Below are positions 1-64,000 of a stretch of DNA of 64,000 nt, piece by piece (within the stretch, counting starts at the first letter, position 1; the number at the start of each line of letters is the position of its first letter). Origin of the DNA: an uncultured Clostridia bacterium (GTDB lineage Bacteria; Bacillota; Clostridia; Lachnospirales; CAG-274); the NCBI GenBank assembly GCA_947630725.1, contig CANRIS010000009.1:23519-87518 (forward strand). Direction: 5' to 3'. Below the pieces are notes generated by a model. The model ran no database searches, was not told the DNA's origin, and saw only the letters and a list, made by a program, of their open reading frames with translations. The position numbers were made by a program, and so were the translations under genes.

Positions 1-945
1 AAAATAGACATAGAGCCAAGCCTTGACGCATGGCTCGACTATGCCTATAAAGCCGAGGTTCACGGCTGCATAATATCATATCTCAAGCTTAAAAAGGATA
101 ATTTTTATAAGATAGAAACAACTGTTGACGGTCTGGAGATAGTCACCGCCAGAGGCTGGGAGGATCTTTCCCACATAATAAAAGCCTATGAGTCGGAGGA
201 TATTCCCATTGAATACAGCGAAATAAGGTCATATATACAAAATACCGAAACGGCAAAGGATTTTGCCATATACTATGAGCTTTATAAAAAATACGAAAGG
301 GACTACAGAATAAACGATGTCCTTAAGGGCAATGTGGATATAGGCGCCGCAAGACGTCTTGGCTATGGCAGCTTTGACGAGAGGATCAGCATAGTGGGTC
401 TTTTAAGCTCGGGGCTTTCGTCCTATTTCAGAGACTATTGTATGAACAGGGACTATACCGAAGAGCTTTATGACGCTCTTAAAAGGCTCAGAGCCCTTTC
501 TGCCGAAAATCCCTTTAAAGAGGCTCTTTCGGAGGTCGAAAAAAGCAGACGTGACGCCCTCGAAAAAAGAAGAACCGCGGGGCTTGTCTCTCCCTCTGAG
601 GAGGCTGTCTCGCTGAAGGTGCTTGACAAGCTTTTCGATCTCACAAAGTGCCAAAGCTTTGACGCCGTCAGGGAGGATTTTCAGAACGAGGTCAAGGCGG
701 GAGAGGAGATCGCTTCAGCAGCGGCAAAGGCTCTCGACAGCGCCTTTCTGTTTATAGAGACCGCTTTCGGAAAAGGTCAGGAGACAGTGCTTTTCATTAC
801 CTCTCTGAATATGGACGGCTTTGCCTGCGCCTTTCTTGAAGAAAATCCCAACGAAAAATATATAAAATACAATAAAGAACTGCTTTTTGAAGAAAGAGAC
901 AAGATCATACAGAACCATATAAAGGATCTCGATCTGCTTAACTGA
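1..945 (+). CDS. C-terminal part of a larger protein, possibly a MoxR-type AAA+ ATPase (5' end outside window)
   Basis: Frame 1 is open from base 1 (KIDIEPSLDAWLDYAYKAEVHGC...) and continues into the listed ORF 334-945. Gene context resembles clostridial MoxR-type ATPase loci; the family call is tentative. Confidence 0.6.
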   Translation, partial: KIDIEPSLDAWLDYAYKAEVHGCIISYLKLKKDNFYKIETTVDGLEIVTARGWEDLSHIIKAYESEDIPIEYSEIRSYIQNTETAKDFAIYYELYKKYERDYRINDVLKGNVDIGAARRLGYGSFDERISIVGLLSSGLSSYFRDYCMNRDYTEELYDALKRLRALSAENPFKEALSEVEKSRRDALEKRRTAGLVSPSEEAVSLKVLDKLFDLTKCQSFDAVREDFQNEVKAGEEIASAAAKALDSAFLFIETAFGKGQETVLFITSLNMDGFACAFLEENPNEKYIKYNKELLFEERDKIIQNHIKDLDLLN

Positions 946-950
946 AAATT

Positions 951-1835
951 ATGTCTGAAATAATTTATTCCGGCTGCAAAATTGAATACAGTATAAAAAA
1001 CGATCTGGCTGTCATAGAAAAATGTGGAGTATGCGGCGAAAGACTGATTCTGCCCGAAAAAATAGAGGACAAAAGAGTAGCGGCTCTTTCACGATATGCC
1101 CTCAGCGGCCACAGAAATCTCAGAGAGGTTCTGCTCCCATCGGGGCTTGAAAAAATAGACAATCTCTGCTTTTATAACGACAGGGGGCTCAAAAGGCTTG
1201 AACTGCCGAAGGGACTTTTTCGCATAGGAGGAGACGCCTTCAAAAACTGTGACGGCATAACCGATGTTGTCATAGGCAGCGAAAGAATACTCAAATATGT
1301 TCTGAACGAGCTGGGGCAGGAGCTGTGCATTACTCTCAGAGACGGAGAAACAATACTGTGGAGGCTCATCTTTCCCATAGAGGCCGAAAGCTTTTCGGAG
1401 GACGTCCCCGGCAGAGCCTTTCACAGGACATTTACGGGGCCGGGCTATACCTACCGCAGAGAGGCCGTAGGCAGGCGTGTTGACTTTGGCCGCTATGACG
1501 GGCTTTTCAGACGTTCCACAGAAGAAGAAACGGAGGAGACCCTCTGTTTTCTGGCGGTATGCAGACTTCTCTACCCCACGGGGCTTTCTTCCGAAAACAG
1601 AGAGATGTACAGAGCCTACCTTTCCGAAAACGCCGTAAAGGGCGGAAAAAGCTTTTTCGACAGAGGTTTTTTTGATGAACTTGGCTATATGATAAGCGAG
1701 GAGCTGCTTTCAAGGGACGCCGCCGAAGCTCTGCTGGAATACGTCCGCAGCAAGGGCAGCGCCGAGCTTTCCGCAAGGCTTATGGACTATCGCATAAAAA
1801 AATTCGGACATAAGAAAAAAATTTTTGAACTGTAA
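951..1835 (+). CDS. Leucine-rich-repeat (BspA-like, LRR_5) protein
   Basis: LRR-like segments 'LSGHRNLREVLLPSGLEKIDNLCFYNDRGLKRLELPKGLFRIGGDAFKNC'. Starts 5 bp after the preceding stop. Confidence 0.75.
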   Translation: MSEIIYSGCKIEYSIKNDLAVIEKCGVCGERLILPEKIEDKRVAALSRYALSGHRNLREVLLPSGLEKIDNLCFYNDRGLKRLELPKGLFRIGGDAFKNCDGITDVVIGSERILKYVLNELGQELCITLRDGETILWRLIFPIEAESFSEDVPGRAFHRTFTGPGYTYRREAVGRRVDFGRYDGLFRRSTEEETEETLCFLAVCRLLYPTGLSSENREMYRAYLSENAVKGGKSFFDRGFFDELGYMISEELLSRDAAEALLEYVRSKGSAELSARLMDYRIKKFGHKKKIFEL

Positions 1836-1871
1836 AATACTAGAATACGATATTATACGGAGGAAACTGAA

Positions 1872-2339
1872 ATGAAAAAATTTGCGGCTTTGCTTTTGAC
1901 AGGTATGATTGCGGCAGGGTGTTCGGCAGAGCAGACGGCTGACGCTCCAAAGGAGGAGCCTTCCTGCGCCGATATATATGCAGCCTGCATCGAGGGAACG
2001 GACTTTGCCGATATGACGGAGCTTGACAGCGACTATATGTACAACTATTATGGCATAGACACACAAAACACAGAGGACTATGCCGCAGGAGAATCAACCG
2101 ATGTTATGAAAACGGATGTCCTCATTATACTCAAAGAGGAGGACGACGATGAAAGAGCGCAGCTCAAAGAGCTTTTGGAGACCTTCAAGGAGAGAAAGTG
2201 CGAAGAGCTGATAACATACAATCCGGGAGAATATGACAAGGCTCAGAACGGAGCAATCGGCGAAACAGGCAGCTATGTTTATGCCGTTATGTGCGAAAAC
2301 TCGGACGATGCCGTAAACATAATAGAGGGACTTTTCTGA
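1872..2339 (+). CDS. DUF4358-like lipoprotein
   Basis: Lipobox LTGMIAAGC; RBS-like ggagga upstream; located directly before MBOAT/DHHW genes as is typical for this family. Confidence 0.75.
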   Translation: MKKFAALLLTGMIAAGCSAEQTADAPKEEPSCADIYAACIEGTDFADMTELDSDYMYNYYGIDTQNTEDYAAGESTDVMKTDVLIILKEEDDDERAQLKELLETFKERKCEELITYNPGEYDKAQNGAIGETGSYVYAVMCENSDDAVNIIEGLF

Positions 2340-2340
2340 T

Positions 2341-3750
2341 ATGGTTTTCTCTTGTCCCGAATTTTTGTTTTTCTTTCTGCCAATATTTCTGATAATATAT
2401 TTTATTGCTCCATACAGGCTTAAAAATCTCACGCTGCTTATCGCAAGCCTTATTTTTTATGCCTGGGGCGAGCCTGTGTATGTGGTTCTGCTTATATTCT
2501 CGTCCGTTGTGGATTATACAAACGGAAGACTTATAGAAAAATTCGGCAAAAACAAAAGACTTCGCAAGCTCTTTTTGATATTGTCAATCGTCATAAACTT
2601 AAGTCTTTTGGGGGTTTTCAAATACGCAGGCTTTATAGGAGAAAACCTCAGAATTTTTATGCCTGACATAAAGGTGACGGCGCTGCCGCTGCCCATAGGC
2701 ATAAGCTTTTTTACATTTCAGACCATGAGCTACAGCATAGACGTATACAGAGGGAAAATAAAGGCCGAAAAAAGCTTTCTCTGCTTTATGACGTATGTAT
2801 GTATGTTCCCTCAGCTTATTGCAGGGCCTATCGTCAGATTTTCAGACATAAGCTCCGAGCTGCACAAAAGAGCCCCAAGCTTCGAGGACTTTTATTGCGG
2901 TATAACGAGATTTATGAACGGACTTTTCAAAAAGGTACTTATAGCGGACGAGCTGGGTCTTTTGTGGAGCGTTATAAAAGGGAGCGAATATTCCTCTCTG
3001 CCTGCTCTTACGGCGTGGCTCGGGGCGGTTTCGTTCACACTTCAGCTATACTTTGATTTTTCGGGATATGCCGATATGGCGGTGGGACTTGGCAGAATAA
3101 TGGGCTTTCACTACTGCGAAAACTTCAATCACCCTCTTGCGGCAGTCTCCGTCACCGACTTCTGGCGAAGATGGCATATGTCTCTGTCCGAATGGTTCAG
3201 AGACTATGTATATATACCCCTCGGGGGAAACAGATGCAGCGTGCAAAGGCACATATTCAATATTCTCGCCGTATGGTGCCTTACGGGCATATGGCACGGC
3301 GCAAGCTGGAATTTCGCCCTCTGGGGGCTGTATTATGGCGTTCTTCTCGTATGTGAAAAATACATTTGGGGCAAATCCTTAAAAAAGCTGCCCTCCCCTT
3401 TCGCTCATCTGTACGCCCTTTTTATAATCGTTGTGGGCTTTGCCATATTCGATATAGAGGGTCTTGAAAATATCCTCGGCTATTTCGGGGCAATGTTTTC
3501 TGGCTCATCTCTTTTTGACAAAAGCACACTGTATTATATAGTGAATTACGGCAGAGTGCTGACGGCGGCGGTCATATTCTCGGCGCCACTTTACGGCGCA
3601 TACGAAAAAATGAAAAACGGTCTTTCTTCCCCGGGAAAAAAGGCTCTTGCGCTGCTTGTTGAATGGGGTCTGAGGTGTTTTCTCTTTGCTGCGGTCATAG
3701 CCTCTTTAATAAGCAGATCCTACAGCCCCTTTCTGTATTTCAGATTCTGA
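2341..3750 (+). CDS. MBOAT-family O-acyltransferase (AlgI-like)
   Basis: Multi-TM protein with 'DFWRRWHMSLSEWFRDYVYIPLGG' and 'CLTGIWHGASWNF', both hallmark MBOAT/AlgI motifs. Confidence 0.93.
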   Translation: MVFSCPEFLFFFLPIFLIIYFIAPYRLKNLTLLIASLIFYAWGEPVYVVLLIFSSVVDYTNGRLIEKFGKNKRLRKLFLILSIVINLSLLGVFKYAGFIGENLRIFMPDIKVTALPLPIGISFFTFQTMSYSIDVYRGKIKAEKSFLCFMTYVCMFPQLIAGPIVRFSDISSELHKRAPSFEDFYCGITRFMNGLFKKVLIADELGLLWSVIKGSEYSSLPALTAWLGAVSFTLQLYFDFSGYADMAVGLGRIMGFHYCENFNHPLAAVSVTDFWRRWHMSLSEWFRDYVYIPLGGNRCSVQRHIFNILAVWCLTGIWHGASWNFALWGLYYGVLLVCEKYIWGKSLKKLPSPFAHLYALFIIVVGFAIFDIEGLENILGYFGAMFSGSSLFDKSTLYYIVNYGRVLTAAVIFSAPLYGAYEKMKNGLSSPGKKALALLVEWGLRCFLFAAVIASLISRSYSPFLYFRF

Positions 3751-3793
3751 TACCTACCAAATATAAACAAAATCAATATGAGGTGGATCTCAT

Positions 3794-4900
3794 ATGTCAC
3801 ATATGAACAGACTTTGTATTATACCCTGCTGCATAGTGCTTATGCTTACTGCGGCATTTGTGGCAGCGCCGAAAAAGGATTTTTCCGAAAACGAAAACAG
3901 ATACCTTTCTTCCTTTCCCGAAATAAGTCCCGAAACAATAGCGGACGGAGAATTTTCAGACGGCATAAGCTCCTACATAAGGGATCACTTTCCTTTCAGA
4001 GATGCTTTCGTGGGACTTAATACCTGCTTTGAAAGATATATCCTCGGAAAAAAAGAGTCGGGAGGAGTATATTTTGCAAAGGACGGATATTATATAGAAA
4101 AATATGATAAGCCCCAAAACACAGACGCAATAGTTGACGGCTTTAACAGGCTTAAAAGCTCTCTGCCCGATTCGCAGGTATATATGTGCCTTGTTCCCAC
4201 AGCAATAGAGGCATACCGAGACAAGCTGCCAAAGGTCATACCCGACCCCAGTCAGCTTGACGTTATAGAGGAATATCAAAACAAATTTTCAGGGAAAAGC
4301 ATTGACTTAAGAGAAACCCTGCTTGACGACTCCGAAGAAAATTATTATCGTCTCGACCACCACTGGAAAACCTCGGGGGCTTTCAAGGCATATGGAGTTA
4401 TCGCTCCCGCCCTTGGCTTTGAGCCTCTGCCGAAGGAATATTTCGATGTTGAAACGGTCACGGAGGACTTCAGAGGCACGATTTTTTCAAAGATAGATAT
4501 ACCCTTTCTGTCGGGCGAAAGCATAGAGGCTTATATCTCAAAAAAGTCAGTCAATGTATATTATGACGAAAGCACCAAGCCCGAACACAGTCTCTACAAC
4601 CCCGAATACCTCAAAAAAAAGGATAAATATTCTTATTTTCTGGACAACATACATTCGGTTATAAAAATAGACTCTCCCGAGGCCGAAAGCGAAAGGTCTC
4701 TTGCGATAATAAAGGACAGCTATGCCAACTGCCTTGTGCCGTTTCTTACCGAACATTACAGAAGAATATATGTTTTTGACACAAGATATTATAAGGACAG
4801 CGTGAGCAGCTTTATAAGAGAAAACGGCATAGACGATGTTCTTCTTCTCTATAATATGAATACCATAGATACGGATCTGGGTGTCAGAGCCGTATATTGA
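3794..4900 (+). CDS. DHHW-family protein (AlgJ/AlgX-like partner of MBOAT)
   Basis: 'DHFPFRDAF' and 'YRLDHHWKTSGAFKAY' motifs; directly downstream of MBOAT. Confidence 0.88.
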   Translation: MSHMNRLCIIPCCIVLMLTAAFVAAPKKDFSENENRYLSSFPEISPETIADGEFSDGISSYIRDHFPFRDAFVGLNTCFERYILGKKESGGVYFAKDGYYIEKYDKPQNTDAIVDGFNRLKSSLPDSQVYMCLVPTAIEAYRDKLPKVIPDPSQLDVIEEYQNKFSGKSIDLRETLLDDSEENYYRLDHHWKTSGAFKAYGVIAPALGFEPLPKEYFDVETVTEDFRGTIFSKIDIPFLSGESIEAYISKKSVNVYYDESTKPEHSLYNPEYLKKKDKYSYFLDNIHSVIKIDSPEAESERSLAIIKDSYANCLVPFLTEHYRRIYVFDTRYYKDSVSSFIRENGIDDVLLLYNMNTIDTDLGVRAVY

Positions 4901-4911
4901 GGACAACATAT

Positions 4912-5805
4912 ATGAAAAGATATATTATGTTTTTTATATTGGCTTTAGCTATGGCGGGTTTTTTATTTGAAACAGCCTCGGCTATGACTATGGCTCGTAT
5001 GGGACCGCTCAAAGAGGTACTTCTTACGGCTATGCGTACAGAGCATTCGGAGCGGGAGCCCGAACAGAACAACAACTATGTGCCGGGCAGCAGCTATGCA
5101 AAGCCTGTACCCGACATAGACATATACGACAGCACCACAGACGGATTTTTTAAAAACTCCATCTTTGTGGGAGATTCTCTTATGGAGGGCTTTCGCACCT
5201 ACTGTATGTCCAAGGGAGACGGTTTTCTCTCGGAACCTTTGTTTCTGGCGTCAAAAAGCTTTTCTCTCAAGCAGGCTCTGCGCCCCATATCGGAGTCAAG
5301 CCGCCACCCTTATTTCAGAGGACAAAAAATGCTTGTTGAGGATGCTGTGGCGGAAAGCAAGGCGGAAAAGGCATTTCTGTTTTTCGGAATAAACGATATG
5401 GTGGGGCTTACCGCAGAGGAAACCGAAAAGGAATATAACGACCTCATATTCAGAATCCACAACAAGGCTCCCGACACAAAAATATATATAATAGGAGCAA
5501 CCTATATATATGATTCGGGACAAAAAAACGGCTTTACCAACACAAGAATAAGAGAATTTAACGACAATATGTACAAATACTGCCAAAAGCTCGACTATGC
5601 GGAATTTATAAACATAGGCGACAGGCTTATAGACTCCTCAGACGGTGTCAGTCCCCAATATTCCTCTGACAAATATGTACATATAAAGCCCTCGGCATAT
5701 GACATATGGGTAAAGGTTCTGAGAGCCTACGCAAGGGATTTTATGGCAGAGGATGCCGCCAAAAAGGACACGGCAGAAGGCCGCCTTGACAGCATTGTTT
5801 TCTGA
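4912..5805 (+). CDS. SGNH/GDSL-type hydrolase, exported
   Basis: 'IFVGDSLMEGF' (GDS block), 'FLFFGINDM' (GxND block), 'HIKPSAYDIW' (DxxH-like block); N-terminal signal/TM. ATG at 4912 preferred over the TTG at 4897. Confidence 0.85.
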   Translation: MKRYIMFFILALAMAGFLFETASAMTMARMGPLKEVLLTAMRTEHSEREPEQNNNYVPGSSYAKPVPDIDIYDSTTDGFFKNSIFVGDSLMEGFRTYCMSKGDGFLSEPLFLASKSFSLKQALRPISESSRHPYFRGQKMLVEDAVAESKAEKAFLFFGINDMVGLTAEETEKEYNDLIFRIHNKAPDTKIYIIGATYIYDSGQKNGFTNTRIREFNDNMYKYCQKLDYAEFINIGDRLIDSSDGVSPQYSSDKYVHIKPSAYDIWVKVLRAYARDFMAEDAAKKDTAEGRLDSIVF

Positions 5806-5919
5806 TGACATAATCAGCGAAAAACAGCGTCTCTGTCGGTAAAGCTTCAAATTTTGTATATCTGTAACAAATCAACATATATAATTATAATTATTATAAT
5901 TCAAAGGAGGACGACTTGT

Positions 5920-6855
5920 ATGACAAACTATGTATTTGGCGTGGATATAGGCGGTACGACCATAAAAACAGGGCTTTTTGACGCAGGTGGAGAGCTTGTT
6001 GAAAAGTGGGAGATACCTACCGATACATCTGACAGCGGAAGCAACATAATCGGAGATATTGCCGCATCAATAAAAAGAAAAATGACCGAAAAGGGAATTA
6101 GCAAAGACAGCGTAGGCGGCATAGGTATGGGCGTGCCGGGGCCTGTTCTCGAAAGCGGAAAAGTTCTCGGCTGTGTAAACTTAGGCTGGGGAGAAATAAA
6201 TGCGGCTGCCCTTCTCTCGGAGGCTACGGGTCTTAAGGTAAAATCGGGAAACGATGCAAACGTGGCTGCTCTCGGCGAAATGTGGAGAGGCGGCGGCATG
6301 GGATACAGCAATATGGTAATGGTTACTCTCGGCACAGGCGTAGGCGGCGGTATAGTTCTGGGCAGAAAGATACTTTATGGCTCTCACGGAGCAGGCGGCG
6401 AAATAGGCCACGCTGTCATAAACCCCAACGAGACCGAACAGTGTACCTGCAAAAACAGAGGCTGTCTCGAACAATACTGCGCAGCGGCAGGCATAGTCAG
6501 AACAGCTGAAAATATTCTTTCGGAAAGCGACGCTCCTTCTGTCCTCCGAGGTATAAAGCTCGACCCAAAGGTAATTTTTGATGCAGCCAAGGCAGGTGAT
6601 GCGGCAGGTCTTGAAACAGTTGAAATTTTTGCCGACAGACTGGGACGCTTTCTGGCAAACATCTCCGCCGTCATTGACCCTCAGATTTTTGTAATAGGCG
6701 GAGGAATAAGCAAGGCAGGCGGCATATTGACGGATTCGCTCCAAAAATACTATAAAAAATATGCCTTTCACGCCTCAAAAAACACAAAATTCAGCCTTGC
6801 GGTATTAGGCAACGATGCAGGCATATACGGCGGAGCAATGCTCATACTCAATTAA
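5920..6855 (+). CDS. ROK-family kinase (glucokinase-like)
   Basis: 'FGVDIGGTTIKTGLFD', 'GTGVGGGIVLG', zinc motif 'CTCKNRGCLEQYCAA'. RBS aaaggagg immediately upstream of ATG 5920. Confidence 0.93.
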   Translation: MTNYVFGVDIGGTTIKTGLFDAGGELVEKWEIPTDTSDSGSNIIGDIAASIKRKMTEKGISKDSVGGIGMGVPGPVLESGKVLGCVNLGWGEINAAALLSEATGLKVKSGNDANVAALGEMWRGGGMGYSNMVMVTLGTGVGGGIVLGRKILYGSHGAGGEIGHAVINPNETEQCTCKNRGCLEQYCAAAGIVRTAENILSESDAPSVLRGIKLDPKVIFDAAKAGDAAGLETVEIFADRLGRFLANISAVIDPQIFVIGGGISKAGGILTDSLQKYYKKYAFHASKNTKFSLAVLGNDAGIYGGAMLILN

Positions 6856-6925
6856 TGCAGATGTTATAAGCTGACAATATTTCCATACAATCCATGCAAT
6901 CTATACAATCCATACAATAAAAAAA

Positions 6926-6961
6926 GACCTGTTTGCAGACACAAAAGCCTGCGGGCAGGTC
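6926..6961. terminator. Bidirectional rho-independent terminator between ROK gene and sigH
   Basis: gacctgtttgcag...ctgcgggcaggtc, a 13-bp stem with 3 G.U wobbles, A-run on the left and T-run on the right; lies between convergent genes. Confidence 0.85.
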
Positions 6962-7014
6962 ATTTTTGATATTCATAATCAATAAATATGCCGCAATACG
7001 TCAAGTCGGCTGTA

Positions 7015-7641
7015 TCAGCTGTTTTGCCTCTCCTTCAGAACATTGGATACCTTCTTTTTTATTCTCTGAAGGGCGTTGTCTATGGATTTGTCGTCCTTGT
7101 TCATAACCTTTGCTATTTCTGTATATCTGAAACCCCTCAGATGATATATAAGAACCTGTTTTTCCATTTTGGAGAGCGCTTTGAGTATCTTCGCCTCTAT
7201 ATTGTCCCTCTCCTCGTTGCCTATATAAAGAGTTTCGGGGTTTGTGAGGTTTCCGTCACTGAGCAGCTCCATATATGTGCTGCTTTCTTCCTCGTCAAGT
7301 ATGCTGCGGTTTAACGATACAGAATAGTTCAGAGGGATGTGTTTCTGTCTGTTGGCTGTTTTTATTGCGGTCATTATCTGTCTTGTGACGCACAGATCCG
7401 CAAAAGAAAAAAATGTGGAGTCGTTGTCCTCCTTATAGTCTCTTATGGCCTTAAAAAGTCCAATTGTACCCTCCTGAAGCAGGTCGTCCTTGTCTGCGCC
7501 GATTATAAAATAGGCTCTTGCCTTGACCTTTACAAGGTTTTTATATCTTTCCAGAAGTGCCTCCTCGGCAAACCTGTCCTTTTCTCTCGAAAGCCTTAAA
7601 AGCTCCGTGTCCGTCATTTCTTCATATTTCAGCCGCATCAT
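7015..7641 (-). CDS. sigH: RNA polymerase sporulation sigma factor SigH
   Basis: Sigma-70 region 2 (DDLLQEGTIGLFKAIRDY, FFSFADLCVTRQI) and region 4; conserved sigH-yacP-rlmB-mrnC-cysS order. Confidence 0.93.
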   Translation of the reverse strand: MMRLKYEEMTDTELLRLSREKDRFAEEALLERYKNLVKVKARAYFIIGADKDDLLQEGTIGLFKAIRDYKEDNDSTFFSFADLCVTRQIMTAIKTANRQKHIPLNYSVSLNRSILDEEESSTYMELLSDGNLTNPETLYIGNEERDNIEAKILKALSKMEKQVLIYHLRGFRYTEIAKVMNKDDKSIDNALQRIKKKVSNVLKERQNS

Positions 7642-8156
7642 TCACGCCTCATTTTTTCAAAAATTATTCTTGTTTTTTCATCAAGGTTATCCATAAGCAG
7701 ATTGTCCTTAACGGGTCTTATTTTGTTTATTCTGCTTTCGATCTCCTTATTGACTATTCCCACATCCACAAGCAGCTCAGACGCAGGCAGTCTGACGGCT
7801 CCCTTGCTCATAATTATGACCTGTTCAAGGCTGTCGGAGGTCGCCACAAGGACATTATAATCCTTTTTAAGGGCGCCTGTGGTTTTTTCTATGTAGTTGT
7901 CGGCAGTCTCGCTTTCCTTTGTAAATACAACGGTTATGTTGCCCTTTTTTTCAACGGAGCCTTGTCCTCCCGCCACCTTATAGGCGTCAAAAACAACTAT
8001 TATTTCATATTTTTTGACTCCCTGATAGTTGCTGAGAATATGTATAAGCCTATCCCGCGCCTCGTCAAGAGACTCCTCCGAGATTTTTCGGAGCTTGTCC
8101 CATGCAAATATTATATTGTATCCGTCTACAAGAAGATAGGTCTTTTTCATATACAT
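7638..8156 (-). CDS. yacP: NYN-domain ribonuclease YacP/Rae1
   Basis: 'LLVDGYNIIFAW' N-terminus, 'IIVVFDAYKVAG', 'VLVATSDSLEQVI'; conserved neighbourhood. Confidence 0.92.
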   Translation of the reverse strand: MYMKKTYLLVDGYNIIFAWDKLRKISEESLDEARDRLIHILSNYQGVKKYEIIVVFDAYKVAGGQGSVEKKGNITVVFTKESETADNYIEKTTGALKKDYNVLVATSDSLEQVIIMSKGAVRLPASELLVDVGIVNKEIESRINKIRPVKDNLLMDNLDEKTRIIFEKMRRE

Positions 8157-8191
8157 AGCCTCCGATCAGAGAGTCTCAGCCGTTTAGCCGA

Positions 8192-9043
8192 TTAGATGTA
8201 GCGTCTCTGTCTGACGATCTCATACATAACAAGTCCTGCGGCGACAGAAGCGTTAAGACTGTCAATTTTGCCGAACATAGGTATTTTTACGGAAAAGTCA
8301 CAATGCTCCTTTACAAGCCTTGAAACGCCCTTGCCCTCTGCTCCTATAACAAGCCCTATGGGACCTTTAAGGTCGGCGTTATAATATACAGTGCCTTTCA
8401 TATCGGCACATACTATCCACAGACCCGCTCTTTTAAGCTCCTCTATGGCTCTTGAAATATTTGTGACCCTGCATACGGGCATATATTCCAGAGCGCCTGC
8501 CGCCGACTTCGATACCACCGCAGTAAGCCCCACACTTCTGTTTTTTGGTATAATTATGCCGTGGGCTCCCGCTGTCTCGGCACTTCTTATTATTGCTCCG
8601 AGGTTGTGAGGATCCTCGATCTCGTCTGCTATTATCACAAAGGGAGCCTCTCCCCTCTCGCTTGCGGCGGCAAGTATGTCTGAAACCGAACAGTATTCCT
8701 TTGCGGGTATCATAGCTATGACGCCCTGACAGTTGTTTGTGATCTGCATATTCAGAAGCTTTATTTTATCTACCTCCTGAACGGGTATGCCTGCCTCTCT
8801 CGCTTTTGCGCAGATGACCTTAAGGGTGCCTTCGACTTCGCCTTTTTTGACAAATATCTTGTCAATGTGTCTGCCTCGGTTCAGCGCCTCCATAACAGGG
8901 TTTCTGCCTTCGAGCTGAGAGCTTTCTCTTATTTCGTCAAAACGATTGTATCTTTGATTATATCTTTCTCCGGGTACCTCCCGACCTTTTGTCCTGCTGC
9001 CATTTGTTCTCTTGTTCTGTTTTGTTCTTATGTTGTCAGCCAT
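8192..9043 (-). CDS. rlmB: 23S rRNA (guanosine-2251-2'-O)-methyltransferase RlmB (SpoU family)
   Basis: 'DEIEDPHNLGAIIRSAETAGAHGIIIPK', 'GLVIGAEGKGVSRLV', 'SLNASVAAGLVMYE'. Confidence 0.95.
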   Translation of the reverse strand: MADNIRTKQNKRTNGSRTKGREVPGERYNQRYNRFDEIRESSQLEGRNPVMEALNRGRHIDKIFVKKGEVEGTLKVICAKAREAGIPVQEVDKIKLLNMQITNNCQGVIAMIPAKEYCSVSDILAAASERGEAPFVIIADEIEDPHNLGAIIRSAETAGAHGIIIPKNRSVGLTAVVSKSAAGALEYMPVCRVTNISRAIEELKRAGLWIVCADMKGTVYYNADLKGPIGLVIGAEGKGVSRLVKEHCDFSVKIPMFGKIDSLNASVAAGLVMYEIVRQRRYI

Positions 9044-9455
9044 TGTTATTCTCCGAATCCTCCAAGCATATCAAAAAAAGCTCGTTAAGCCTTTTTGTTT
9101 CTCCCTTCAGGTACAAATATCCAAAAAGTGCCTCCAGTCCCGTGGCGTGGCGATAGTCGGCCACAGTCTGATTTTTTGCCATAGTGTGGGAGTTTGCGTT
9201 TCGGCCTCTTTTAAGCACTCCCAGCTCCTCCTCGTCAAGAAGCTCCTCTATGCGGTGATACATACGGGACTGAGCTTTTGCGTTCACTATACGTCTCGCC
9301 TTGGCATTCATTTTGTCTACGGAAATATTTCCCTGTGAAAGTACATATGTCCTCGCAAACAAGTCGAACACGCTGTCTCCTATAAAAGCCAGAGCAAGAG
9401 ATGAAAACTCTCTCTCGTTGTTTTTAAGTTCAAAGCAGTTTATGAAATCTCTCAT
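9036..9455 (-). CDS. mrnC: Mini-ribonuclease III
   Basis: 'LALAFIGDSVFDLFARTYV', 'RGRNANSHT', 'YRHATGLEALFGYLYL'; between cysS and rlmB. Confidence 0.93.
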   Translation of the reverse strand: MRDFINCFELKNNEREFSSLALAFIGDSVFDLFARTYVLSQGNISVDKMNAKARRIVNAKAQSRMYHRIEELLDEEELGVLKRGRNANSHTMAKNQTVADYRHATGLEALFGYLYLKGETKRLNELFLICLEDSENNNG

Positions 9456-10864
9456 TTTTTATAGCTCCAACGTGTGCCCTGTCTTGTGTCCTCTATAACA
9501 ACTCCCATTTCAAGCAGCTTTGCCCTTATTTCATCGGCCTTTCCAAAATCACGCATCTTTTTTGCGGCGGTTCTTTCGGCAATCATAGATTCGATCTTGT
9601 CTTTGTCTGCATCCTCGCCGCTCTCGTTATCGGTTTTTATGCCCAGAATATCGCAAAGCTCCTCTATGCCCGAAAGAAGCGCCTCTCCGAATGCCTTTGT
9701 GCTGTCGGGCTTGAGATTTGAATTTGCAAATCTTACAAAATCAAATATAGCGGCTATTGCATCGGCAGTATTGAAATCATCGTCCATAGCAGCCTCAAAA
9801 GCCGTCTTGAACCTTGCCGAATCCTTTATAAGCGCTGTTTCATTTTCAGTCATATTGTCTCCCGAAGAGTTTTCAATATGAAATTTTATATCCCTTATAG
9901 AATTTTTTATTCTCTGTAGGCCGTTTCCCGCAGCCTCCATAAGCTCTCTTGAAAAATTGATGGGACTTCTGTAATGGCCTCCCAGAATAAAGAATCTCAC
10001 AACGTCATAGGGTACTTCAGCCACTATGTCTCTCAGCGTGAAGAAGTTGCCCTTTGATTTTGACATTTTTTCGTTATCCACATTTATAAAGCCGTTGTGC
10101 AGCCAATACCTTGCAAAGGGCTTGTCGTTTGCGGCTTCGGACTGGGCTATCTCGTTTTCATGGTGAGGAAATATAAGATCCTCTCCGCCTGCGTGTATGT
10201 CTATAGTATCTCCAAGATATTGCTTCGCCATAACGGAGCATTCAATGTGCCAGCCGGGTCTGCCCTGGCTCCACGGACTGTCCCAATAGGGTTCTCCCTC
10301 TTTTTTGGGTTTCCACAGCACAAAGTCGGCAGGAGACTTTTTATCCTCGTCAAAATCAACCCTGTTGCTTGCGCCTGCGATCAGGTCGTCAAGCTTTTTG
10401 CCCGACAGCTTTCCGTATTCAGGGAAGGATCTTGTGTCATAGTATACGCTGCCGTTTTTCTCGTATGCATGACCCTTTTCTATAAGCGTCTTTATCATTT
10501 CGATTATATGATCCATCTCGCAGGTGGCTCTGGGGTGAAATGTGGCAGGCTTAACATTAAGACCCTCGGCATCCGCCAAAGCCTCTTTTATATATCTTTC
10601 GGTAATAACGTCTGTGGTTACTCCCTCATCGTTTGCTCTTTTTATTATTTTATCGTCAACATCGGTAAAGTTCTGCACATATGTGACTTCATAGCCCTTA
10701 TACTCCATATATCTTCTTATTGTGTCGAATATAACATAAGGCCTTGCGTTGCCAATATGGATAAGTCCGTATACCGTAGGCCCGCAGACGTACATTTTGA
10801 CCTTGTTTTCTTCTATCGGTATAAACTCTTCTTTTTTTCTTGTCAGAGTATTATAAATTTTCAC
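9452..10864 (-). CDS. cysS: Cysteinyl-tRNA synthetase
   Basis: '[24 protein letters not shown]', '[13 protein letters not shown]', '[10 protein letters not shown]'. Confidence 0.98.
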
Positions 10865-11351
10865 AATGCAGCTCCTCCTTTTTTACCATAACAACAGCCT
10901 GCGCAGCAATTCCCTCTCCCGAACCTGTAAAACCAAGCCCCTCTTCGGTAGTGGCTTTTATATTTATTCTTTCAACATCGGTATTTACATCGCCAGCAAT
11001 ATTCTTTTCCATTTCAGGGATATAATCTTTCATCTTAGGTCTTTGCGCCACAATACAACCATCGATATTAACTATAACAAAGCCTTTTTTATGCATAAGA
11101 TCAACGACCCTCCTCAGAAGAATCCTGCTGTCGGCTCCCTCGTATTCGGGATCATCATCGGGAAAAAGTCTGCCTATATCGCCCAGCTTGCACGCTCCCG
11201 TAATTGCATCCATAATGGCATGAATAAGCACATCGGCATCGGAATGTCCCAGAAGTCCTTTTTCAAAGGGAATTTCCACTCCGCCCATAATCAGCTTTCT
11301 TCCTTCACAGAGTCTGTGAACATCATATCCAAGTCCTACGCGAAAATCCAT
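10851..11351 (-). CDS. ispF: 2-C-methyl-D-erythritol 2,4-cyclodiphosphate synthase
   Basis: '[11 protein letters not shown]', '[19 protein letters not shown]'; 14-nt overlap with cysS. Confidence 0.97.
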
Positions 11352-11516
11352 AATTGTCCTTTCTTTTGTCTAAAGCATTCAACAATAAATAATATCTAAG
11401 TATATTATATATCAAATTTATCTCTATTGCAACCGAAAAATAAAGCTTAGGGGACTACCGGTGCTGCTCCTACCCTCGATCATCCGCCTGCGGCGAACCT
11501 CTCTCGGGACGGAGCC

Positions 11517-11628
11517 GTAGGGGACGGGGCGGCGGATTTTGCCGAAGGCAAAATCCTGCCCCTGCCGCCGAAGGCGGCAGGGGCGCTCTGAAAATGCCGA
11601 AGGCATTTTCAGAGCGCCGCCCCGTCCC
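11517..11628. repeat. Structured GC-rich palindromic element: four-way-junction cloverleaf with three C(GAA)G-capped arms, preceded by GTAG
   Basis: Closing stem 11521-11534/11615-11628 (14 bp perfect); arm 1 11535-11555 (9 bp); arm 2 11558-11584 (12 bp); arm 3 11586-11614 (13 bp). All arms have the core gcc-gaa-ggc. Confidence 0.9.
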
Positions 11629-11761
11629 TTTTCGGCCACCCGGCAGCGTTTCGGTATACCTACAAACGGCAGGGAAAGTTCTTCGGCTGGAGGGAAAGTA
11701 CCCTGCAATTTTAAAATCCTCAGCAAAACAGTGTGTCGGCAGGATATTTTGTATACAAAAA

Positions 11762-11796
11762 ACGGAGTACAGGGAAACTGTAACCCTATACTCCGT
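11762..11796 (-). terminator. Rho-independent terminator downstream of tuf
   Basis: acggagta...tactccgt plus inner aggg/ccct; A-run on plus = T-run following the stem on the minus strand. Confidence 0.8.
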
Positions 11797-11897
11797 ACTT
11801 ATTGACATTTTAATTTGTCAGACATTTGTCAGACGTATGCCGTTCAGAATGTATCTTCGCAACATATAGTCAAAGCGGAAAATATATTTCCGTCAAA

Positions 11898-13091
11898 TTA
11901 CTCATAGATGTTAACAACAGCGCCTGAACCAACTGTTCTGCCGCCCTCACGGATAGCGAAACGAAGACCCTTTTCCATAGCGATGGGCTGAATAAGCTCA
12001 ACTTCCATTTCTACGTTGTCGCCGGGCATACACATTTCTACACCCTCGGGAAGAGTGATAACGCCTGTAACGTCAGTTGTTCTGAAATAGAACTGAGGAC
12101 GATAGTTTGAGAAGAAGGGCTTATGACGTCCGCCTTCATCAGCAGTCAGAACGTAAACCTGTCCTACAAAATGTGTATGAGGTGTGATTGTACCGGGCTT
12201 AGCAAGAACCTGACCTCTCTCGATCTCTGTTCTCTGAACACCACGAAGAAGTGCGCCGATGTTGTCGCCTGCCTGAGCATAGTCAAGCATCTTACGGAAC
12301 ATCTCGATACCTGTTACAACAACCTTACGAGCTTCTTCCTTGATACCAACGATTTCAACTTCCTCAGAAACCTTAAGCTGACCTCTCTCAACTCTACCTG
12401 TAGCAACCGTACCACGGCCTGTGATTGAGAATACGTCCTCAACAGGCATAAGGAAAGGCTTGTCGGCGTCTCTCTCGGGAGTAGGTATCTCATTGTCAAC
12501 AACTTCCATAAGCTCAAGGATGCCGTCTGCCCACTTGCTTGTAGAATCGGGATCTTCAAGAGCCTGGAAAGCGGAACCTCTTACGATAGGTGAATCCTCG
12601 AAGCCGTATTCTTCAAGGAGTTCTGTGATCTCCATCTCAACAAGGTCAAGGAGTTCCTCATCGTCAACCATATCGCACTTGTTCATAAATACGATGATTT
12701 TGGGAACGCCAACCTGACGAGCAAGAAGGATATGCTCTCTTGTCTGAGCCATGGGGCCGTCTGTTGCAGCAACAACAAGGATAGCGCCGTCCATCTGAGC
12801 TGCACCTGTGATCATGTTCTTTACATAGTCGGCATGGCCGGGGCAGTCAACGTGTGCATAGTGTCTGTTGGGAGTTTCATACTCAACGTGTGTTGTGTTG
12901 ATAGTGATTCCTCTTGCCTTTTCTTCAGGAGCCTTATCGATCTTGTCGAATGCAACAGCCTCACCAAGATGATATCTGTTCTGAAGAGTCTTTGTGATAG
13001 CAGCTGTAAGGGTTGTCTTGCCGTGGTCAACGTGACCGATTGTACCGATATTTACATGCGGTTTTGTTCTTTCAAATTTAGCTTTTCCCAT
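11898..13091 (-). CDS. tuf: Elongation factor Tu
   Basis: '[18 protein letters not shown]', '[26 protein letters not shown]'. Confidence 0.99.
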
Positions 13092-13233
13092 TTTAAGCTT
13101 CCTCCTTAAAATAATGTGTTTTGGAACATCTGAAATTTGGTTATAAAACTATAATACATACACTTTTTTCTATTATATAGAATTTAGAAATAAAATGCAA
13201 GTCTTTTATTTGATTTTCTTTAAAAATATATAC

Positions 13234-15336
13234 TTAGCGTCCGCCCGAAGCGACCTTTTCCTGTATATTCTTAGGTACTGCCTCATAATGGTGTACTTCC
13301 ATTACATAGGTTCCTCGTCCCTGTGTTTTGGAACGAAGATCGGTAGAATATCCGAACATTTCGGCAAGGGGTACATAGCCATGCACTATCTGCAGACCGT
13401 TTTCCATTTCCATGCCCTCTATCTTGCCTCTTCTCGAATTCATATCTCCGATGACATCGCCCATATATTCTTCGGGAACGGTAACATCGACCTTCATTAT
13501 AGGTTCAAGAAGAACAGGATTGGATTTTTTCATAGCGTCCTTGAAAGCCATACTTCCTGCGATATGGAAAGCCAGCTCGGAGGAGTCAACCTCGTGGAAG
13601 GATCCGTCATAAAGCCTTGCTCTTACGCCTACAACGGGATAGCCGCCTATAACGCCCGACTGCATAGCCTCCTTAATACCGTTTTCAACAGCAGGAATAT
13701 ATTCCTTGGGGATAACGCCGCCAACGATCTCATTTGAAAATTCAAACGTCTGCTCGGCATTTGCCTCCATGATCTCAAATTTGACTTTGACATGACCATA
13801 CTGGCCTCGTCCGCCGCTCTGTCTTGCATACTTGCACTCTGCCTCGACATTTTTGCCGAAGGCCTCTCTGTAAGCCACCTGTGGCGCGCCTACGTTTGCC
13901 TCCACCTTAAATTCCCGAAGCAGTCTGTCAACTATTATTTCCAGATGGAGTTCACCCATACCGGCTATGATAGTATCCCCTGTTTCCTGATTTGTATAAG
14001 TCTTGAAGGTGGGATCCTCCTCAGCCAGTTTTGCAAGGGCAATGCCCATTTTGTCACGTCCTGCCTTTGTCTTTGGCTCGATGGCTACCGATATAACGGG
14101 ATCGGGGAAATTCATTGATTCAAGTATAACCTCGTCCTCTTCCGTACAGAGAGTATCGCCTGTTGTGGTATTTTTAAGTCCTACCGCTGCGGCAATATCG
14201 CCTGCATATACCTTATTGATCTCCTGTCTGGTATTTGCGTGCATCTGGAGTATACGGCCGACTCTTTCCTTTTTGCCCTTTACCGAATTGTACACATACG
14301 AGCCTGATTCAAGCACACCCGAATATACTCTGAAGAAAGCGAGTTTTCCCACATAGGGGTCATTCATTATCTTGAAAGCAAGAGCCGCAAAGGGTTCTTC
14401 ATCTGATGCGTGCTTTTCAACCTCGGTGTTCTCGTCTCCCGGAAGATGTCCCTTTATTGCGGGAATATCCGTAGGAGCAGGCATATATTCAAGAATACCG
14501 TCCAAAAGCTTCTGTACGCCCTTGTTCTTATAGGCTGAGCCGCAGAACACGGGGACAGCCTCGCAGTTTATACAGGCCTTTCTCAGAGCCTTTTTCATCT
14601 CTTCGATCGAAAGACTGCCTTCGTCCAGATATTTTTCCATAAGCTCCTCGTCTGTTTCGGCGATGGCTTCGATCATCTGCACTCTGTAGTCCTCGGCCTT
14701 CTCCTTCATATCATCGGGTATGTCTCTGATCTCAACGTCCGTACCGAGCTTATCCTCATAGTAGTATGCCTTCATCTCCATAAGGTCGATAACGCCTGCA
14801 AAGGTGTCCTCAGCGCCTATGGGAAGCTGCACCGGTATGGGATTTGCGTTCAGACGGTTTTTTATCATATCCACAACGTGATAGAAGTCTGCGCCCATTA
14901 TATCCATTTTGTTTATAAACGCCATTCTCGGAACGCTGTATCTTTCAGCCTGTCTCCACACGGTTTCGCTCTGGGGCTCTACTCCACCCTTTGCGCAGAA
15001 TACCGCTACGGAGCCGTCAAGCACACGCAGAGATCTTTCGACCTCTACCGTAAAGTCAACGTGTCCGGGGGTGTCTATTATATTTATACGATGCTTTGGA
15101 CCATCGGCTATATGCCACATTGTGGTCGTGGCGGCCGATGTAATCGTAATACCTCTTTCCTGTTCCTGGTCCATCCAGTCCATAACGGCAGTACCCTCGT
15201 GAGTATCGCCGATTTTGTAGGTACGGCCGGTATAGTACAGGATTCTTTCTGTCAGAGTTGTTTTTCCGGCATCAATATGGGCCATAATACCAATGTTTCT
15301 CGTAAGCTCCAATGGTACTTGTCTCTCTTCTGCCAA
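13234..15336 (-). CDS. fusA: Elongation factor G
   Basis: '[25 protein letters not shown]', '[21 protein letters not shown]', '[14 protein letters not shown]'. Confidence 0.99.
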
Positions 15337-15455
15337 AACTTATTCCTCCTTAAAACAATCAGAACAAATAATTAATCTATTTGTATTCGTTTTATGCCTT
15401 TATTGTTATCCGCTGCGTCACAAAGCCAAAAGCCATGACGCAGGCTCTGTTTTTT

Positions 15456-15926
15456 TTACCACTTGAAATGACTGAAAGCCTTGTTTGCCTCGGCCATTCT
15501 GTGCATTTCGTCCTTTCTCTTGCAAGCGCCGCCTTCGTTCTTCATAGCGTCCATAATTTCTCCTGCAAGACGAAGATCCATAGTTTTTTCGTTTCTCTTT
15601 CTTGCAAAGAAAGTAAGCCAGCGAAGTCCCAGTGTAAGACGTCTTTCGGCTCTTATTTCCATAGGCACCTGATAGGTAGCGCCGCCCACACGGCGAGCCT
15701 TGACTTCAAGCACGGGCATTATGTTGTTGAGCGCTGTTTCAAAGGCTTCAAGTCCGGGTGTGCCGGTCTTTTCCTCCACAATTCTGAACGCACCATAAAC
15801 TATCTTCTGAGCTGTGCCCTTCTTGCCGTCAAGCATAACCGAATTTATAAGCTTTGTAACAGTTATATTGTTATACATAGGATCGGGCAGCACTTCTCTT
15901 TTAGCAACATGTCCTTTTCTTGGCAC
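15456..15926 (-). CDS. rpsG: 30S ribosomal protein S7
   Basis: '[27 protein letters not shown]', '[15 protein letters not shown]'; GTG start inferred at 15926. Confidence 0.97.
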
Positions 15927-15960
15927 GGTTCTTCCCTCCTTAATCAAATATTATTAATTC

Positions 15961-16015
15961 ATCGGTACTCACAGGATCTTTGCATCCTGCGTACATGCCC
16001 TGTACTGCGGCCGAT
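15961..16015 (-). promoter_or_regulatory. Candidate structured intercistronic RNA between rpsL and rpsG
   Basis: ATCGG/CCGAT outer pairing enclosing a gtac...caggat-atcctg...gtac hairpin and a gtac-atgccct-gtac hairpin. Confidence 0.4.
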
Positions 16016-16103
16016 CTGTACTTTTTTCATTATATATATACACGACAAAAGTATAGTCAGTTTAATACATGGCAATAAATTCTGCATCCCGTTCTTTCAA
16101 GGA

Positions 16104-16526
16104 TTATTTCTTTTTCTTCTTGCCGCGCTTAGCGCCGTACTTTGAACGAGCCTGCTTTCTGTCAGCTACGCCTGCGGTATCAAGCGTACCTCTTATGATG
16201 TGATAACGTACACCGGGGATATCCTTTACTCTTCCGCCCCTTATAAGAACAACGCTGTGCTCCTGAAGGTTGTGACCCTCGCCGGGGATATAAGAAGTAA
16301 CCTCTATGCCGTTTGAAAGACGTACTCTGGCGATCTTTCTCATAGCTGAGTTAGGCTTTTTGGGTGTAGCCGTCTTAACCGAAGTACAAACGCCCCTCTT
16401 CTGAGGAGAAGTAGCGTCCGTCTGCTTTTTCTTAAGTGTGTTGAGACCCTTAAGAAGTGCGGGAGCGGTAGACTTTGTTACCTTTGTGCTTCTTCCCTTT
16501 CTTACTAACTGGTTGAATGTTGGCAT
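16104..16526 (-). CDS. rpsL: 30S ribosomal protein S12
   Basis: '[12 protein letters not shown]', '[18 protein letters not shown]', '[17 protein letters not shown]'. Confidence 0.98.
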
Positions 16527-16697
16527 TCCATGCACCTCCTTATAAAATTATACTTTTGTCATGTCTGAATCCTGCATTGTCAGGCCAAAACAATCAAACA
16601 CCAAATTATTATATAACCCAAATCACCAAAAGTCAATATTTTTTTGAAATTTTATGCTTTATTTTCATAAAATTCCGTTTTGGGACTGTCAAAAAAA

Positions 16698-16761
16698 ACG
16701 CCGACCCGTATTTTTGACATATCGTCATATAACAGACAGCCGTCTGCCGAAGGGTCGGCGT
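16698..16761 (-). terminator. Rho-independent terminator downstream of prs
   Basis: acgccgaccc/gggtcggcgt, 10-bp perfect stem; A8 on plus gives a T-run at the 3' side on minus. Confidence 0.75.
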
Positions 16762-16867
16762 CCCGCTTGGGGAAATTATCTTACGCCGTTTGAGCTTATT
16801 TTTTATTTTTTATTTTTTTGATTTTATATCCTATATTTTATACGGCTTTTATACTATGTACGCTTCT

Positions 16868-17824
16868 TCAGTCATAAAGTCTTGAAATGGGAAGTCCCTC
16901 GTGTATTCTGTATATAGCGTCCGCAAATATCTTTGCTGTGGAAAGCACCTTCATCTTGGGGAGTATATCCTTTTCGTCAAGGTGAATGGTGTCAAGCATA
17001 ACAAGCTGGTGTATTGCGCTTTTGTCTATTTTTTCGAGAGCCTGACCCGAAAAAACTCCGTGGGTACAGCAGGCATATACCTCCTTGGCTCCCCTCTCCT
17101 TTATTGCGTTGGCTGCGTTGCAGATGGTACCCGCTGTGTCGATCATATCGTCCACAAGAATAGCGGTCTTGCCCTTTATATCGCCGATTATATTCATTAT
17201 TTCGGACACATTGGGTCTGGGACGTCTTTTGTCGATTATGGCTATAGGCACATTGAGCTTTTCGGCAAAATCCCTTGTTCTCGCAACGGAGCCCAGATCG
17301 GGAGAAACAGCTACTATATTTTCCATCTCTTCTTCAAATTTAGTTTCAAAATATTCGGTAAGAAGGGAATTTCCCTTAAGGTGATCTACGGGGATATTGA
17401 AAAATCCCTGTATCTGAGCGCAGTGAAGATCCATAGTGAGTATCCTGTCGGCTCCTGCCGTGGTGAGCATATCCGCTACAAGCTTTGCCGAAATGGGATC
17501 TCTGGGGCGGGCTTTTCTGTCCTGTCTCGCATATCCATAGTAGGGTATAACGGCATTTATTCTGTTTGCCGAAGCCCTCTTGCAGGCGTCTATCATAATA
17601 AGCAGCTCCATAAGGCTGTCGTTTACGGGCTTTGAGGTGGAGTTTACTATATACACATCTGCGCCTCTCACCGTTTCGAGAATATTTATGCTTATTTCGC
17701 CGTCGGCGAACTGACCTACATTTGATTTGCTGACATTCAGCCCAATCTCCTTAGCTATGTTTTCCGCCAGACTTACGTTTGAGGTTCCGCTTAAAATCTT
17801 AATGTTTCCTCCGGTAGTATTCAT
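16868..17824 (-). CDS. prs: Ribose-phosphate pyrophosphokinase
   Basis: '[25 protein letters not shown]', '[19 protein letters not shown]', '[13 protein letters not shown]'. Start at MNTTGG preferred. Confidence 0.97.
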
Positions 17825-17931
17825 GAATATTTTTCCTCCTGTTTTCGGATACACACCTTTGTTTTTGTCGCCATATACTCATATACTCAGGCTTTACTTA
17901 TAGCCTATAGCTTTTGCTTTGTTTTATTTTT

Positions 17932-19290
17932 TTATTTTTTGCTCCAGCCGTCTATATTGACCTGTCTCTTTCTGGCTATCGAAAGAGCGTGCGCGGGAAC
18001 ATCGTTGTTGATCGTGGAGCCTGCCGCCGTAACCGCATTTTCGCCTATAGTCACGGGAGCTACAAGATTCGTGTTGCAGCCTATGAATGCATTGTCCTTT
18101 ATTGTAGTTCTGTATTTGTGTACTCCGTCATAGTTTGCCGTAACGGTGCCACAGCCGAAGTTTACATTTTTGCCCACATCGGAATCACCCACATATGTAA
18201 GATGCGATACCTTTGTGCCGTCGTCTATGTTTGAGTTCTTTATTTCGACAAAGTCGCCGATCCTGACGTGTTCGCCTATGCTTGCGCCGGGGCGCAGATA
18301 AGCAAAGGGGCCTATGGTAGTATAGTTGTCAACAGCCGCATTTATAAGCACCGACATCTTTATGCTTACTCCGTCCTTTATGTCGGAGCTTATTATCTGG
18401 GTATTGGGGCCGATAACACAGTCCGTGCCTATTTTTGTCCTTCCCTCTATGGAGGTACCGGGAAGAATTATCGTGTCGGCCTCTATTTCAACGTCCTGTC
18501 CTATATATGTGTTGTTGGGATCCGTTATCGTGACGCCGTTTTCCATATGCTTTTCGTTTATTCTTTTCATAAGCGCCTTTGTAACGACTGCCAGATCCTT
18601 CTTTGAGTTGACTCCCAAAAATTCTGCTTCGTCCTCTGCCTCAAACACCTCTGCCCTGCCTCCTGCGGCTTTTATAAGCTCAAGAGTGTCCGTAAGATAA
18701 TATTCTCCCTGCGCATTATCGTTTTTAAGCGCCGAAAGAGCCTTTTTAAGTGCCTCAGCCCTGAATACATAAACTCCCGAATTAACCTCTCTGACCGCAA
18801 GCTGCGATGGGTCTGCGTCCTTTTGTTCGACAATGGCGCAAAACTCTCCCGATCCGTTTCTTATGATCCTTCCGTAGCCTGTCGGGTCGTCCTTCAGAAA
18901 GCTGACTCCGGTGACATCGTTTTTCTTTTCGGTATGAAAATCAAGTACTTCCGTTATTGTTTCGGGTCTGATAAGCGGCGCGTCTCCGCACAGCACAAGC
19001 ACGTTTCCCTCTTCTCCGATAAAGCTCTCGGCCTGCATAACTGCGTGACCCGTCCCGAGCTGTTCCTTCTGAAGGGCATAGCTGACCCTGTCGCCTATCA
19101 TTTTTTTCACAAGCATACTCTTGTGACCTACAACACAACATACATCTTCGGCGCCGGCTTTGAGCGAAGCGTCTATAACATAGTCCAGCATAGTCTTGTC
19201 AAGAACCTTGTGCAGAACCTTCGGCACCTTTGACTTCATTCTCTTGCCTTGTCCGGCGGCCAGTATGATAACCTTTAAATTTATACTCAT
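17932..19290 (-). CDS. glmU: Bifunctional UDP-GlcNAc pyrophosphorylase / glucosamine-1-P acetyltransferase
   Basis: 'VIILAAGQGKRMKSKVPKVLHKV', left-handed beta-helix hexapeptides, 'FIGCNTNLVAPVTIGENA'. Confidence 0.97.
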   Translation of the reverse strand: MSINLKVIILAAGQGKRMKSKVPKVLHKVLDKTMLDYVIDASLKAGAEDVCCVVGHKSMLVKKMIGDRVSYALQKEQLGTGHAVMQAESFIGEEGNVLVLCGDAPLIRPETITEVLDFHTEKKNDVTGVSFLKDDPTGYGRIIRNGSGEFCAIVEQKDADPSQLAVREVNSGVYVFRAEALKKALSALKNDNAQGEYYLTDTLELIKAAGGRAEVFEAEDEAEFLGVNSKKDLAVVTKALMKRINEKHMENGVTITDPNNTYIGQDVEIEADTIILPGTSIEGRTKIGTDCVIGPNTQIISSDIKDGVSIKMSVLINAAVDNYTTIGPFAYLRPGASIGEHVRIGDFVEIKNSNIDDGTKVSHLTYVGDSDVGKNVNFGCGTVTANYDGVHKYRTTIKDNAFIGCNTNLVAPVTIGENAVTAAGSTINNDVPAHALSIARKRQVNIDGWSKK

Positions 19291-19675
19291 AATTCACCTC
19301 AAAAAAAGATATACTTTATCCGTTTATGCTGCGCACTCTCAGCCGACTGTCCCTTGTGGGCTTACTGCTTCGTCGGGTCGTATGCACGGTGCGCCAATGG
19401 CTTCATATATACTTATTGTCTCACTTTTCCCCGAAATTTTCAACACTTATTTTGCTTTTTGAAAATTTTGTCAATATTATATTATATTTCGCTAAAAAAG
19501 CAAAAATAATTGTTCATACTGTCAAAAAGTTCAAAATCGAATATGCGCTCTTTATACTTAATGCCCTTTGTATGACGGCTTACGGACGCCATTCGGCTCT
19601 ATGGCAACATTTTTTTGGGCAACCCCGCACCGCCTGCGGGATTGCCCCGGATATTCAAAAGACTTTTTTATTCGG

Positions 19676-20599
19676 TTATTCAAACGTATCAAAATCGAGA
19701 ACTGCGTTCACATGAGGAACGAGAGACGATGTGTCAAGCTCCGCGGCATTCTCCTTATAGAGGACTCCCTCAGAGCCTTTTCTCGATATATAGAGCTTTT
19801 CATCGTCATCACCCATATAATATACGCACTCGGAATAATCCTTATTCAGATACATACGGTTTTTGGCTGCCTCGTCAAGTATAACCTCTCCCTTGTCCTT
19901 TGTATATACAGCAAAAACACTTGTATATGCTTCGGGATCCTCTATGGCATAGTATATATACTCTGCATTGTCCGAAATAGCCAGTATATCCCTGTTTTGT
20001 CCTATGACGGTTTCCTTCTTGCCGTTATAATAGCAGCAGTCATATGTATAGTCGTTCTCGTTGTAGTCCTTGACATATGCCACCGTATCGCCGGACGGGG
20101 ATATTTGTATTCTGCCCGTCATGCTTACAAAGCAGGTATCGCATATCTGCTCCTTTTCGTCCGTTATGGTATTGTAGGTATAGAGTGTGCCTACATACGG
20201 CTTTTCGGAAGAATTGGGCTCGATATATCCCACAAGGGAGCCATCGTTTGATATTGTGCAGGAAATGCAGTTTTTCGACAGCGGAAGCATTTCCTCATTC
20301 TGAAAATACACAAGCTCAAGATTTTTTACGATAATAAACCTGTCCTGAGCAAGATTTGCCATATAGTCCTCTCCGTCAACCGACAAGCTCTTTCCGTTTT
20401 CATCGGTAAAAACAAGCACCTTGCTTTCTTCGCCGTCCGAATCATTCGTTTTTTCGCTCACTGTATATTTGATAAGAGGCTCTACAACAGGCTTTGCCCC
20501 GTTTCTCACGATCAAAAAAGCTATCAGCGCCGCTACTGCGACAACGCCCACTATGATACATATAACCGCCGTTTTCTTAAATGAATTTTCCTGTTTCAT
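19676..20599 (-). CDS. Membrane-anchored hypothetical protein with extracytoplasmic beta-propeller/TolB-like repeats
   Basis: N-terminal TM 'TAVICIIVGVVAVAALIAFLIV' followed by repeated 'ISNDGSLVGYIEP', 'ISPSGDTVAYVKDY', 'ISDNAEYIYYAIED'. Start at MKQENS preferred. Confidence 0.65.
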   Translation of the reverse strand: MKQENSFKKTAVICIIVGVVAVAALIAFLIVRNGAKPVVEPLIKYTVSEKTNDSDGEESKVLVFTDENGKSLSVDGEDYMANLAQDRFIIVKNLELVYFQNEEMLPLSKNCISCTISNDGSLVGYIEPNSSEKPYVGTLYTYNTITDEKEQICDTCFVSMTGRIQISPSGDTVAYVKDYNENDYTYDCCYYNGKKETVIGQNRDILAISDNAEYIYYAIEDPEAYTSVFAVYTKDKGEVILDEAAKNRMYLNKDYSECVYYMGDDDEKLYISRKGSEGVLYKENAAELDTSSLVPHVNAVLDFDTFE

Positions 20600-20679
20600 A
20601 CTGTATATCCTCCAAAGTCTTATGTATATTATATCCGATGTATTTAATGTAACAAAAAAATACCGTAATGTCAATATTT

Positions 20680-21030
20680 TTAAAGTCCGAGGCTTATAAG
20701 CAGAGCCTTATCGACCTTCACCATAAGCTCTTTGTCAAGATGGCCTATCTTTTCTCTGAGTCTTTTTTTGTCTATTGTCCTTATCTGTTCCAGCAGCACC
20801 ACAGAGTCCTTTATAAGTGCATATTTTTTAGAGTCCGCCTCGATATGGGTGGGGAGCTTCGCCTTATTTATCTGGGATGTTATTGCTGCGATTATAACGG
20901 TGGGAGAATAGCGGTTTCCTATATCGTTCTGAATTATAAGCACAGGCCGTATGCCCCCCTGTTCGGAGCCTATGACGGGACTTAGATCGGCATAAAATAT
21001 ATCTCCTCTTTTTACTATCAAAAATATCAC
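20680..21030 (-). CDS. mazF: MazF/PemK-family endoribonuclease toxin
   Basis: '[47 protein letters not shown]', '[13 protein letters not shown]'; downstream of alr as in many Firmicutes. Exact start codon uncertain. Confidence 0.93.
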
Positions 21031-21262
21031 CCCAGTGAGCCTTTGTCGTCAAGGATATTTATGCTCCGATGTTCTGCCTTGCGCCGATATTCTGCCGAAG
21101 GACGTATGATTTTGTCTGTCGGTCAAAAAATCGACATTGATACAAAAGCAGCGGCAGACCGCCCAAAGCTTTAGTTGAGGGAGCCTGTCGGTCAGATTTA
21201 AAGATAGTATTGACTGCGGATGTATTTTTTATACTTTAAGGATCGGTATTTTATGTCCCGTA

Positions 21263-22390
21263 TCAGTTATTTTTTATGTACACTCTCGGCACTCTTTTGC
21301 TTACGTCGCAAAGGATCTCATAGCTTATGGTACCTGCGAGAGAGGCTATCTCGTCTGCGTCCACCGAAAGAGCGCCCTGCTTGCCCATCAGCACGGCCTC
21401 GTCCCCCACCTTCGCATCGGGTATATGGCTTAAGTCCGCCATAAACTGATCCATACAGATCCTTCCGACTATGGGAGCGTAGGAGCCGTTCACAATTATC
21501 CTGCCCTTGTTGGAGAGACTTCTCATATATCCGTCAGCATAGCCTACGGGTATGGTGGCTATAGTCATAGGGCTTTTCGCCACAAACGTCCTGCCATAGC
21601 TTATGCTGTCGCCGGGGAGGACAGTCTTTATGTGGCTTATGTAGGATCTAACGCTCATAACGGGTCTTATGTCAATGCTGCGGCTCACCTCGTCCGAGGG
21701 ATAACAGCCATAAAGTATTATGCCTGCCCTCACCATATCAAAACCCAGTCTCGGCAGCATATCCAGTATGGCTGCCGAATTTGAACAGTGTCTCATAAGC
21801 TTAAGTCCCCTCTTTTCAAGAGCGCCGCACATATATTCAAACCTTTCGGCCTGAAGGAGGGTATAGTTTTTGTCGGCTGCGTCCGCTGTGGCAAAATGAG
21901 TAAATATGCCCTCCAAGCTTATTCCCTTAAGACGGCTTATTTCTGTTATTTCGTCCACGGATGCCTCATCTGCGAAAAAGCCTATCCGCCCCATACCCGT
22001 GTCGGTTTTTATATGCACTCTGCTTATCCTGCCCAGACGAAGGCTCTCCTCCGAAAGCGCCTCGGCTCTTTCTCTGCTGTATATAGTCTGTGTTATGTCG
22101 TTTTCGGCCACGTCACGAAACCTTTCGGGCAGAGTATCCCCCAGAATAAGTATGGGAACCCTTATGCCCTTATGTCTCAGACTGAGAGCCTCGTCAATGT
22201 TTGCTACAGCCAGACAGTCGGCTCCGTTTTCAAGGCAGCAGACAGCCGTCTCAAAGGCTCCGTGACCGTATGCGTCAGCCTTGACAACTGCCATAAGTCG
22301 GCTTTCTCCCGCTTTTTTCTTTATGCTTCTTACGTTGTGCGCCAAATTGTCCAAGTTTATTTCGGCGACAACTCTTTGGCAGATATTCAA
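21263..22390 (-). CDS. alr: Alanine racemase
   Basis: 'MAVVKADAYGHGA', 'VRAGIILYGCYPS', 'GRICMDQFMADLS'. Confidence 0.97.
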   Translation of the reverse strand: MNICQRVVAEINLDNLAHNVRSIKKKAGESRLMAVVKADAYGHGAFETAVCCLENGADCLAVANIDEALSLRHKGIRVPILILGDTLPERFRDVAENDITQTIYSRERAEALSEESLRLGRISRVHIKTDTGMGRIGFFADEASVDEITEISRLKGISLEGIFTHFATADAADKNYTLLQAERFEYMCGALEKRGLKLMRHCSNSAAILDMLPRLGFDMVRAGIILYGCYPSDEVSRSIDIRPVMSVRSYISHIKTVLPGDSISYGRTFVAKSPMTIATIPVGYADGYMRSLSNKGRIIVNGSYAPIVGRICMDQFMADLSHIPDAKVGDEAVLMGKQGALSVDADEIASLAGTISYEILCDVSKRVPRVYIKNN

Positions 22391-22392
22391 TT

Positions 22393-23037
22393 TCAGTTCA
22401 CCTTATCTTTCAGTTCTCCCGCTATTTTAAATTCATCGGCGTCAAATTCGGGGTTGTATACAAAGTCCGAAAACTCCTCGCTTATATACTCCTCGCCCTT
22501 GCTGTCATATATGACAAGCCTTATGGGATTTCCCTCCTCCGAATCCACAAACAGCTTTTCACTCGCATAGCTTTCATCTCCCCCGGGGATTTCGGCCTCA
22601 AACACAATACAGTCTGCGCCGTCTCCCGAGGCTGCGTCCGTCACAGGCTCTTCGCCTGCCCTTGTTTCGTTTTTCATAAAAGTAAACAGTATAAGCTCCC
22701 GTCTTTTGTCCTTTTCGGCAGCCGACACCTTTATGCGGCTCTTTACGTTGGGGTTATACAGCCACAGCATATTTCCGTCATACAGTATGGTGCTGCCCGA
22801 TGTTTCCTCGGGCTTTTCTCCCTCAAGCCTGTACCTCCCCGATGCGTCCGCAGACTGCCTTATAACAAGTTTGTCCTCTCCGCCCGGAGAATGATATGTG
22901 ACCTCGCACACAGCCTCATATCCCGTCATCTCAACAAGCCTTTTATGTATTCTGTCATAGTCAGAGACATTTTTTTCTCCCGTACATCCCGACAGGACAA
23001 TCAAGCCCGTCAAAAAAATCGGCATAAGCTTTTTCAT
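22393..23037 (-). CDS. gerS: GerS-like lipoprotein (LolA-like fold), directly upstream of alr
   Basis: Lipobox 'LTGLIVLSGC'; LolA-like 'LVIRQSADASGRYRLE...ILYDGNMLWLYNP'; gene pair matches the gerS-alr arrangement known in Clostridioides difficile. Confidence 0.7.
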   Translation of the reverse strand: MKKLMPIFLTGLIVLSGCTGEKNVSDYDRIHKRLVEMTGYEAVCEVTYHSPGGEDKLVIRQSADASGRYRLEGEKPEETSGSTILYDGNMLWLYNPNVKSRIKVSAAEKDKRRELILFTFMKNETRAGEEPVTDAASGDGADCIVFEAEIPGGDESYASEKLFVDSEEGNPIRLVIYDSKGEEYISEEFSDFVYNPEFDADEFKIAGELKDKVN

Positions 23038-23255
23038 ACTTCTACGCCCCCGATCAGACACCGACATACAAAATCAAAAGCCGATTTTTCATATATACCG
23101 ATGTTTGATTTATACTTTTTACAGTATTATATTTAAGTCAGGCAAAAAGTATGTCACTTAAGGGAGCCGAATCGTGTTTTTCGCCTCGCTTCTGCAAGGC
23201 TCTATATTTAAAGCCGCCCGTACAGCCTTGTATCGGACGGCTCTGTTCTCTTTAT

Positions 23256-23843
23256 TTAAGGGAGCAGATAGCCCCTTCTGACGGATTCCTCAATAAGTCT
23301 CAGATATATGTCTCTGATAGGCTCGCTCGCTTTGAGAACCTTGTCCTTTCCCGCTTCGAGAACCATATCCCTATGCACTCCGTGTTCCTTCCAGGTTTTT
23401 CCTCCCGAAAGAAAGTTGAGTATAACAGGCTGAAAGCGATCCATAGTGTTTATAAAACGAGCCTCCTTCGACTTGTTTTCTTCAAATTCCTCCCATATTG
23501 CCTTAAGAGCAAGCCCCTGTCTGCCGAGAATACCGAATATCCTGTCGGCAGCGTCCTTTTCTCTTTCGGCCTTGCTTTCGTTCCCCTCTTTGTCATAGAG
23601 AAACGTATCGCCTGCATAGATCTCCACCATATCGTGGATCAGAGCCATTTTCAGCGCCTTAAGAAGATCCGTCCCCTCCTCGGCATACTCCGAAAGCACG
23701 AGAGCATACAGGCAAAGCGACCACGAATGCTCCGCATCGTTTTCTTTTCTGCCTGCGGGTATATATGTCCTGCGGAAAACGTCCTTAAGTTCCTCCGTCC
23801 GAACCAGAAATTCAAGCTGTTTTTCTATATCGTTCAAAATCAA
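23256..23843 (-). CDS. HD-domain phosphohydrolase (YfbR/HDDC2-like)
   Basis: 'ENDAEHSWSLCLYALVLSEYA', 'MALIHDMVEIYAGDTF'. Confidence 0.85.
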   Translation of the reverse strand: MILNDIEKQLEFLVRTEELKDVFRRTYIPAGRKENDAEHSWSLCLYALVLSEYAEEGTDLLKALKMALIHDMVEIYAGDTFLYDKEGNESKAEREKDAADRIFGILGRQGLALKAIWEEFEENKSKEARFINTMDRFQPVILNFLSGGKTWKEHGVHRDMVLEAGKDKVLKASEPIRDIYLRLIEESVRRGYLLP

Positions 23844-24235
23844 AGTCCTCCGTCAAGTCTTGCGTTCGCTCCGTCCATAAATCTTTTGCGGTCAATTATG
23901 ACTCTGTGATGCTCTCCCTCGCCCACAAGACCCTTTGCGTCATAGACCTTTACGGAGAAAACAAGCTTTTTGCCCTCGATCTTTTCGAGCAGGCTTTCGC
24001 AGCTTATTTTCATACCCACGGGGCTTGGCGCAATGTGCTTTATGTCAAGATATACTCCCACGCTGCTAAGCTCCTCCGAAAGCTCCTTATCTATGCTTTT
24101 GCAGGCCGTCTCCTCCATAAGCGCAATCATTGCGGGAGTGGCGAACACATCGAGAGAGCCGCTTTTCATGGCTTTAGCTGTCATATCGCTTTTCACAACA
24201 GTCTCGCACAAGCCTTTTATTCCCGTTTCAAGCAT
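23840..24235 (-). CDS. Hotdog-fold thioesterase (FlK-like)
   Basis: 'VFATPAMIALMEETACKSID', 'VGVYLDIKHIAPSPVGMKI', 'GEGEHHRVIID'. Confidence 0.85.
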   Translation of the reverse strand: MLETGIKGLCETVVKSDMTAKAMKSGSLDVFATPAMIALMEETACKSIDKELSEELSSVGVYLDIKHIAPSPVGMKISCESLLEKIEGKKLVFSVKVYDAKGLVGEGEHHRVIIDRKRFMDGANARLDGGL

Positions 24236-24250
24236 AGCCGCTCCTCCTCT

Positions 24251-25525
24251 TTATCTGTATATTATGTCCTCTCTCGAGGGGCCGTTTGATACCATAGAGA
24301 TCTTTACGCCTATTTCGTTTTCGATAAACTCCACATAGGCTCTTGCCTCTTTCGGCAGACTGTCATAATCTCTTATGCCCTTTATGGAGCAGCTCCATCC
24401 GGGCAGCCTTTTGAGTATAGGTGTTGACTTGTAGAGCTTGTCGGTCGTGAGAAAATCACCGTATGTCTCTCCGTCATATTCATATCCCACGCATACGGGT
24501 ATTTCGTCAAGATACGAAAGAACGTCCAGACAGGTGAGACAAACCTCTGTAGCTCCCTGCGCCTGCACTCCGTAGCGTGTAGCCACCGTGTCAAACCAGC
24601 CCACTCTTCTGGGTCTGCCTGTGGTGGCTCCGTATTCGCCCTTGTCTCCGCCTCTTTTGCGAAGCTCCTCGGCCTCATCGGGGTCAGGTATCTCCGACAC
24701 AAAGGGGCCTTCGCCAACAGCCGAAGAATAAGCCTTTGTTATGCAAAGCACGTCCTTTATGGCATAGGGAGGTATCCCCGCTCCGACAGCCGCATAGCCT
24801 GCAAGCGTTGAAGAGCTTGTAACATAAGGATATATGCCGTGATCCGTATCCTTAAGAGTGCCGAGCTGACCTTCAAGGAGTATGTTTTTGCCCTCCTTTA
24901 CGGCTTTTCTCAGAAACGAGCCGGTATCGGCCTTATAGGGGCGTATAGCCTCGGCATAGCCCTTAAGCGTTTTAAATACCTCGGTATGGTCTATGGGAGG
25001 TTTTTTGTAGAGATGTTCGAGGGTCACATTGACCTTTTCATACATCATTTCAAGCTTTTCCATAAGAAGCTCATCGTTATAAAGCTCCCATACCTGAAGT
25101 CCCATTTTTGAATATTTGTCCGAAAAGAAAGGCGCTATGCCCGATTTTGTGGAGCCGAAGGCTCTTTTTCCCAATCTCTCCTCCTCATATTCGTCAAGTC
25201 TGACGTGATGAGGAAGCACTATCTGAGCCCTGTCCGAAATAAGCAGCTTAAACCTTACGCCGGCTTTTTTTACCGATGCGATCTCGTCCATAAGAGATGC
25301 CACATTGAGAGCGCAGCCGTTGCCTATTATGTTTGTTATATTTTCGTGAAAAATACCTGACGGAAGCTGATGAAGGGCAAAGCGTCCGTATTCGTTTATT
25401 ATGGTGTGACCTGCATTTGCTCCGCCCTGAAACCTTACCGTTATGTCGGAGGTCTCGGCGCAGAGATCCGTGATCTTTCCCTTTCCCTCATCGCCCCAGT
25501 TTGCGCCCACTATTGCTTTAACCAC
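24251..25525 (-). CDS. purA: Adenylosuccinate synthetase
   Basis: 'VGANWGDEGKGKITD', 'RFQGGANAGHTI', 'TTGRPRRVGWFD'. Confidence 0.97.
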   Translation of the reverse strand: MVKAIVGANWGDEGKGKITDLCAETSDITVRFQGGANAGHTIINEYGRFALHQLPSGIFHENITNIIGNGCALNVASLMDEIASVKKAGVRFKLLISDRAQIVLPHHVRLDEYEEERLGKRAFGSTKSGIAPFFSDKYSKMGLQVWELYNDELLMEKLEMMYEKVNVTLEHLYKKPPIDHTEVFKTLKGYAEAIRPYKADTGSFLRKAVKEGKNILLEGQLGTLKDTDHGIYPYVTSSSTLAGYAAVGAGIPPYAIKDVLCITKAYSSAVGEGPFVSEIPDPDEAEELRKRGGDKGEYGATTGRPRRVGWFDTVATRYGVQAQGATEVCLTCLDVLSYLDEIPVCVGYEYDGETYGDFLTTDKLYKSTPILKRLPGWSCSIKGIRDYDSLPKEARAYVEFIENEIGVKISMVSNGPSREDIIYR

Positions 25526-25543
25526 TGCTTAACACCTGCTTTC

Positions 25544-26986
25544 TTATACGCTTAAAGTTACGTTGTCAATTATCATATCCCCATACTTTTCGAGAACGGG
25601 TCTGACGTTGTTTTCAATAAACTCCGTCACCTGACCCGGCGCTCTTCCCACATAGTTTTTCGGGTCGAGGGTCTTTTTAATATCCTCCTCCGAGCATTTG
25701 AACATGGGGTCTTTCGCTATTCTTTCAATGAGGTCGTTTTCTTTGCCCTCCTGCTTGACAACGGCTGCTGCCTCCATCGAAAGCTCTCTTATTCTTTCGT
25801 GAAGCTCCTGCCTGTTGCCGCCTCTGAGCTTTACCTCGTCCATCATTATGTTTTCGGTAGCCATAAAGGGCAGCTCGCTCATTATCCTCTTTTCTATAAC
25901 CTTGGGATATACCACAAGTCCTCCCGCCACATTAAGATATATACCCAACACAGCGTCCGCAGCCAAAAACATTTCGGGTATGGCGATCCTCTTGTTTGAA
26001 GAGTCGTCAAGGGTTCTTTCAAACCACTGAGCCGAAGCCGTGAGAGCAGGATTCAGAGCGGCGGTCATTATATATCTCGAAAGACCCGCTATTCTTTCGC
26101 TCCTCATGGGGTTTCTCTTATACGCCATAGCCGATGAGCCTATCTGACCCTTTTCAAAGGGCTCCTCCACCTCCTTGAGGTGAGCCAGAAGTCTTATGTC
26201 GTTTGAAAACTTTGACGCAGACTGAGCAATACCCGAAAGCACGTTTGCGCAGTATGAATCCAGCTTTCTCGAATAGGTCTGTCCCGAAACGGGAAAAACA
26301 GCCTCAAATCCAAGCTTTTCGGCGACCCTTCTGTCCAGAGCCTTAACCTTTTCTTCATCGTTGTCAAAAAGCTCCATAAAGCTGGCCTGTGTGCCGGTGG
26401 TACCCTTGCAGCCTCTGAGCCTCAGCTTTTCGAGAAAGAACTCTGTCTGTTCAAGATCCATAAGAAGATCCTGTATCCACAGGCAGGCTCTCTTGCCAAC
26501 GGTGGTGAGCTGCGCAGGCTGAAAGTGAGTAAAGCCCAGCGTAGGCAGCTCTCTGTATTTTTCGGCAAACTCCGAAAGCTTCGATATGACCGAAACCAAA
26601 GACCGCCTTATAAGCTCCATACCCTTTTTCATAAGTATAATATCGGTATTGTCGCCAACATAACAGCTTGTTGCGCCCAGATGGATTATGGCCTCGGCAT
26701 TGGGACACTGTTTTCCGTAGGCATATACATGGCTCATAACATCATGGCGGCAGATCTTCTCTCTCTCCCGGGCGACATCATAGTTTATGTCCTCGGCGTG
26801 AGCCTTAAGCTCCTCTATCTGCCCGTCCGTTATGTTAAGCCCAAGCTCCTTTTCGGTCTCGGCAAGTATTATCCACAGCCTTCTCCACGTTCTGAACTTC
26901 ATATCGGGAGAAAAGACAGCCTTCATTTCATCGCTTGCATATCTTGAATTAAGGGGACTTTCATATACGTCTTTATTGCTGTTCAT
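25544..26986 (-). CDS. purB: Adenylosuccinate lyase
   Basis: 'GQIGSSAMAYKRNPMRSERI' fumarase/ASL signature, 'TLGFTHFQPAQLTTVGKR'. Confidence 0.97.
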   Translation of the reverse strand: MNSNKDVYESPLNSRYASDEMKAVFSPDMKFRTWRRLWIILAETEKELGLNITDGQIEELKAHAEDINYDVAREREKICRHDVMSHVYAYGKQCPNAEAIIHLGATSCYVGDNTDIILMKKGMELIRRSLVSVISKLSEFAEKYRELPTLGFTHFQPAQLTTVGKRACLWIQDLLMDLEQTEFFLEKLRLRGCKGTTGTQASFMELFDNDEEKVKALDRRVAEKLGFEAVFPVSGQTYSRKLDSYCANVLSGIAQSASKFSNDIRLLAHLKEVEEPFEKGQIGSSAMAYKRNPMRSERIAGLSRYIMTAALNPALTASAQWFERTLDDSSNKRIAIPEMFLAADAVLGIYLNVAGGLVVYPKVIEKRIMSELPFMATENIMMDEVKLRGGNRQELHERIRELSMEAAAVVKQEGKENDLIERIAKDPMFKCSEEDIKKTLDPKNYVGRAPGQVTEFIENNVRPVLEKYGDMIIDNVTLSV

Positions 26987-26987
26987 A

Positions 26988-28385
26988 TTATTTTTTACCC
27001 TCCAGCCTTTCCAAAAGCTCCGATACGTCTATGGGGTAGTTTCCCGTAAAGCAGGCGCAGCAGAAATCTCTGTTTGAATCGGGAGCTATCTTAAGAAGAT
27101 TTTCTATGCTCAGATAGTCGAGGCTGTCCGCTCCTATATATCTTGCGGTATCCTCCACGTCATAGTGATTGGCTATAAGCTCCTTTCTTGTAGGCACATC
27201 CGTGCCGAAAAAGCAGGGCCACTTGAACGGCGGAGAGGATATTCTCACATGAACCTCTGTTGCCCCCGCCTCTCTCAGAAGATTTACTATCCTTGCGGAG
27301 GTGGTGCCCCTCACTATCGAATCGTCTATCATAATGACCCTTTTGCCGCATACTTCGCTTTTCAGAGCGTTGAGCTTCATTTTTACGGCGTTTTGTCTCA
27401 TTTTCTGTCCCGGCGATATAAATGTTCTGGCGATATATTTGTTTTTTATAAATCCCATTTTAATGGGTATGCCCGATTCATCGGCATAGCCCTGAGCCGC
27501 CGAAAGTCCCGAGTCGGGTACTCCCACCACTATGTCGGCTTCTACGGGACTTTGTCTCGCTAAAAATCTCCCCGCATTTTTTCTTGCCTCGTGGACGGGC
27601 TGTCCCTCCAATATAGAGTCGGGTCTTGCAAAATATATATGCTCGAATATACAGAGACTTGTTTTTTGGGGCTTTATGATCTGTTCGCTTTCTATGTTTC
27701 CTCTGAAAACGGTTATGACCTCTCCCGGCTCAACGTCTCTTATAAATTTTGCGCCTATGGCGTCAAAGGCAGCCGTTTCGGACGCAAAAACTATGGCGTG
27801 ATCCATCTTTCCCATACAGAGAGGTCTGAAACCCCACGGGTCTCTGGCGGCAATAAGCTTCTGTGGGCTCATAACGAGTATCGAAAAAGCCCCCTTAAGC
27901 TTGTGCATAGCCTTTTTTACGGCCTCCTCGATAGAGCCGCTCTTTATTCTTTCCTTAGCTATGGTATAAGCTATGATCTCCGAATCCGCCGTTGTCTGAA
28001 ATATAGCGCCGTTATATTCAAGCTCCGATCTCAGTTCTTTTGTATTTGTGATGTTTCCGTTATGAACAATCGCAAGTGTACCCTTTATATATCTCAGTAC
28101 GAGAGGCTGCACGTTTTCACGAAGTGAGCCTCCTGCCGTTGAATATCTCACATGACCCACTGCCATATGACCGGGATATTTTTCAAGCGTTTCGTTGTCA
28201 AAGACCTCGTTCACAAGCCCGATGTCCTTATAATAGCTGATCTCTCTGTCCAGATTTACGGCGATGCCGCAGCCCTCCTGCCCCCTGTGCTGAAGAGCCA
28301 CAAGGGCGTTACAGGTCGTATTTGCGCAGCAGCCCTTGGGATCCCATATCCCAAAAACTCCGCATTCTTCTTTTAATATACTCAT
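26988..28385 (-). CDS. purF: Amidophosphoribosyltransferase
   Basis: 'CGVFGIWDPKGCC' N-terminal nucleophile GATase; 'KRVIMIDDSIVRGTTSARIV' PRPP site. Confidence 0.96.
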   Translation of the reverse strand: MSILKEECGVFGIWDPKGCCANTTCNALVALQHRGQEGCGIAVNLDREISYYKDIGLVNEVFDNETLEKYPGHMAVGHVRYSTAGGSLRENVQPLVLRYIKGTLAIVHNGNITNTKELRSELEYNGAIFQTTADSEIIAYTIAKERIKSGSIEEAVKKAMHKLKGAFSILVMSPQKLIAARDPWGFRPLCMGKMDHAIVFASETAAFDAIGAKFIRDVEPGEVITVFRGNIESEQIIKPQKTSLCIFEHIYFARPDSILEGQPVHEARKNAGRFLARQSPVEADIVVGVPDSGLSAAQGYADESGIPIKMGFIKNKYIARTFISPGQKMRQNAVKMKLNALKSEVCGKRVIMIDDSIVRGTTSARIVNLLREAGATEVHVRISSPPFKWPCFFGTDVPTRKELIANHYDVEDTARYIGADSLDYLSIENLLKIAPDSNRDFCCACFTGNYPIDVSELLERLEGKK

Positions 28386-28468
28386 TCAGGATTATCCTCC
28401 ATAATCAATTATACAAGAGCCGTCTTTTATTTTTGTTTCGGGATCAAATGACAGCGAATAAAAGGGGA

Positions 28469-29191
28469 TCAGTTATTTCCATAATATTCCTTAAGTCTTC
28501 CCCAGACCTCAAAATAAACGTCCGAAAATTCTCCCAAATCAAAGCGGAAACGATCCTTGTCAAGCTTTTTGTTTGTTTCTGCGTCCCAAAGTCTGCATGT
28601 GTCGGGGGATATTTCGTCCGCAAGCACAATCCTTCCGTCAGATGTTCTGCCTGCCTCGATCTTGAAGTCAATAAGCTTTATGCCTATTTGCAAAAATATC
28701 TTTTTGAGGCTTTCGTTTACTTTAAATGCCATTTCGGAAAGCTCTTTTATTTCATTCTCCGTGGCAAGTCCGATAGCCAAAGCCTGAGAGGTGTTTATCA
28801 TAGGGTCTCCCAGATCGTCATTTTTATAGCTGAATTCAAGGGTGGGGTTTTTAAGCGGGGTTCCCTCCTCTACTCCGAATCTTTTTGAAAAGGAGCCTGC
28901 CGCCACATTTCTTACAATAATTTCCAGCGGAACGATCTCGCATTTTTCAACAAGAGTTTCTCTGTCGGACAGCTCTTCTTTCAGATGAGTCTTTATTCCG
29001 TCAGCCTCAAGAAGTCTGAATATGAAATTTGCCATTTTGTTGTTGATGACTCCCTTGCCCTCAAAGGAGCCCTTTTTAAGGCCGTTGAAAGCCGTTGCGT
29101 CGTCCTTGTATTCAAAAATACAGAGATTCGGATCGTCCGTTGCGTATACTTTTTTTGCTTTTCCCGTATAAAGCAGTTCTTTTTTAACCAT
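28469..29191 (-). CDS. purC: SAICAR synthetase
   Basis: 'LLYTGKAKKVYATDDP', 'LIDFKIEAGRTSDGRIVLADEISPDTCRLWD'. Confidence 0.97.
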   Translation of the reverse strand: MVKKELLYTGKAKKVYATDDPNLCIFEYKDDATAFNGLKKGSFEGKGVINNKMANFIFRLLEADGIKTHLKEELSDRETLVEKCEIVPLEIIVRNVAAGSFSKRFGVEEGTPLKNPTLEFSYKNDDLGDPMINTSQALAIGLATENEIKELSEMAFKVNESLKKIFLQIGIKLIDFKIEAGRTSDGRIVLADEISPDTCRLWDAETNKKLDKDRFRFDLGEFSDVYFEVWGRLKEYYGNN

Positions 29192-29415
29192 TTTAAATAT
29201 CACCTTTCATAAAATTATGCTTTTGGCAAACATACTTTTCCTTATAACAATACACTACGATTATATATGCAACAGCCGAAAAAAGCAATGCTTTTTTATA
29301 AAATAATCGCCGAATTTTTCGGAATAATTTAAGTCTATGTGTACAGAATAAACTAAGAAAACGCCTAATGATATGTAATAATAAGCCATTTAAAAACTTA
29401 GGGAGGGAAAAAAAT

Positions 29416-30363
29416 TTGATAAAAGGAAAAATCGCAATAATCGGAACAGGCTTTGTGGGCTCGACAATTGCCTATACTATGTTTTTAAGCGGACTTGTGT
29501 CTGAAATAGTCCTTGTGGATATAAATAAAAACAAGGCCGAGGGAGACGCAATGGATCTGAACCACGGTATGCCCTTCGTAAGCCCCGTAAAGGTCACCGC
29601 AGGGGACTACAGCCTTATAAAGGACGCCGATATGGTGATAATCACGGCAGGAGCAAACCAGAAGGAGGGAGAAACACGAATAGACCTTCTGAAAAGAAAT
29701 TTTGTAATATTCAAAAACATAGTCGGCGAAATAAACAAATTCTGTACGGACGACACCATTCTTATGGTCGTGACAAACCCCGTAGATATACTCACTTATG
29801 TCACGTTCAAGCTTTCGGGGTTTTCAAGACGAAAGGTGTTCGGCTCAGGCACCGTTCTTGACACCGCAAGACTCAAATATATAATAGGCGAGCATACAAA
29901 CATTGACGCAAGAAACGTGCATACCTATATAATCGGTGAACACGGTGACTCAGAGGTGCCTACATGGAGCCTCACAAGACTTGCGGGGCTGCCTGTGGAG
30001 GACTATTGCAAAAGCTGCGGAAGCTGCGACAGCATATGTTTCAACAGGGACGACTTCTATCACGAGACAAAAAATGCAGCCTATGAAATAATAAGCAAAA
30101 AGGGAGCCACCTACTATGCCATCGCCCTTGCCGTAAGGCGTATATGCGAAGCCATAATAGGCAACGAAAACACCATACTGCCCCTTTCCACCGTCTGCGA
30201 AGGAGAATACGGCATAAAGGACATATGCTTAAGCCTGCCCACAATAGTCAACGCCCACGGCGCAAGCCGCATACTGGAGCTGCCATTTTCAGACACGGAG
30301 GTTGCGGCTCTCAGAAACAGCGCCGATATGCTGAAGGGCTATTGCTCCGAGCTTGGAATATAA
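29416..30363 (+). CDS. ldh: L-lactate dehydrogenase
   Basis: 'KIAIIGTGFVGSTIAYTM', 'GSGTVLDTARLKYIIGEH', 'IIGEHGDSEVPTWS'. TTG start at 29416 with gggaggg upstream. Confidence 0.96.
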   Translation: MIKGKIAIIGTGFVGSTIAYTMFLSGLVSEIVLVDINKNKAEGDAMDLNHGMPFVSPVKVTAGDYSLIKDADMVIITAGANQKEGETRIDLLKRNFVIFKNIVGEINKFCTDDTILMVVTNPVDILTYVTFKLSGFSRRKVFGSGTVLDTARLKYIIGEHTNIDARNVHTYIIGEHGDSEVPTWSLTRLAGLPVEDYCKSCGSCDSICFNRDDFYHETKNAAYEIISKKGATYYAIALAVRRICEAIIGNENTILPLSTVCEGEYGIKDICLSLPTIVNAHGASRILELPFSDTEVAALRNSADMLKGYCSELGI

Positions 30364-30403
30364 ACACTTCATCAAAATGCTGTCGCAATATCCGCAGGCA
30401 GCT

Positions 30404-30973
30404 TTATTCCGTTATTTTACAGAGGGAATTTATAGCATCGTTAAGTATGCCCTCCGCATCAGCTCCCACTATGTCAAGTCCCTCGGCTGAAATAAAATGG
30501 GTTTCCTCTATGCCATAAAATACCTTTGACAGAGTATCCGCATATTCAAAGCCCATATTGTGTATAATGGGACCGCCCGAGGTCGTCACATAATAGAGCT
30601 TTTCGGCTCTGCACAGGCCTTCGGGTATGCCCCTGTCGTTATAGCGGAACGTCACGCCGCACACGGTGACATTTTCAAAATAAATTTTTAGCAGAGACGG
30701 AAACGACAGATCCCAATACGGAGCGGCAATAACGATAATGTCGGCCTCGGCAAAGCTCCTTGCCGCCGAAAGCTCCCCTGCCGAAAGCTCTCCTGCGGCT
30801 AAAAGCTCGTCACGCCGTCTGAGCCCCTCCTCCGACAGGGGCTTAAGCATATCCTCCCTGTCGGGACGAACCTCTGTGACCTGACCGTCAAGTCTTTCAA
30901 GGAGACTGTGAGCAAGCCTGTTTGTCCGTGAATCCTTTCGCACGCATACGTTAATAAAAAGAATTTTTTTCAT
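30404..30973 (-). CDS. NAD(P)H-dependent FMN oxidoreductase, flavodoxin-like fold (azoreductase-like)
   Basis: 'KILFINVCVRKDSRTNRLAHSLLERL', 'IVIAAPYWDLSFPSLLKIYFENV', 'YYVTTSGGPI'. Confidence 0.88.
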   Translation of the reverse strand: MKKILFINVCVRKDSRTNRLAHSLLERLDGQVTEVRPDREDMLKPLSEEGLRRRDELLAAGELSAGELSAARSFAEADIIVIAAPYWDLSFPSLLKIYFENVTVCGVTFRYNDRGIPEGLCRAEKLYYVTTSGGPIIHNMGFEYADTLSKVFYGIEETHFISAEGLDIVGADAEGILNDAINSLCKITE

Positions 30974-31022
30974 ATATCAAAAACCTCATATAACCATTAT
31001 TTTTTAGGAACACATACCGAAA

Positions 31023-31049
31023 GGGGTCGGAGAACAAAACTCCGACCCC
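31023..31049 (-). terminator. Candidate terminator hairpin downstream of the pectate-lyase-like gene
   Basis: ggggtcggag-aacaaaa-ctccgacccc, 10-bp perfect stem; no strong T-tract. Confidence 0.5.
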
Positions 31050-31067
31050 GATGTATTTTGTTGTGTA

Positions 31068-34000
31068 TTATTGAGCCGTATATTTATAGGCGCTGTTAAG
31101 TACCATATTGAGGATTATTTTTGCGTCCTCAAGGTCTATGGTCTTTGAGCCGTTCATATCGGCATTTTCAAGGCTTAAGTTCCAATCAGGCTGAACCTTT
31201 TGGCCGCCTGTCGATACGTAATACTGCACAACGGCAGCATCGTTCGCCGTAAGTCCCTCAATGCCGTCAACATCTCCCGTAGGATCCTCTGTGGGCTCTA
31301 CCGCCTTTGTGCCTGCAAAAGATATATTGTCAAAATAGAGACTTCCCTTTGCAGTCCTCATAAATTTAAGCTGCTTTAACGTACTGTTTCTTCCCTCTGT
31401 CGTGGGTACGCTCTGCGAAATAACGGGCTCGGCCGAAATATTTTCGGGATCATATTGTCCGTCCGTTCCGTGGAGGGCTGCGCTGAAGTTTACTGTACTT
31501 CCGCCGTTTGTGCCCTCTATTGTTATATGGTACCACTTGTTGGGTTCAAGAGAGCCAAGCTCTGTTCCCACGGCTTCCTTTGCGCCAAGATCTGCAGGAG
31601 AAGAGGTCGCGTATAGCTTTCCTTCCACGTCCATAATATGCATAAACGCATTGTCGTTACCCATTGCCAAGGCTTTACCTGTGGCTGTATCATAGTCGTG
31701 AACATCGTTGTCAAGATAGAATCTGAAGGAACGTCCTTCTTTGTCGGTATTTGTGGTAAGAAAATCGTATTCTATCTTATAGTCGCCCTCTGCGTACTCC
31801 TCGGGTATGGGTATCTGAACAGCCTTGTCGCCAAGCTTGAGCATATTTGTGCTGTTGCCTTCCGTCTTTTCGTTTGTTTCATAGCAGGTCGAAATATCGC
31901 CGTCCGAAGAAATTATAAAGCTGCCTCCCACATTGTCCTTCATAAGGAACGAGCGGTCATAGAAAAATCCGTTTTCGGTATCGTGATCGACATATTCCAG
32001 CTTGGGGCCACTGCTCTCCTCTGCGGGGTCTACTACGGCGTCTCCCGTTATTATGCTGAGTCCGCTTATAGAGGTTTCTGAGAAATAGGGCTTAACCGAT
32101 ATGGCGTCTGCCGAATCCACAGCATAGCCTACATATACCGTTTCGGGAAGGTTTTCAAATGTCATATGCCACGGCTGACGTACGCCATTTGTCCAGCTTT
32201 CGCCGTCTGTCGAAACAAAGAGCCAAATCTCGTCTCCGTATCTGACTATCCTCATATAAGGAGCGTCCTCAACATTTTCGCCGCTTGACTTATTCTGAGC
32301 ATAACCTCCCGAAATGGTCTCGAAATATGTATACATAGACTCTTTGCCCTTTGTATCTCTGTAAAGTATACGGTCGTTTATACCATACTTCAACATACTG
32401 TAGGTTATCATAGCCATTCTCGAATCGGCGTCAAGAGTCTGTCTGAACATAAGACCGTTGTTCTGCTGATTTTCAAATCTGGGTATGCTGTCGGTTTTTA
32501 CCCTGATGTCAAAGTTTCCGCTTACTTCTTTATAGAGATATGCGTTGTCGTCATTCTTTATCTTGTTGGTAGACGGGAAGGTACTTGTGGATGTGGAACC
32601 GTTTGTAAGGGTACCCGATCCGTATATCTTATAGGTGCCCGCAGCGCTGTCATAGCTTGCTCCGCCTAAATTCTTGAACTTTCCGCCGCCGTTGTTAAGC
32701 TCTGTAAAGGACATATCCCCAAGGTCTTCGCTTGTGTCCTTTACATATACTATGGACATTGTGCTCTGGGTCTTTTCGCCCTTGTTATTGTATGCTCTGC
32801 ATGACAGATAGTGAGTGCCTGCCGGGAGGGATATGCTGTCGTCTATGCTGCTTTGGCCTTCATATTTCTGTATAAGCTCGTTTGCATCATAAAGCTCCAT
32901 ACCCGTTATCTCGGTACCCTCCGATGCCGTTGCCTCTGCGCGGTATGAAATCTTGTCATTTTCGGTTACAACTGTCCAGTTTCCGTTGTTTACGGCTTTT
33001 CCGTCAACAGTGCTGTTAACCGATGCTATAGCGGGCGACATAACCGTTATCGAGGGATTCGTGGGAGCCTGCTGCTCTTCTGTCCACTCGTTTACATAAG
33101 CCTCCATAAGAGTATATCCCTTGTAGGGGCCTTCCTTTGTTATTATATCGGCCTCGCCGAATTCCGAAAGTCCCTTTTCGTCTATCCATTCCTGAGGAAC
33201 GGCAAAGACTCTTGTGGTCGTAGGCTCATACTTGAAGTCGATTTTTCCGCCTGCCTCGTTTGCGTTGTTTATTACACGTCCCGTATGATGCTTTACATCG
33301 TCTATTATACGCGCGTCAACAGCGTCTCTCTTGGGGATCGTTGCGCCTACGTTGGCAAGTATGCTGTCATAGGCCTCCTCAGCCGTATCGTACTTGCTAA
33401 GCTTATACTCGCCCATATCATAGGCCTCGGGAAGCGCCGTATATTTATCCGATCCGTCTACGCCCTTTGAGTTGTCTGCGGTAACGCCCGTAGATCCGTA
33501 TACAAAGTTTCCGTTGAAGAAGAAGCTTCCCTTAACTTTATCGGGAAAATCGTTTGTTATCTGGAATATACGGCTTCTAAGGCTGTCTTTGGTGGATGGG
33601 CCGTATGAATAATAGTTGTTTGTATAATTTACGATATTGGGCTTTGTCCTTGAAGGATCGCCTGTTTTATTGCCATTTGAATAAGGTTCTCCGCCGTATG
33701 CCGAGTTTGTCTGACCCCAGTTGTATATAAGGTTCGCGGTGACCTCGGTACCGTTCATCTCTCTGTCAAGTCTGGGGCTTCTGCTGTCGTGATGAGCCAG
33801 AAGATTGTGGTGGTATGTTGCGTTGTCGCCGCCCATTATTCCGCCGTAGCCGTGAGCGCCCTTAAAGTGAGAGCTCATCCTGAGACTTTCGGCTGCCAGA
33901 GTATTCTGAACAGTGAGATTTGAGCCGTGGGGCTTGCCCTCTCCTTCTTTAACACTATCCCACGAGCCTGCGTAGAGAGTCAGAAGCTCGTCCACCGACC

Positions 34001-34511
34001 ACGAAACGCTGCAGTGATCGAAAATTACATTTGTGCTGTATCTTCCTCCCAGACCGTCAAGCTCTACGTTCTGGTCGTCCGTAGGTCTTACTCTCATATA
34101 TCTGAAAATAATGTTGTCTGCGCCGTCTGTGGTCTGAACCTGACGTCCCGTGACGGTTATGCCCTCTCCGGGTGCAGTCTGTCCCAAAACGGTTATATTG
34201 CTGCCCAGATTGAGGTCGCTTTCAAGATTTATCGTGCCGTCTACGTCAAAAACAACGATGTTTCCGCTTGCGCTGTTGTCTACGCCGTCTCTGAGGGAGC
34301 CGGGGCCGCTGTCATTCAGATTTGTAACGTGATAGATCTGAATTTTGTCATTGGCTCTTGCGCCCTGAGTGTACTTTCCGCCGCCCTCTGCGCCGGGAAA
34401 AGCCAAAAGCTTGTTTTCTTCGGCAAATGCTATGCCGGGGGCAAGCGTTGCCGTCATAACGGCAGCCGTCAGAATGGCAGCCGCTCTTTTAAGCATTTTC
34501 ATAAATACCAT
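31068..34511 (-). CDS. Secreted multidomain pectate-lyase-like protein with C-terminal type I dockerin
   Basis: Signal peptide; 'LLAFPGAEGGGKYTQGARAND', 'HVTNLNDSGPGSLRDGV', 'VIFDHCSVSWSVDE', 'TYHHNLLAHHDSRSPRL' (parallel beta-helix PL family); C-terminal paired dockerin-like segments 'GDVDGIEGLTANDAAVVQYYV' and 'ADMNGSKTIDLEDAKIILNMVL'. Confidence 0.88.
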   Translation of the reverse strand: MVFMKMLKRAAAILTAAVMTATLAPGIAFAEENKLLAFPGAEGGGKYTQGARANDKIQIYHVTNLNDSGPGSLRDGVDNSASGNIVVFDVDGTINLESDLNLGSNITVLGQTAPGEGITVTGRQVQTTDGADNIIFRYMRVRPTDDQNVELDGLGGRYSTNVIFDHCSVSWSVDELLTLYAGSWDSVKEGEGKPHGSNLTVQNTLAAESLRMSSHFKGAHGYGGIMGGDNATYHHNLLAHHDSRSPRLDREMNGTEVTANLIYNWGQTNSAYGGEPYSNGNKTGDPSRTKPNIVNYTNNYYSYGPSTKDSLRSRIFQITNDFPDKVKGSFFFNGNFVYGSTGVTADNSKGVDGSDKYTALPEAYDMGEYKLSKYDTAEEAYDSILANVGATIPKRDAVDARIIDDVKHHTGRVINNANEAGGKIDFKYEPTTTRVFAVPQEWIDEKGLSEFGEADIITKEGPYKGYTLMEAYVNEWTEEQQAPTNPSITVMSPAIASVNSTVDGKAVNNGNWTVVTENDKISYRAEATASEGTEITGMELYDANELIQKYEGQSSIDDSISLPAGTHYLSCRAYNNKGEKTQSTMSIVYVKDTSEDLGDMSFTELNNGGGKFKNLGGASYDSAAGTYKIYGSGTLTNGSTSTSTFPSTNKIKNDDNAYLYKEVSGNFDIRVKTDSIPRFENQQNNGLMFRQTLDADSRMAMITYSMLKYGINDRILYRDTKGKESMYTYFETISGGYAQNKSSGENVEDAPYMRIVRYGDEIWLFVSTDGESWTNGVRQPWHMTFENLPETVYVGYAVDSADAISVKPYFSETSISGLSIITGDAVVDPAEESSGPKLEYVDHDTENGFFYDRSFLMKDNVGGSFIISSDGDISTCYETNEKTEGNSTNMLKLGDKAVQIPIPEEYAEGDYKIEYDFLTTNTDKEGRSFRFYLDNDVHDYDTATGKALAMGNDNAFMHIMDVEGKLYATSSPADLGAKEAVGTELGSLEPNKWYHITIEGTNGGSTVNFSAALHGTDGQYDPENISAEPVISQSVPTTEGRNSTLKQLKFMRTAKGSLYFDNISFAGTKAVEPTEDPTGDVDGIEGLTANDAAVVQYYVSTGGQKVQPDWNLSLENADMNGSKTIDLEDAKIILNMVLNSAYKYTAQ

Positions 34512-34691
34512 CCTCCTTATGGTTAAAATAGAGTCCGCATATCCGTCTCCTTTAATTTTCGTACCTTTCCCCGATGGGAGGCGTATAAACTATGGGACTG
34601 TTTTCTTAAAAAATATTATAGCATAATTATACAGACTTTTCAATAGCCGTCAGTTTCTTTTATATTTTTTGTTTGTTATGTGTCTGAATTT

Positions 34692-36035
34692 TTATCTGTT
34701 TTCTATGCTGATATATTCTTTTTTGGTGACAAGGCTTTCATACGCAGGTCTGATTATTTTGTCCATGGTAATAAGCTCCTCTATTCTGTGGGCGCTCCAG
34801 CCGACTATCCTCGCCACGGCGAAAAGCGGTGTAAAAAGCTCTCTCGGGATACCCAGCATATCATATACAAAGCCGCTGTAAAAGTCCACATTGGGGCTTA
34901 CTCCCTTATATATCTTTCTTTTTTCGGCAATGATCTTGGGAGCGATTTTTTCGATGTTGTTATAGAGCGTCATATCCTCGTCACGTCCCTTTGCCTTTGC
35001 AAGCTGCTCCACAAAGCTCTTGAATACCCTTTCTCTGGGATCCGAGAGAGAATATATTGCGTGACCCATACCGTATATAAGACCCTTTCTGTCAAAGGCC
35101 TCCTTATCCAATATTCTGACAAGATAGCTTTCTATTTCGTCTTCGTCCTTATAGTCCGAAATATGCTCCTTTATGTCGTCTATCATATTTACCACCATAA
35201 GGTTTGCTCCGCCGTGGCGCTTTCCCTTAAGGGAGGACATAGCAGCGGCAATCACCGAATAGGTGTCGGAGCCCGAAGAAGTGACTACTCTCGTTGTGAA
35301 GGTAGAATTGTTTCCGCCGCCGTGTTCCATATGAAGCATAAGAGCTATATCCAGAACCTTCGCTTCAAGCTCGGTATATTTCATATCGGGTCTTAACATT
35401 CTCAGAAAGTTTTCCGAGATAGAAAGCTCCCTGTCGGGCTTGTGTATATACATACTTTCATCATTTTCATAGTGGTTGTAGGCGTGATAGCCGTAGACAG
35501 CCATCATAGGGAAGGTGCTTATAAGCTCTATGCACTGGCGCAGTACGTTCCCGGGGTCGAGATTGTTTTTTTCTTCGTCATATGAAGCGAGGGTAAGCAT
35601 ACTTTTCGTCATAGACGTCATTATGTCCTCGGTGGTGGCTTTCATAATAACGTCCCTCGTAAACGTAATGGGAAAGACCATACTTTCTGCCAGAGCCTCC
35701 TTAAAATCCTCAAGCTCCTGCCTTGTGGGGAGGACGCCGAAAAGCAGAAGATAGGCAGTCTCCTCATAGAGAAACCTCTTACCCTTGTTTCCCTGTATAA
35801 TATCCTTTATATCTATGCCTCTGTAGAGCAGTCTGCCGTCTCTGGCAACTCTTTTTCCGTCAATATAGTCAAATGAGCTTACGTCGGAAATAGTTGACAG
35901 CCCCGTAACGACCCCCTGCCCGTTTTCGTCTCTGAGTCCCTCTTTTACTCCGTATTTCTTGAACAGCTCTTTGTCTATCCTGTCGTTTATCATACAGGTT
36001 TTTACCTGTTTGTTTGCATAATCCGTAATATTCAA
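34692..36035 (-). CDS. Citrate synthase family protein
   Basis: 'RLLYRGIDIKDIIQG', 'LMLHMEHGGGNNSTFTTRVVTSSGSD', 'GMGHAIYSLSDPRERVFK'. Confidence 0.93.
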   Translation of the reverse strand: MNITDYANKQVKTCMINDRIDKELFKKYGVKEGLRDENGQGVVTGLSTISDVSSFDYIDGKRVARDGRLLYRGIDIKDIIQGNKGKRFLYEETAYLLLFGVLPTRQELEDFKEALAESMVFPITFTRDVIMKATTEDIMTSMTKSMLTLASYDEEKNNLDPGNVLRQCIELISTFPMMAVYGYHAYNHYENDESMYIHKPDRELSISENFLRMLRPDMKYTELEAKVLDIALMLHMEHGGGNNSTFTTRVVTSSGSDTYSVIAAAMSSLKGKRHGGANLMVVNMIDDIKEHISDYKDEDEIESYLVRILDKEAFDRKGLIYGMGHAIYSLSDPRERVFKSFVEQLAKAKGRDEDMTLYNNIEKIAPKIIAEKRKIYKGVSPNVDFYSGFVYDMLGIPRELFTPLFAVARIVGWSAHRIEELITMDKIIRPAYESLVTKKEYISIENR

Positions 36036-36094
36036 TATTTTTTCCTCCTTAGCATTCTTTGTTTCTCTTTGTTTTCTGTCTCAAGCTTTTATTT

Positions 36095-37354
36095 TTAAAG
36101 ATCCCTTATAATTTTTCTCAAAAAATCCAGTGCATATGTTACGCTGAGCCCTCTTATTTTTTGTCTGTTTCCTCTGAGGTTAAGCTCCTTTGTGTATATA
36201 TTGTTTTTATAGTATACTCCTATATAAACCCTTCCCACAGGTTTGTCATAGGATATATCGCTTTCGTTGGGAGTGGGGTTCTTTATGACTCCGCCGCCCG
36301 CTATGCCCGTTGTCGAAACGCCTATGTCGGCTCCTGCGGCAATAGCGGCTCCCTTAGCCATCAGTCCCGCCGTTTCCTCAGATATGGCTCCGAAGCTTTC
36401 TATTGTGGCCTTGTCCACTCCGAGGGTTTTTATTTTGCTTTCGTTTGTATAGACCACAAAACCCTCCCTGAACACCTGCGACACTCCTGCCACGTCCACA
36501 AGCTTTGATGCCAGCATTCCTCCCGTGAGGCTTTCGGCTGTGGCAATCGTTATTTTTCTTCCGACAAGCTCCCTCACAACGGCCTCGGCAAGGGTCGTTT
36601 CGTTTTCGCCGTATATATATTCGCCCAGTCTTGAATATATCTCCCTTGCGGCAGGCTCTATGAGTCTCTGACATTCGTCCCTGTCGGCTCCCTTTGCGGT
36701 GATCCTGAAAAACACTCCGTCCTCCTTGGCATAGGGCGCTATGGTGGGATTTATACCCTCCGCCATAAGCTCCTCTACCTTTTCGGCTGCGGCGGACTCC
36801 CCTATCCCCGTAAGTCTTAGTGTGCGGGAGACTATGGCGCCGCTGTTTTTTGTCCTCAGATAAGGAGCGGCAGCTTTTTCAAACATAGGTCTCATTTCAT
36901 TGGGAGGGCCGGGGAGCATTATAAGTATTTTGTTGTTTTCTTCTATGATAATGCCGGGAGCAGTGCCGTTATTGTTTTCAAGAACGATGCCTCCCGATGG
37001 GACATATGCCTGCTTTATGTTTGTGTCGGCCATTTTTCTGCCTTTGAAATAAGCTCTTATGCCCTCCATAATATTTTCGTCAAGATACATTTCTCTGCCG
37101 AAAAATTCTGCTCCCGTTTCTTTTGTTATGTCATCGTCCGTAGGGCCGAGTCCCCCCGTTGTAACAATTATGTCGGCTCTGTCAAAGCCGTCCTTAAGCG
37201 CCTTAAGGAGCCTTTCTCTGTTGTCTCCCACAACAGTCTGATAATATACGCCTATGCCCAGTCCTGCCAGCTCCTCCGAAAGATATTTTGCGTTTGTGTT
37301 TATTATATCTCCCAGAAGAAGCTCCGTACCGACAGCAATTATTTCAGCCTTCAT
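36095..37354 (-). CDS. cinA: Competence/damage-inducible protein CinA (molybdopterin-binding + nicotinamide-nucleotide amidase domains)
   Basis: 'AEIIAVGTELLLGDIINTNAKYLSEELA', 'VTTGGLGPTDDDITKE', 'TIATAESLTGGMLASKLVDVAGVS'. Confidence 0.96.
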   Translation of the reverse strand: MKAEIIAVGTELLLGDIINTNAKYLSEELAGLGIGVYYQTVVGDNRERLLKALKDGFDRADIIVTTGGLGPTDDDITKETGAEFFGREMYLDENIMEGIRAYFKGRKMADTNIKQAYVPSGGIVLENNNGTAPGIIIEENNKILIMLPGPPNEMRPMFEKAAAPYLRTKNSGAIVSRTLRLTGIGESAAAEKVEELMAEGINPTIAPYAKEDGVFFRITAKGADRDECQRLIEPAAREIYSRLGEYIYGENETTLAEAVVRELVGRKITIATAESLTGGMLASKLVDVAGVSQVFREGFVVYTNESKIKTLGVDKATIESFGAISEETAGLMAKGAAIAAGADIGVSTTGIAGGGVIKNPTPNESDISYDKPVGRVYIGVYYKNNIYTKELNLRGNRQKIRGLSVTYALDFLRKIIRDL

Positions 37355-37505
37355 AAAAACCGATCCCCCTGTTAAAAACAAGGCAGACAAATTATACTGC
37401 CTGCCCTGTCATTTTTTTCTTATAATGCGACCCTGTGCCGCCTCACATCTGTGTCGGCGGACAAAAAGTCTTTATTTTTCCGTAGGAAAAGCTTTTAAAG
37501 CAATA

Positions 37506-38858
<1,353 letters not shown>

Positions 38859-39013
38859 TCATTCATTATAAGTAAATAACAATGCTTACCATTGTATTTA
38901 TTTTAAAATAATATTACCTCTGTGTCAAACACTTTTAACAAATTTGCCGTCATTTTTTTAAATATATCACAATCACCCTGCCAAACTGCCAAAAGTCCTT
39001 CGTCCTATAAAGG

Positions 39014-40558
39014 TTATTCCCTTATTATAAGAGATTTTCCCGTCATTTCTTCGGGCTGTTCAAGCCCCATCATATCGAGGAGCGTGGGAGCTATGTCAGC
39101 CAGTCTGCCGCCCTCTCTGAGTCCCTTTGCCTCGGGATAATTCACAAGTATAAATGGAACGGGGTTTGTGGTATGCGCCGTAAAGGGATCGCCTGTCTCA
39201 TAGTTTATAAGCTGTTCGATATTGCCGTGGTCTGCGCATATAAACATCCGGGCGCCCTCCTCCACGACAGTCTGAACGACCCTGCCTACGCACTCGTCTA
39301 TATATGCCACCGCTTTGCACGCAGCCTCTATAACTCCCGTATGTCCTACCATATCGGGGTTGGCGTAGTTGATTATTATAAGATCGTTTTCGCCCGATTT
39401 TATGTTTTCTATGAGCTTTTCGGTGACCTCGGGAGCGCTCATTTCGGGCTGAAGGTCATAGGTAGCCACCTTCGGTGACGGCACAAGAAATCTGCGCTCG
39501 TTGGGGTTGGGTGCCTCCACTCCTCCGTTGAAAAAGAATGTAACGTGAGCATATTTTTCGGTTTCGGCTATTCTCGCCTGCGTAAGTCCCAGTGACGAAA
39601 TATACTCTCCCATAGTCTTTTGGAGTGTCTGGGGCTTGAATGCCACGTTTTTGTTTTCTATAGTCACGTCATATTCGGTAAAGCATACATATGTGACGTT
39701 CATATGGCCTTTTCTTCTTTCAAAAAACGGAAAATCGCTGTCGCAGAAGGAGCGTGTTATTTCTCTTGCTCTGTCGGGGCGGAAGTTTGCGAAAATTATG
39801 GAGTCGTTTTCTTCTACCGTTGCCGTAGGCTTTCCGTTTTCGAGTATAACTGTGGGTATAACAAACTCGTCATTTATGCCCTCGGCATATGTGGCGTCCA
39901 TACACTGTGCCATAGAAGGAGCGGTCTTTCCCTCTCCATAGACTATGGCTGCATAGGCTTTTTCTACTCTGTCATAGTTTTTGTCTCTGTCCATAGCATA
40001 ATATCGGCCGCTTATGGTGGCGATTTTGCCTACGCCGATCCTTGCCATTTCGTTTTCAAGCTCCGTGAGATAGCCCTTTGCCGATGTGGGAGGCGTGTCT
40101 CTGCCGTCAAGAAAAGCGTGCATATACACCTTTTCAAGTCCGTTTCTCTTTGCAAGCTCAAATACGGCGAAGATATGCTCCAGAGCGCTGTGAACGCCGC
40201 CCCTCGAAACAAGTCCGAAAACGTGGAGGGCGCTGTTATGCTCCTTGCAGTTATTCACAGCCTTAAGCAGCTCTTCATTTGTGAAAAAGTCGCCGTCCTG
40301 AATGGATTTTGTTATTCTCGTAAGCTCCTGATACACAATGCGGCCTGCGCCCATATTGAGATGACCGACCTCAGAGTTTCCCATCTGTCCATCGGGAAGT
40401 CCCACGTCAAGACCCGATGCATATCCCTTTACAAAAGGATATTCCTTCATAAGTCTGTCGATGTTGGGAGTGGGGGTCATAGCGATTGCGTTTCCCTCGG
40501 ATCTTTCATTTATTCCGAATCCGTCAAGTATCATTAAAATAGTGGTTTTTTTCTTCAT
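39014..40558 (-). CDS. gpmI: 2,3-bisphosphoglycerate-independent phosphoglycerate mutase
   Basis: 'MILDGFGINERSEGNAI', 'QMGNSEVGHLNMGAGR', 'FICADHGNIEQLI'. Confidence 0.97.
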   Translation of the reverse strand: MKKKTTILMILDGFGINERSEGNAIAMTPTPNIDRLMKEYPFVKGYASGLDVGLPDGQMGNSEVGHLNMGAGRIVYQELTRITKSIQDGDFFTNEELLKAVNNCKEHNSALHVFGLVSRGGVHSALEHIFAVFELAKRNGLEKVYMHAFLDGRDTPPTSAKGYLTELENEMARIGVGKIATISGRYYAMDRDKNYDRVEKAYAAIVYGEGKTAPSMAQCMDATYAEGINDEFVIPTVILENGKPTATVEENDSIIFANFRPDRAREITRSFCDSDFPFFERRKGHMNVTYVCFTEYDVTIENKNVAFKPQTLQKTMGEYISSLGLTQARIAETEKYAHVTFFFNGGVEAPNPNERRFLVPSPKVATYDLQPEMSAPEVTEKLIENIKSGENDLIIINYANPDMVGHTGVIEAACKAVAYIDECVGRVVQTVVEEGARMFICADHGNIEQLINYETGDPFTAHTTNPVPFILVNYPEAKGLREGGRLADIAPTLLDMMGLEQPEEMTGKSLIIRE

Positions 40559-40587
40559 AAATCCTCCGAACACCTTAAATCTTTCTG

Positions 40588-41343
40588 TTATTCCCTGACG
40601 CTGTTTACGATAAGGTTAAAATCGTTCTTAAGGCTTGCGCCGCCTATAAGACCGCCGTCAATATCGGGCATTGCCATAAGCTCCTCACAGTTTTCGGAGT
40701 TCATGCTTCCGCCATAAAGTATTCTTATGTTTTCGGCGATCTCGTCTCCGTAGATGTCTCCTATAATGGCTCTTATGCCTGCGCAGACCTCCTCAGCCTG
40801 ATATGCCGAGGCCGTTCTGCCCGTACCGATAGCCCATATAGGCTCATAGGCGATTATTACTCTGTCAACGTCCTCCGAGTCAACCCCTCTGAAGGCTCTC
40901 TTTATCTGAATAGAGATGTGGTCGATGGTGATGCCGTCATCCTTCATCTGAAGAGTTTCTCCTACGCAAAGTATAGGTATAAGACCCTTTCTGAGAGCCA
41001 TTTTTATCTTCTTGTTTACCGTTTCATCGGTCTCGCCGAAATACTGTCTCCTTTCGGAATGTCCTATGATAACGTACTTTACGCCCATTTCCTTAAGCAT
41101 ATCCGCAGAAACCTCGCCCGTATAGGCTCCGTGATCCTCAAAGTGAAGGTTCTGAGCGCCTACGGCTATGTTTTTGCAGCCCTCAAGCTCCTTTGTTACG
41201 GTGTCGATGTCCACATAAGGTACGCAGAAAACAACATCGCACTTCGCCGCCTCGCAGGCGTCCTTAAGCATATTTACAAGACCTTTTGACTCGCTGGGAG
41301 TAAGGTTCATCTTCCAGTTTCCCGCAATAATATTTTTACGCAT
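40588..41343 (-). CDS. tpiA: Triosephosphate isomerase
   Basis: 'IAGNWKMNLT', 'VIIGHSERRQYFGETD', 'IAYEPIWAIGTGRTAS'. Confidence 0.98.
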   Translation of the reverse strand: MRKNIIAGNWKMNLTPSESKGLVNMLKDACEAAKCDVVFCVPYVDIDTVTKELEGCKNIAVGAQNLHFEDHGAYTGEVSADMLKEMGVKYVIIGHSERRQYFGETDETVNKKIKMALRKGLIPILCVGETLQMKDDGITIDHISIQIKRAFRGVDSEDVDRVIIAYEPIWAIGTGRTASAYQAEEVCAGIRAIIGDIYGDEIAENIRILYGGSMNSENCEELMAMPDIDGGLIGGASLKNDFNLIVNSVRE

Positions 41344-41408
41344 TTACTTTCACCCTTTTATTATATATATAGATTTGTACAGATGCGGATCTGTTTTCAG
41401 CGTTTTTA

Positions 41409-42611
41409 TTATTTGTCATCGGCAGCGGCAACACCCGGCAGCTCCTTGCCTTCAAGAAATTCAAGTGAAGCTCCGCCGCCCGTTGATATATGAGTCATTT
41501 TGTCGCCAAAGCCGAGAGTGTTTACCGCAGCGGCCGAATCGCCTCCGCCTATGATGGTGATGGCCTCGGTCTCTGCCAGAGCCTCTGCAACTGCGATCGT
41601 ACCCTGAGCAAAAACAGGATTTTCAAATACGCCCATAGGACCATTCCAGACAACAGTCTTGCTTTCCTTTGCGGCCTTTGCAAAAAGCTCTCTTGTCTTG
41701 GGACCTATGTCAAGACCCTGCTTGTCCGCCGGAATAGCCGTGGAGGGGACTACCTCATAGGGTATTTCCGCATCTATGGGATCGGGGAACTCCGATGCAA
41801 CCACAGTGTCTATGGGGAGAAGAAGCTCTACGCCTTTTTCCTCTGCCTTTTTAAGCATATCCTTGCAATAGTCCAGCTTGTCTGAGTCCAGAAGTGACTG
41901 TCCTACCTCATAGCCCTGAGCCTTAAGGAAGGTATAAGCCATACCGCCGCCTATAATGAGCTTATCGACTTTTTCGAGAAGATTGTCTATAACGGCGATC
42001 TTGTCGGTAACCTTTGCGCCGCCGAGAATAGCCAGAAACGGACGCTTGGGCGAGTTTACTGCGTTGCCGAGATAGTTGATCTCCTTTTCCATAAGATAGC
42101 CTACGCCGCAGTCGTCAACATACTTTGTTACGCCGACAGTTGAGCAGTGAGCCCTGTGAGATGAGCCGAAAGCGTCGCAGATATATATATCCGCAAGAGA
42201 CGCAAGCTCCTTTGAAAAGTCGTCTATGTTCTTTGTTTCTTCCTTGCGGAAACGTGTGTTTTCGAGAAGTACCACATCGCCGTCCTTCATAGCCTCAACT
42301 GCCTTTTTTGCGTTTTCGCCCACAACGGTTTCGTCAGCGGCAAAAACAACGTCCTTGCCCAGCTTTTCCGAAAGTCTCTTTGCCACGGGAGCAAGCGAAA
42401 ACTTTGCTTCGGGAGCCTTGGGCTTGCCGAGATGAGAGCAGAGTATGACCTTTGCGCCCCTGTTTACCAGAGCGGTTATGGTGGGCATAGCGGCAGTTAT
42501 TCTGTTTTCATCGGTGATAACTCCGTCCTTGAGAGGCACGTTGAAGTCGCACCTTACAAGCACTCTTTTGCCTTGTACGTTAAAATCATCCACATTTTTC
42601 TTATTAAGCAT
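41409..42611 (-). CDS. pgk: Phosphoglycerate kinase
   Basis: '[16 protein letters not shown]', '[13 protein letters not shown]', '[34 protein letters not shown]'. Confidence 0.98.
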
Positions 42612-42766
42612 TTGTATGTTTCTCCTTTCGATAAATTGACATAAACATTTTAGTTATTATAACACAGGTCTGCTGATATTTCAATGTATTTTCAATTATA
42701 ATTCCAAAAAAAGTAAATTTTATTCAAGGTGTCTCTTAAGCCGCCGTCTGTGAAAAAATTTTCGTC

Positions 42767-42804
42767 AAAAAAGGCGGAAGAAAAATTTTTTGTTTATCTC
42801 CGCC
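42767..42804 (-). terminator. Rho-independent terminator downstream of Na/Pi cotransporter gene
   Basis: ggcgga...tccgcc stem with A6 on plus (T-run on minus). Confidence 0.65.
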
Positions 42805-42815
42805 CCTAAAAATTT

Positions 42816-44465
42816 TTATAAAAATCTTTTCATAACTACCTGAGCCACGTTAAGCGCATGGTCGCCGACTCTTTCAAGATTTGTGAGGGTATCCAGATAG
42901 GAGATTCCCGTTGTTGCGTCTACGCTGTTTGAAGAAAGCCTTTCTATATGCAGCTTTCTGTACGCAGCCTCCATATCGTCAATAGCCTGCTCCGAGCGTA
43001 TCGTCCTTTCGGCGCTGCGATAGCTGTTGTTTTCGAGGGCGTCAAGCGCCGATGTAACGCACTTTATGGCCTCGTCACACATCTTTCTCAGCTCGGTTTT
43101 CTGAATATCCGAAAATTCAAGCTCCTCTCCTGCCATAAACTGCGCCGACTCTATGAGGTTTTCGCTGTAGTCGCCTATCCTCTCCATATCGTTAACCGTA
43201 TGGAAAAGCGATGTCAGGACTTTGTTTTCGCCTGAGCTTAAGCCGGGGGTATTGCAGAGCCTTACCATAAACTTTGTTATGGTACCCTGAAGCTGATCGA
43301 TGCTCGCCTCTCTCGAATCCACCTTTTCGATCTTCTCCTTGTCGTGGTCGAAAAGGGCATCCGATGCCATAATAAGGTTTTCGAGGGACAGTCTGCCCAT
43401 TCTTACGATCTCCTTTACGCAGTTTTCAATGGCAAGGGGCGGCGAGCTGAGAACTCTGAGGTCAAGATGTACAAGCAGAGCCTCGTCTCCCTCGCTCGAC
43501 TTGGCAAAGGATGTGAGCTTTTCGGCAGCCTTTACAAGAAGATCCGCAAAGGGATACATAATGATGGTGTTTGCAAGGTTAAAGCCCGTGTGAACAAGAG
43601 ATATTTCGGTAAGGTTTATTACGCTGTTGCCAAGATCGGGTACAACAAACCTGAACAGAAGGAAGGCTATAACGCTGAACAGAACAGAGCCTATTACATT
43701 GAACAAAAGGTGTATACAGGCTGCCGCCTTTGAGTTTCTCGATGAGCCCACCGCCGAAAACAGAGCTGTTATACAGGTACCTATATTCTGACCCATTATT
43801 ATGTATACGGCGCTGTTCCATGTGACTATGCCGGATATTGCGAGGGACTGAAGTATACCTATGGATGCCGTGGAGGACTGTATTATGGCAGTAACGACTG
43901 CGCCTGCCACAACGCCCAGCAGAGGGTTGGAGCCGAGCTTTGCAAAAACCTGCGAAAAAACAGGCAGCTCGCTCAGGGGCGAGGCTCCCTCGGTCATAAG
44001 GCCTATGCCCATAAAGAGCATACCGAAGCCGACTATTATTTCTGTAAGGCTCTTGACGAATCCCTTTTTAACAAATATACCGCTTATGGAGCCTAACGCT
44101 ATGGCGATGGGTCCCATTGTAAGGGGCGCCATAAAAGCAGCCCATTCGGACGAGGATACGATCCAGCTTGTGATGGTCGTACCTATGTTTGCGCCCATTA
44201 TTATGCCTACGGACTGACTGAGATTGAGAAGTCCCGCATTTATAAAGCCTATTACCATAACGGTGGTGGCGGCTGAAGAATGTATTATGGCTGTGACAAG
44301 AGCGCCCAGCCCTACGCCCACAAGCCTGTTTTTCGTAAGAACCGCCAGTATTTTTCTCATTTTGTTTCCTGCGACCTTCTGAAGTCCCGAGGACATAAGG
44401 CTCACGCCATACAAAAACAGTCCCAGACCGCCCAGAAAGGTCACAAGCATAGCTCCATAATTCAT
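42816..44465 (-). CDS. Na/Pi cotransporter family protein with C-terminal PhoU-like domain
   Basis: 'LGGLGLFLYGVSLMSSGLQKVAG', 'ALVTAIIHSSAATTVMVIGF', 'AVVTAIIQSSTASIGILQ'. ATG 44465 with gggagg RBS. Confidence 0.94.
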   Translation of the reverse strand: MNYGAMLVTFLGGLGLFLYGVSLMSSGLQKVAGNKMRKILAVLTKNRLVGVGLGALVTAIIHSSAATTVMVIGFINAGLLNLSQSVGIIMGANIGTTITSWIVSSSEWAAFMAPLTMGPIAIALGSISGIFVKKGFVKSLTEIIVGFGMLFMGIGLMTEGASPLSELPVFSQVFAKLGSNPLLGVVAGAVVTAIIQSSTASIGILQSLAISGIVTWNSAVYIIMGQNIGTCITALFSAVGSSRNSKAAACIHLLFNVIGSVLFSVIAFLLFRFVVPDLGNSVINLTEISLVHTGFNLANTIIMYPFADLLVKAAEKLTSFAKSSEGDEALLVHLDLRVLSSPPLAIENCVKEIVRMGRLSLENLIMASDALFDHDKEKIEKVDSREASIDQLQGTITKFMVRLCNTPGLSSGENKVLTSLFHTVNDMERIGDYSENLIESAQFMAGEELEFSDIQKTELRKMCDEAIKCVTSALDALENNSYRSAERTIRSEQAIDDMEAAYRKLHIERLSSNSVDATTGISYLDTLTNLERVGDHALNVAQVVMKRFL

Positions 44466-44590
44466 AATATTCCTCCCAAAAGCTTTGTTTTCGGCAAGCC
44501 TTTGCGCAAAAGGCCCCATCCTTACAGCCGCATATCCGCATATCTTCATATACCTTTTATCATATTTTAACACCAACTTAACAATAAAAC

Positions 44591-45038
44591 AAGCTAAAAA
44601 TAAAATTTTGCTCTAAACTGTCAAAAAAGTATATTTACTTATAATAAGAAAAATATTCGACAAATATATTATATATAGCGTCGCAGACTTTAATCCGCAG
44701 GTAGTGTCCGAAAGATGTCGGATTGCCCGAAGGGCAACTTTTCCGTAAGGAAAAGCACTGAGCAATGAGCTTTGCCCGTCCTCAGCACGTTTGCCTACGG
44801 CAAACGCCGCCTTTCGCTCACGCTCAGGCGTTCGGATTTTCTTCCGATGCCAGAGGAATAAATTTCAATTTGCGAAAAAACGCAGTTTTTGGAATAAATT
44901 GAAATTTATATTCCTTTATCCAAATGAAGTCGCTTACCTTGCCCGGCACGCACATTTGGCCTCATCAAAATGCGGCTGCATTTTGATGACAGCGTGTCGA
45001 TTTTTCGACACGCTGAAGCCAAAAATAAAATTTTGCTC
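44591..45038. repeat. Mosaic hairpin-array repeat copy R1, bracketed by 23-bp direct repeats
   Basis: aagcYaaaaataaaattttgctc at 44591-44613 and 45016-45038 (22/23 identical). Internal hairpins gcccgaagggc, cttttccgtaaggaaaag, gtttgcctacggcaaac, aaatttcaattt...aaattgaaattt, catcaaaatgc..gcattttgatg, agcgtgtcg..cgacacgct. 44854-45014 is near-identical to 54061-54220. Confidence 0.85.
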
Positions 45039-45119
45039 CTATTTTGGCGTATAAAGGAGCCGCCTGCACGCTTTTGCGCCCGAAAAGGCATATTTGTCGA
45101 AGGTATTGAAAATTCAACC

Positions 45120-45147
45120 TTGACAAACGTCCCTTTAATGTTATAAT
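45120..45147 (+). promoter_or_regulatory. Consensus sigma-A promoter for the thrS leader
   Basis: TTGACA (45120-45125), 16-nt spacer, TATAAT (45142-45147). Confidence 0.85.
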
Positions 45148-45324
45148 AAAGAAAGTAAATCTGAGATAAGGACACGTCCGATCTTTTACGGAATAACAGA
45201 GAGAGCCTGCGGGTGAAACGGCTCATTCACGATTTTTTCGGATACCGCCTTTGAGAGGCGCCAATAACGCCCGTAGGGTTCTGCGTTAAAGAACACCGCC
45301 TTTAAAAAGGGTGGAAACGAGCAG

Positions 45325-45479
45325 TATTTAACAGACAAGTAAGTCCCCCGCCTCTTTAGGCGGTGGGTACTTACTGTTGTATTCGGTGGGAGATGCAAGC
45401 TCCCATCCGAATACAAAGGCTTCATCAGAAGCCGTCGGTTATGAGCGCGAAGCGTAAGCGGAGTGCGAATATCATTGAC
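45325..45479 (+). mobile_element. Copy A of a ~155-bp structured element resembling an IS200/IS605 right end / TnpB omega-RNA (non-autonomous)
   Basis: ~94% identical to 52596-52750 with sharp shared ends (tatttaac...atatcattgac). Three successive hairpins: gtaagtcccccgcc..ggcggtgggtacttac; gtattcggtgggag..ctcccatccgaatac; ggcttcatcagaagcc. Confidence 0.7.
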
Positions 45480-45492
45480 AACAAACTCTCGT

Positions 45493-45522
45493 CCCATAGG
45501 CTATGGCTTGTGGGCATTTTTT
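45493..45522 (+). terminator. T-box-controlled terminator of thrS leader
   Basis: CCCATA-ggctatggct-TGTGGGc followed by atttttta; its 5' arm overlaps the CTCGTCCC antiterminator arm. Confidence 0.7.
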
Positions 45523-45544
45523 ATTATTAACAAGGAGGATATTT

Positions 45545-47482
45545 ATGATCAATATTACACTTAAGGACGGCTCGGTGAGACAGTATGAGTCGGGAGTCAC
45601 TGTTCTTGACGTATGCAGATCCATCTCCGAGGGACTTGCCCGAAACCTCTGCTGCGCAAAATTCAACGGCAGGGTCGAGGACATACGCACGGAGCTTAAA
45701 GAGGACGGCCATATAGAATTCTGCACCTTTGACACAGACGAGGGCAAAAGAGCCTTTCGCCACACTGCCTCTCACGTTATGGCGCAGGCCATAAAGAGAC
45801 TTTTCCCCGAGACAAAGCTTGCCATAGGCCCCTCTATTGCCGATGGATTCTATTATGACTTTGACAGAGAGACCCCCTTTACCGAGGAGGATCTTGAAAA
45901 AATAGAGGCCGAAATGAAAAAAATCGCCAAAGAAAACCTTAAGCTTGAAAGGTTTGAGCTGCCCAGAGAAGAGGCCATAAGGTTTATGGAGGAGAAGAAT
46001 GAGCCTTATAAGGTAGAGCTTATAAAAGACCTCCCCGAAGACGCCATAATATCGTTTTATAAGCAGGGAGAATTCACCGACCTCTGCGCAGGCCCCCACC
46101 TTGCCTCCACAAAGGCTATAAAGGCCATAAAGCTCACCTCCGTTGCGGGAGCATACTGGAGAGGCAGCGAAAAGAACAAAATGCTTTCGAGAATATACGG
46201 CACAGCCTTCACAAAGGCGTCCGATCTGGAGGAGCATCTCCGCCTTATAGAGGAGGCCAAAAAGCGTGACCACCGAAAGCTCGGCAAGGAGCTCGGCCTT
46301 TTCGTTCTTCTTGAAGAAGGCCCCGGTTTTCCGTTCTTTCTCCCCAAGGGAATGGTTATAAAAAACACTCTCATTGACTATTGGAGAGAAATACACAAAA
46401 GAGCAGGCTATGTGGAAATACAGACTCCCATGATGCTCAACCGCAGCCTTTGGGAGAGAAGCGGCCATTGGGATCACTATAAGGACAATATGTATACCAC
46501 CACGATAGACGATACCGACTTTGCCATAAAGCCCATGAACTGCCCCGGCGGTATGCTCGTATATATGCAGGAGCCTCACTCATACAGAGACCTGCCCTTA
46601 AGAGCAGGCGAGCTGGGACTTGTTCACCGCCACGAAAAGAGCGGACAGCTTCACGGACTTATGCGTGTGCGCTGCTTTACTCAGGACGATGCGCATATTT
46701 TTATGACAAAGGAGCAAATTAAAGACGAGATAAAGGGTGTTGTGAGCCTTATCGATGAGGTATATACTCTCTTTGGCTTTGACTATCACATAGAGCTTTC
46801 TACCCGTCCCGAAAACTCTATGGGTTCCGATGAGGATTGGGAGATCGCCACGGCAGGACTTAAGGGCGCTCTTGACGAGCTTGGAAGAGAATATGAAATA
46901 AACGAGGGCGATGGAGCATTCTACGGCCCGAAGATCGACTTTCACCTTACAGACTGTCTCGGCAGAACATGGCAGTGCGGAACGATACAGCTTGATATGC
47001 AGCTGCCCGAGCGTTTTGAGCTTGAATATACCGACAAGGACGGAAAGAAAAAACGTCCCGTTATGATCCACAGAGTTGTTTTCGGCTCGATCGAACGTTT
47101 CATAGGCATACTGACAGAGCATTTTGCAGGCAGCTTCCCAACGTGGCTCGCTCCCGTACAGGCCAAAGTCCTCCCCATATCGGAAAAGCACGAGGACTAT
47201 ACCGAAACAGTACGCAAGGCTCTTGAGGATGCAGGTCTGCGTGTAGAAACAGACTATCGCTCCGAAAAGATAGGCTATAAGATCAGAGAGGCCAGAAACC
47301 AAAGAATACCCTATATTCTCGTATGCGGAGAAAAGGAAAAAGAAAACGGCACCGTGACTGTACGCTGCGGCGAAAATGTTCTGGGGGCGTTTTCCGTTGA
47401 AGAATTTATTTCCGCAATAAAGAAGGAAATTGCCGAAAGAGGCAACAGAAACACATCTGTAACAGCAAAAAATCAAAACTGA
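45545..47482 (+). CDS. thrS: Threonyl-tRNA synthetase
   Basis: TGS domain 'MINITLKDGSVRQYESGVTVLDVCRSIS', 'FRHTASHVMAQAIKRLFPE', 'CPGGMLVY', 'GLMRVRCFTQDDAHIF'; RBS aaggagg. Confidence 0.98.
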   Translation: MINITLKDGSVRQYESGVTVLDVCRSISEGLARNLCCAKFNGRVEDIRTELKEDGHIEFCTFDTDEGKRAFRHTASHVMAQAIKRLFPETKLAIGPSIADGFYYDFDRETPFTEEDLEKIEAEMKKIAKENLKLERFELPREEAIRFMEEKNEPYKVELIKDLPEDAIISFYKQGEFTDLCAGPHLASTKAIKAIKLTSVAGAYWRGSEKNKMLSRIYGTAFTKASDLEEHLRLIEEAKKRDHRKLGKELGLFVLLEEGPGFPFFLPKGMVIKNTLIDYWREIHKRAGYVEIQTPMMLNRSLWERSGHWDHYKDNMYTTTIDDTDFAIKPMNCPGGMLVYMQEPHSYRDLPLRAGELGLVHRHEKSGQLHGLMRVRCFTQDDAHIFMTKEQIKDEIKGVVSLIDEVYTLFGFDYHIELSTRPENSMGSDEDWEIATAGLKGALDELGREYEINEGDGAFYGPKIDFHLTDCLGRTWQCGTIQLDMQLPERFELEYTDKDGKKKRPVMIHRVVFGSIERFIGILTEHFAGSFPTWLAPVQAKVLPISEKHEDYTETVRKALEDAGLRVETDYRSEKIGYKIREARNQRIPYILVCGEKEKENGTVTVRCGENVLGAFSVEEFISAIKKEIAERGNRNTSVTAKNQN

Positions 47483-47507
47483 AAACACGGTAGACAGGAG
47501 GATAAAA

Positions 47508-47843
47508 ATGTCCCATACACATGAGCATGAACATCACGACCACGACTGCTGCGATGAATGCTGCGAAAAAATGCACCTTGTACTTGACGATGACACGGAG
47601 CTTAGCTGTGATGTCGTAGGAATATTCTCGGTATCGGAGGATTCCGATAAGGAATATATCGCCCTTATCCCCGATGACAGCGATGATCTTCTTTTCTATC
47701 GCTATGCCGAAACCGATGACGGCGAGGTATCCCTCGACAACATCGACAGCGAAGAAGAATTTGACTTGGTAAGTCAGACCTTTGACGAGCTTTTCCTCGA
47801 TGATGAGGACAGCGAGGACGGCGAGGAGCTTTCCGAGATCTGA
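47508..47843 (+). CDS. DUF1292-family (YrzB-like) protein with His/Cys-rich N-terminus
   Basis: 'LVLDDDTELSCDVVGIFSV...EYIALIPDDSDDLLFYRY'; N-term HTHEHEHHDHDCCDECCEKMH. Confidence 0.85.
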   Translation: MSHTHEHEHHDHDCCDECCEKMHLVLDDDTELSCDVVGIFSVSEDSDKEYIALIPDDSDDLLFYRYAETDDGEVSLDNIDSEEEFDLVSQTFDELFLDDEDSEDGEELSEI

Positions 47844-47890
47844 TACCGCTCTGCAAAAACTGTTTAAAAACTGTTTAAGAAATAAAATTT

Positions 47891-47953
47891 ACTCCGCCCT
47901 GTGCCGATTCTTGACAAAAAAATGATTCGGCATTATACGGCGGAGTAGTTTTT
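47891..47953 (+). terminator. Rho-independent terminator
   Basis: actccgcc...ggcggagt stem followed by agtttttt. Confidence 0.75.
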
Positions 47954-48015
47954 TGCTTTGATTTGTATATAAATATATTGCCGTCAGTTCTGTATGCTCT
48001 GTATATTTTATAATT

Positions 48016-48408
48016 TTATATATTTATGCCGACTATGCCGCCAAGTCCTCCGCCGCACACCGAAACAAGGACAATTAGGACGGTTTTTGTACCGAAAGCA
48101 AAGTCGGGGACGGCGCAGCAGCCGAAAATTATCATTACCGCCGCATATACGGCTCCCGAAAGCATTCCCCATACTATGCCCCTCTTTTTAACGGCTCTGC
48201 CCGACAAAAAGCCCCCTGTCACAACGGAGGCTGCCACCGTCAGCGTTATGACAGTCTGCATATATTTTTCGGTCATATCCGTATATGTGAGCAGACACGC
48301 ATATATAACAAAAACCACCGCCGTAACCACATACGCCGCCAGAACAGACACAGCGACAGCGGCGGCAGGATTTTTCCCCTTCGGGTTTTCAGGATCCTTT
48401 CTTTTCAT
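48016..48408 (-). CDS. TIGR04086-like small membrane protein
   Basis: Four predicted TM segments, 'SGRAVKKRGIVWGMLSGAVYA', 'GGGLGGIVGIN'. Confidence 0.75.
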   Translation of the reverse strand: MKRKDPENPKGKNPAAAVAVSVLAAYVVTAVVFVIYACLLTYTDMTEKYMQTVITLTVAASVVTGGFLSGRAVKKRGIVWGMLSGAVYAAVMIIFGCCAVPDFAFGTKTVLIVLVSVCGGGLGGIVGINI

Positions 48409-48488
48409 TTTCCGTCCCCTCCCTAAAAATCAAAAATAACTTGTATTTTTATTTATTTATGTTATTATATTATTTAAGGTGAGATTTT

Positions 48489-49337
48489 ATGATAACTATT
48501 GATCTGCATACGCATACAAACCGCTCGGACGGTACTCTCAGTCCCGGGGAGCTTGTCAGAAAGGCCTGTGACATAGGTCTCAAGGCAATAGCGATCACCG
48601 ACCACGACACCACCGATGGCATCGGAGAGGCTCTTGACTGTTCGGGAGAGCTTTCGGGTCTTGAAGTCATACCGGGTACGGAGCTTTCTTCATCATACAG
48701 AAACAAAGAAATCCACATAGTCGGGCTTTTTATCGAAAAGGACAGCCCGAAGCTTTTGTATGCCCTTGACGACCTGAGAAAAAAAAGAGAAAAAAGAAAT
48801 ACGGCTATGCTAAAAAAGCTCAGGGACTGCGGACTTTCGCTAAGCTATGACGACCTGCTTGAAACAAGCGGCAAGAACGTCATAACGAGGGCGCATTTTG
48901 CCGTACTTCTCCAAAACGCAGGCTATGTGTCCTCAAAGGAGGAGGCATTTGAAAAATATATCGGCTTCGGCAAGCCGGGATATGTAAAAAGAGATATTTT
49001 GTCGGCTCCCGATGCCGTATCTCTCATAAAGTCGGCAGGCGGCATTCCCATAATAGCTCACCCCTTTTCCTACGGATTCGGTATGAGGGATATTGAAAAA
49101 ATGGTGTCCGATTTCGCGGCGTTTGGCGCAGAGGGTATGGAGTGCTATTACCCCACCCATTCATACGAGGATACGGTATACGCCCTGTCGCTTTGCAGAA
49201 GCTTAGGACTTCTTCCCTCGGGCGGCAGCGACTTCCACGGAGAAAACAAGCCGGGTCTCGAGCTTGGCACGGGATACGGCGATCTTGAAATTCCCTATAA
49301 TATTTTAGAGGATATGAAGGTGAAAAAATATGGCTAA
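48489..49337 (+). CDS. PHP-domain metal-dependent phosphoesterase
   Basis: 'IDLHTHTNRSDGTLSPGELVRKA', 'AITDHDTTDG', 'GSDFHGENKPG'. Confidence 0.93.
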   Translation: MITIDLHTHTNRSDGTLSPGELVRKACDIGLKAIAITDHDTTDGIGEALDCSGELSGLEVIPGTELSSSYRNKEIHIVGLFIEKDSPKLLYALDDLRKKREKRNTAMLKKLRDCGLSLSYDDLLETSGKNVITRAHFAVLLQNAGYVSSKEEAFEKYIGFGKPGYVKRDILSAPDAVSLIKSAGGIPIIAHPFSYGFGMRDIEKMVSDFAAFGAEGMECYYPTHSYEDTVYALSLCRSLGLLPSGGSDFHGENKPGLELGTGYGDLEIPYNILEDMKVKKYG

Positions 49338-49797
49338 TAAATCCATAAGAACAATAACACGGAATAAAAAGGCTTTTCACGATTATTTTATACTCGAAAC
49401 CATAAAGGCAGGCATAGAGCTTAAGGGCACGGAAGTAAAGTCAATGAGACAGTCCCGCTGCAATCTGAAGGACAGCTATATAATAATCTCCAACAAAGAG
49501 GCCTTCATAAAGGGTATGCACATAAGCCCCTTTGAACAGGGCAACCGTTTCAACCACGACCCTCTGCGTGACAGAAGGCTGCTGCTCCACAAGTATGAGA
49601 TCAACAAGCTCGAAGGCAGCATAATGCAGCAGGGTCTTACGATAGTACCCCTTCAGGCGTATTTTGAGGGCAGCCTTGTCAAGCTTGACATAGGAGTCGC
49701 AAGGGGCAAAAAGCTGTTTGACAAGCGCCGAAGCATCGCCGAAAAGGATCGCAGGAGAGAAGCCGAAAAGGACTTCAAGCTGAAGCTTATGTCATGA
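49330..49797 (+). CDS. smpB: SsrA-binding protein SmpB
   Basis: 'IRTITRNKKAFHDYFILETIKAGIELKGTEVKSMRQSRCNLKDSY', 'DRRLLLHKYEINKL', 'GKKLFDKR'. Confidence 0.98.
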   Translation: MANKSIRTITRNKKAFHDYFILETIKAGIELKGTEVKSMRQSRCNLKDSYIIISNKEAFIKGMHISPFEQGNRFNHDPLRDRRLLLHKYEINKLEGSIMQQGLTIVPLQAYFEGSLVKLDIGVARGKKLFDKRRSIAEKDRRREAEKDFKLKLMS

Positions 49798-50261
49798 TAA
49801 CAGATTATTCAAACGTATACAAAAATGCGGTACAAAAGCTCATTGAAGGTCAGGGCAAATGTATTTCATCATATCAGAAATATATTTTTGAAAATTATGG
49901 AGATATGTTTTCCGAATGCTCATTCGTCTATATAAACGACAACAGGGTTCTGGGATATATAGGTGGCATTGCACCCATCTGCAAAAACAAGCTTCACGTT
50001 TTTATGCTGCTGTCGGACGATGTCTGCGGAAACAGGATAAAAAAATATCTCCTCGAACGCATTGTACTGTATTCTAACAAAAACAAAATAACGCATATCA
50101 CCTTTTCGATTACGCCCCAAAATCACTTTCTTTTCAGAATATTCCGTGATCTCGCCGACAGACTGAACATCGAAGTCAAAAAACTCAAAATCTATTCCGA
50201 TGATGTTCATTATGAAATTACCTACGAACTTTGTCTCGACAGACTGCACCAATACAAGTGA
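49794..50261 (+). CDS. Hypothetical protein, possibly GNAT-like
   Basis: Overlaps smpB stop (ATGATAA). 'VYINDNRVLGYIGGIAPICKNKLHVFMLLSDDVCGNRIKKYLLERIV' has a weak GNAT-like strand pattern. Confidence 0.55.
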   Translation: MITDYSNVYKNAVQKLIEGQGKCISSYQKYIFENYGDMFSECSFVYINDNRVLGYIGGIAPICKNKLHVFMLLSDDVCGNRIKKYLLERIVLYSNKNKITHITFSITPQNHFLFRIFRDLADRLNIEVKKLKIYSDDVHYEITYELCLDRLHQYK

Positions 50262-50292
50262 CAAGGCTCTGTCTACGATAGGATAAACAGCT

Positions 50293-51576
50293 ATGAAATT
50301 CAGAAAACAATTATTATTTTTTATGCTTTCGGCATATTTTGCCATGTGCCTTAAGCCCGTTCTTTTTCCCTCGGATAACTGCAAAAGCCTTCTGCTGTGG
50401 GGCTCCGTCATATTTGTCGTTATAAATGCCCTTTGGTATATGAGTACGGCGGCGGCAAAAGCCTTCGGCACAAGGCCGCTCATATATGCCGAAAAAAGAA
50501 AGGCCGAAAAGACAGGCAGAGAATTCGGTATGGATGCGGTAAGGATAATAGCCATACTCTTTGTGCCTCTTATTCACTTTTTCGGAAACACAAACTTCTA
50601 CAATGCCCCCATAGCGGGCAGAGAAATGTTCTTTATGACGGCGCTGCGTTGGCTCGTTCTCAATGCGGTACCTCTTTTTATGATAATAACGGGATATTTC
50701 AAATCCCACAAGGATATAGAGCCAAGCCACTACAAGGCCATAATCCCCGTGCTTATGACTCATATCGTCTGCTCCTCTGTAAGACTTCTTACGGATCATT
50801 ATATACACGAAATACCAATGACAAAGGAATATCTGCTTGACAAGCTTGTTTATTTCAACTACGGCTGGTACGTCAAGCTATACATAGGTCTGCTTCTTCT
50901 CATACCTTTTCTGAATAAGGCCTATCACGGTCTGGAAACACGGGCAAAGAAGGAATGTCTCATTCTCACGATAATTCTTCTCACCGCCATGGGCCCCATT
51001 CTGTATGACGTCATACCTGCCACATGGCTTATAATATATGTTCTCGGCTATTATTTCATAGGGGCATATATAAGGGAGTATAAAATAAGGATAAATCCGG
51101 TTCTTAACATACTGCTCATAGGACTTATCATATTTTCGGCATCCTTCGGCAGCTATTTCAGAGCCAACGGAGGCAGCTTTGACTGGAATTATCTCGGATA
51201 TGCCCAGAACTCGGCATATTCCTCCCTGCCTGCTTTTATGGCATCGACTCTTATAGTCGTTCTTGTGTCGGATATGGAATGCAGCTCACGCCTTATAGCA
51301 TCGGCGGCAAAGCTTTTTTCTATAATGTCACTCGAAATGTACCTTTTCAGCCAAATGTTCGATATGATAATATATAAGCCCTATCAGACGGCAGGCTATA
51401 CGTTTACTCAATACCTCCCCTTTGCGGCTCATCTGCTTTTCGGCATAATATTTTTCTCGTTCTTAGCCTCATCGGTCAAAAAGCTCATTTTCCTTATGAT
51501 AGGCAAAACGCTGAACAAAACACTTAAAACAGCCCTCAAAAAGCCCCTGTCCTCCCGCCCCTCAATAAAAGCATGA
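50293..51576 (+). CDS. Acyltransferase-3 family membrane protein
   Basis: 'GREFGMDAVRIIAILFVPLIHFF', 'NAVPLFMIITGYF', multiple TM segments. Confidence 0.88.
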   Translation: MKFRKQLLFFMLSAYFAMCLKPVLFPSDNCKSLLLWGSVIFVVINALWYMSTAAAKAFGTRPLIYAEKRKAEKTGREFGMDAVRIIAILFVPLIHFFGNTNFYNAPIAGREMFFMTALRWLVLNAVPLFMIITGYFKSHKDIEPSHYKAIIPVLMTHIVCSSVRLLTDHYIHEIPMTKEYLLDKLVYFNYGWYVKLYIGLLLLIPFLNKAYHGLETRAKKECLILTIILLTAMGPILYDVIPATWLIIYVLGYYFIGAYIREYKIRINPVLNILLIGLIIFSASFGSYFRANGGSFDWNYLGYAQNSAYSSLPAFMASTLIVVLVSDMECSSRLIASAAKLFSIMSLEMYLFSQMFDMIIYKPYQTAGYTFTQYLPFAAHLLFGIIFFSFLASSVKKLIFLMIGKTLNKTLKTALKKPLSSRPSIKA

Positions 51577-51598
51577 ATACATATAGGTAATAAAAAAA

Positions 51599-51623
51599 GG
51601 CAGTCCCGAGACTGCCCTTTTTT
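51599..51623 (+). terminator. Rho-independent terminator
   Basis: aaaaaaa-ggcagtc-ccga-gactgcc-ctttttt. Confidence 0.85.
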
Positions 51624-51970
51624 AATAAAGAGAAGGTATTTTTATGGGGTTTTTACAGCCAAAACATATTGGGGGATGATTTAGCTGTGTGTGAAAATGT
51701 TGAAGGGTTTTCACAGTTTTAATTATAACAGCTTTGCGAAATACGTGTGACCTAAGATTAACAAATTTTTAAAAAAATTTTGTCTATCTTGCACAACCGA
51801 ATTTTTTTTATTGTGATTTTGAACAAAAATTTCAGTTGAAATTCCCTTGTTTTTTACTCCTTATAAGTCCATTATTCCACATATCATAAAAATTCGGTCG
51901 AGCTGTAAAAGGTCTGAATTTGCGTATGAAAATTTTGGGCTTATGAGATCGGTATTGCGGATTTCATATC

Positions 51971-52543
51971 TCATGTCTCATAGTCCTCCAATATCCTTAT
52001 AAGCTCCGCATCGCCATAAAAATCTATTCCGTTAAGAAGTCTTTTCTGTTCGGTTTCGGGCAGCGATGAAACGGGGGTTTCGGTTATCTGCCGCACGGTT
52101 TTCGCATCTGTGGGGTCGTATTCGTTTTTCTTGAAAACTGCCACATAGCCGTCATGAACGCCGAGTACATAGTGATTCGGCGAATAAGCCTTGAGATTTT
52201 TTGACAGTATAACTTCATTTGAGCTGAATTCCTTTATCTGCCAGCTATCGAAAATATCCTTAAATTCCGTAAGGGTCAGACCGTACCAGTTTTTTGGGGC
52301 AAAGGTCGTATTTTTTTCCTTGTGGCCTCCCAGATAAACATATTCGTATGTTATTTTTGTACCCTCTCCTATTGTTTCGGGCGCTGATGACGCAGCCTCC
52401 TTAAGCGCAGCAGGTTCGGGTCCTGCAATATCCGCCGTTTCGCCTGTGGGATCGGGAGCAAAAATAAAATATCCCGAAAGCATTCCCAAAAGCATAAGCG
52501 ATGCCATAAGAACCGCTATAAGACAAATCCTGTATTTTGTCAA
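51971..52543 (-). CDS. BofC C-terminal-domain-like exported protein
   Basis: N-terminal TM 'ICLIAVLMASLMLLGMLSGYFIF'; 'LTLTEFKDIFDSWQIKEFSSNEVILSKNLKAYSPNHYVLGVHDGYVAVFKKN'; TTG start at 52543 behind agaggtgg. The ORF track's extension to 52795 is the structured repeat. Confidence 0.7.
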   Translation of the reverse strand: MTKYRICLIAVLMASLMLLGMLSGYFIFAPDPTGETADIAGPEPAALKEAASSAPETIGEGTKITYEYVYLGGHKEKNTTFAPKNWYGLTLTEFKDIFDSWQIKEFSSNEVILSKNLKAYSPNHYVLGVHDGYVAVFKKNEYDPTDAKTVRQITETPVSSLPETEQKRLLNGIDFYGDAELIRILEDYET

Positions 52544-52585
52544 TTCAACCACCTCTTTACAGATATTGTTGACAAAATACAGGAT
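52527..52585 (-). promoter_or_regulatory. 17-bp perfect inverted repeat flanking the RBS and covering the start codon of the bofC-like gene
   Basis: atcctgtattttgtcaa (52527-52543) and ttgacaaaatacaggat (52569-52585); 25-nt loop carries agaggtgg. Confidence 0.85.
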
Positions 52586-52595
52586 CTTATACCGA

Positions 52596-52750
52596 TATTT
52601 AACCGACAAGTAAGTCCCCCGCCTCTTTAGGCGGTGGGTACTTACTGTTGTATTCGGTGGGAGATGCAAGCTCCCATCCGAATACAAAGGCTTCATCAGA
52701 AGCCGTCGGGTAGAGATACATAGCGTAAGCGGAGTGCGAATATCATTGAC
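52596..52750 (+). mobile_element. Copy B of the ~155-bp IS605-right-end/omega-RNA-like structured element
   Basis: Same length and ~94% identity to 45325-45479; same end sequences. Differences concentrated in an ~11-nt patch after the third hairpin. Confidence 0.7.
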
Positions 52751-52791
52751 TTGAAATGAATAAAAACGCCGTTTTAAGGGAGTAAGATAAG

Positions 52792-53871
52792 TCAATTTTC
52801 CCCATCGTTTTTATAGTATCCGCTGTCCACGAGCCTTTCCTTATAATTTTTGCTTGTAAGCAGCTCCGTTTCAAGCCTTGCAGACGGCACTCCTTCCATA
52901 TTCCTGCCCGGTTCTATATAAGGCAGATCCGAAAGACTGCCGTCCTCAACAAGTGTCCGCACAATATCGGCGCAGACATCTGCCTCCTTTGAGCTGTCCT
53001 TAAATACGGTAAGCGACAGACTGCCCCTCTCAAAATTTTTCGGAGCCGTCTCATCTCCGTCCAGACCCGTTATAAACGGCATTTTTTCTTTTTTGCAGCC
53101 CTGAGAGATAAAATAATCGCCCAGTCTGTCGGCAATATCATCCGATGCCGTAATACATATGTCGGGTGCTTCGTTTATATAATACCCCGAAAGAAGCCTT
53201 TTTGCATCGTTGAACACGACCTCCTCGGTCTTTGCCTCGGTAGAAACGCTTTCGTATGTGGTTCTGCCTGTTACGGAGCAAAGCCTGCCGTCCTCAATAT
53301 ACGGATCGGCAGCACTCATAAAGCCCTCAAAAAAATCTCTGCCCTCTCCGTCTCTGCTGCCCATAAAAAATTCTACGGTGGCTCCCTTTTTAAGCCCCGG
53401 CAGCTTTTCTTTCACAACATAATCCCCAACTGCTTTTCCTATGGCTCTGCCGTCATAATATAAAAAACAGTCAACGTCCTTTCCTATAAGGTTGTCAAGA
53501 TTTATTACGGATATATCCTTGTCCTTTATGCTGCTTATATCCGTTTTTTCGGGGTCGGTCGGAGATACTATTAAGCATTCTATACCTCTTTTGCCGAGAG
53601 CCTCTATCTGGTCGTTCTGTGTCTCGGGGCTGCCGTCGGCATATTCGAGGATTATGTCAAAGCCCTTCTGCCATAGCCTGTTTGTAAGCTCCTGCGCCCT
53701 TTTTCTGTTATATGCGTTCTCATTGGGGAGACTGATCGCCACGGGTATTTTTTCGCCGCTGTCGGCTGCCATACCTTCGGACGTATTATCAGGCTGTGTT
53801 TTTTCGGCAGAGCCGCAGCCCGAAAGAGCCGCCGCAGCAATAAAAGCCGCAAAAACAAATCTTATATTCAT
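52792..53871 (-). CDS. Sugar-type periplasmic substrate-binding lipoprotein (ABC/Peripla_BP_4)
   Basis: Lipobox 'AAALSGC'; 'IPVAISLPNENAYNRKRAQELTNRLWQKGFDIILEYADGSPETQNDQIEALGKRGIECLIVSPTDP'. ATG 53871 with ggagaat upstream. Confidence 0.85.
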   Translation of the reverse strand: MNIRFVFAAFIAAAALSGCGSAEKTQPDNTSEGMAADSGEKIPVAISLPNENAYNRKRAQELTNRLWQKGFDIILEYADGSPETQNDQIEALGKRGIECLIVSPTDPEKTDISSIKDKDISVINLDNLIGKDVDCFLYYDGRAIGKAVGDYVVKEKLPGLKKGATVEFFMGSRDGEGRDFFEGFMSAADPYIEDGRLCSVTGRTTYESVSTEAKTEEVVFNDAKRLLSGYYINEAPDICITASDDIADRLGDYFISQGCKKEKMPFITGLDGDETAPKNFERGSLSLTVFKDSSKEADVCADIVRTLVEDGSLSDLPYIEPGRNMEGVPSARLETELLTSKNYKERLVDSGYYKNDGEN

Positions 53872-53924
53872 AAAATTCTCCTTTCCCCGAAAAAAGTTTT
53901 TTGCATTGAAAAACACTGATAGTG

Positions 53925-54220
53925 TCCGAAAGATGTCGGATTGCCCGAAGTCCAACTTTTCCGCAAGGAAAAGCACCGAGCATGAGCCTTGCCTGTCCGA
54001 AGAATAAATACCTGAGAAGCGTCGCAGACTTTAATCCGCAGGGTGAGCTTTGCCCACCCGAGGAATAAATTTCAATTTGCGAAAAAACGCAGTTTTTGGA
54101 ACAAATTGAAATTTATATTCCTTTATCCAAATGAAGTCGCCGGCTTGCCCGGCACGCACATTTGGCCTCATCAAAATGCGGCTGCATTTTGATGAAAGCG
54201 TGTCGATTTTTCGACACGCT
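53925..54220. repeat. Mosaic hairpin-array repeat copy R2
   Basis: 54061-54220 near-identical to 44854-45014. tagtgtccgaaagatgtcggattgcccgaag and agcgtcgcagactttaatccgcagg modules are shared with R1 but in the opposite order. Confidence 0.85.
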
Positions 54221-55989
54221 CATTCGAGCTCGCAGGCATATTCCAGAAGATCCTTTGCCATAGATATGGCAGGGCCGCCCCTTCCTGCGTTTTCGAGCAT
54301 AACCGTAACAGCGTAGCGGGGCGCATCCGAGGGCGCAAAGGCGGTAAACCATATATGGTCGCTGTCGGTGCCGTTTTCTGCCGTTCCCGTTTTTCCCGCA
54401 ATAGGCACCGATGCATCGGCGGCAGCGGCTGCGGTACCTTCAAGAACAACCGCCCTCATAAGATTCTTTATTTTCTGAGCCGTTTCGGGCGACATAACGG
54501 TTCCGTCCTCCTTGGGAGAATATTCCTTTATAAGCCGTCCTGCGGGGCTTTTAAGACCCTTTACGATCTGGGGAGTATACATTGTGCCGCCGTTTGCCAC
54601 AGCCGCAGTTATCATATTTATATGCAGGGGTGAAACCATCGTCCTGCCCTGTCCTATGCCCGTATCTGTAAGTTCCGCCGTATCCGCATCCTCCGTAAGG
54701 CTGAATATGCTGTCCGAATGCTCCGCCGCAAACCCCAGATCTCTGTTATATCCCAGACTGCGCGCCTGTGTTATAAGTCTTTCGGGGCCAAGCTCTATGG
54801 CAGCCTGCGCAAAAAATCCGTTGCATGAATTTTTGAATGCGTCTTTCAGACCCACTGTGCCGTGTACGTTTTCGTTATAGCAGCGCAGGGTCTTGTTTCC
54901 GAAATGGTTTATGCCCTCGCAGACAAACGTCATATCCTCTCTGCCCGTATCAATGATAAGCTGAGCCATACCTATCTTGAATACCGAACCCGGTGTATAC
55001 AGACCCTGAGATGCCCTGTTGAGCAGCGGCGAATTTTCCTCGTCCGTGGTGAGATAAGACCAGTTCTGCGCAGCCGTTTCGGGATTGTAGTTGGGGTAGG
55101 ACACCATGGCCTTTATCATACCCGTATTTACGTCCGAGATAACGACCGAACCCTTTCTTTCGCCCAAAAGCTCAAACGCCCTCTCCTGAAGTCTGTGATC
55201 CACAGACAGCACGACCGAATTTCCCTCAAGGGAATATCCGTCAAGGAGCGGCGCAAAAAAGCTGTTTTCCGACCGGTATCCGTCCGAAACAATGTCCTCA
55301 AGGCCAAGACCCGTTCCCTCTCCCATATCATCATATATATTTTTAATCTCCGAATCTATGTCGGAATCCTCATAAAGCTCGTCAGCCGATGTCTCTTCGG
55401 TGGTCTCCTCAGAAACAGACTCGCTCTCACCCACATTTTCGTCATAATCCTCGTCATAATTTTCGGTATATTCGTTATCATCCCCGGAGATACCGTCATC
55501 CTCATCTATGCCGCCAAAAATAAAGGCTCCGTCCGAGGGCACGCTGTCGGCAGCCCGCACAGTTTCCGAAAAAGGCGCCGAGCCCGTCAGTGAAAAGCGG
55601 CCGTTTTTAAAGACCCTGTTTGTAAGAATATACAAAAGCCGCTGGAGCGTTTCGTTGTGAAGCGTAAGAAGGTTTGCATTATAGGCTCCCTCTACCCCCG
55701 TTTTTCCCGGAGAGGAATATCCTGCTATGTGGCAGTACATATATGGGTAGTTGTATTGTCTTTTATAGCCTGTTTCCTCGCTTTCCAAAACGCTCTCGGC
55801 AATAACGACACCGTTTTCGTCCTCTATGTTTCCTCTTTTTATGGAAGCCTCTTTTGCGTCCATTCTCAGATTATAGGGATTGTTTATTACAACGGGAGCC
55901 TGTACGAGAGTAAAATACACAATATATATTATAAGGGCGGTAAACATAGCGAACAAAACAAAAAATACGTTCCTTATTTTTTTATTCAT
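54220..55989 (-). CDS. Class B penicillin-binding protein (FtsI/PbpA-like transpeptidase) with acidic insertion
   Basis: 'TPGSVFKIGMAQL' (SxxK), 'NSCNGFFAQAA' (SxN), 'IAGKTGTAENG' (KTG); N-terminal TM. Confidence 0.93.
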   Translation of the reverse strand: MNKKIRNVFFVLFAMFTALIIYIVYFTLVQAPVVINNPYNLRMDAKEASIKRGNIEDENGVVIAESVLESEETGYKRQYNYPYMYCHIAGYSSPGKTGVEGAYNANLLTLHNETLQRLLYILTNRVFKNGRFSLTGSAPFSETVRAADSVPSDGAFIFGGIDEDDGISGDDNEYTENYDEDYDENVGESESVSEETTEETSADELYEDSDIDSEIKNIYDDMGEGTGLGLEDIVSDGYRSENSFFAPLLDGYSLEGNSVVLSVDHRLQERAFELLGERKGSVVISDVNTGMIKAMVSYPNYNPETAAQNWSYLTTDEENSPLLNRASQGLYTPGSVFKIGMAQLIIDTGREDMTFVCEGINHFGNKTLRCYNENVHGTVGLKDAFKNSCNGFFAQAAIELGPERLITQARSLGYNRDLGFAAEHSDSIFSLTEDADTAELTDTGIGQGRTMVSPLHINMITAAVANGGTMYTPQIVKGLKSPAGRLIKEYSPKEDGTVMSPETAQKIKNLMRAVVLEGTAAAAADASVPIAGKTGTAENGTDSDHIWFTAFAPSDAPRYAVTVMLENAGRGGPAISMAKDLLEYACELE

Positions 55990-57451
55990 CCGAGCCGTCC
56001 CTCCTTTTTCCCGTTCTGTTTCTTAAGGGTCTGTCGGTAGCCGCGGCAACTCTGCCTGTTTTTGTACCCACGGCTGATCCCGAGGTCCTTCGCGGCGGGG
56101 CTTTTCTGCGGCGAGGCACTATGTCGTCAGGGCCGTATTTTTCATCTCTGTCCTCTCCCGATACTGCAAGATAGAACATAAGAAGTCCCACTATGACCGT
56201 GCTTATTACGGCACTTGTTCCTCCGTAGCTTATAAAGGGCAGCGTCACGCCTGTCATAGGTATGAATTTTGTCACTCCGCCTATTATAAGAAACGTCTGA
56301 AAACAAAGCAGCCCCGTAAGCCCCGATGTGAGAACGGCCTCAAACTTCGACTCCGTGCCGAGGGCGGCCTTTATGCCGCAGCAGAACATAAGCATATATA
56401 CAAATATGAGAAGAACGGCAAAAATTATGCCAAATTCCTCGCAAATTGCCGAAAATACAAAATCAGTCTCAACAATGGGTATCGCCGAGGCATAGCCTTT
56501 GCCTAAGCCGCTGCCCCAGAGACTTCCGCTGCCTATGGCAAAAAGGGACTGGGCTATCTGATAGGTCGTGTCTCCTATGTCGCTCCACGGGTCAAGCCAT
56601 GCGCTCACCCTGACCCTTATGTGGCCGAAAAGATAATATGCAATGACAGAGCCGAGAGCCGCCGCCATAAGACTGCCTCCCACGCAGACAATGTTGCCCG
56701 TGGATATATATACCATTATAAGAAGCGTCATAAAGAATATAAGTGCCGAGCCGAGATCCCTCTGAAATACCAGAAGCACCACAAAACAGGCTCCCACAAG
56801 CATATGGAGCACAGTTTCGCCAAAGCTTGTTTTGCGGCAGAAAACAGAGGCAAAATAAAATACATAAAGCACCTTGACTATCTCAGAGGGCTGAAAAGAA
56901 AACTCCCCTATGTGGATCCAGTTTGTGGCTCCCCGGGTAGATGTGCCGAGTATCAGCGTAACAAAAAGCAGCAGAAGGCTCAGTCCGAGATATACATATT
57001 TAAGCCTCCACAGCTTTTTGGCTGTTTTGAGTATGGGGTGTATAAAAAGCACAAGAACCGAACCCATAGCGAAAAAAATGAGCTGTCTCATTGCAAAGGT
57101 CGGATTGAGCCTCTGAAGTATTATAAGTCCCGTATCCATAAGAAGAAAGGCGCAGTTTATAATAAGCCTTGTCTTTTTTCCGTACACAAGCTCAAAAAGC
57201 GGCGGTACAAGGGTTATAAGCGCAAGACCTCCCAAGGCTGCCATAAGAAAATCTTCAAGGGGTATTTCCGAGTTGAAATTCAGGGCGGAAAAGCCCAGAA
57301 TATGAAAAAGCACTATTATAAATCTCTGAAGTCCCGAGGCCGCGGCAGCCTTCGGAGATTCCCCCGAAAGGAGAAATCTGCTTTGCAGACAAAACACAGC
57401 AAAAAGAACTATGAAAATATATTTTGAAAGAAAAATAAGCAGCTCTGTCAC
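55982..57451 (-). CDS. FtsW/RodA/SpoVE-family SEDS protein
   Basis: 'GATNWIHIGEFSFQPSEIVKVLYVFYFA', 'QRDLGSALIFFMTLLIMVYIST', 'GVTLPFISYGGTS'. Confidence 0.95.
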   Translation of the reverse strand: MTELLIFLSKYIFIVLFAVFCLQSRFLLSGESPKAAAASGLQRFIIVLFHILGFSALNFNSEIPLEDFLMAALGGLALITLVPPLFELVYGKKTRLIINCAFLLMDTGLIILQRLNPTFAMRQLIFFAMGSVLVLFIHPILKTAKKLWRLKYVYLGLSLLLLFVTLILGTSTRGATNWIHIGEFSFQPSEIVKVLYVFYFASVFCRKTSFGETVLHMLVGACFVVLLVFQRDLGSALIFFMTLLIMVYISTGNIVCVGGSLMAAALGSVIAYYLFGHIRVRVSAWLDPWSDIGDTTYQIAQSLFAIGSGSLWGSGLGKGYASAIPIVETDFVFSAICEEFGIIFAVLLIFVYMLMFCCGIKAALGTESKFEAVLTSGLTGLLCFQTFLIIGGVTKFIPMTGVTLPFISYGGTSAVISTVIVGLLMFYLAVSGEDRDEKYGPDDIVPRRRKAPPRRTSGSAVGTKTGRVAAATDRPLRNRTGKRRDGSDE

Positions 57452-57454
57452 AGT

Positions 57455-59779
57455 CTAAAGCACTCCCTTCGGAAAGCTCCCCTCTATGGGCTCGTTTTTG
57501 CCTTCGAGAAGAACTCTGCTGAATTTTTCGGTCAGCTCCCGTACCTCTCCTTCGGTTTCGTCCGTAAAAATAAGACGGAAAGAGGATGGACGCAGTTTTT
57601 TTATTTTTTCGGGGCGAAGGCCGAGACTTAAGGGGCTTGCGCTTTCGATCTCACAAAAGCAGTCCTCACAGTGAGTATTGAGAGGATATTTTTCTCCCAT
57701 TCTGTCAGTCAGATAAAATCTGTCGCGGCCGTTTTTGTATCTGCAATACATTCCGCCTCTGTTGTCTCCCAAAAAATTGCCTGCGGGACACTGCTCCGTA
57801 ACCATAAGGGGCAGTCTGCCCCATGCTATTATCTCTGTGTTTTTTCCGCACAGGGGCAAAAGCTCCTTGGGGCTAAGCTCGGGAGACAGGGTTATTTCGT
57901 CATAGTCCGCAAGCAGTCTCTTTGCCGTATAGGTGTTGAAAACGCCCAGAGTATGGTCGCAGACTATTTTTTTGTCGGTTTCAAATGTCGTAAGGTTTCT
58001 GATTAGAAAGCCCGAAACAGAGGTTGACTCAAACCCTTTTGCCTCTCTGAAAACTCTTTCAAGGCTGTTTTCACGCATTATTTTGGGAAAAGCAAAAAAA
58101 ATCTCCTTTCCGCTGTCAAGAGCCTTCTCCACAAGCTTCGGGTCATTTATATATATTCTCTTTATATTCTCATTCACAACAGCCGCTCTGAGCTGATCCT
58201 CTGTCGTTATCTCTGCGCTTAAAAACGGCGGCGCGGTATTCTCCTCCATAACGGGGGCGCAGGGCAGCATAGGCGGCTTTCTTCTGAAATGCTCCTTTAT
58301 ACATTCTTCAAGTCTGTCGCAGGCTCTTCTTCTCATAGAGTTGATCTCTCCTGCGGCTATAAATATATTATCGGGTATTTCTACCCTTTCTATATCAAGA
58401 GAAAACGGCGTATTTCCCGTTTTTGAGAGCCTTTTTGTTATATCCTCCGCCGAAACTGGGCAGTTTTGGGCTTTTTGCGCCGCAGAACCGATTTCGGTCA
58501 CTTCGGCAAACCCGTTCCAAAGCTTAAGTTCCGAAAAAGCCCCCTCCGCAGCTCTGAACGATGCCTTTATTTTAACCGAGGGAGGCGACATTCTGCCCTC
58601 TGCCGACAGTCTGTCGGTCAGCCTTTTGTCAAGGGAGAGAAAAACTCTGTCTCCCTTTTGTCCCTTAAGGTGAAAATACTCCTCCCCATTCTTTTTTATT
58701 TCTTTTGTGATATATGAGCCTGTGTTTCTTCCGTCTATTTCTATGCCGTCCCCGGGGTGAATATCTTCAAAAAAACGTATCCTTATGCCTTTTTTGTCGG
58801 TATAGGTCACCGTGCCTATCTCTCTGCCCGTATTTTTGACTCTGCTGCTCATCATATGACGACCCTTGCGGTCATAAAGATAGCCCTCTGAGTGACTTCC
58901 TCCACGGCTGAAAACCTGCCTAAGCTCCTTTTCCTCCTCGGCCGGGAGAGAAGCAAGTTCGCCTGCAAGAGCTGCGTCAAGCTGTTTTCTGTAGGTTTTT
59001 ACGGTGCGGACAACATAGGGGACGTCCTTCATTCTGCCCTCTATTTTAAAGGCTCTTACTCCGTTGTCGGCAAGAGCCTTTATGCTGTGGGCGCACATAA
59101 TGTCCTTCGGCGAAAGCAGCGGCCCCGAAACCGTTTTTTTGCCGTTTTTGAAAAGTGAATATTCAAGGCGGCACGGCTGAGCGCAGCGGCCTCGGTTTCC
59201 GCTGCGTCCTCCCAAAAAGGAAGAAAACAGACACCGCCCGGAATAACATACGCATAATGCGCCGTGAACAAAGGCCTCCAGATCGGGATAATCACCCAAC
59301 GCGTCATATATGGCTCTTATGTCCTTCAAAGAAAGCTCCCTCGCAAGTATTATCCTGTCGGCTCCCAGCCTTTTGAGCCAAAGAGCGCTGTCGGAGCTGT
59401 GAACGCCAAGCTGTGTGCTGGCGTTTATGGCGATGTCCTTAAAGTACGTTTTAAAGACGTGAAAAATGCCGATGTCGGCTGTTATAAAAGCGTCCGCTCC
59501 CAGACTGTAAAGCTCCGCCGCAAGCCTTAGCACCTCGTCCGTCTCGCTCTGCTTATACAGTATGTTAAAGGTTATATACACCTTTACTCCTCTTAAATGA
59601 GCATAGTCTATTATCTCCTTAAGAGCCTTAGTATCAAAACTGTCGGCATATGCCCTTGCATTAAAGCTGCCTGCTCCTATATATATGCTGTCGCAGCCCG
59701 AACACACCGCCGCCCTGACAGCTTCGGCGCTGCCGCAGGGAGCCAATATCTCAAATCCCTTGTTTTTTTCGCTGTTCAA
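57455..59779 (-). CDS. U32-family peptidase (collagenase-like; DUF3656-like C-terminus)
   Basis: 'EILAPCGSAEAVRAAVCSGCDSIYIGAGSFNARAYADSF', 'EAFVHGALCVCYSGRCLFSSFLGGRSGNRGRCAQPCRLEY'. Confidence 0.95.
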   Translation of the reverse strand: MNSEKNKGFEILAPCGSAEAVRAAVCSGCDSIYIGAGSFNARAYADSFDTKALKEIIDYAHLRGVKVYITFNILYKQSETDEVLRLAAELYSLGADAFITADIGIFHVFKTYFKDIAINASTQLGVHSSDSALWLKRLGADRIILARELSLKDIRAIYDALGDYPDLEAFVHGALCVCYSGRCLFSSFLGGRSGNRGRCAQPCRLEYSLFKNGKKTVSGPLLSPKDIMCAHSIKALADNGVRAFKIEGRMKDVPYVVRTVKTYRKQLDAALAGELASLPAEEEKELRQVFSRGGSHSEGYLYDRKGRHMMSSRVKNTGREIGTVTYTDKKGIRIRFFEDIHPGDGIEIDGRNTGSYITKEIKKNGEEYFHLKGQKGDRVFLSLDKRLTDRLSAEGRMSPPSVKIKASFRAAEGAFSELKLWNGFAEVTEIGSAAQKAQNCPVSAEDITKRLSKTGNTPFSLDIERVEIPDNIFIAAGEINSMRRRACDRLEECIKEHFRRKPPMLPCAPVMEENTAPPFLSAEITTEDQLRAAVVNENIKRIYINDPKLVEKALDSGKEIFFAFPKIMRENSLERVFREAKGFESTSVSGFLIRNLTTFETDKKIVCDHTLGVFNTYTAKRLLADYDEITLSPELSPKELLPLCGKNTEIIAWGRLPLMVTEQCPAGNFLGDNRGGMYCRYKNGRDRFYLTDRMGEKYPLNTHCEDCFCEIESASPLSLGLRPEKIKKLRPSSFRLIFTDETEGEVRELTEKFSRVLLEGKNEPIEGSFPKGVL

Positions 59780-59785
59780 TGTATA

Positions 59786-60439
59786 TCACTTCTTTTTAAG
59801 GACTTCAAGCTCCTGTTCAAGAACCGCCACCCTTTCAAGGAGCGCCTTGTTTTCTTTCTTTGTTCTTCCGTTTTCGCTCTTTATATCGTTAAGATCCTTA
59901 AGAAGGGTTTTTCTGTCCTTATCCTTGTCCTTTATTCTGCCGTTTTTGTCGGGAGACGGAGGCACAAGCCCTGCGTCCGTTATCATTTCTCTGAGGGCTT
60001 TGTTTTCCTCTCTGAGGGCATTTGCGGCATCAAGCGCCGCCTTCTGTTCTTCCGATATATCGCTTTGCTCCTTGGCTCTTTCTTCAAGCTCGGATATAAG
60101 GCTGTCCTTTTCTTCCAGAAGAGCCGCAGCCCTTTCAAGCCTTTCGGACAGCTCTATTATCTGAGCCTTAAGAGAATAGACCTCCTGTACATTTCCGCCA
60201 TTTTGTGCTGCCTTGAACAGATCGTCTGTTATATTGAGGGCAAGCATAACGGGGAAATACTCCGAAAGCCTTGTGAGCGAATCGGTGCTTTGGGCTATTT
60301 CGGAATATTTTTTGTCAACATATTCCGCAACGGCTTTTATATAGTCCTCGCTGTCATAGGTGGCAAGCTTATACAGCTTTCCCCCTATAAGGACTTCGAT
60401 CTGTTTTTTGTTTGCTGTATCAGAGTTTTTTGTGTCCAC
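59786..60439 (-). CDS. zapA: ZapA-like cell-division protein with long C-terminal coiled coil
   Basis: 'KKQIEVLIGGKLYKLATYDSEDYIKAVAEYVDKKYSEIAQ' ZapA domain; GTG start at 60439 with cggaggt RBS. Confidence 0.82.
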   Translation of the reverse strand: MDTKNSDTANKKQIEVLIGGKLYKLATYDSEDYIKAVAEYVDKKYSEIAQSTDSLTRLSEYFPVMLALNITDDLFKAAQNGGNVQEVYSLKAQIIELSERLERAAALLEEKDSLISELEERAKEQSDISEEQKAALDAANALREENKALREMITDAGLVPPSPDKNGRIKDKDKDRKTLLKDLNDIKSENGRTKKENKALLERVAVLEQELEVLKKK

Positions 60440-60645
60440 TTGTACTACCTCCGAAAAATTTTGTCGATTTTCCGCCTCGGTCAAAGAGCCGCCTTTGACA
60501 AAACAGCCCTGCTGCTCTGCCTGCGGCTCTCCCTGCGGCGCAAGATCCCATAAAAAACATATTTTTTCGGCCCGATGACGCATAAAAACATCACTGTGTC
60601 CGCTTAGTCATCGGCTCGGATCCCGTATTATATCAAAATGTAAAT

Positions 60646-62637
60646 TTATTTTTCAAGAACCTTAATGGCTGTTTCTGCCACGTTTTCGGCTGTAAATCCA
60701 TACTTCTTGAAAAGCTGCGGGAACTGTCCCGAAACGCCGTATTTCTCTATTGAAATGACCTCTCCCTCAAAGCCCGTATATTTGTGCCAGCCAAAGCTTA
60801 CTGCGGCTTCTACTGCGACTCTCTTTTTGCAGTCTGCGGGAAGAACAGCCTCTTTATATTCATCGGTCTGCATTTCAAAAACGTCCATACTCGGCATACT
60901 TACGCAGCGAGCCGAATAGCCATGTTCTTTCAGAATGTCCGCCGCCACGTCTATAAGCGGAACCTCCGAACCGCTGGCAATAAGGATTATATCGGGAACG
61001 TCCTTATATCCCTCTTTTATAACATATCCGCCCTTAAGAGCGCCCTTGCCCGTGCCCTCCACATCGGCGATAGTCTGACGTGAGGTAACAACACAGGTAG
61101 GTCTTGTCTTGGATCTCAGGGCATAGCAGTATGCCGCAGCCGTCTCCTTGAGATCGCAGGGACGATATACAGTATAGTTAGGCAGACTTCTCAGCGAAGC
61201 GAGCTGCTCAACGGGCTGATGTGTGGGGCCGTCCTCTCCTACGCCTATAGAATCGTGGGAGAATATTCCCAAAAGAGGAAGTCCCATTATGCCCTGCATT
61301 CTCAAAGCGGGGCGCAGATAGTCGCAGAATACAAAGAACGTTGCGAAATAGGGCTTAAAACCGCCATGTACATACATACCGTTTGCAATAGCCGCCATAG
61401 CGTGTTCTCTTATGCCGAAATGTATATTTGTGCCCGTCAGACATTCGTTTGAAAGATATTCCCTTTCTTTCATAACCGTAAGATTTGACGGAGAAAGATC
61501 GGCTGAACCGCCTATAAGGTTGGGAACATATTTTGCCGCTCTGTTGAGAATGACCTCCGAACACTGTCTTGTCGATCTTGCAACGCCGTCCACAGCCCAG
61601 AAGTCGTCGCAGTCCTCAAGGTCGCTGCCGTAGCTGCCGTCAAGCCATTTTTCAAGCTCCTCATATTCTTCGGGATATTTTGCCTTGTATGCGCTGCATT
61701 TTTCGTTCCATTCTTCTTCGCCCTTTCCGAGCTTTTTGCACACCTCCGACATATGAGACTTTACATCATCGTCAATGAAAAAGCTCTTGTCGGGGTCAAG
61801 ACCCAGATTTATTTTTGTGAGCCTCATTTCTTCTGCTCCGAGAGGCGCTCCGTGTATAGACGATGTGCCGCTCTTGTTGGGCGAGCCATATCCTATTATG
61901 GTCTTTATTTCAATTATAGTGGGCTTGTCCTTTTCGGCTTTTCCTGCTTCGATGGCTTTTCCCACGGCGTCAAGGTCGTTTCCGTCCTCCACTCTCAGAT
62001 ACTGCCAGTTTACTGCCTCGAAACGCTTCTTTATATCGTCTCTGAAGGTTATGTCGGTGCTTCCCTCAATGGTTATGTTGTTTGAGTCATAGAGAAGTAT
62101 GAGCTTTCCCAGTTTGTTTGCGCCTGCAAAGGACGCAGCCTCGTGGGATATGCCCTCCATAAGACAGCCATCGCCGCAGAGACAGAATGTATAGTGGTCG
62201 ATAAGCTTGTTGTCATCCTTGTTGAATCTTGCCGCAAGGCTTCTTTCAGCCAGAGCCATACCGACTGCATTGGCTACACCCTGACCGAGAGGGCCTGTCG
62301 AGATCTCAACACCCTTTGTGTGTCCGTATTCGGGATGACCCGGAGTAAGGGAGCCAAGCTGTCTGAACTGCTTCATATCCTCAACCGTAAGTCCATAATT
62401 GAACAGACAAAGCATCGAATACAGCAAGGCGGAGCCGTGACCCGATGATATAATGAATCTGTCTCTGTTTATAAAGTCGGGGTCTGAAGGGTTGTGGTTC
62501 ATATGATTCTTCCACAGCTCATAAAGTATGGGAGCCGATCCGAGAATTATGCCCGGATGACCCGACTTTGCCTTTTCCACAGCCTCCGCTCCGAGGATCC
62601 TTATGGTGTTTATCGTTTTGTTATCTATTGAAAGCAT
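60646..62637 (-). CDS. tkt: Transketolase
   Basis: 'KSGHPGIILGSAPILYELWKNHMNHNPSDPDFINRDRFIISSGHGSALLYSML', 'GDGCLMEGISHEAASFAG', 'DSIGVGEDGPTHQPVEQLASLRS'. Confidence 0.98.
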   Translation of the reverse strand: MLSIDNKTINTIRILGAEAVEKAKSGHPGIILGSAPILYELWKNHMNHNPSDPDFINRDRFIISSGHGSALLYSMLCLFNYGLTVEDMKQFRQLGSLTPGHPEYGHTKGVEISTGPLGQGVANAVGMALAERSLAARFNKDDNKLIDHYTFCLCGDGCLMEGISHEAASFAGANKLGKLILLYDSNNITIEGSTDITFRDDIKKRFEAVNWQYLRVEDGNDLDAVGKAIEAGKAEKDKPTIIEIKTIIGYGSPNKSGTSSIHGAPLGAEEMRLTKINLGLDPDKSFFIDDDVKSHMSEVCKKLGKGEEEWNEKCSAYKAKYPEEYEELEKWLDGSYGSDLEDCDDFWAVDGVARSTRQCSEVILNRAAKYVPNLIGGSADLSPSNLTVMKEREYLSNECLTGTNIHFGIREHAMAAIANGMYVHGGFKPYFATFFVFCDYLRPALRMQGIMGLPLLGIFSHDSIGVGEDGPTHQPVEQLASLRSLPNYTVYRPCDLKETAAAYCYALRSKTRPTCVVTSRQTIADVEGTGKGALKGGYVIKEGYKDVPDIILIASGSEVPLIDVAADILKEHGYSARCVSMPSMDVFEMQTDEYKEAVLPADCKKRVAVEAAVSFGWHKYTGFEGEVISIEKYGVSGQFPQLFKKYGFTAENVAETAIKVLEK

Positions 62638-62865
62638 ATTATCCCTCCTGCTTTTTTATTTTTGCACCGCAAATTACTCTTAAATCTATATTACAATATT
62701 ATTCCTTTAAAATCAAGATATTTGTTTTCTTTTTATTACCTTGATCGGCTTTCCCTATTTTAATACTTTCTCCAATACTTTCTCCGAGGGAATGCCGAAT
62801 ATTTTTTAAGCAGCTTTTCCATACAAGAACACAGACGTGCCGGGCGGCATAATCTGGCTTAAGAG

Positions 62866-63744
62866 GTGATGAATATGCAGATATATACCGTAAAAAAAGG
62901 CGATACGCTTACAAGCATCGCCAACAGGACAGGAACGTCCGTCTACAGTCTTGCTCTTTACAACCAAATATCCGATCCCGATGAACTCCCTGTGGGAAGA
63001 AAGCTTCTCATACTCCGTCCCACGGCTTATTATTATGTTATGCCGGGAGATACTCTCGAAAGCATAGCGGAAAAGAACGGCATATCCCTTTGGAAGCTGA
63101 TACAGAACAATCCTCAGATAGAAAATACCGAGCTTATATATCCGGGTCAGAGGCTCGTGCTTTCCTTTGAGGATGTTCCCACTATGCCTATGTCGATAAA
63201 CGGCTATACCTATCCCAACATTGATATGGATCTGCTGAGGGAGGCTCTGCCCTATCTGACATACCTTACGGTTTTTTCCTATGGATTCCGTCCCGATGGA
63301 GAGCTTTTAAGCCCCGATGACGAAAGGCTCATACGGGAGGCAAAGGCTTTCGGCGCAGGGCCTATAATGCTTGTTTCGGCTCTTACCGAAAACGGCTCCT
63401 TCAGCAACGAGCTTGCCTCTCAGCTCATCAACGATCCTGCCCTGCAGGAAACATTCACCGACAACGTGATACGCAATATGAAAAAAAAGGGATATATAGG
63501 TCTTGATATGGATTTTGAATTTATATACCCCGATGATGCCGAAAACTATTCGGCTTTCATATCCTACCTGAAGGATCGTCTCAACGCCGAGGGCTTCTTC
63601 CTCTTTGTCGCCCTCGCTCCCAAAACCTCACGTAATCAACAGGGTCTCCTCTACGAAGGCCACAGCTATCCCGCCCTCGGAGCCTCCTCAAACGTAGAGC
63701 TGATAATGACCTACGAATGGGGATATACATATAACCATATATGA
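62866..63744 (+). CDS. LysM-LysM-GH18 (SleL/YaaH-like) cortex-lysin-type protein, C-terminally truncated
   Basis: Two LysM motifs ('YTVKKGDTLTSIANRTG', 'YYVMPGDTLESIAEKNG'), 'GYIGLDMDFEFIYPDDAENY' GH18 active-site segment; ends abruptly after 'VELIMTYEWGYTYNHI*'. Confidence 0.85.
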   Translation: MMNMQIYTVKKGDTLTSIANRTGTSVYSLALYNQISDPDELPVGRKLLILRPTAYYYVMPGDTLESIAEKNGISLWKLIQNNPQIENTELIYPGQRLVLSFEDVPTMPMSINGYTYPNIDMDLLREALPYLTYLTVFSYGFRPDGELLSPDDERLIREAKAFGAGPIMLVSALTENGSFSNELASQLINDPALQETFTDNVIRNMKKKGYIGLDMDFEFIYPDDAENYSAFISYLKDRLNAEGFFLFVALAPKTSRNQQGLLYEGHSYPALGASSNVELIMTYEWGYTYNHI

Positions 63745-63805
63745 TATTAGTAATATTTTAACCTCTTTCGGCAAGAAGACCCCTTTTCTAAAGAGAGGAA
63801 GAATG

Positions 63806-64000
63806 TCACTTCAATTTTGTAATAACAGGCTTTTCCTTATAGTCTATTGCAAGGCCGCCGAGCCTGTCTATTATGTCTCTCATCGCCACAAGATTTGTGC
63901 CGTTTACGTTTATTCCCCTTACCGAGGTTTCTTTGCCGTCTATCAGAACGGCTATATCCTTTATGTCAACATCGAGGGAGGGCGTTTTTGTGTTTGCGTC
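63806..64000 (-). CDS. C-terminus of a stalk-domain (copper-amine-oxidase-N-like) protein, 5' end outside window
   Basis: Minus-strand frame from 64000 to TGA at 63806: DANTKTPSLDVDIKDIAVLIDGKETSVRGINVNGTNLVAMRDIIDRLGGLAIDYKEKPVITKLK*. Confidence 0.7.
   Translation of the reverse strand, partial: DANTKTPSLDVDIKDIAVLIDGKETSVRGINVNGTNLVAMRDIIDRLGGLAIDYKEKPVITKLK

Follow-up and report, generated by a model that had tools for sequence, protein, structure and literature searches.

On the evidence of its sequence, the cloverleaf at positions 11521-11628 of the window (the whole 64,000-nucleotide stretch of DNA that was analysed) belongs to a family, not described before, of about 40 small non-coding DNA elements in a single Clostridia-like species. 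A typical unit is about 170 bp long and contains a separate hairpin (P0), a linker, a closing stem with three arms (A, B and C) and a tail. We consider it probable that the window copy is an old member of a family of short, mobile, non-coding DNA elements specific to this species, in which arms have been rewritten and loops inverted by template switching at replication.

The window cloverleaf is perfect and three-armed, and its folding lies beyond chance. The DNA fold energy is -68.4 kcal/mol, compared with -34.7 +/- 3.2 for shuffled sequences (z -10.6), the RNA fold energy is -116.7 (z -12.4), and 0 of 200 shuffles folded as well. A structural scan identified it as the sole three-armed cloverleaf in the window and found none in five Markov-shuffled windows. 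The original prediction, made from the letters of the DNA, had its coordinates and sequence right, as well as the GTAG at 11517-11520 and the 14-bp perfect closing stem. It had also described the element as GC-richer than its surroundings, which agrees with a G+C content of 0.67-0.68 against about 0.28-0.53. The three arms are present, whilst their exact lengths, given as 9, 12 and 13 bp, depend on 1-2 shared junction bases that can be assigned to arm or stem. The GAA loop described for every arm holds for this copy and not for the family, where TGC/GCA, AAA/TTT and GTA are found elsewhere. The parts of the window copy and its immediate context are as follows.

11404-11432, - strand: promoter-like site of ispF, TTGCAA-17-TATAAT, conserved in congeners; context, outside the element.
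11466-11520, + strand: degenerate P0-like hairpin (GCTCC...GGAGC) and linker CGTAG, left of the stem and facing it; compare GCTCACGCCTTTG...CAAAGGCGGAGCCGTAAG in other copies.
11521-11534, + strand: closing stem, 5' strand, GGGACGGGGCGGCG; perfect 14-nt inverted repeat with 11615-11628 in the MFE fold.
11534-11556, + strand: arm GGATTTTGCC-GAA-GGCAAAATCC, core 11534-11543/11547-11556; read on the - strand it is the family arm C.
11558-11584, + strand: arm B, GCCCCTGCCGCC-GAA-GGCGGCAGGGGC, core 11558-11569/11573-11584.
11585-11615, + strand: arm GCTCTGAAAATGCC-GAA-GGCATTTTCAGAGC, core 11585-11598/11602-11615; read on the - strand it is the family arm A.
11615-11628, + strand: closing stem, 3' strand, CGCCGCCCCGTCCC; inverted repeat with 11521-11534 in the fold.
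11629-11676, - strand: second degenerate P0-like hairpin and linker (GGCCGAAAAGGG on the - strand), right of the stem and facing it, an imperfect palindrome; compare GGAGCCGAAAAGGGGGCGGGGCGGCG of copy C2:49029.

Read in the direction set by the right-hand P0-like hairpin, the window copy has its arms in the order A-B-C. Its longer closing stem and its arm C, GGATTTTGCC, place it in a subfamily that also includes C2:49029 and C18:1895. Since it carries a degenerate P0-like hairpin on both flanks, it looks old. Its neighbours are tuf (11898-13091, - strand) on one side and the ispF-cysS genes on the other (NCBIfam names), and it lies just upstream of the ispF promoter-like site. Low G+C and the order of the genes are suggestive of a Clostridia-like Firmicute. 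A terminator scan detected no intrinsic terminator or T-run at the cloverleaf. Downstream of tuf, an imperfect hairpin (ACGGAGTACAGGG/CCCTATACTCCGT, 11762-11796) is followed by a T-run on the - strand; it is probably the tuf terminator, though it is absent from the terminator-scan list.

A first DNA search of the genome returned many partial matches, and folding these yielded cloverleafs with differing arm sequences. A covariance model built from ten aligned copies, the search proposed with the original prediction, located 36 distinct places in the 2.9-Mb assembly. DNA search and inspection added about six copies, on contig C18 and at C8:19681, C1:48689, C1:122508, C7:65656 and C3:44547 (the last five diverged or incomplete), giving a total of 37-42, a count that rests on searches and sampled stretches of the genome. 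The sequence family was not found in 47 other genomes of the taxonomic family at E ≤ 0.001. A weak match in one congener (G008) was rejected as a member, being a different long-hairpin element. Scanning wider genome contigs gave GC-rich matches only, mostly in unrelated taxa, and the one Clostridia match inspected was coding DNA; viral contigs and plasmids contained no convincing copies. An Rfam search returned no family above the curated score for the cloverleaf, and we found no earlier description of it in the literature searched. The description of the cloverleaf as REP/BIME-like, of an unrecognised type, stands insofar as the element is dispersed and absent from the libraries searched. A lone copy with no covarying homologues, the outcome named as counting against that description, is not what we found: copies number 37-42, with covariation at 30 of 44 pairs.

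In one orientation, the usual copy begins with GCTCRCRCCTTTG..hairpin..CAAAGGCGGAGC (P0), a CGYAAG linker and GGGGCGGC, and continues with arms A (often GCTCCGAGCCGA..), B (often GCCCCTGCCGCC..) and C (often GTACTTTTGTCC..), GCCGCCC and RWWWSTT. The closing stem, GGGCGGC/GCCGCCC, is nearly invariant, and matches to P0 adjoin cloverleafs, except for weak partial ones. Information content falls to background to the left of KKSY-GCTC and to the right of RWWWSTT, which marks the ends of the element. There are no terminal inverted repeats, since the left KKSYGCTCAC and the right RWWWSTT do not form such a pair. The metG copy had hinted at an outer inverted repeat, but the whole set of copies gave no signal for one, and the idea was rejected. 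There was no target-site duplication: direct repeats at the ends were not enriched over mismatched copies. Some diverged members carry a further hairpin in the loop of arm C (C8:19681, L069; C1:48689, L068; C1:122508, L070; C3:44547, L107), as though arms lengthen or shorten from their tips.

Over the unit, the copies L031 and L039 share 96.5% identity, yet their flanks are unrelated. The fhs-rimO spacer is 241 bp with the element here, compared with 9-22 bp in eight congeners (genes named by inspection of the proteins). The element in the metG leader lies between the promoter and the ribosome-binding site; two congeners, G008 and G005, share this promoter and this site, with a leader that is 251 bp shorter. 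Taken together, the unrelated flanks and the empty sites show, at the level of genome comparison, that spacers between genes, spacers within operons and leaders have received insertions of the element, which is dispersed as a whole unit. As the insertions (241-251 bp) exceed the unit of about 170 bp, some flanking bases are unaccounted for and the exact ends are unproven. Copies also cluster, with 9 pairs within 5 kb versus 2.3 expected, and these resemble each other more closely than random pairs do (0 of 5000 permutations). This suggests that nearby copies stem from local copying or duplication.

Sharp ends and empty sites would also be produced by a non-autonomous element mobilised in trans by a known transposase class, either as a miniature inverted-repeat element (MITE) or as an IS200/IS605 derivative. 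IS200-type transposases are present in the genome, and asymmetric ends, subterminal hairpins and the lack of target duplication would fit them. We found four Y1_Tnp matches, all IS200-type and none flanked by cloverleafs, where the original prediction had called for a RAYT gene; one intact protein that we tested matches the NCBIfam IS200/IS605 equivalog. We nevertheless regard trans mobilisation of this kind as rather unlikely, because there is neither a terminal inverted repeat nor an enriched target duplication, because the hairpins near the IS200 genes (CCACCTGC..GCAGGTGG) look, by eye, unlike the element ends, and because we found no gene-carrying element with such ends. The insertion polymorphism with empty sites, at fhs-rimO and metG, is a likeness to MITEs; lacking inverted ends and target duplication, the element is, as judged from its copies, not a classical one.

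Copies occur in all gene arrangements and in both orientations, with few in divergent spacers (3 of the 35 with both neighbours called). A structural scan of 200 kb each of G008 and G005 revealed many intergenic elements with two or three arms, the stems of which are perfect and reach 49 bp. These contain 58 stems of at least 20 bp, with 18 mismatches in 1998 pairs, their arms differ from copy to copy and show a purine strand bias, and a CCCGYGG linker is often present (L085-L104). Several G008 and G005 contigs begin or end within such a hairpin. Small samples of other congeners and genera contained no elements of such size. Upstream of ispF (window 11460-11680), the orthologous spacers of G008 and G005 hold different multi-hairpin elements (L129, L133), and upstream of ileS (L064, L104) a cloverleaf is found here and a different multi-hairpin element in G005. 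These orthologous spacers may reflect shared ancestry with rewritten arms, or repeated insertion.

Such recurrence upstream of ispF and, for G005, of ileS, at sites that match the cloverleafs here, could be taken to mean that the elements exist chiefly for a host function, as nucleoid or transcription boundary sites selected for cruciform extrusion. The intergenic location of the copies and their scarcity in divergent spacers point the same way. In contrast, insertions break the fhs-rimO operon spacer and the metG leader, with no sign of a shared position, and the family is absent from the 47 relatives, making a host function an unlikely main cause. We also considered whether palindromes persist because SbcCD has been lost. 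SbcD was not convincingly detected in this genome (G000; best match 37 bits versus a cut-off of 77.65) or in G001, G002, G004 and G007, and it is present in G003, G005, G006 and G008. As G005 and G008 have SbcD yet carry the longest palindromes, this explanation was rejected.

We measured covariation on a MAFFT alignment of 31 copies, with the structure not used in fitting. Changes on both sides were found in 30 of 44 pairs, bearing out the original prediction that the arms are conserved in structure rather than in sequence and answering its call for a check of compensatory change. Cells with both sides changed numbered 147, versus 34.6 in shuffles and 13-33 in slid controls, and the covariation score was 0.320, versus 0.115 and 0.05-0.10, respectively. 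Being nearly invariant, the closing stem contributes little to this signal. When copies were folded singly, G·T accounted for 5 of 1654 pairs, and the arms contained 8 mismatches. Taken as a pattern, the arms diverge among copies yet remain Watson-Crick perfect, changing by multi-base compensation without G·T intermediates.

An RNA structure under selection is expected to pass through G·U pairs. The pairing could in principle be maintained by selection on a structured RNA, such as a regulatory leader, a small RNA or a terminator, and the high RNA stability (z -12.4), the covarying pairs and the copy in the metG leader are compatible with this. The near-absence of G·T pairs (5 of 1654), the inversion of loops described below, the lack of an Rfam match and of a T-run, and the presence of copies in every gene arrangement and both orientations make it improbable. 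Of the two possibilities in the original prediction, the stable non-coding RNA is not supported, on the first three of these counts, which favour a structure formed by DNA. Since template switching of DNA also yields strong covariation, such a signal does not by itself prove a structured RNA.

Triloops are GNA or its complement TNC in 88 of 112 cases, against a random expectation of 12.5%, and in 12 of 51 other hairpins of the same genome; loops of arm A are often AAA. GNA triloops form extraordinarily stable DNA mini-hairpins (Yoshizawa 1997, as cited in PMC11101458). The original remark on stable C(GAA)G hairpins extends to the whole family, via GNA on one strand or the other. Nine stem classes contain both a loop and its exact reverse complement (TGC/GCA, GAA/TTC, AAA/TTT, TTTA/TAAA, CACG/CGTG), whilst no stem class contains a plain reverse or plain complement pair. 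Of the 19 loop pairs in which every one of the three bases differs, 7 are reverse complements, versus about 0.7 expected if unrelated, the pairs not being independent. Two copies 2.6 kb apart and 96% identical (L027 and L032) have TGC and GCA loops, respectively, in both arm B and arm C, and the tandem pair L034/L035 shows a flip of the P0 loop, CACG versus CGTG.

Homogenisation of arms and inversion of spacers by intra- and intermolecular template switching have been described, with a yeast spacer inversion from ATGCCttcGGCAT to ATGCCgaaGGCAT as an example (PMC8604942), and template switching creates and maintains perfect stems (PMC8794818). Perfect arms with inverted loops match this published signature, from which we infer the mechanism. 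Arms of single-stranded DNA would fold at replication forks, helped by the GNA triloops; the nascent strand would then switch template between arms, within a strand or between sister strands, rewriting one arm from the other and sometimes inverting the loop. Selection for pairing could also keep the arms perfect, but alone it leaves the reverse-complement loops unexplained. Across the one genome of the species, perfection of arms by paired change and inversion of loops form a pattern, which would constitute unusually clear evidence of DNA-level self-perfection in a small dispersed palindromic element. Spreading may use the same single-stranded, fork-linked route, as suggested by the closest relatives being nearby copies, or an enzyme acting in trans; this is the step we propose least firmly, and a search of the genome for a mobilising enzyme found none.

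Arms also appear to be exchanged as modules. In two chimeras, 2 of the 36 covariance-model places, arms B and C are fused with hairpins from a second repeat family (C30:8976-9137, L052, C30:9041; C6:55503-55663, L057, C6:55566). This second family is about 100 bp long with several perfect hairpins, has at least 40 genome copies at 88-100% identity and is far more uniform than the cloverleaf family. It occurs in the window at 44920-45030 and about 54125-54220 (CGCCGGCTTGCCCGGC... TCATCAAAATGC..GCATTTTGATGA, AGCGTGTCGA..TCGACACGCT). Tentatively, the elements could represent a new class of bacterial mobile element that needs no transposase of its own and whose single strand, folded into several hairpins, would be copied, made perfect, inverted, recombined one arm at a time and inserted again through template switching at replication forks, with independent versions within the genus, including the 40-49 bp perfect arms in two sister species. 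About 40 copies with changing yet perfect arms and flipped loops offer a natural record of hairpin rewriting during replication.

That the family is a REP/BIME mobilised by a RAYT (a Y1 HUH enzyme) recognising GTAG and a palindrome is highly improbable: the copies are intergenic, dispersed, palindromic and free of target duplication, and GTAG adjoins the stem in the window, but this position, the end of a non-conserved linker, reads mostly GTAA or GCAA and also GTAT, GCAT or GAAA in other copies, which leaves the proposed GTAG/RAYT link unsupported, and the Y1_Tnp genes are IS200-like with short hairpins of their own.

REP/BIME sequences are dispersed intergenic bacterial palindromes with compensatory changes (PMC2817692), features shared by the cloverleaf family; having no conserved GT(A/G)G head or RAYT, and four arms over about 170 bp instead of one palindrome of about 20-40 nt, the cloverleaf element is not a member of the REP/RAYT group. 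Mini-hairpins of the d(GCGAAGC) class resemble most family loops, which are GNA on one strand and closed by C-G; they describe a chemical property of loops rather than a genetic family, and arm A often has AAA. In quasipalindrome correction and spacer inversion, arms are likewise made perfect and loops inverted, there in single-copy inverted repeats and here, apparently, in the arms of a dispersed family. The hairpin elements of organelles (Allomyces DHE, sponge RHE, placozoan SIRs, yeast GC clusters) are short, GC-rich, intergenic and scattered among related species, divergent in sequence with structure kept, and thought to be mobile by a route not yet established (PMC2800124, PMC7813641, PMC4478555). 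The cloverleaf family shares with DHE and RHE its GC-rich intergenic hairpins, variable sequence and patchy distribution among related species, and a hairpin type of placozoan SIRs also has the form GGVBCC-(N)3-GGVBCC. It differs from DHE and RHE in residing in a bacterial chromosome (2.9-Mb assembly) rather than a mitochondrial or plastid genome, in its fixed unit of one hairpin and a three-armed junction, and in the documented inversion of loops between copies. By analogy, the cloverleaf element would work most like these organelle elements, with a more complex unit and on a bacterial chromosome. The family also bears on the question raised by organelle genomes of how hairpin elements spread without recognisable enzymes.
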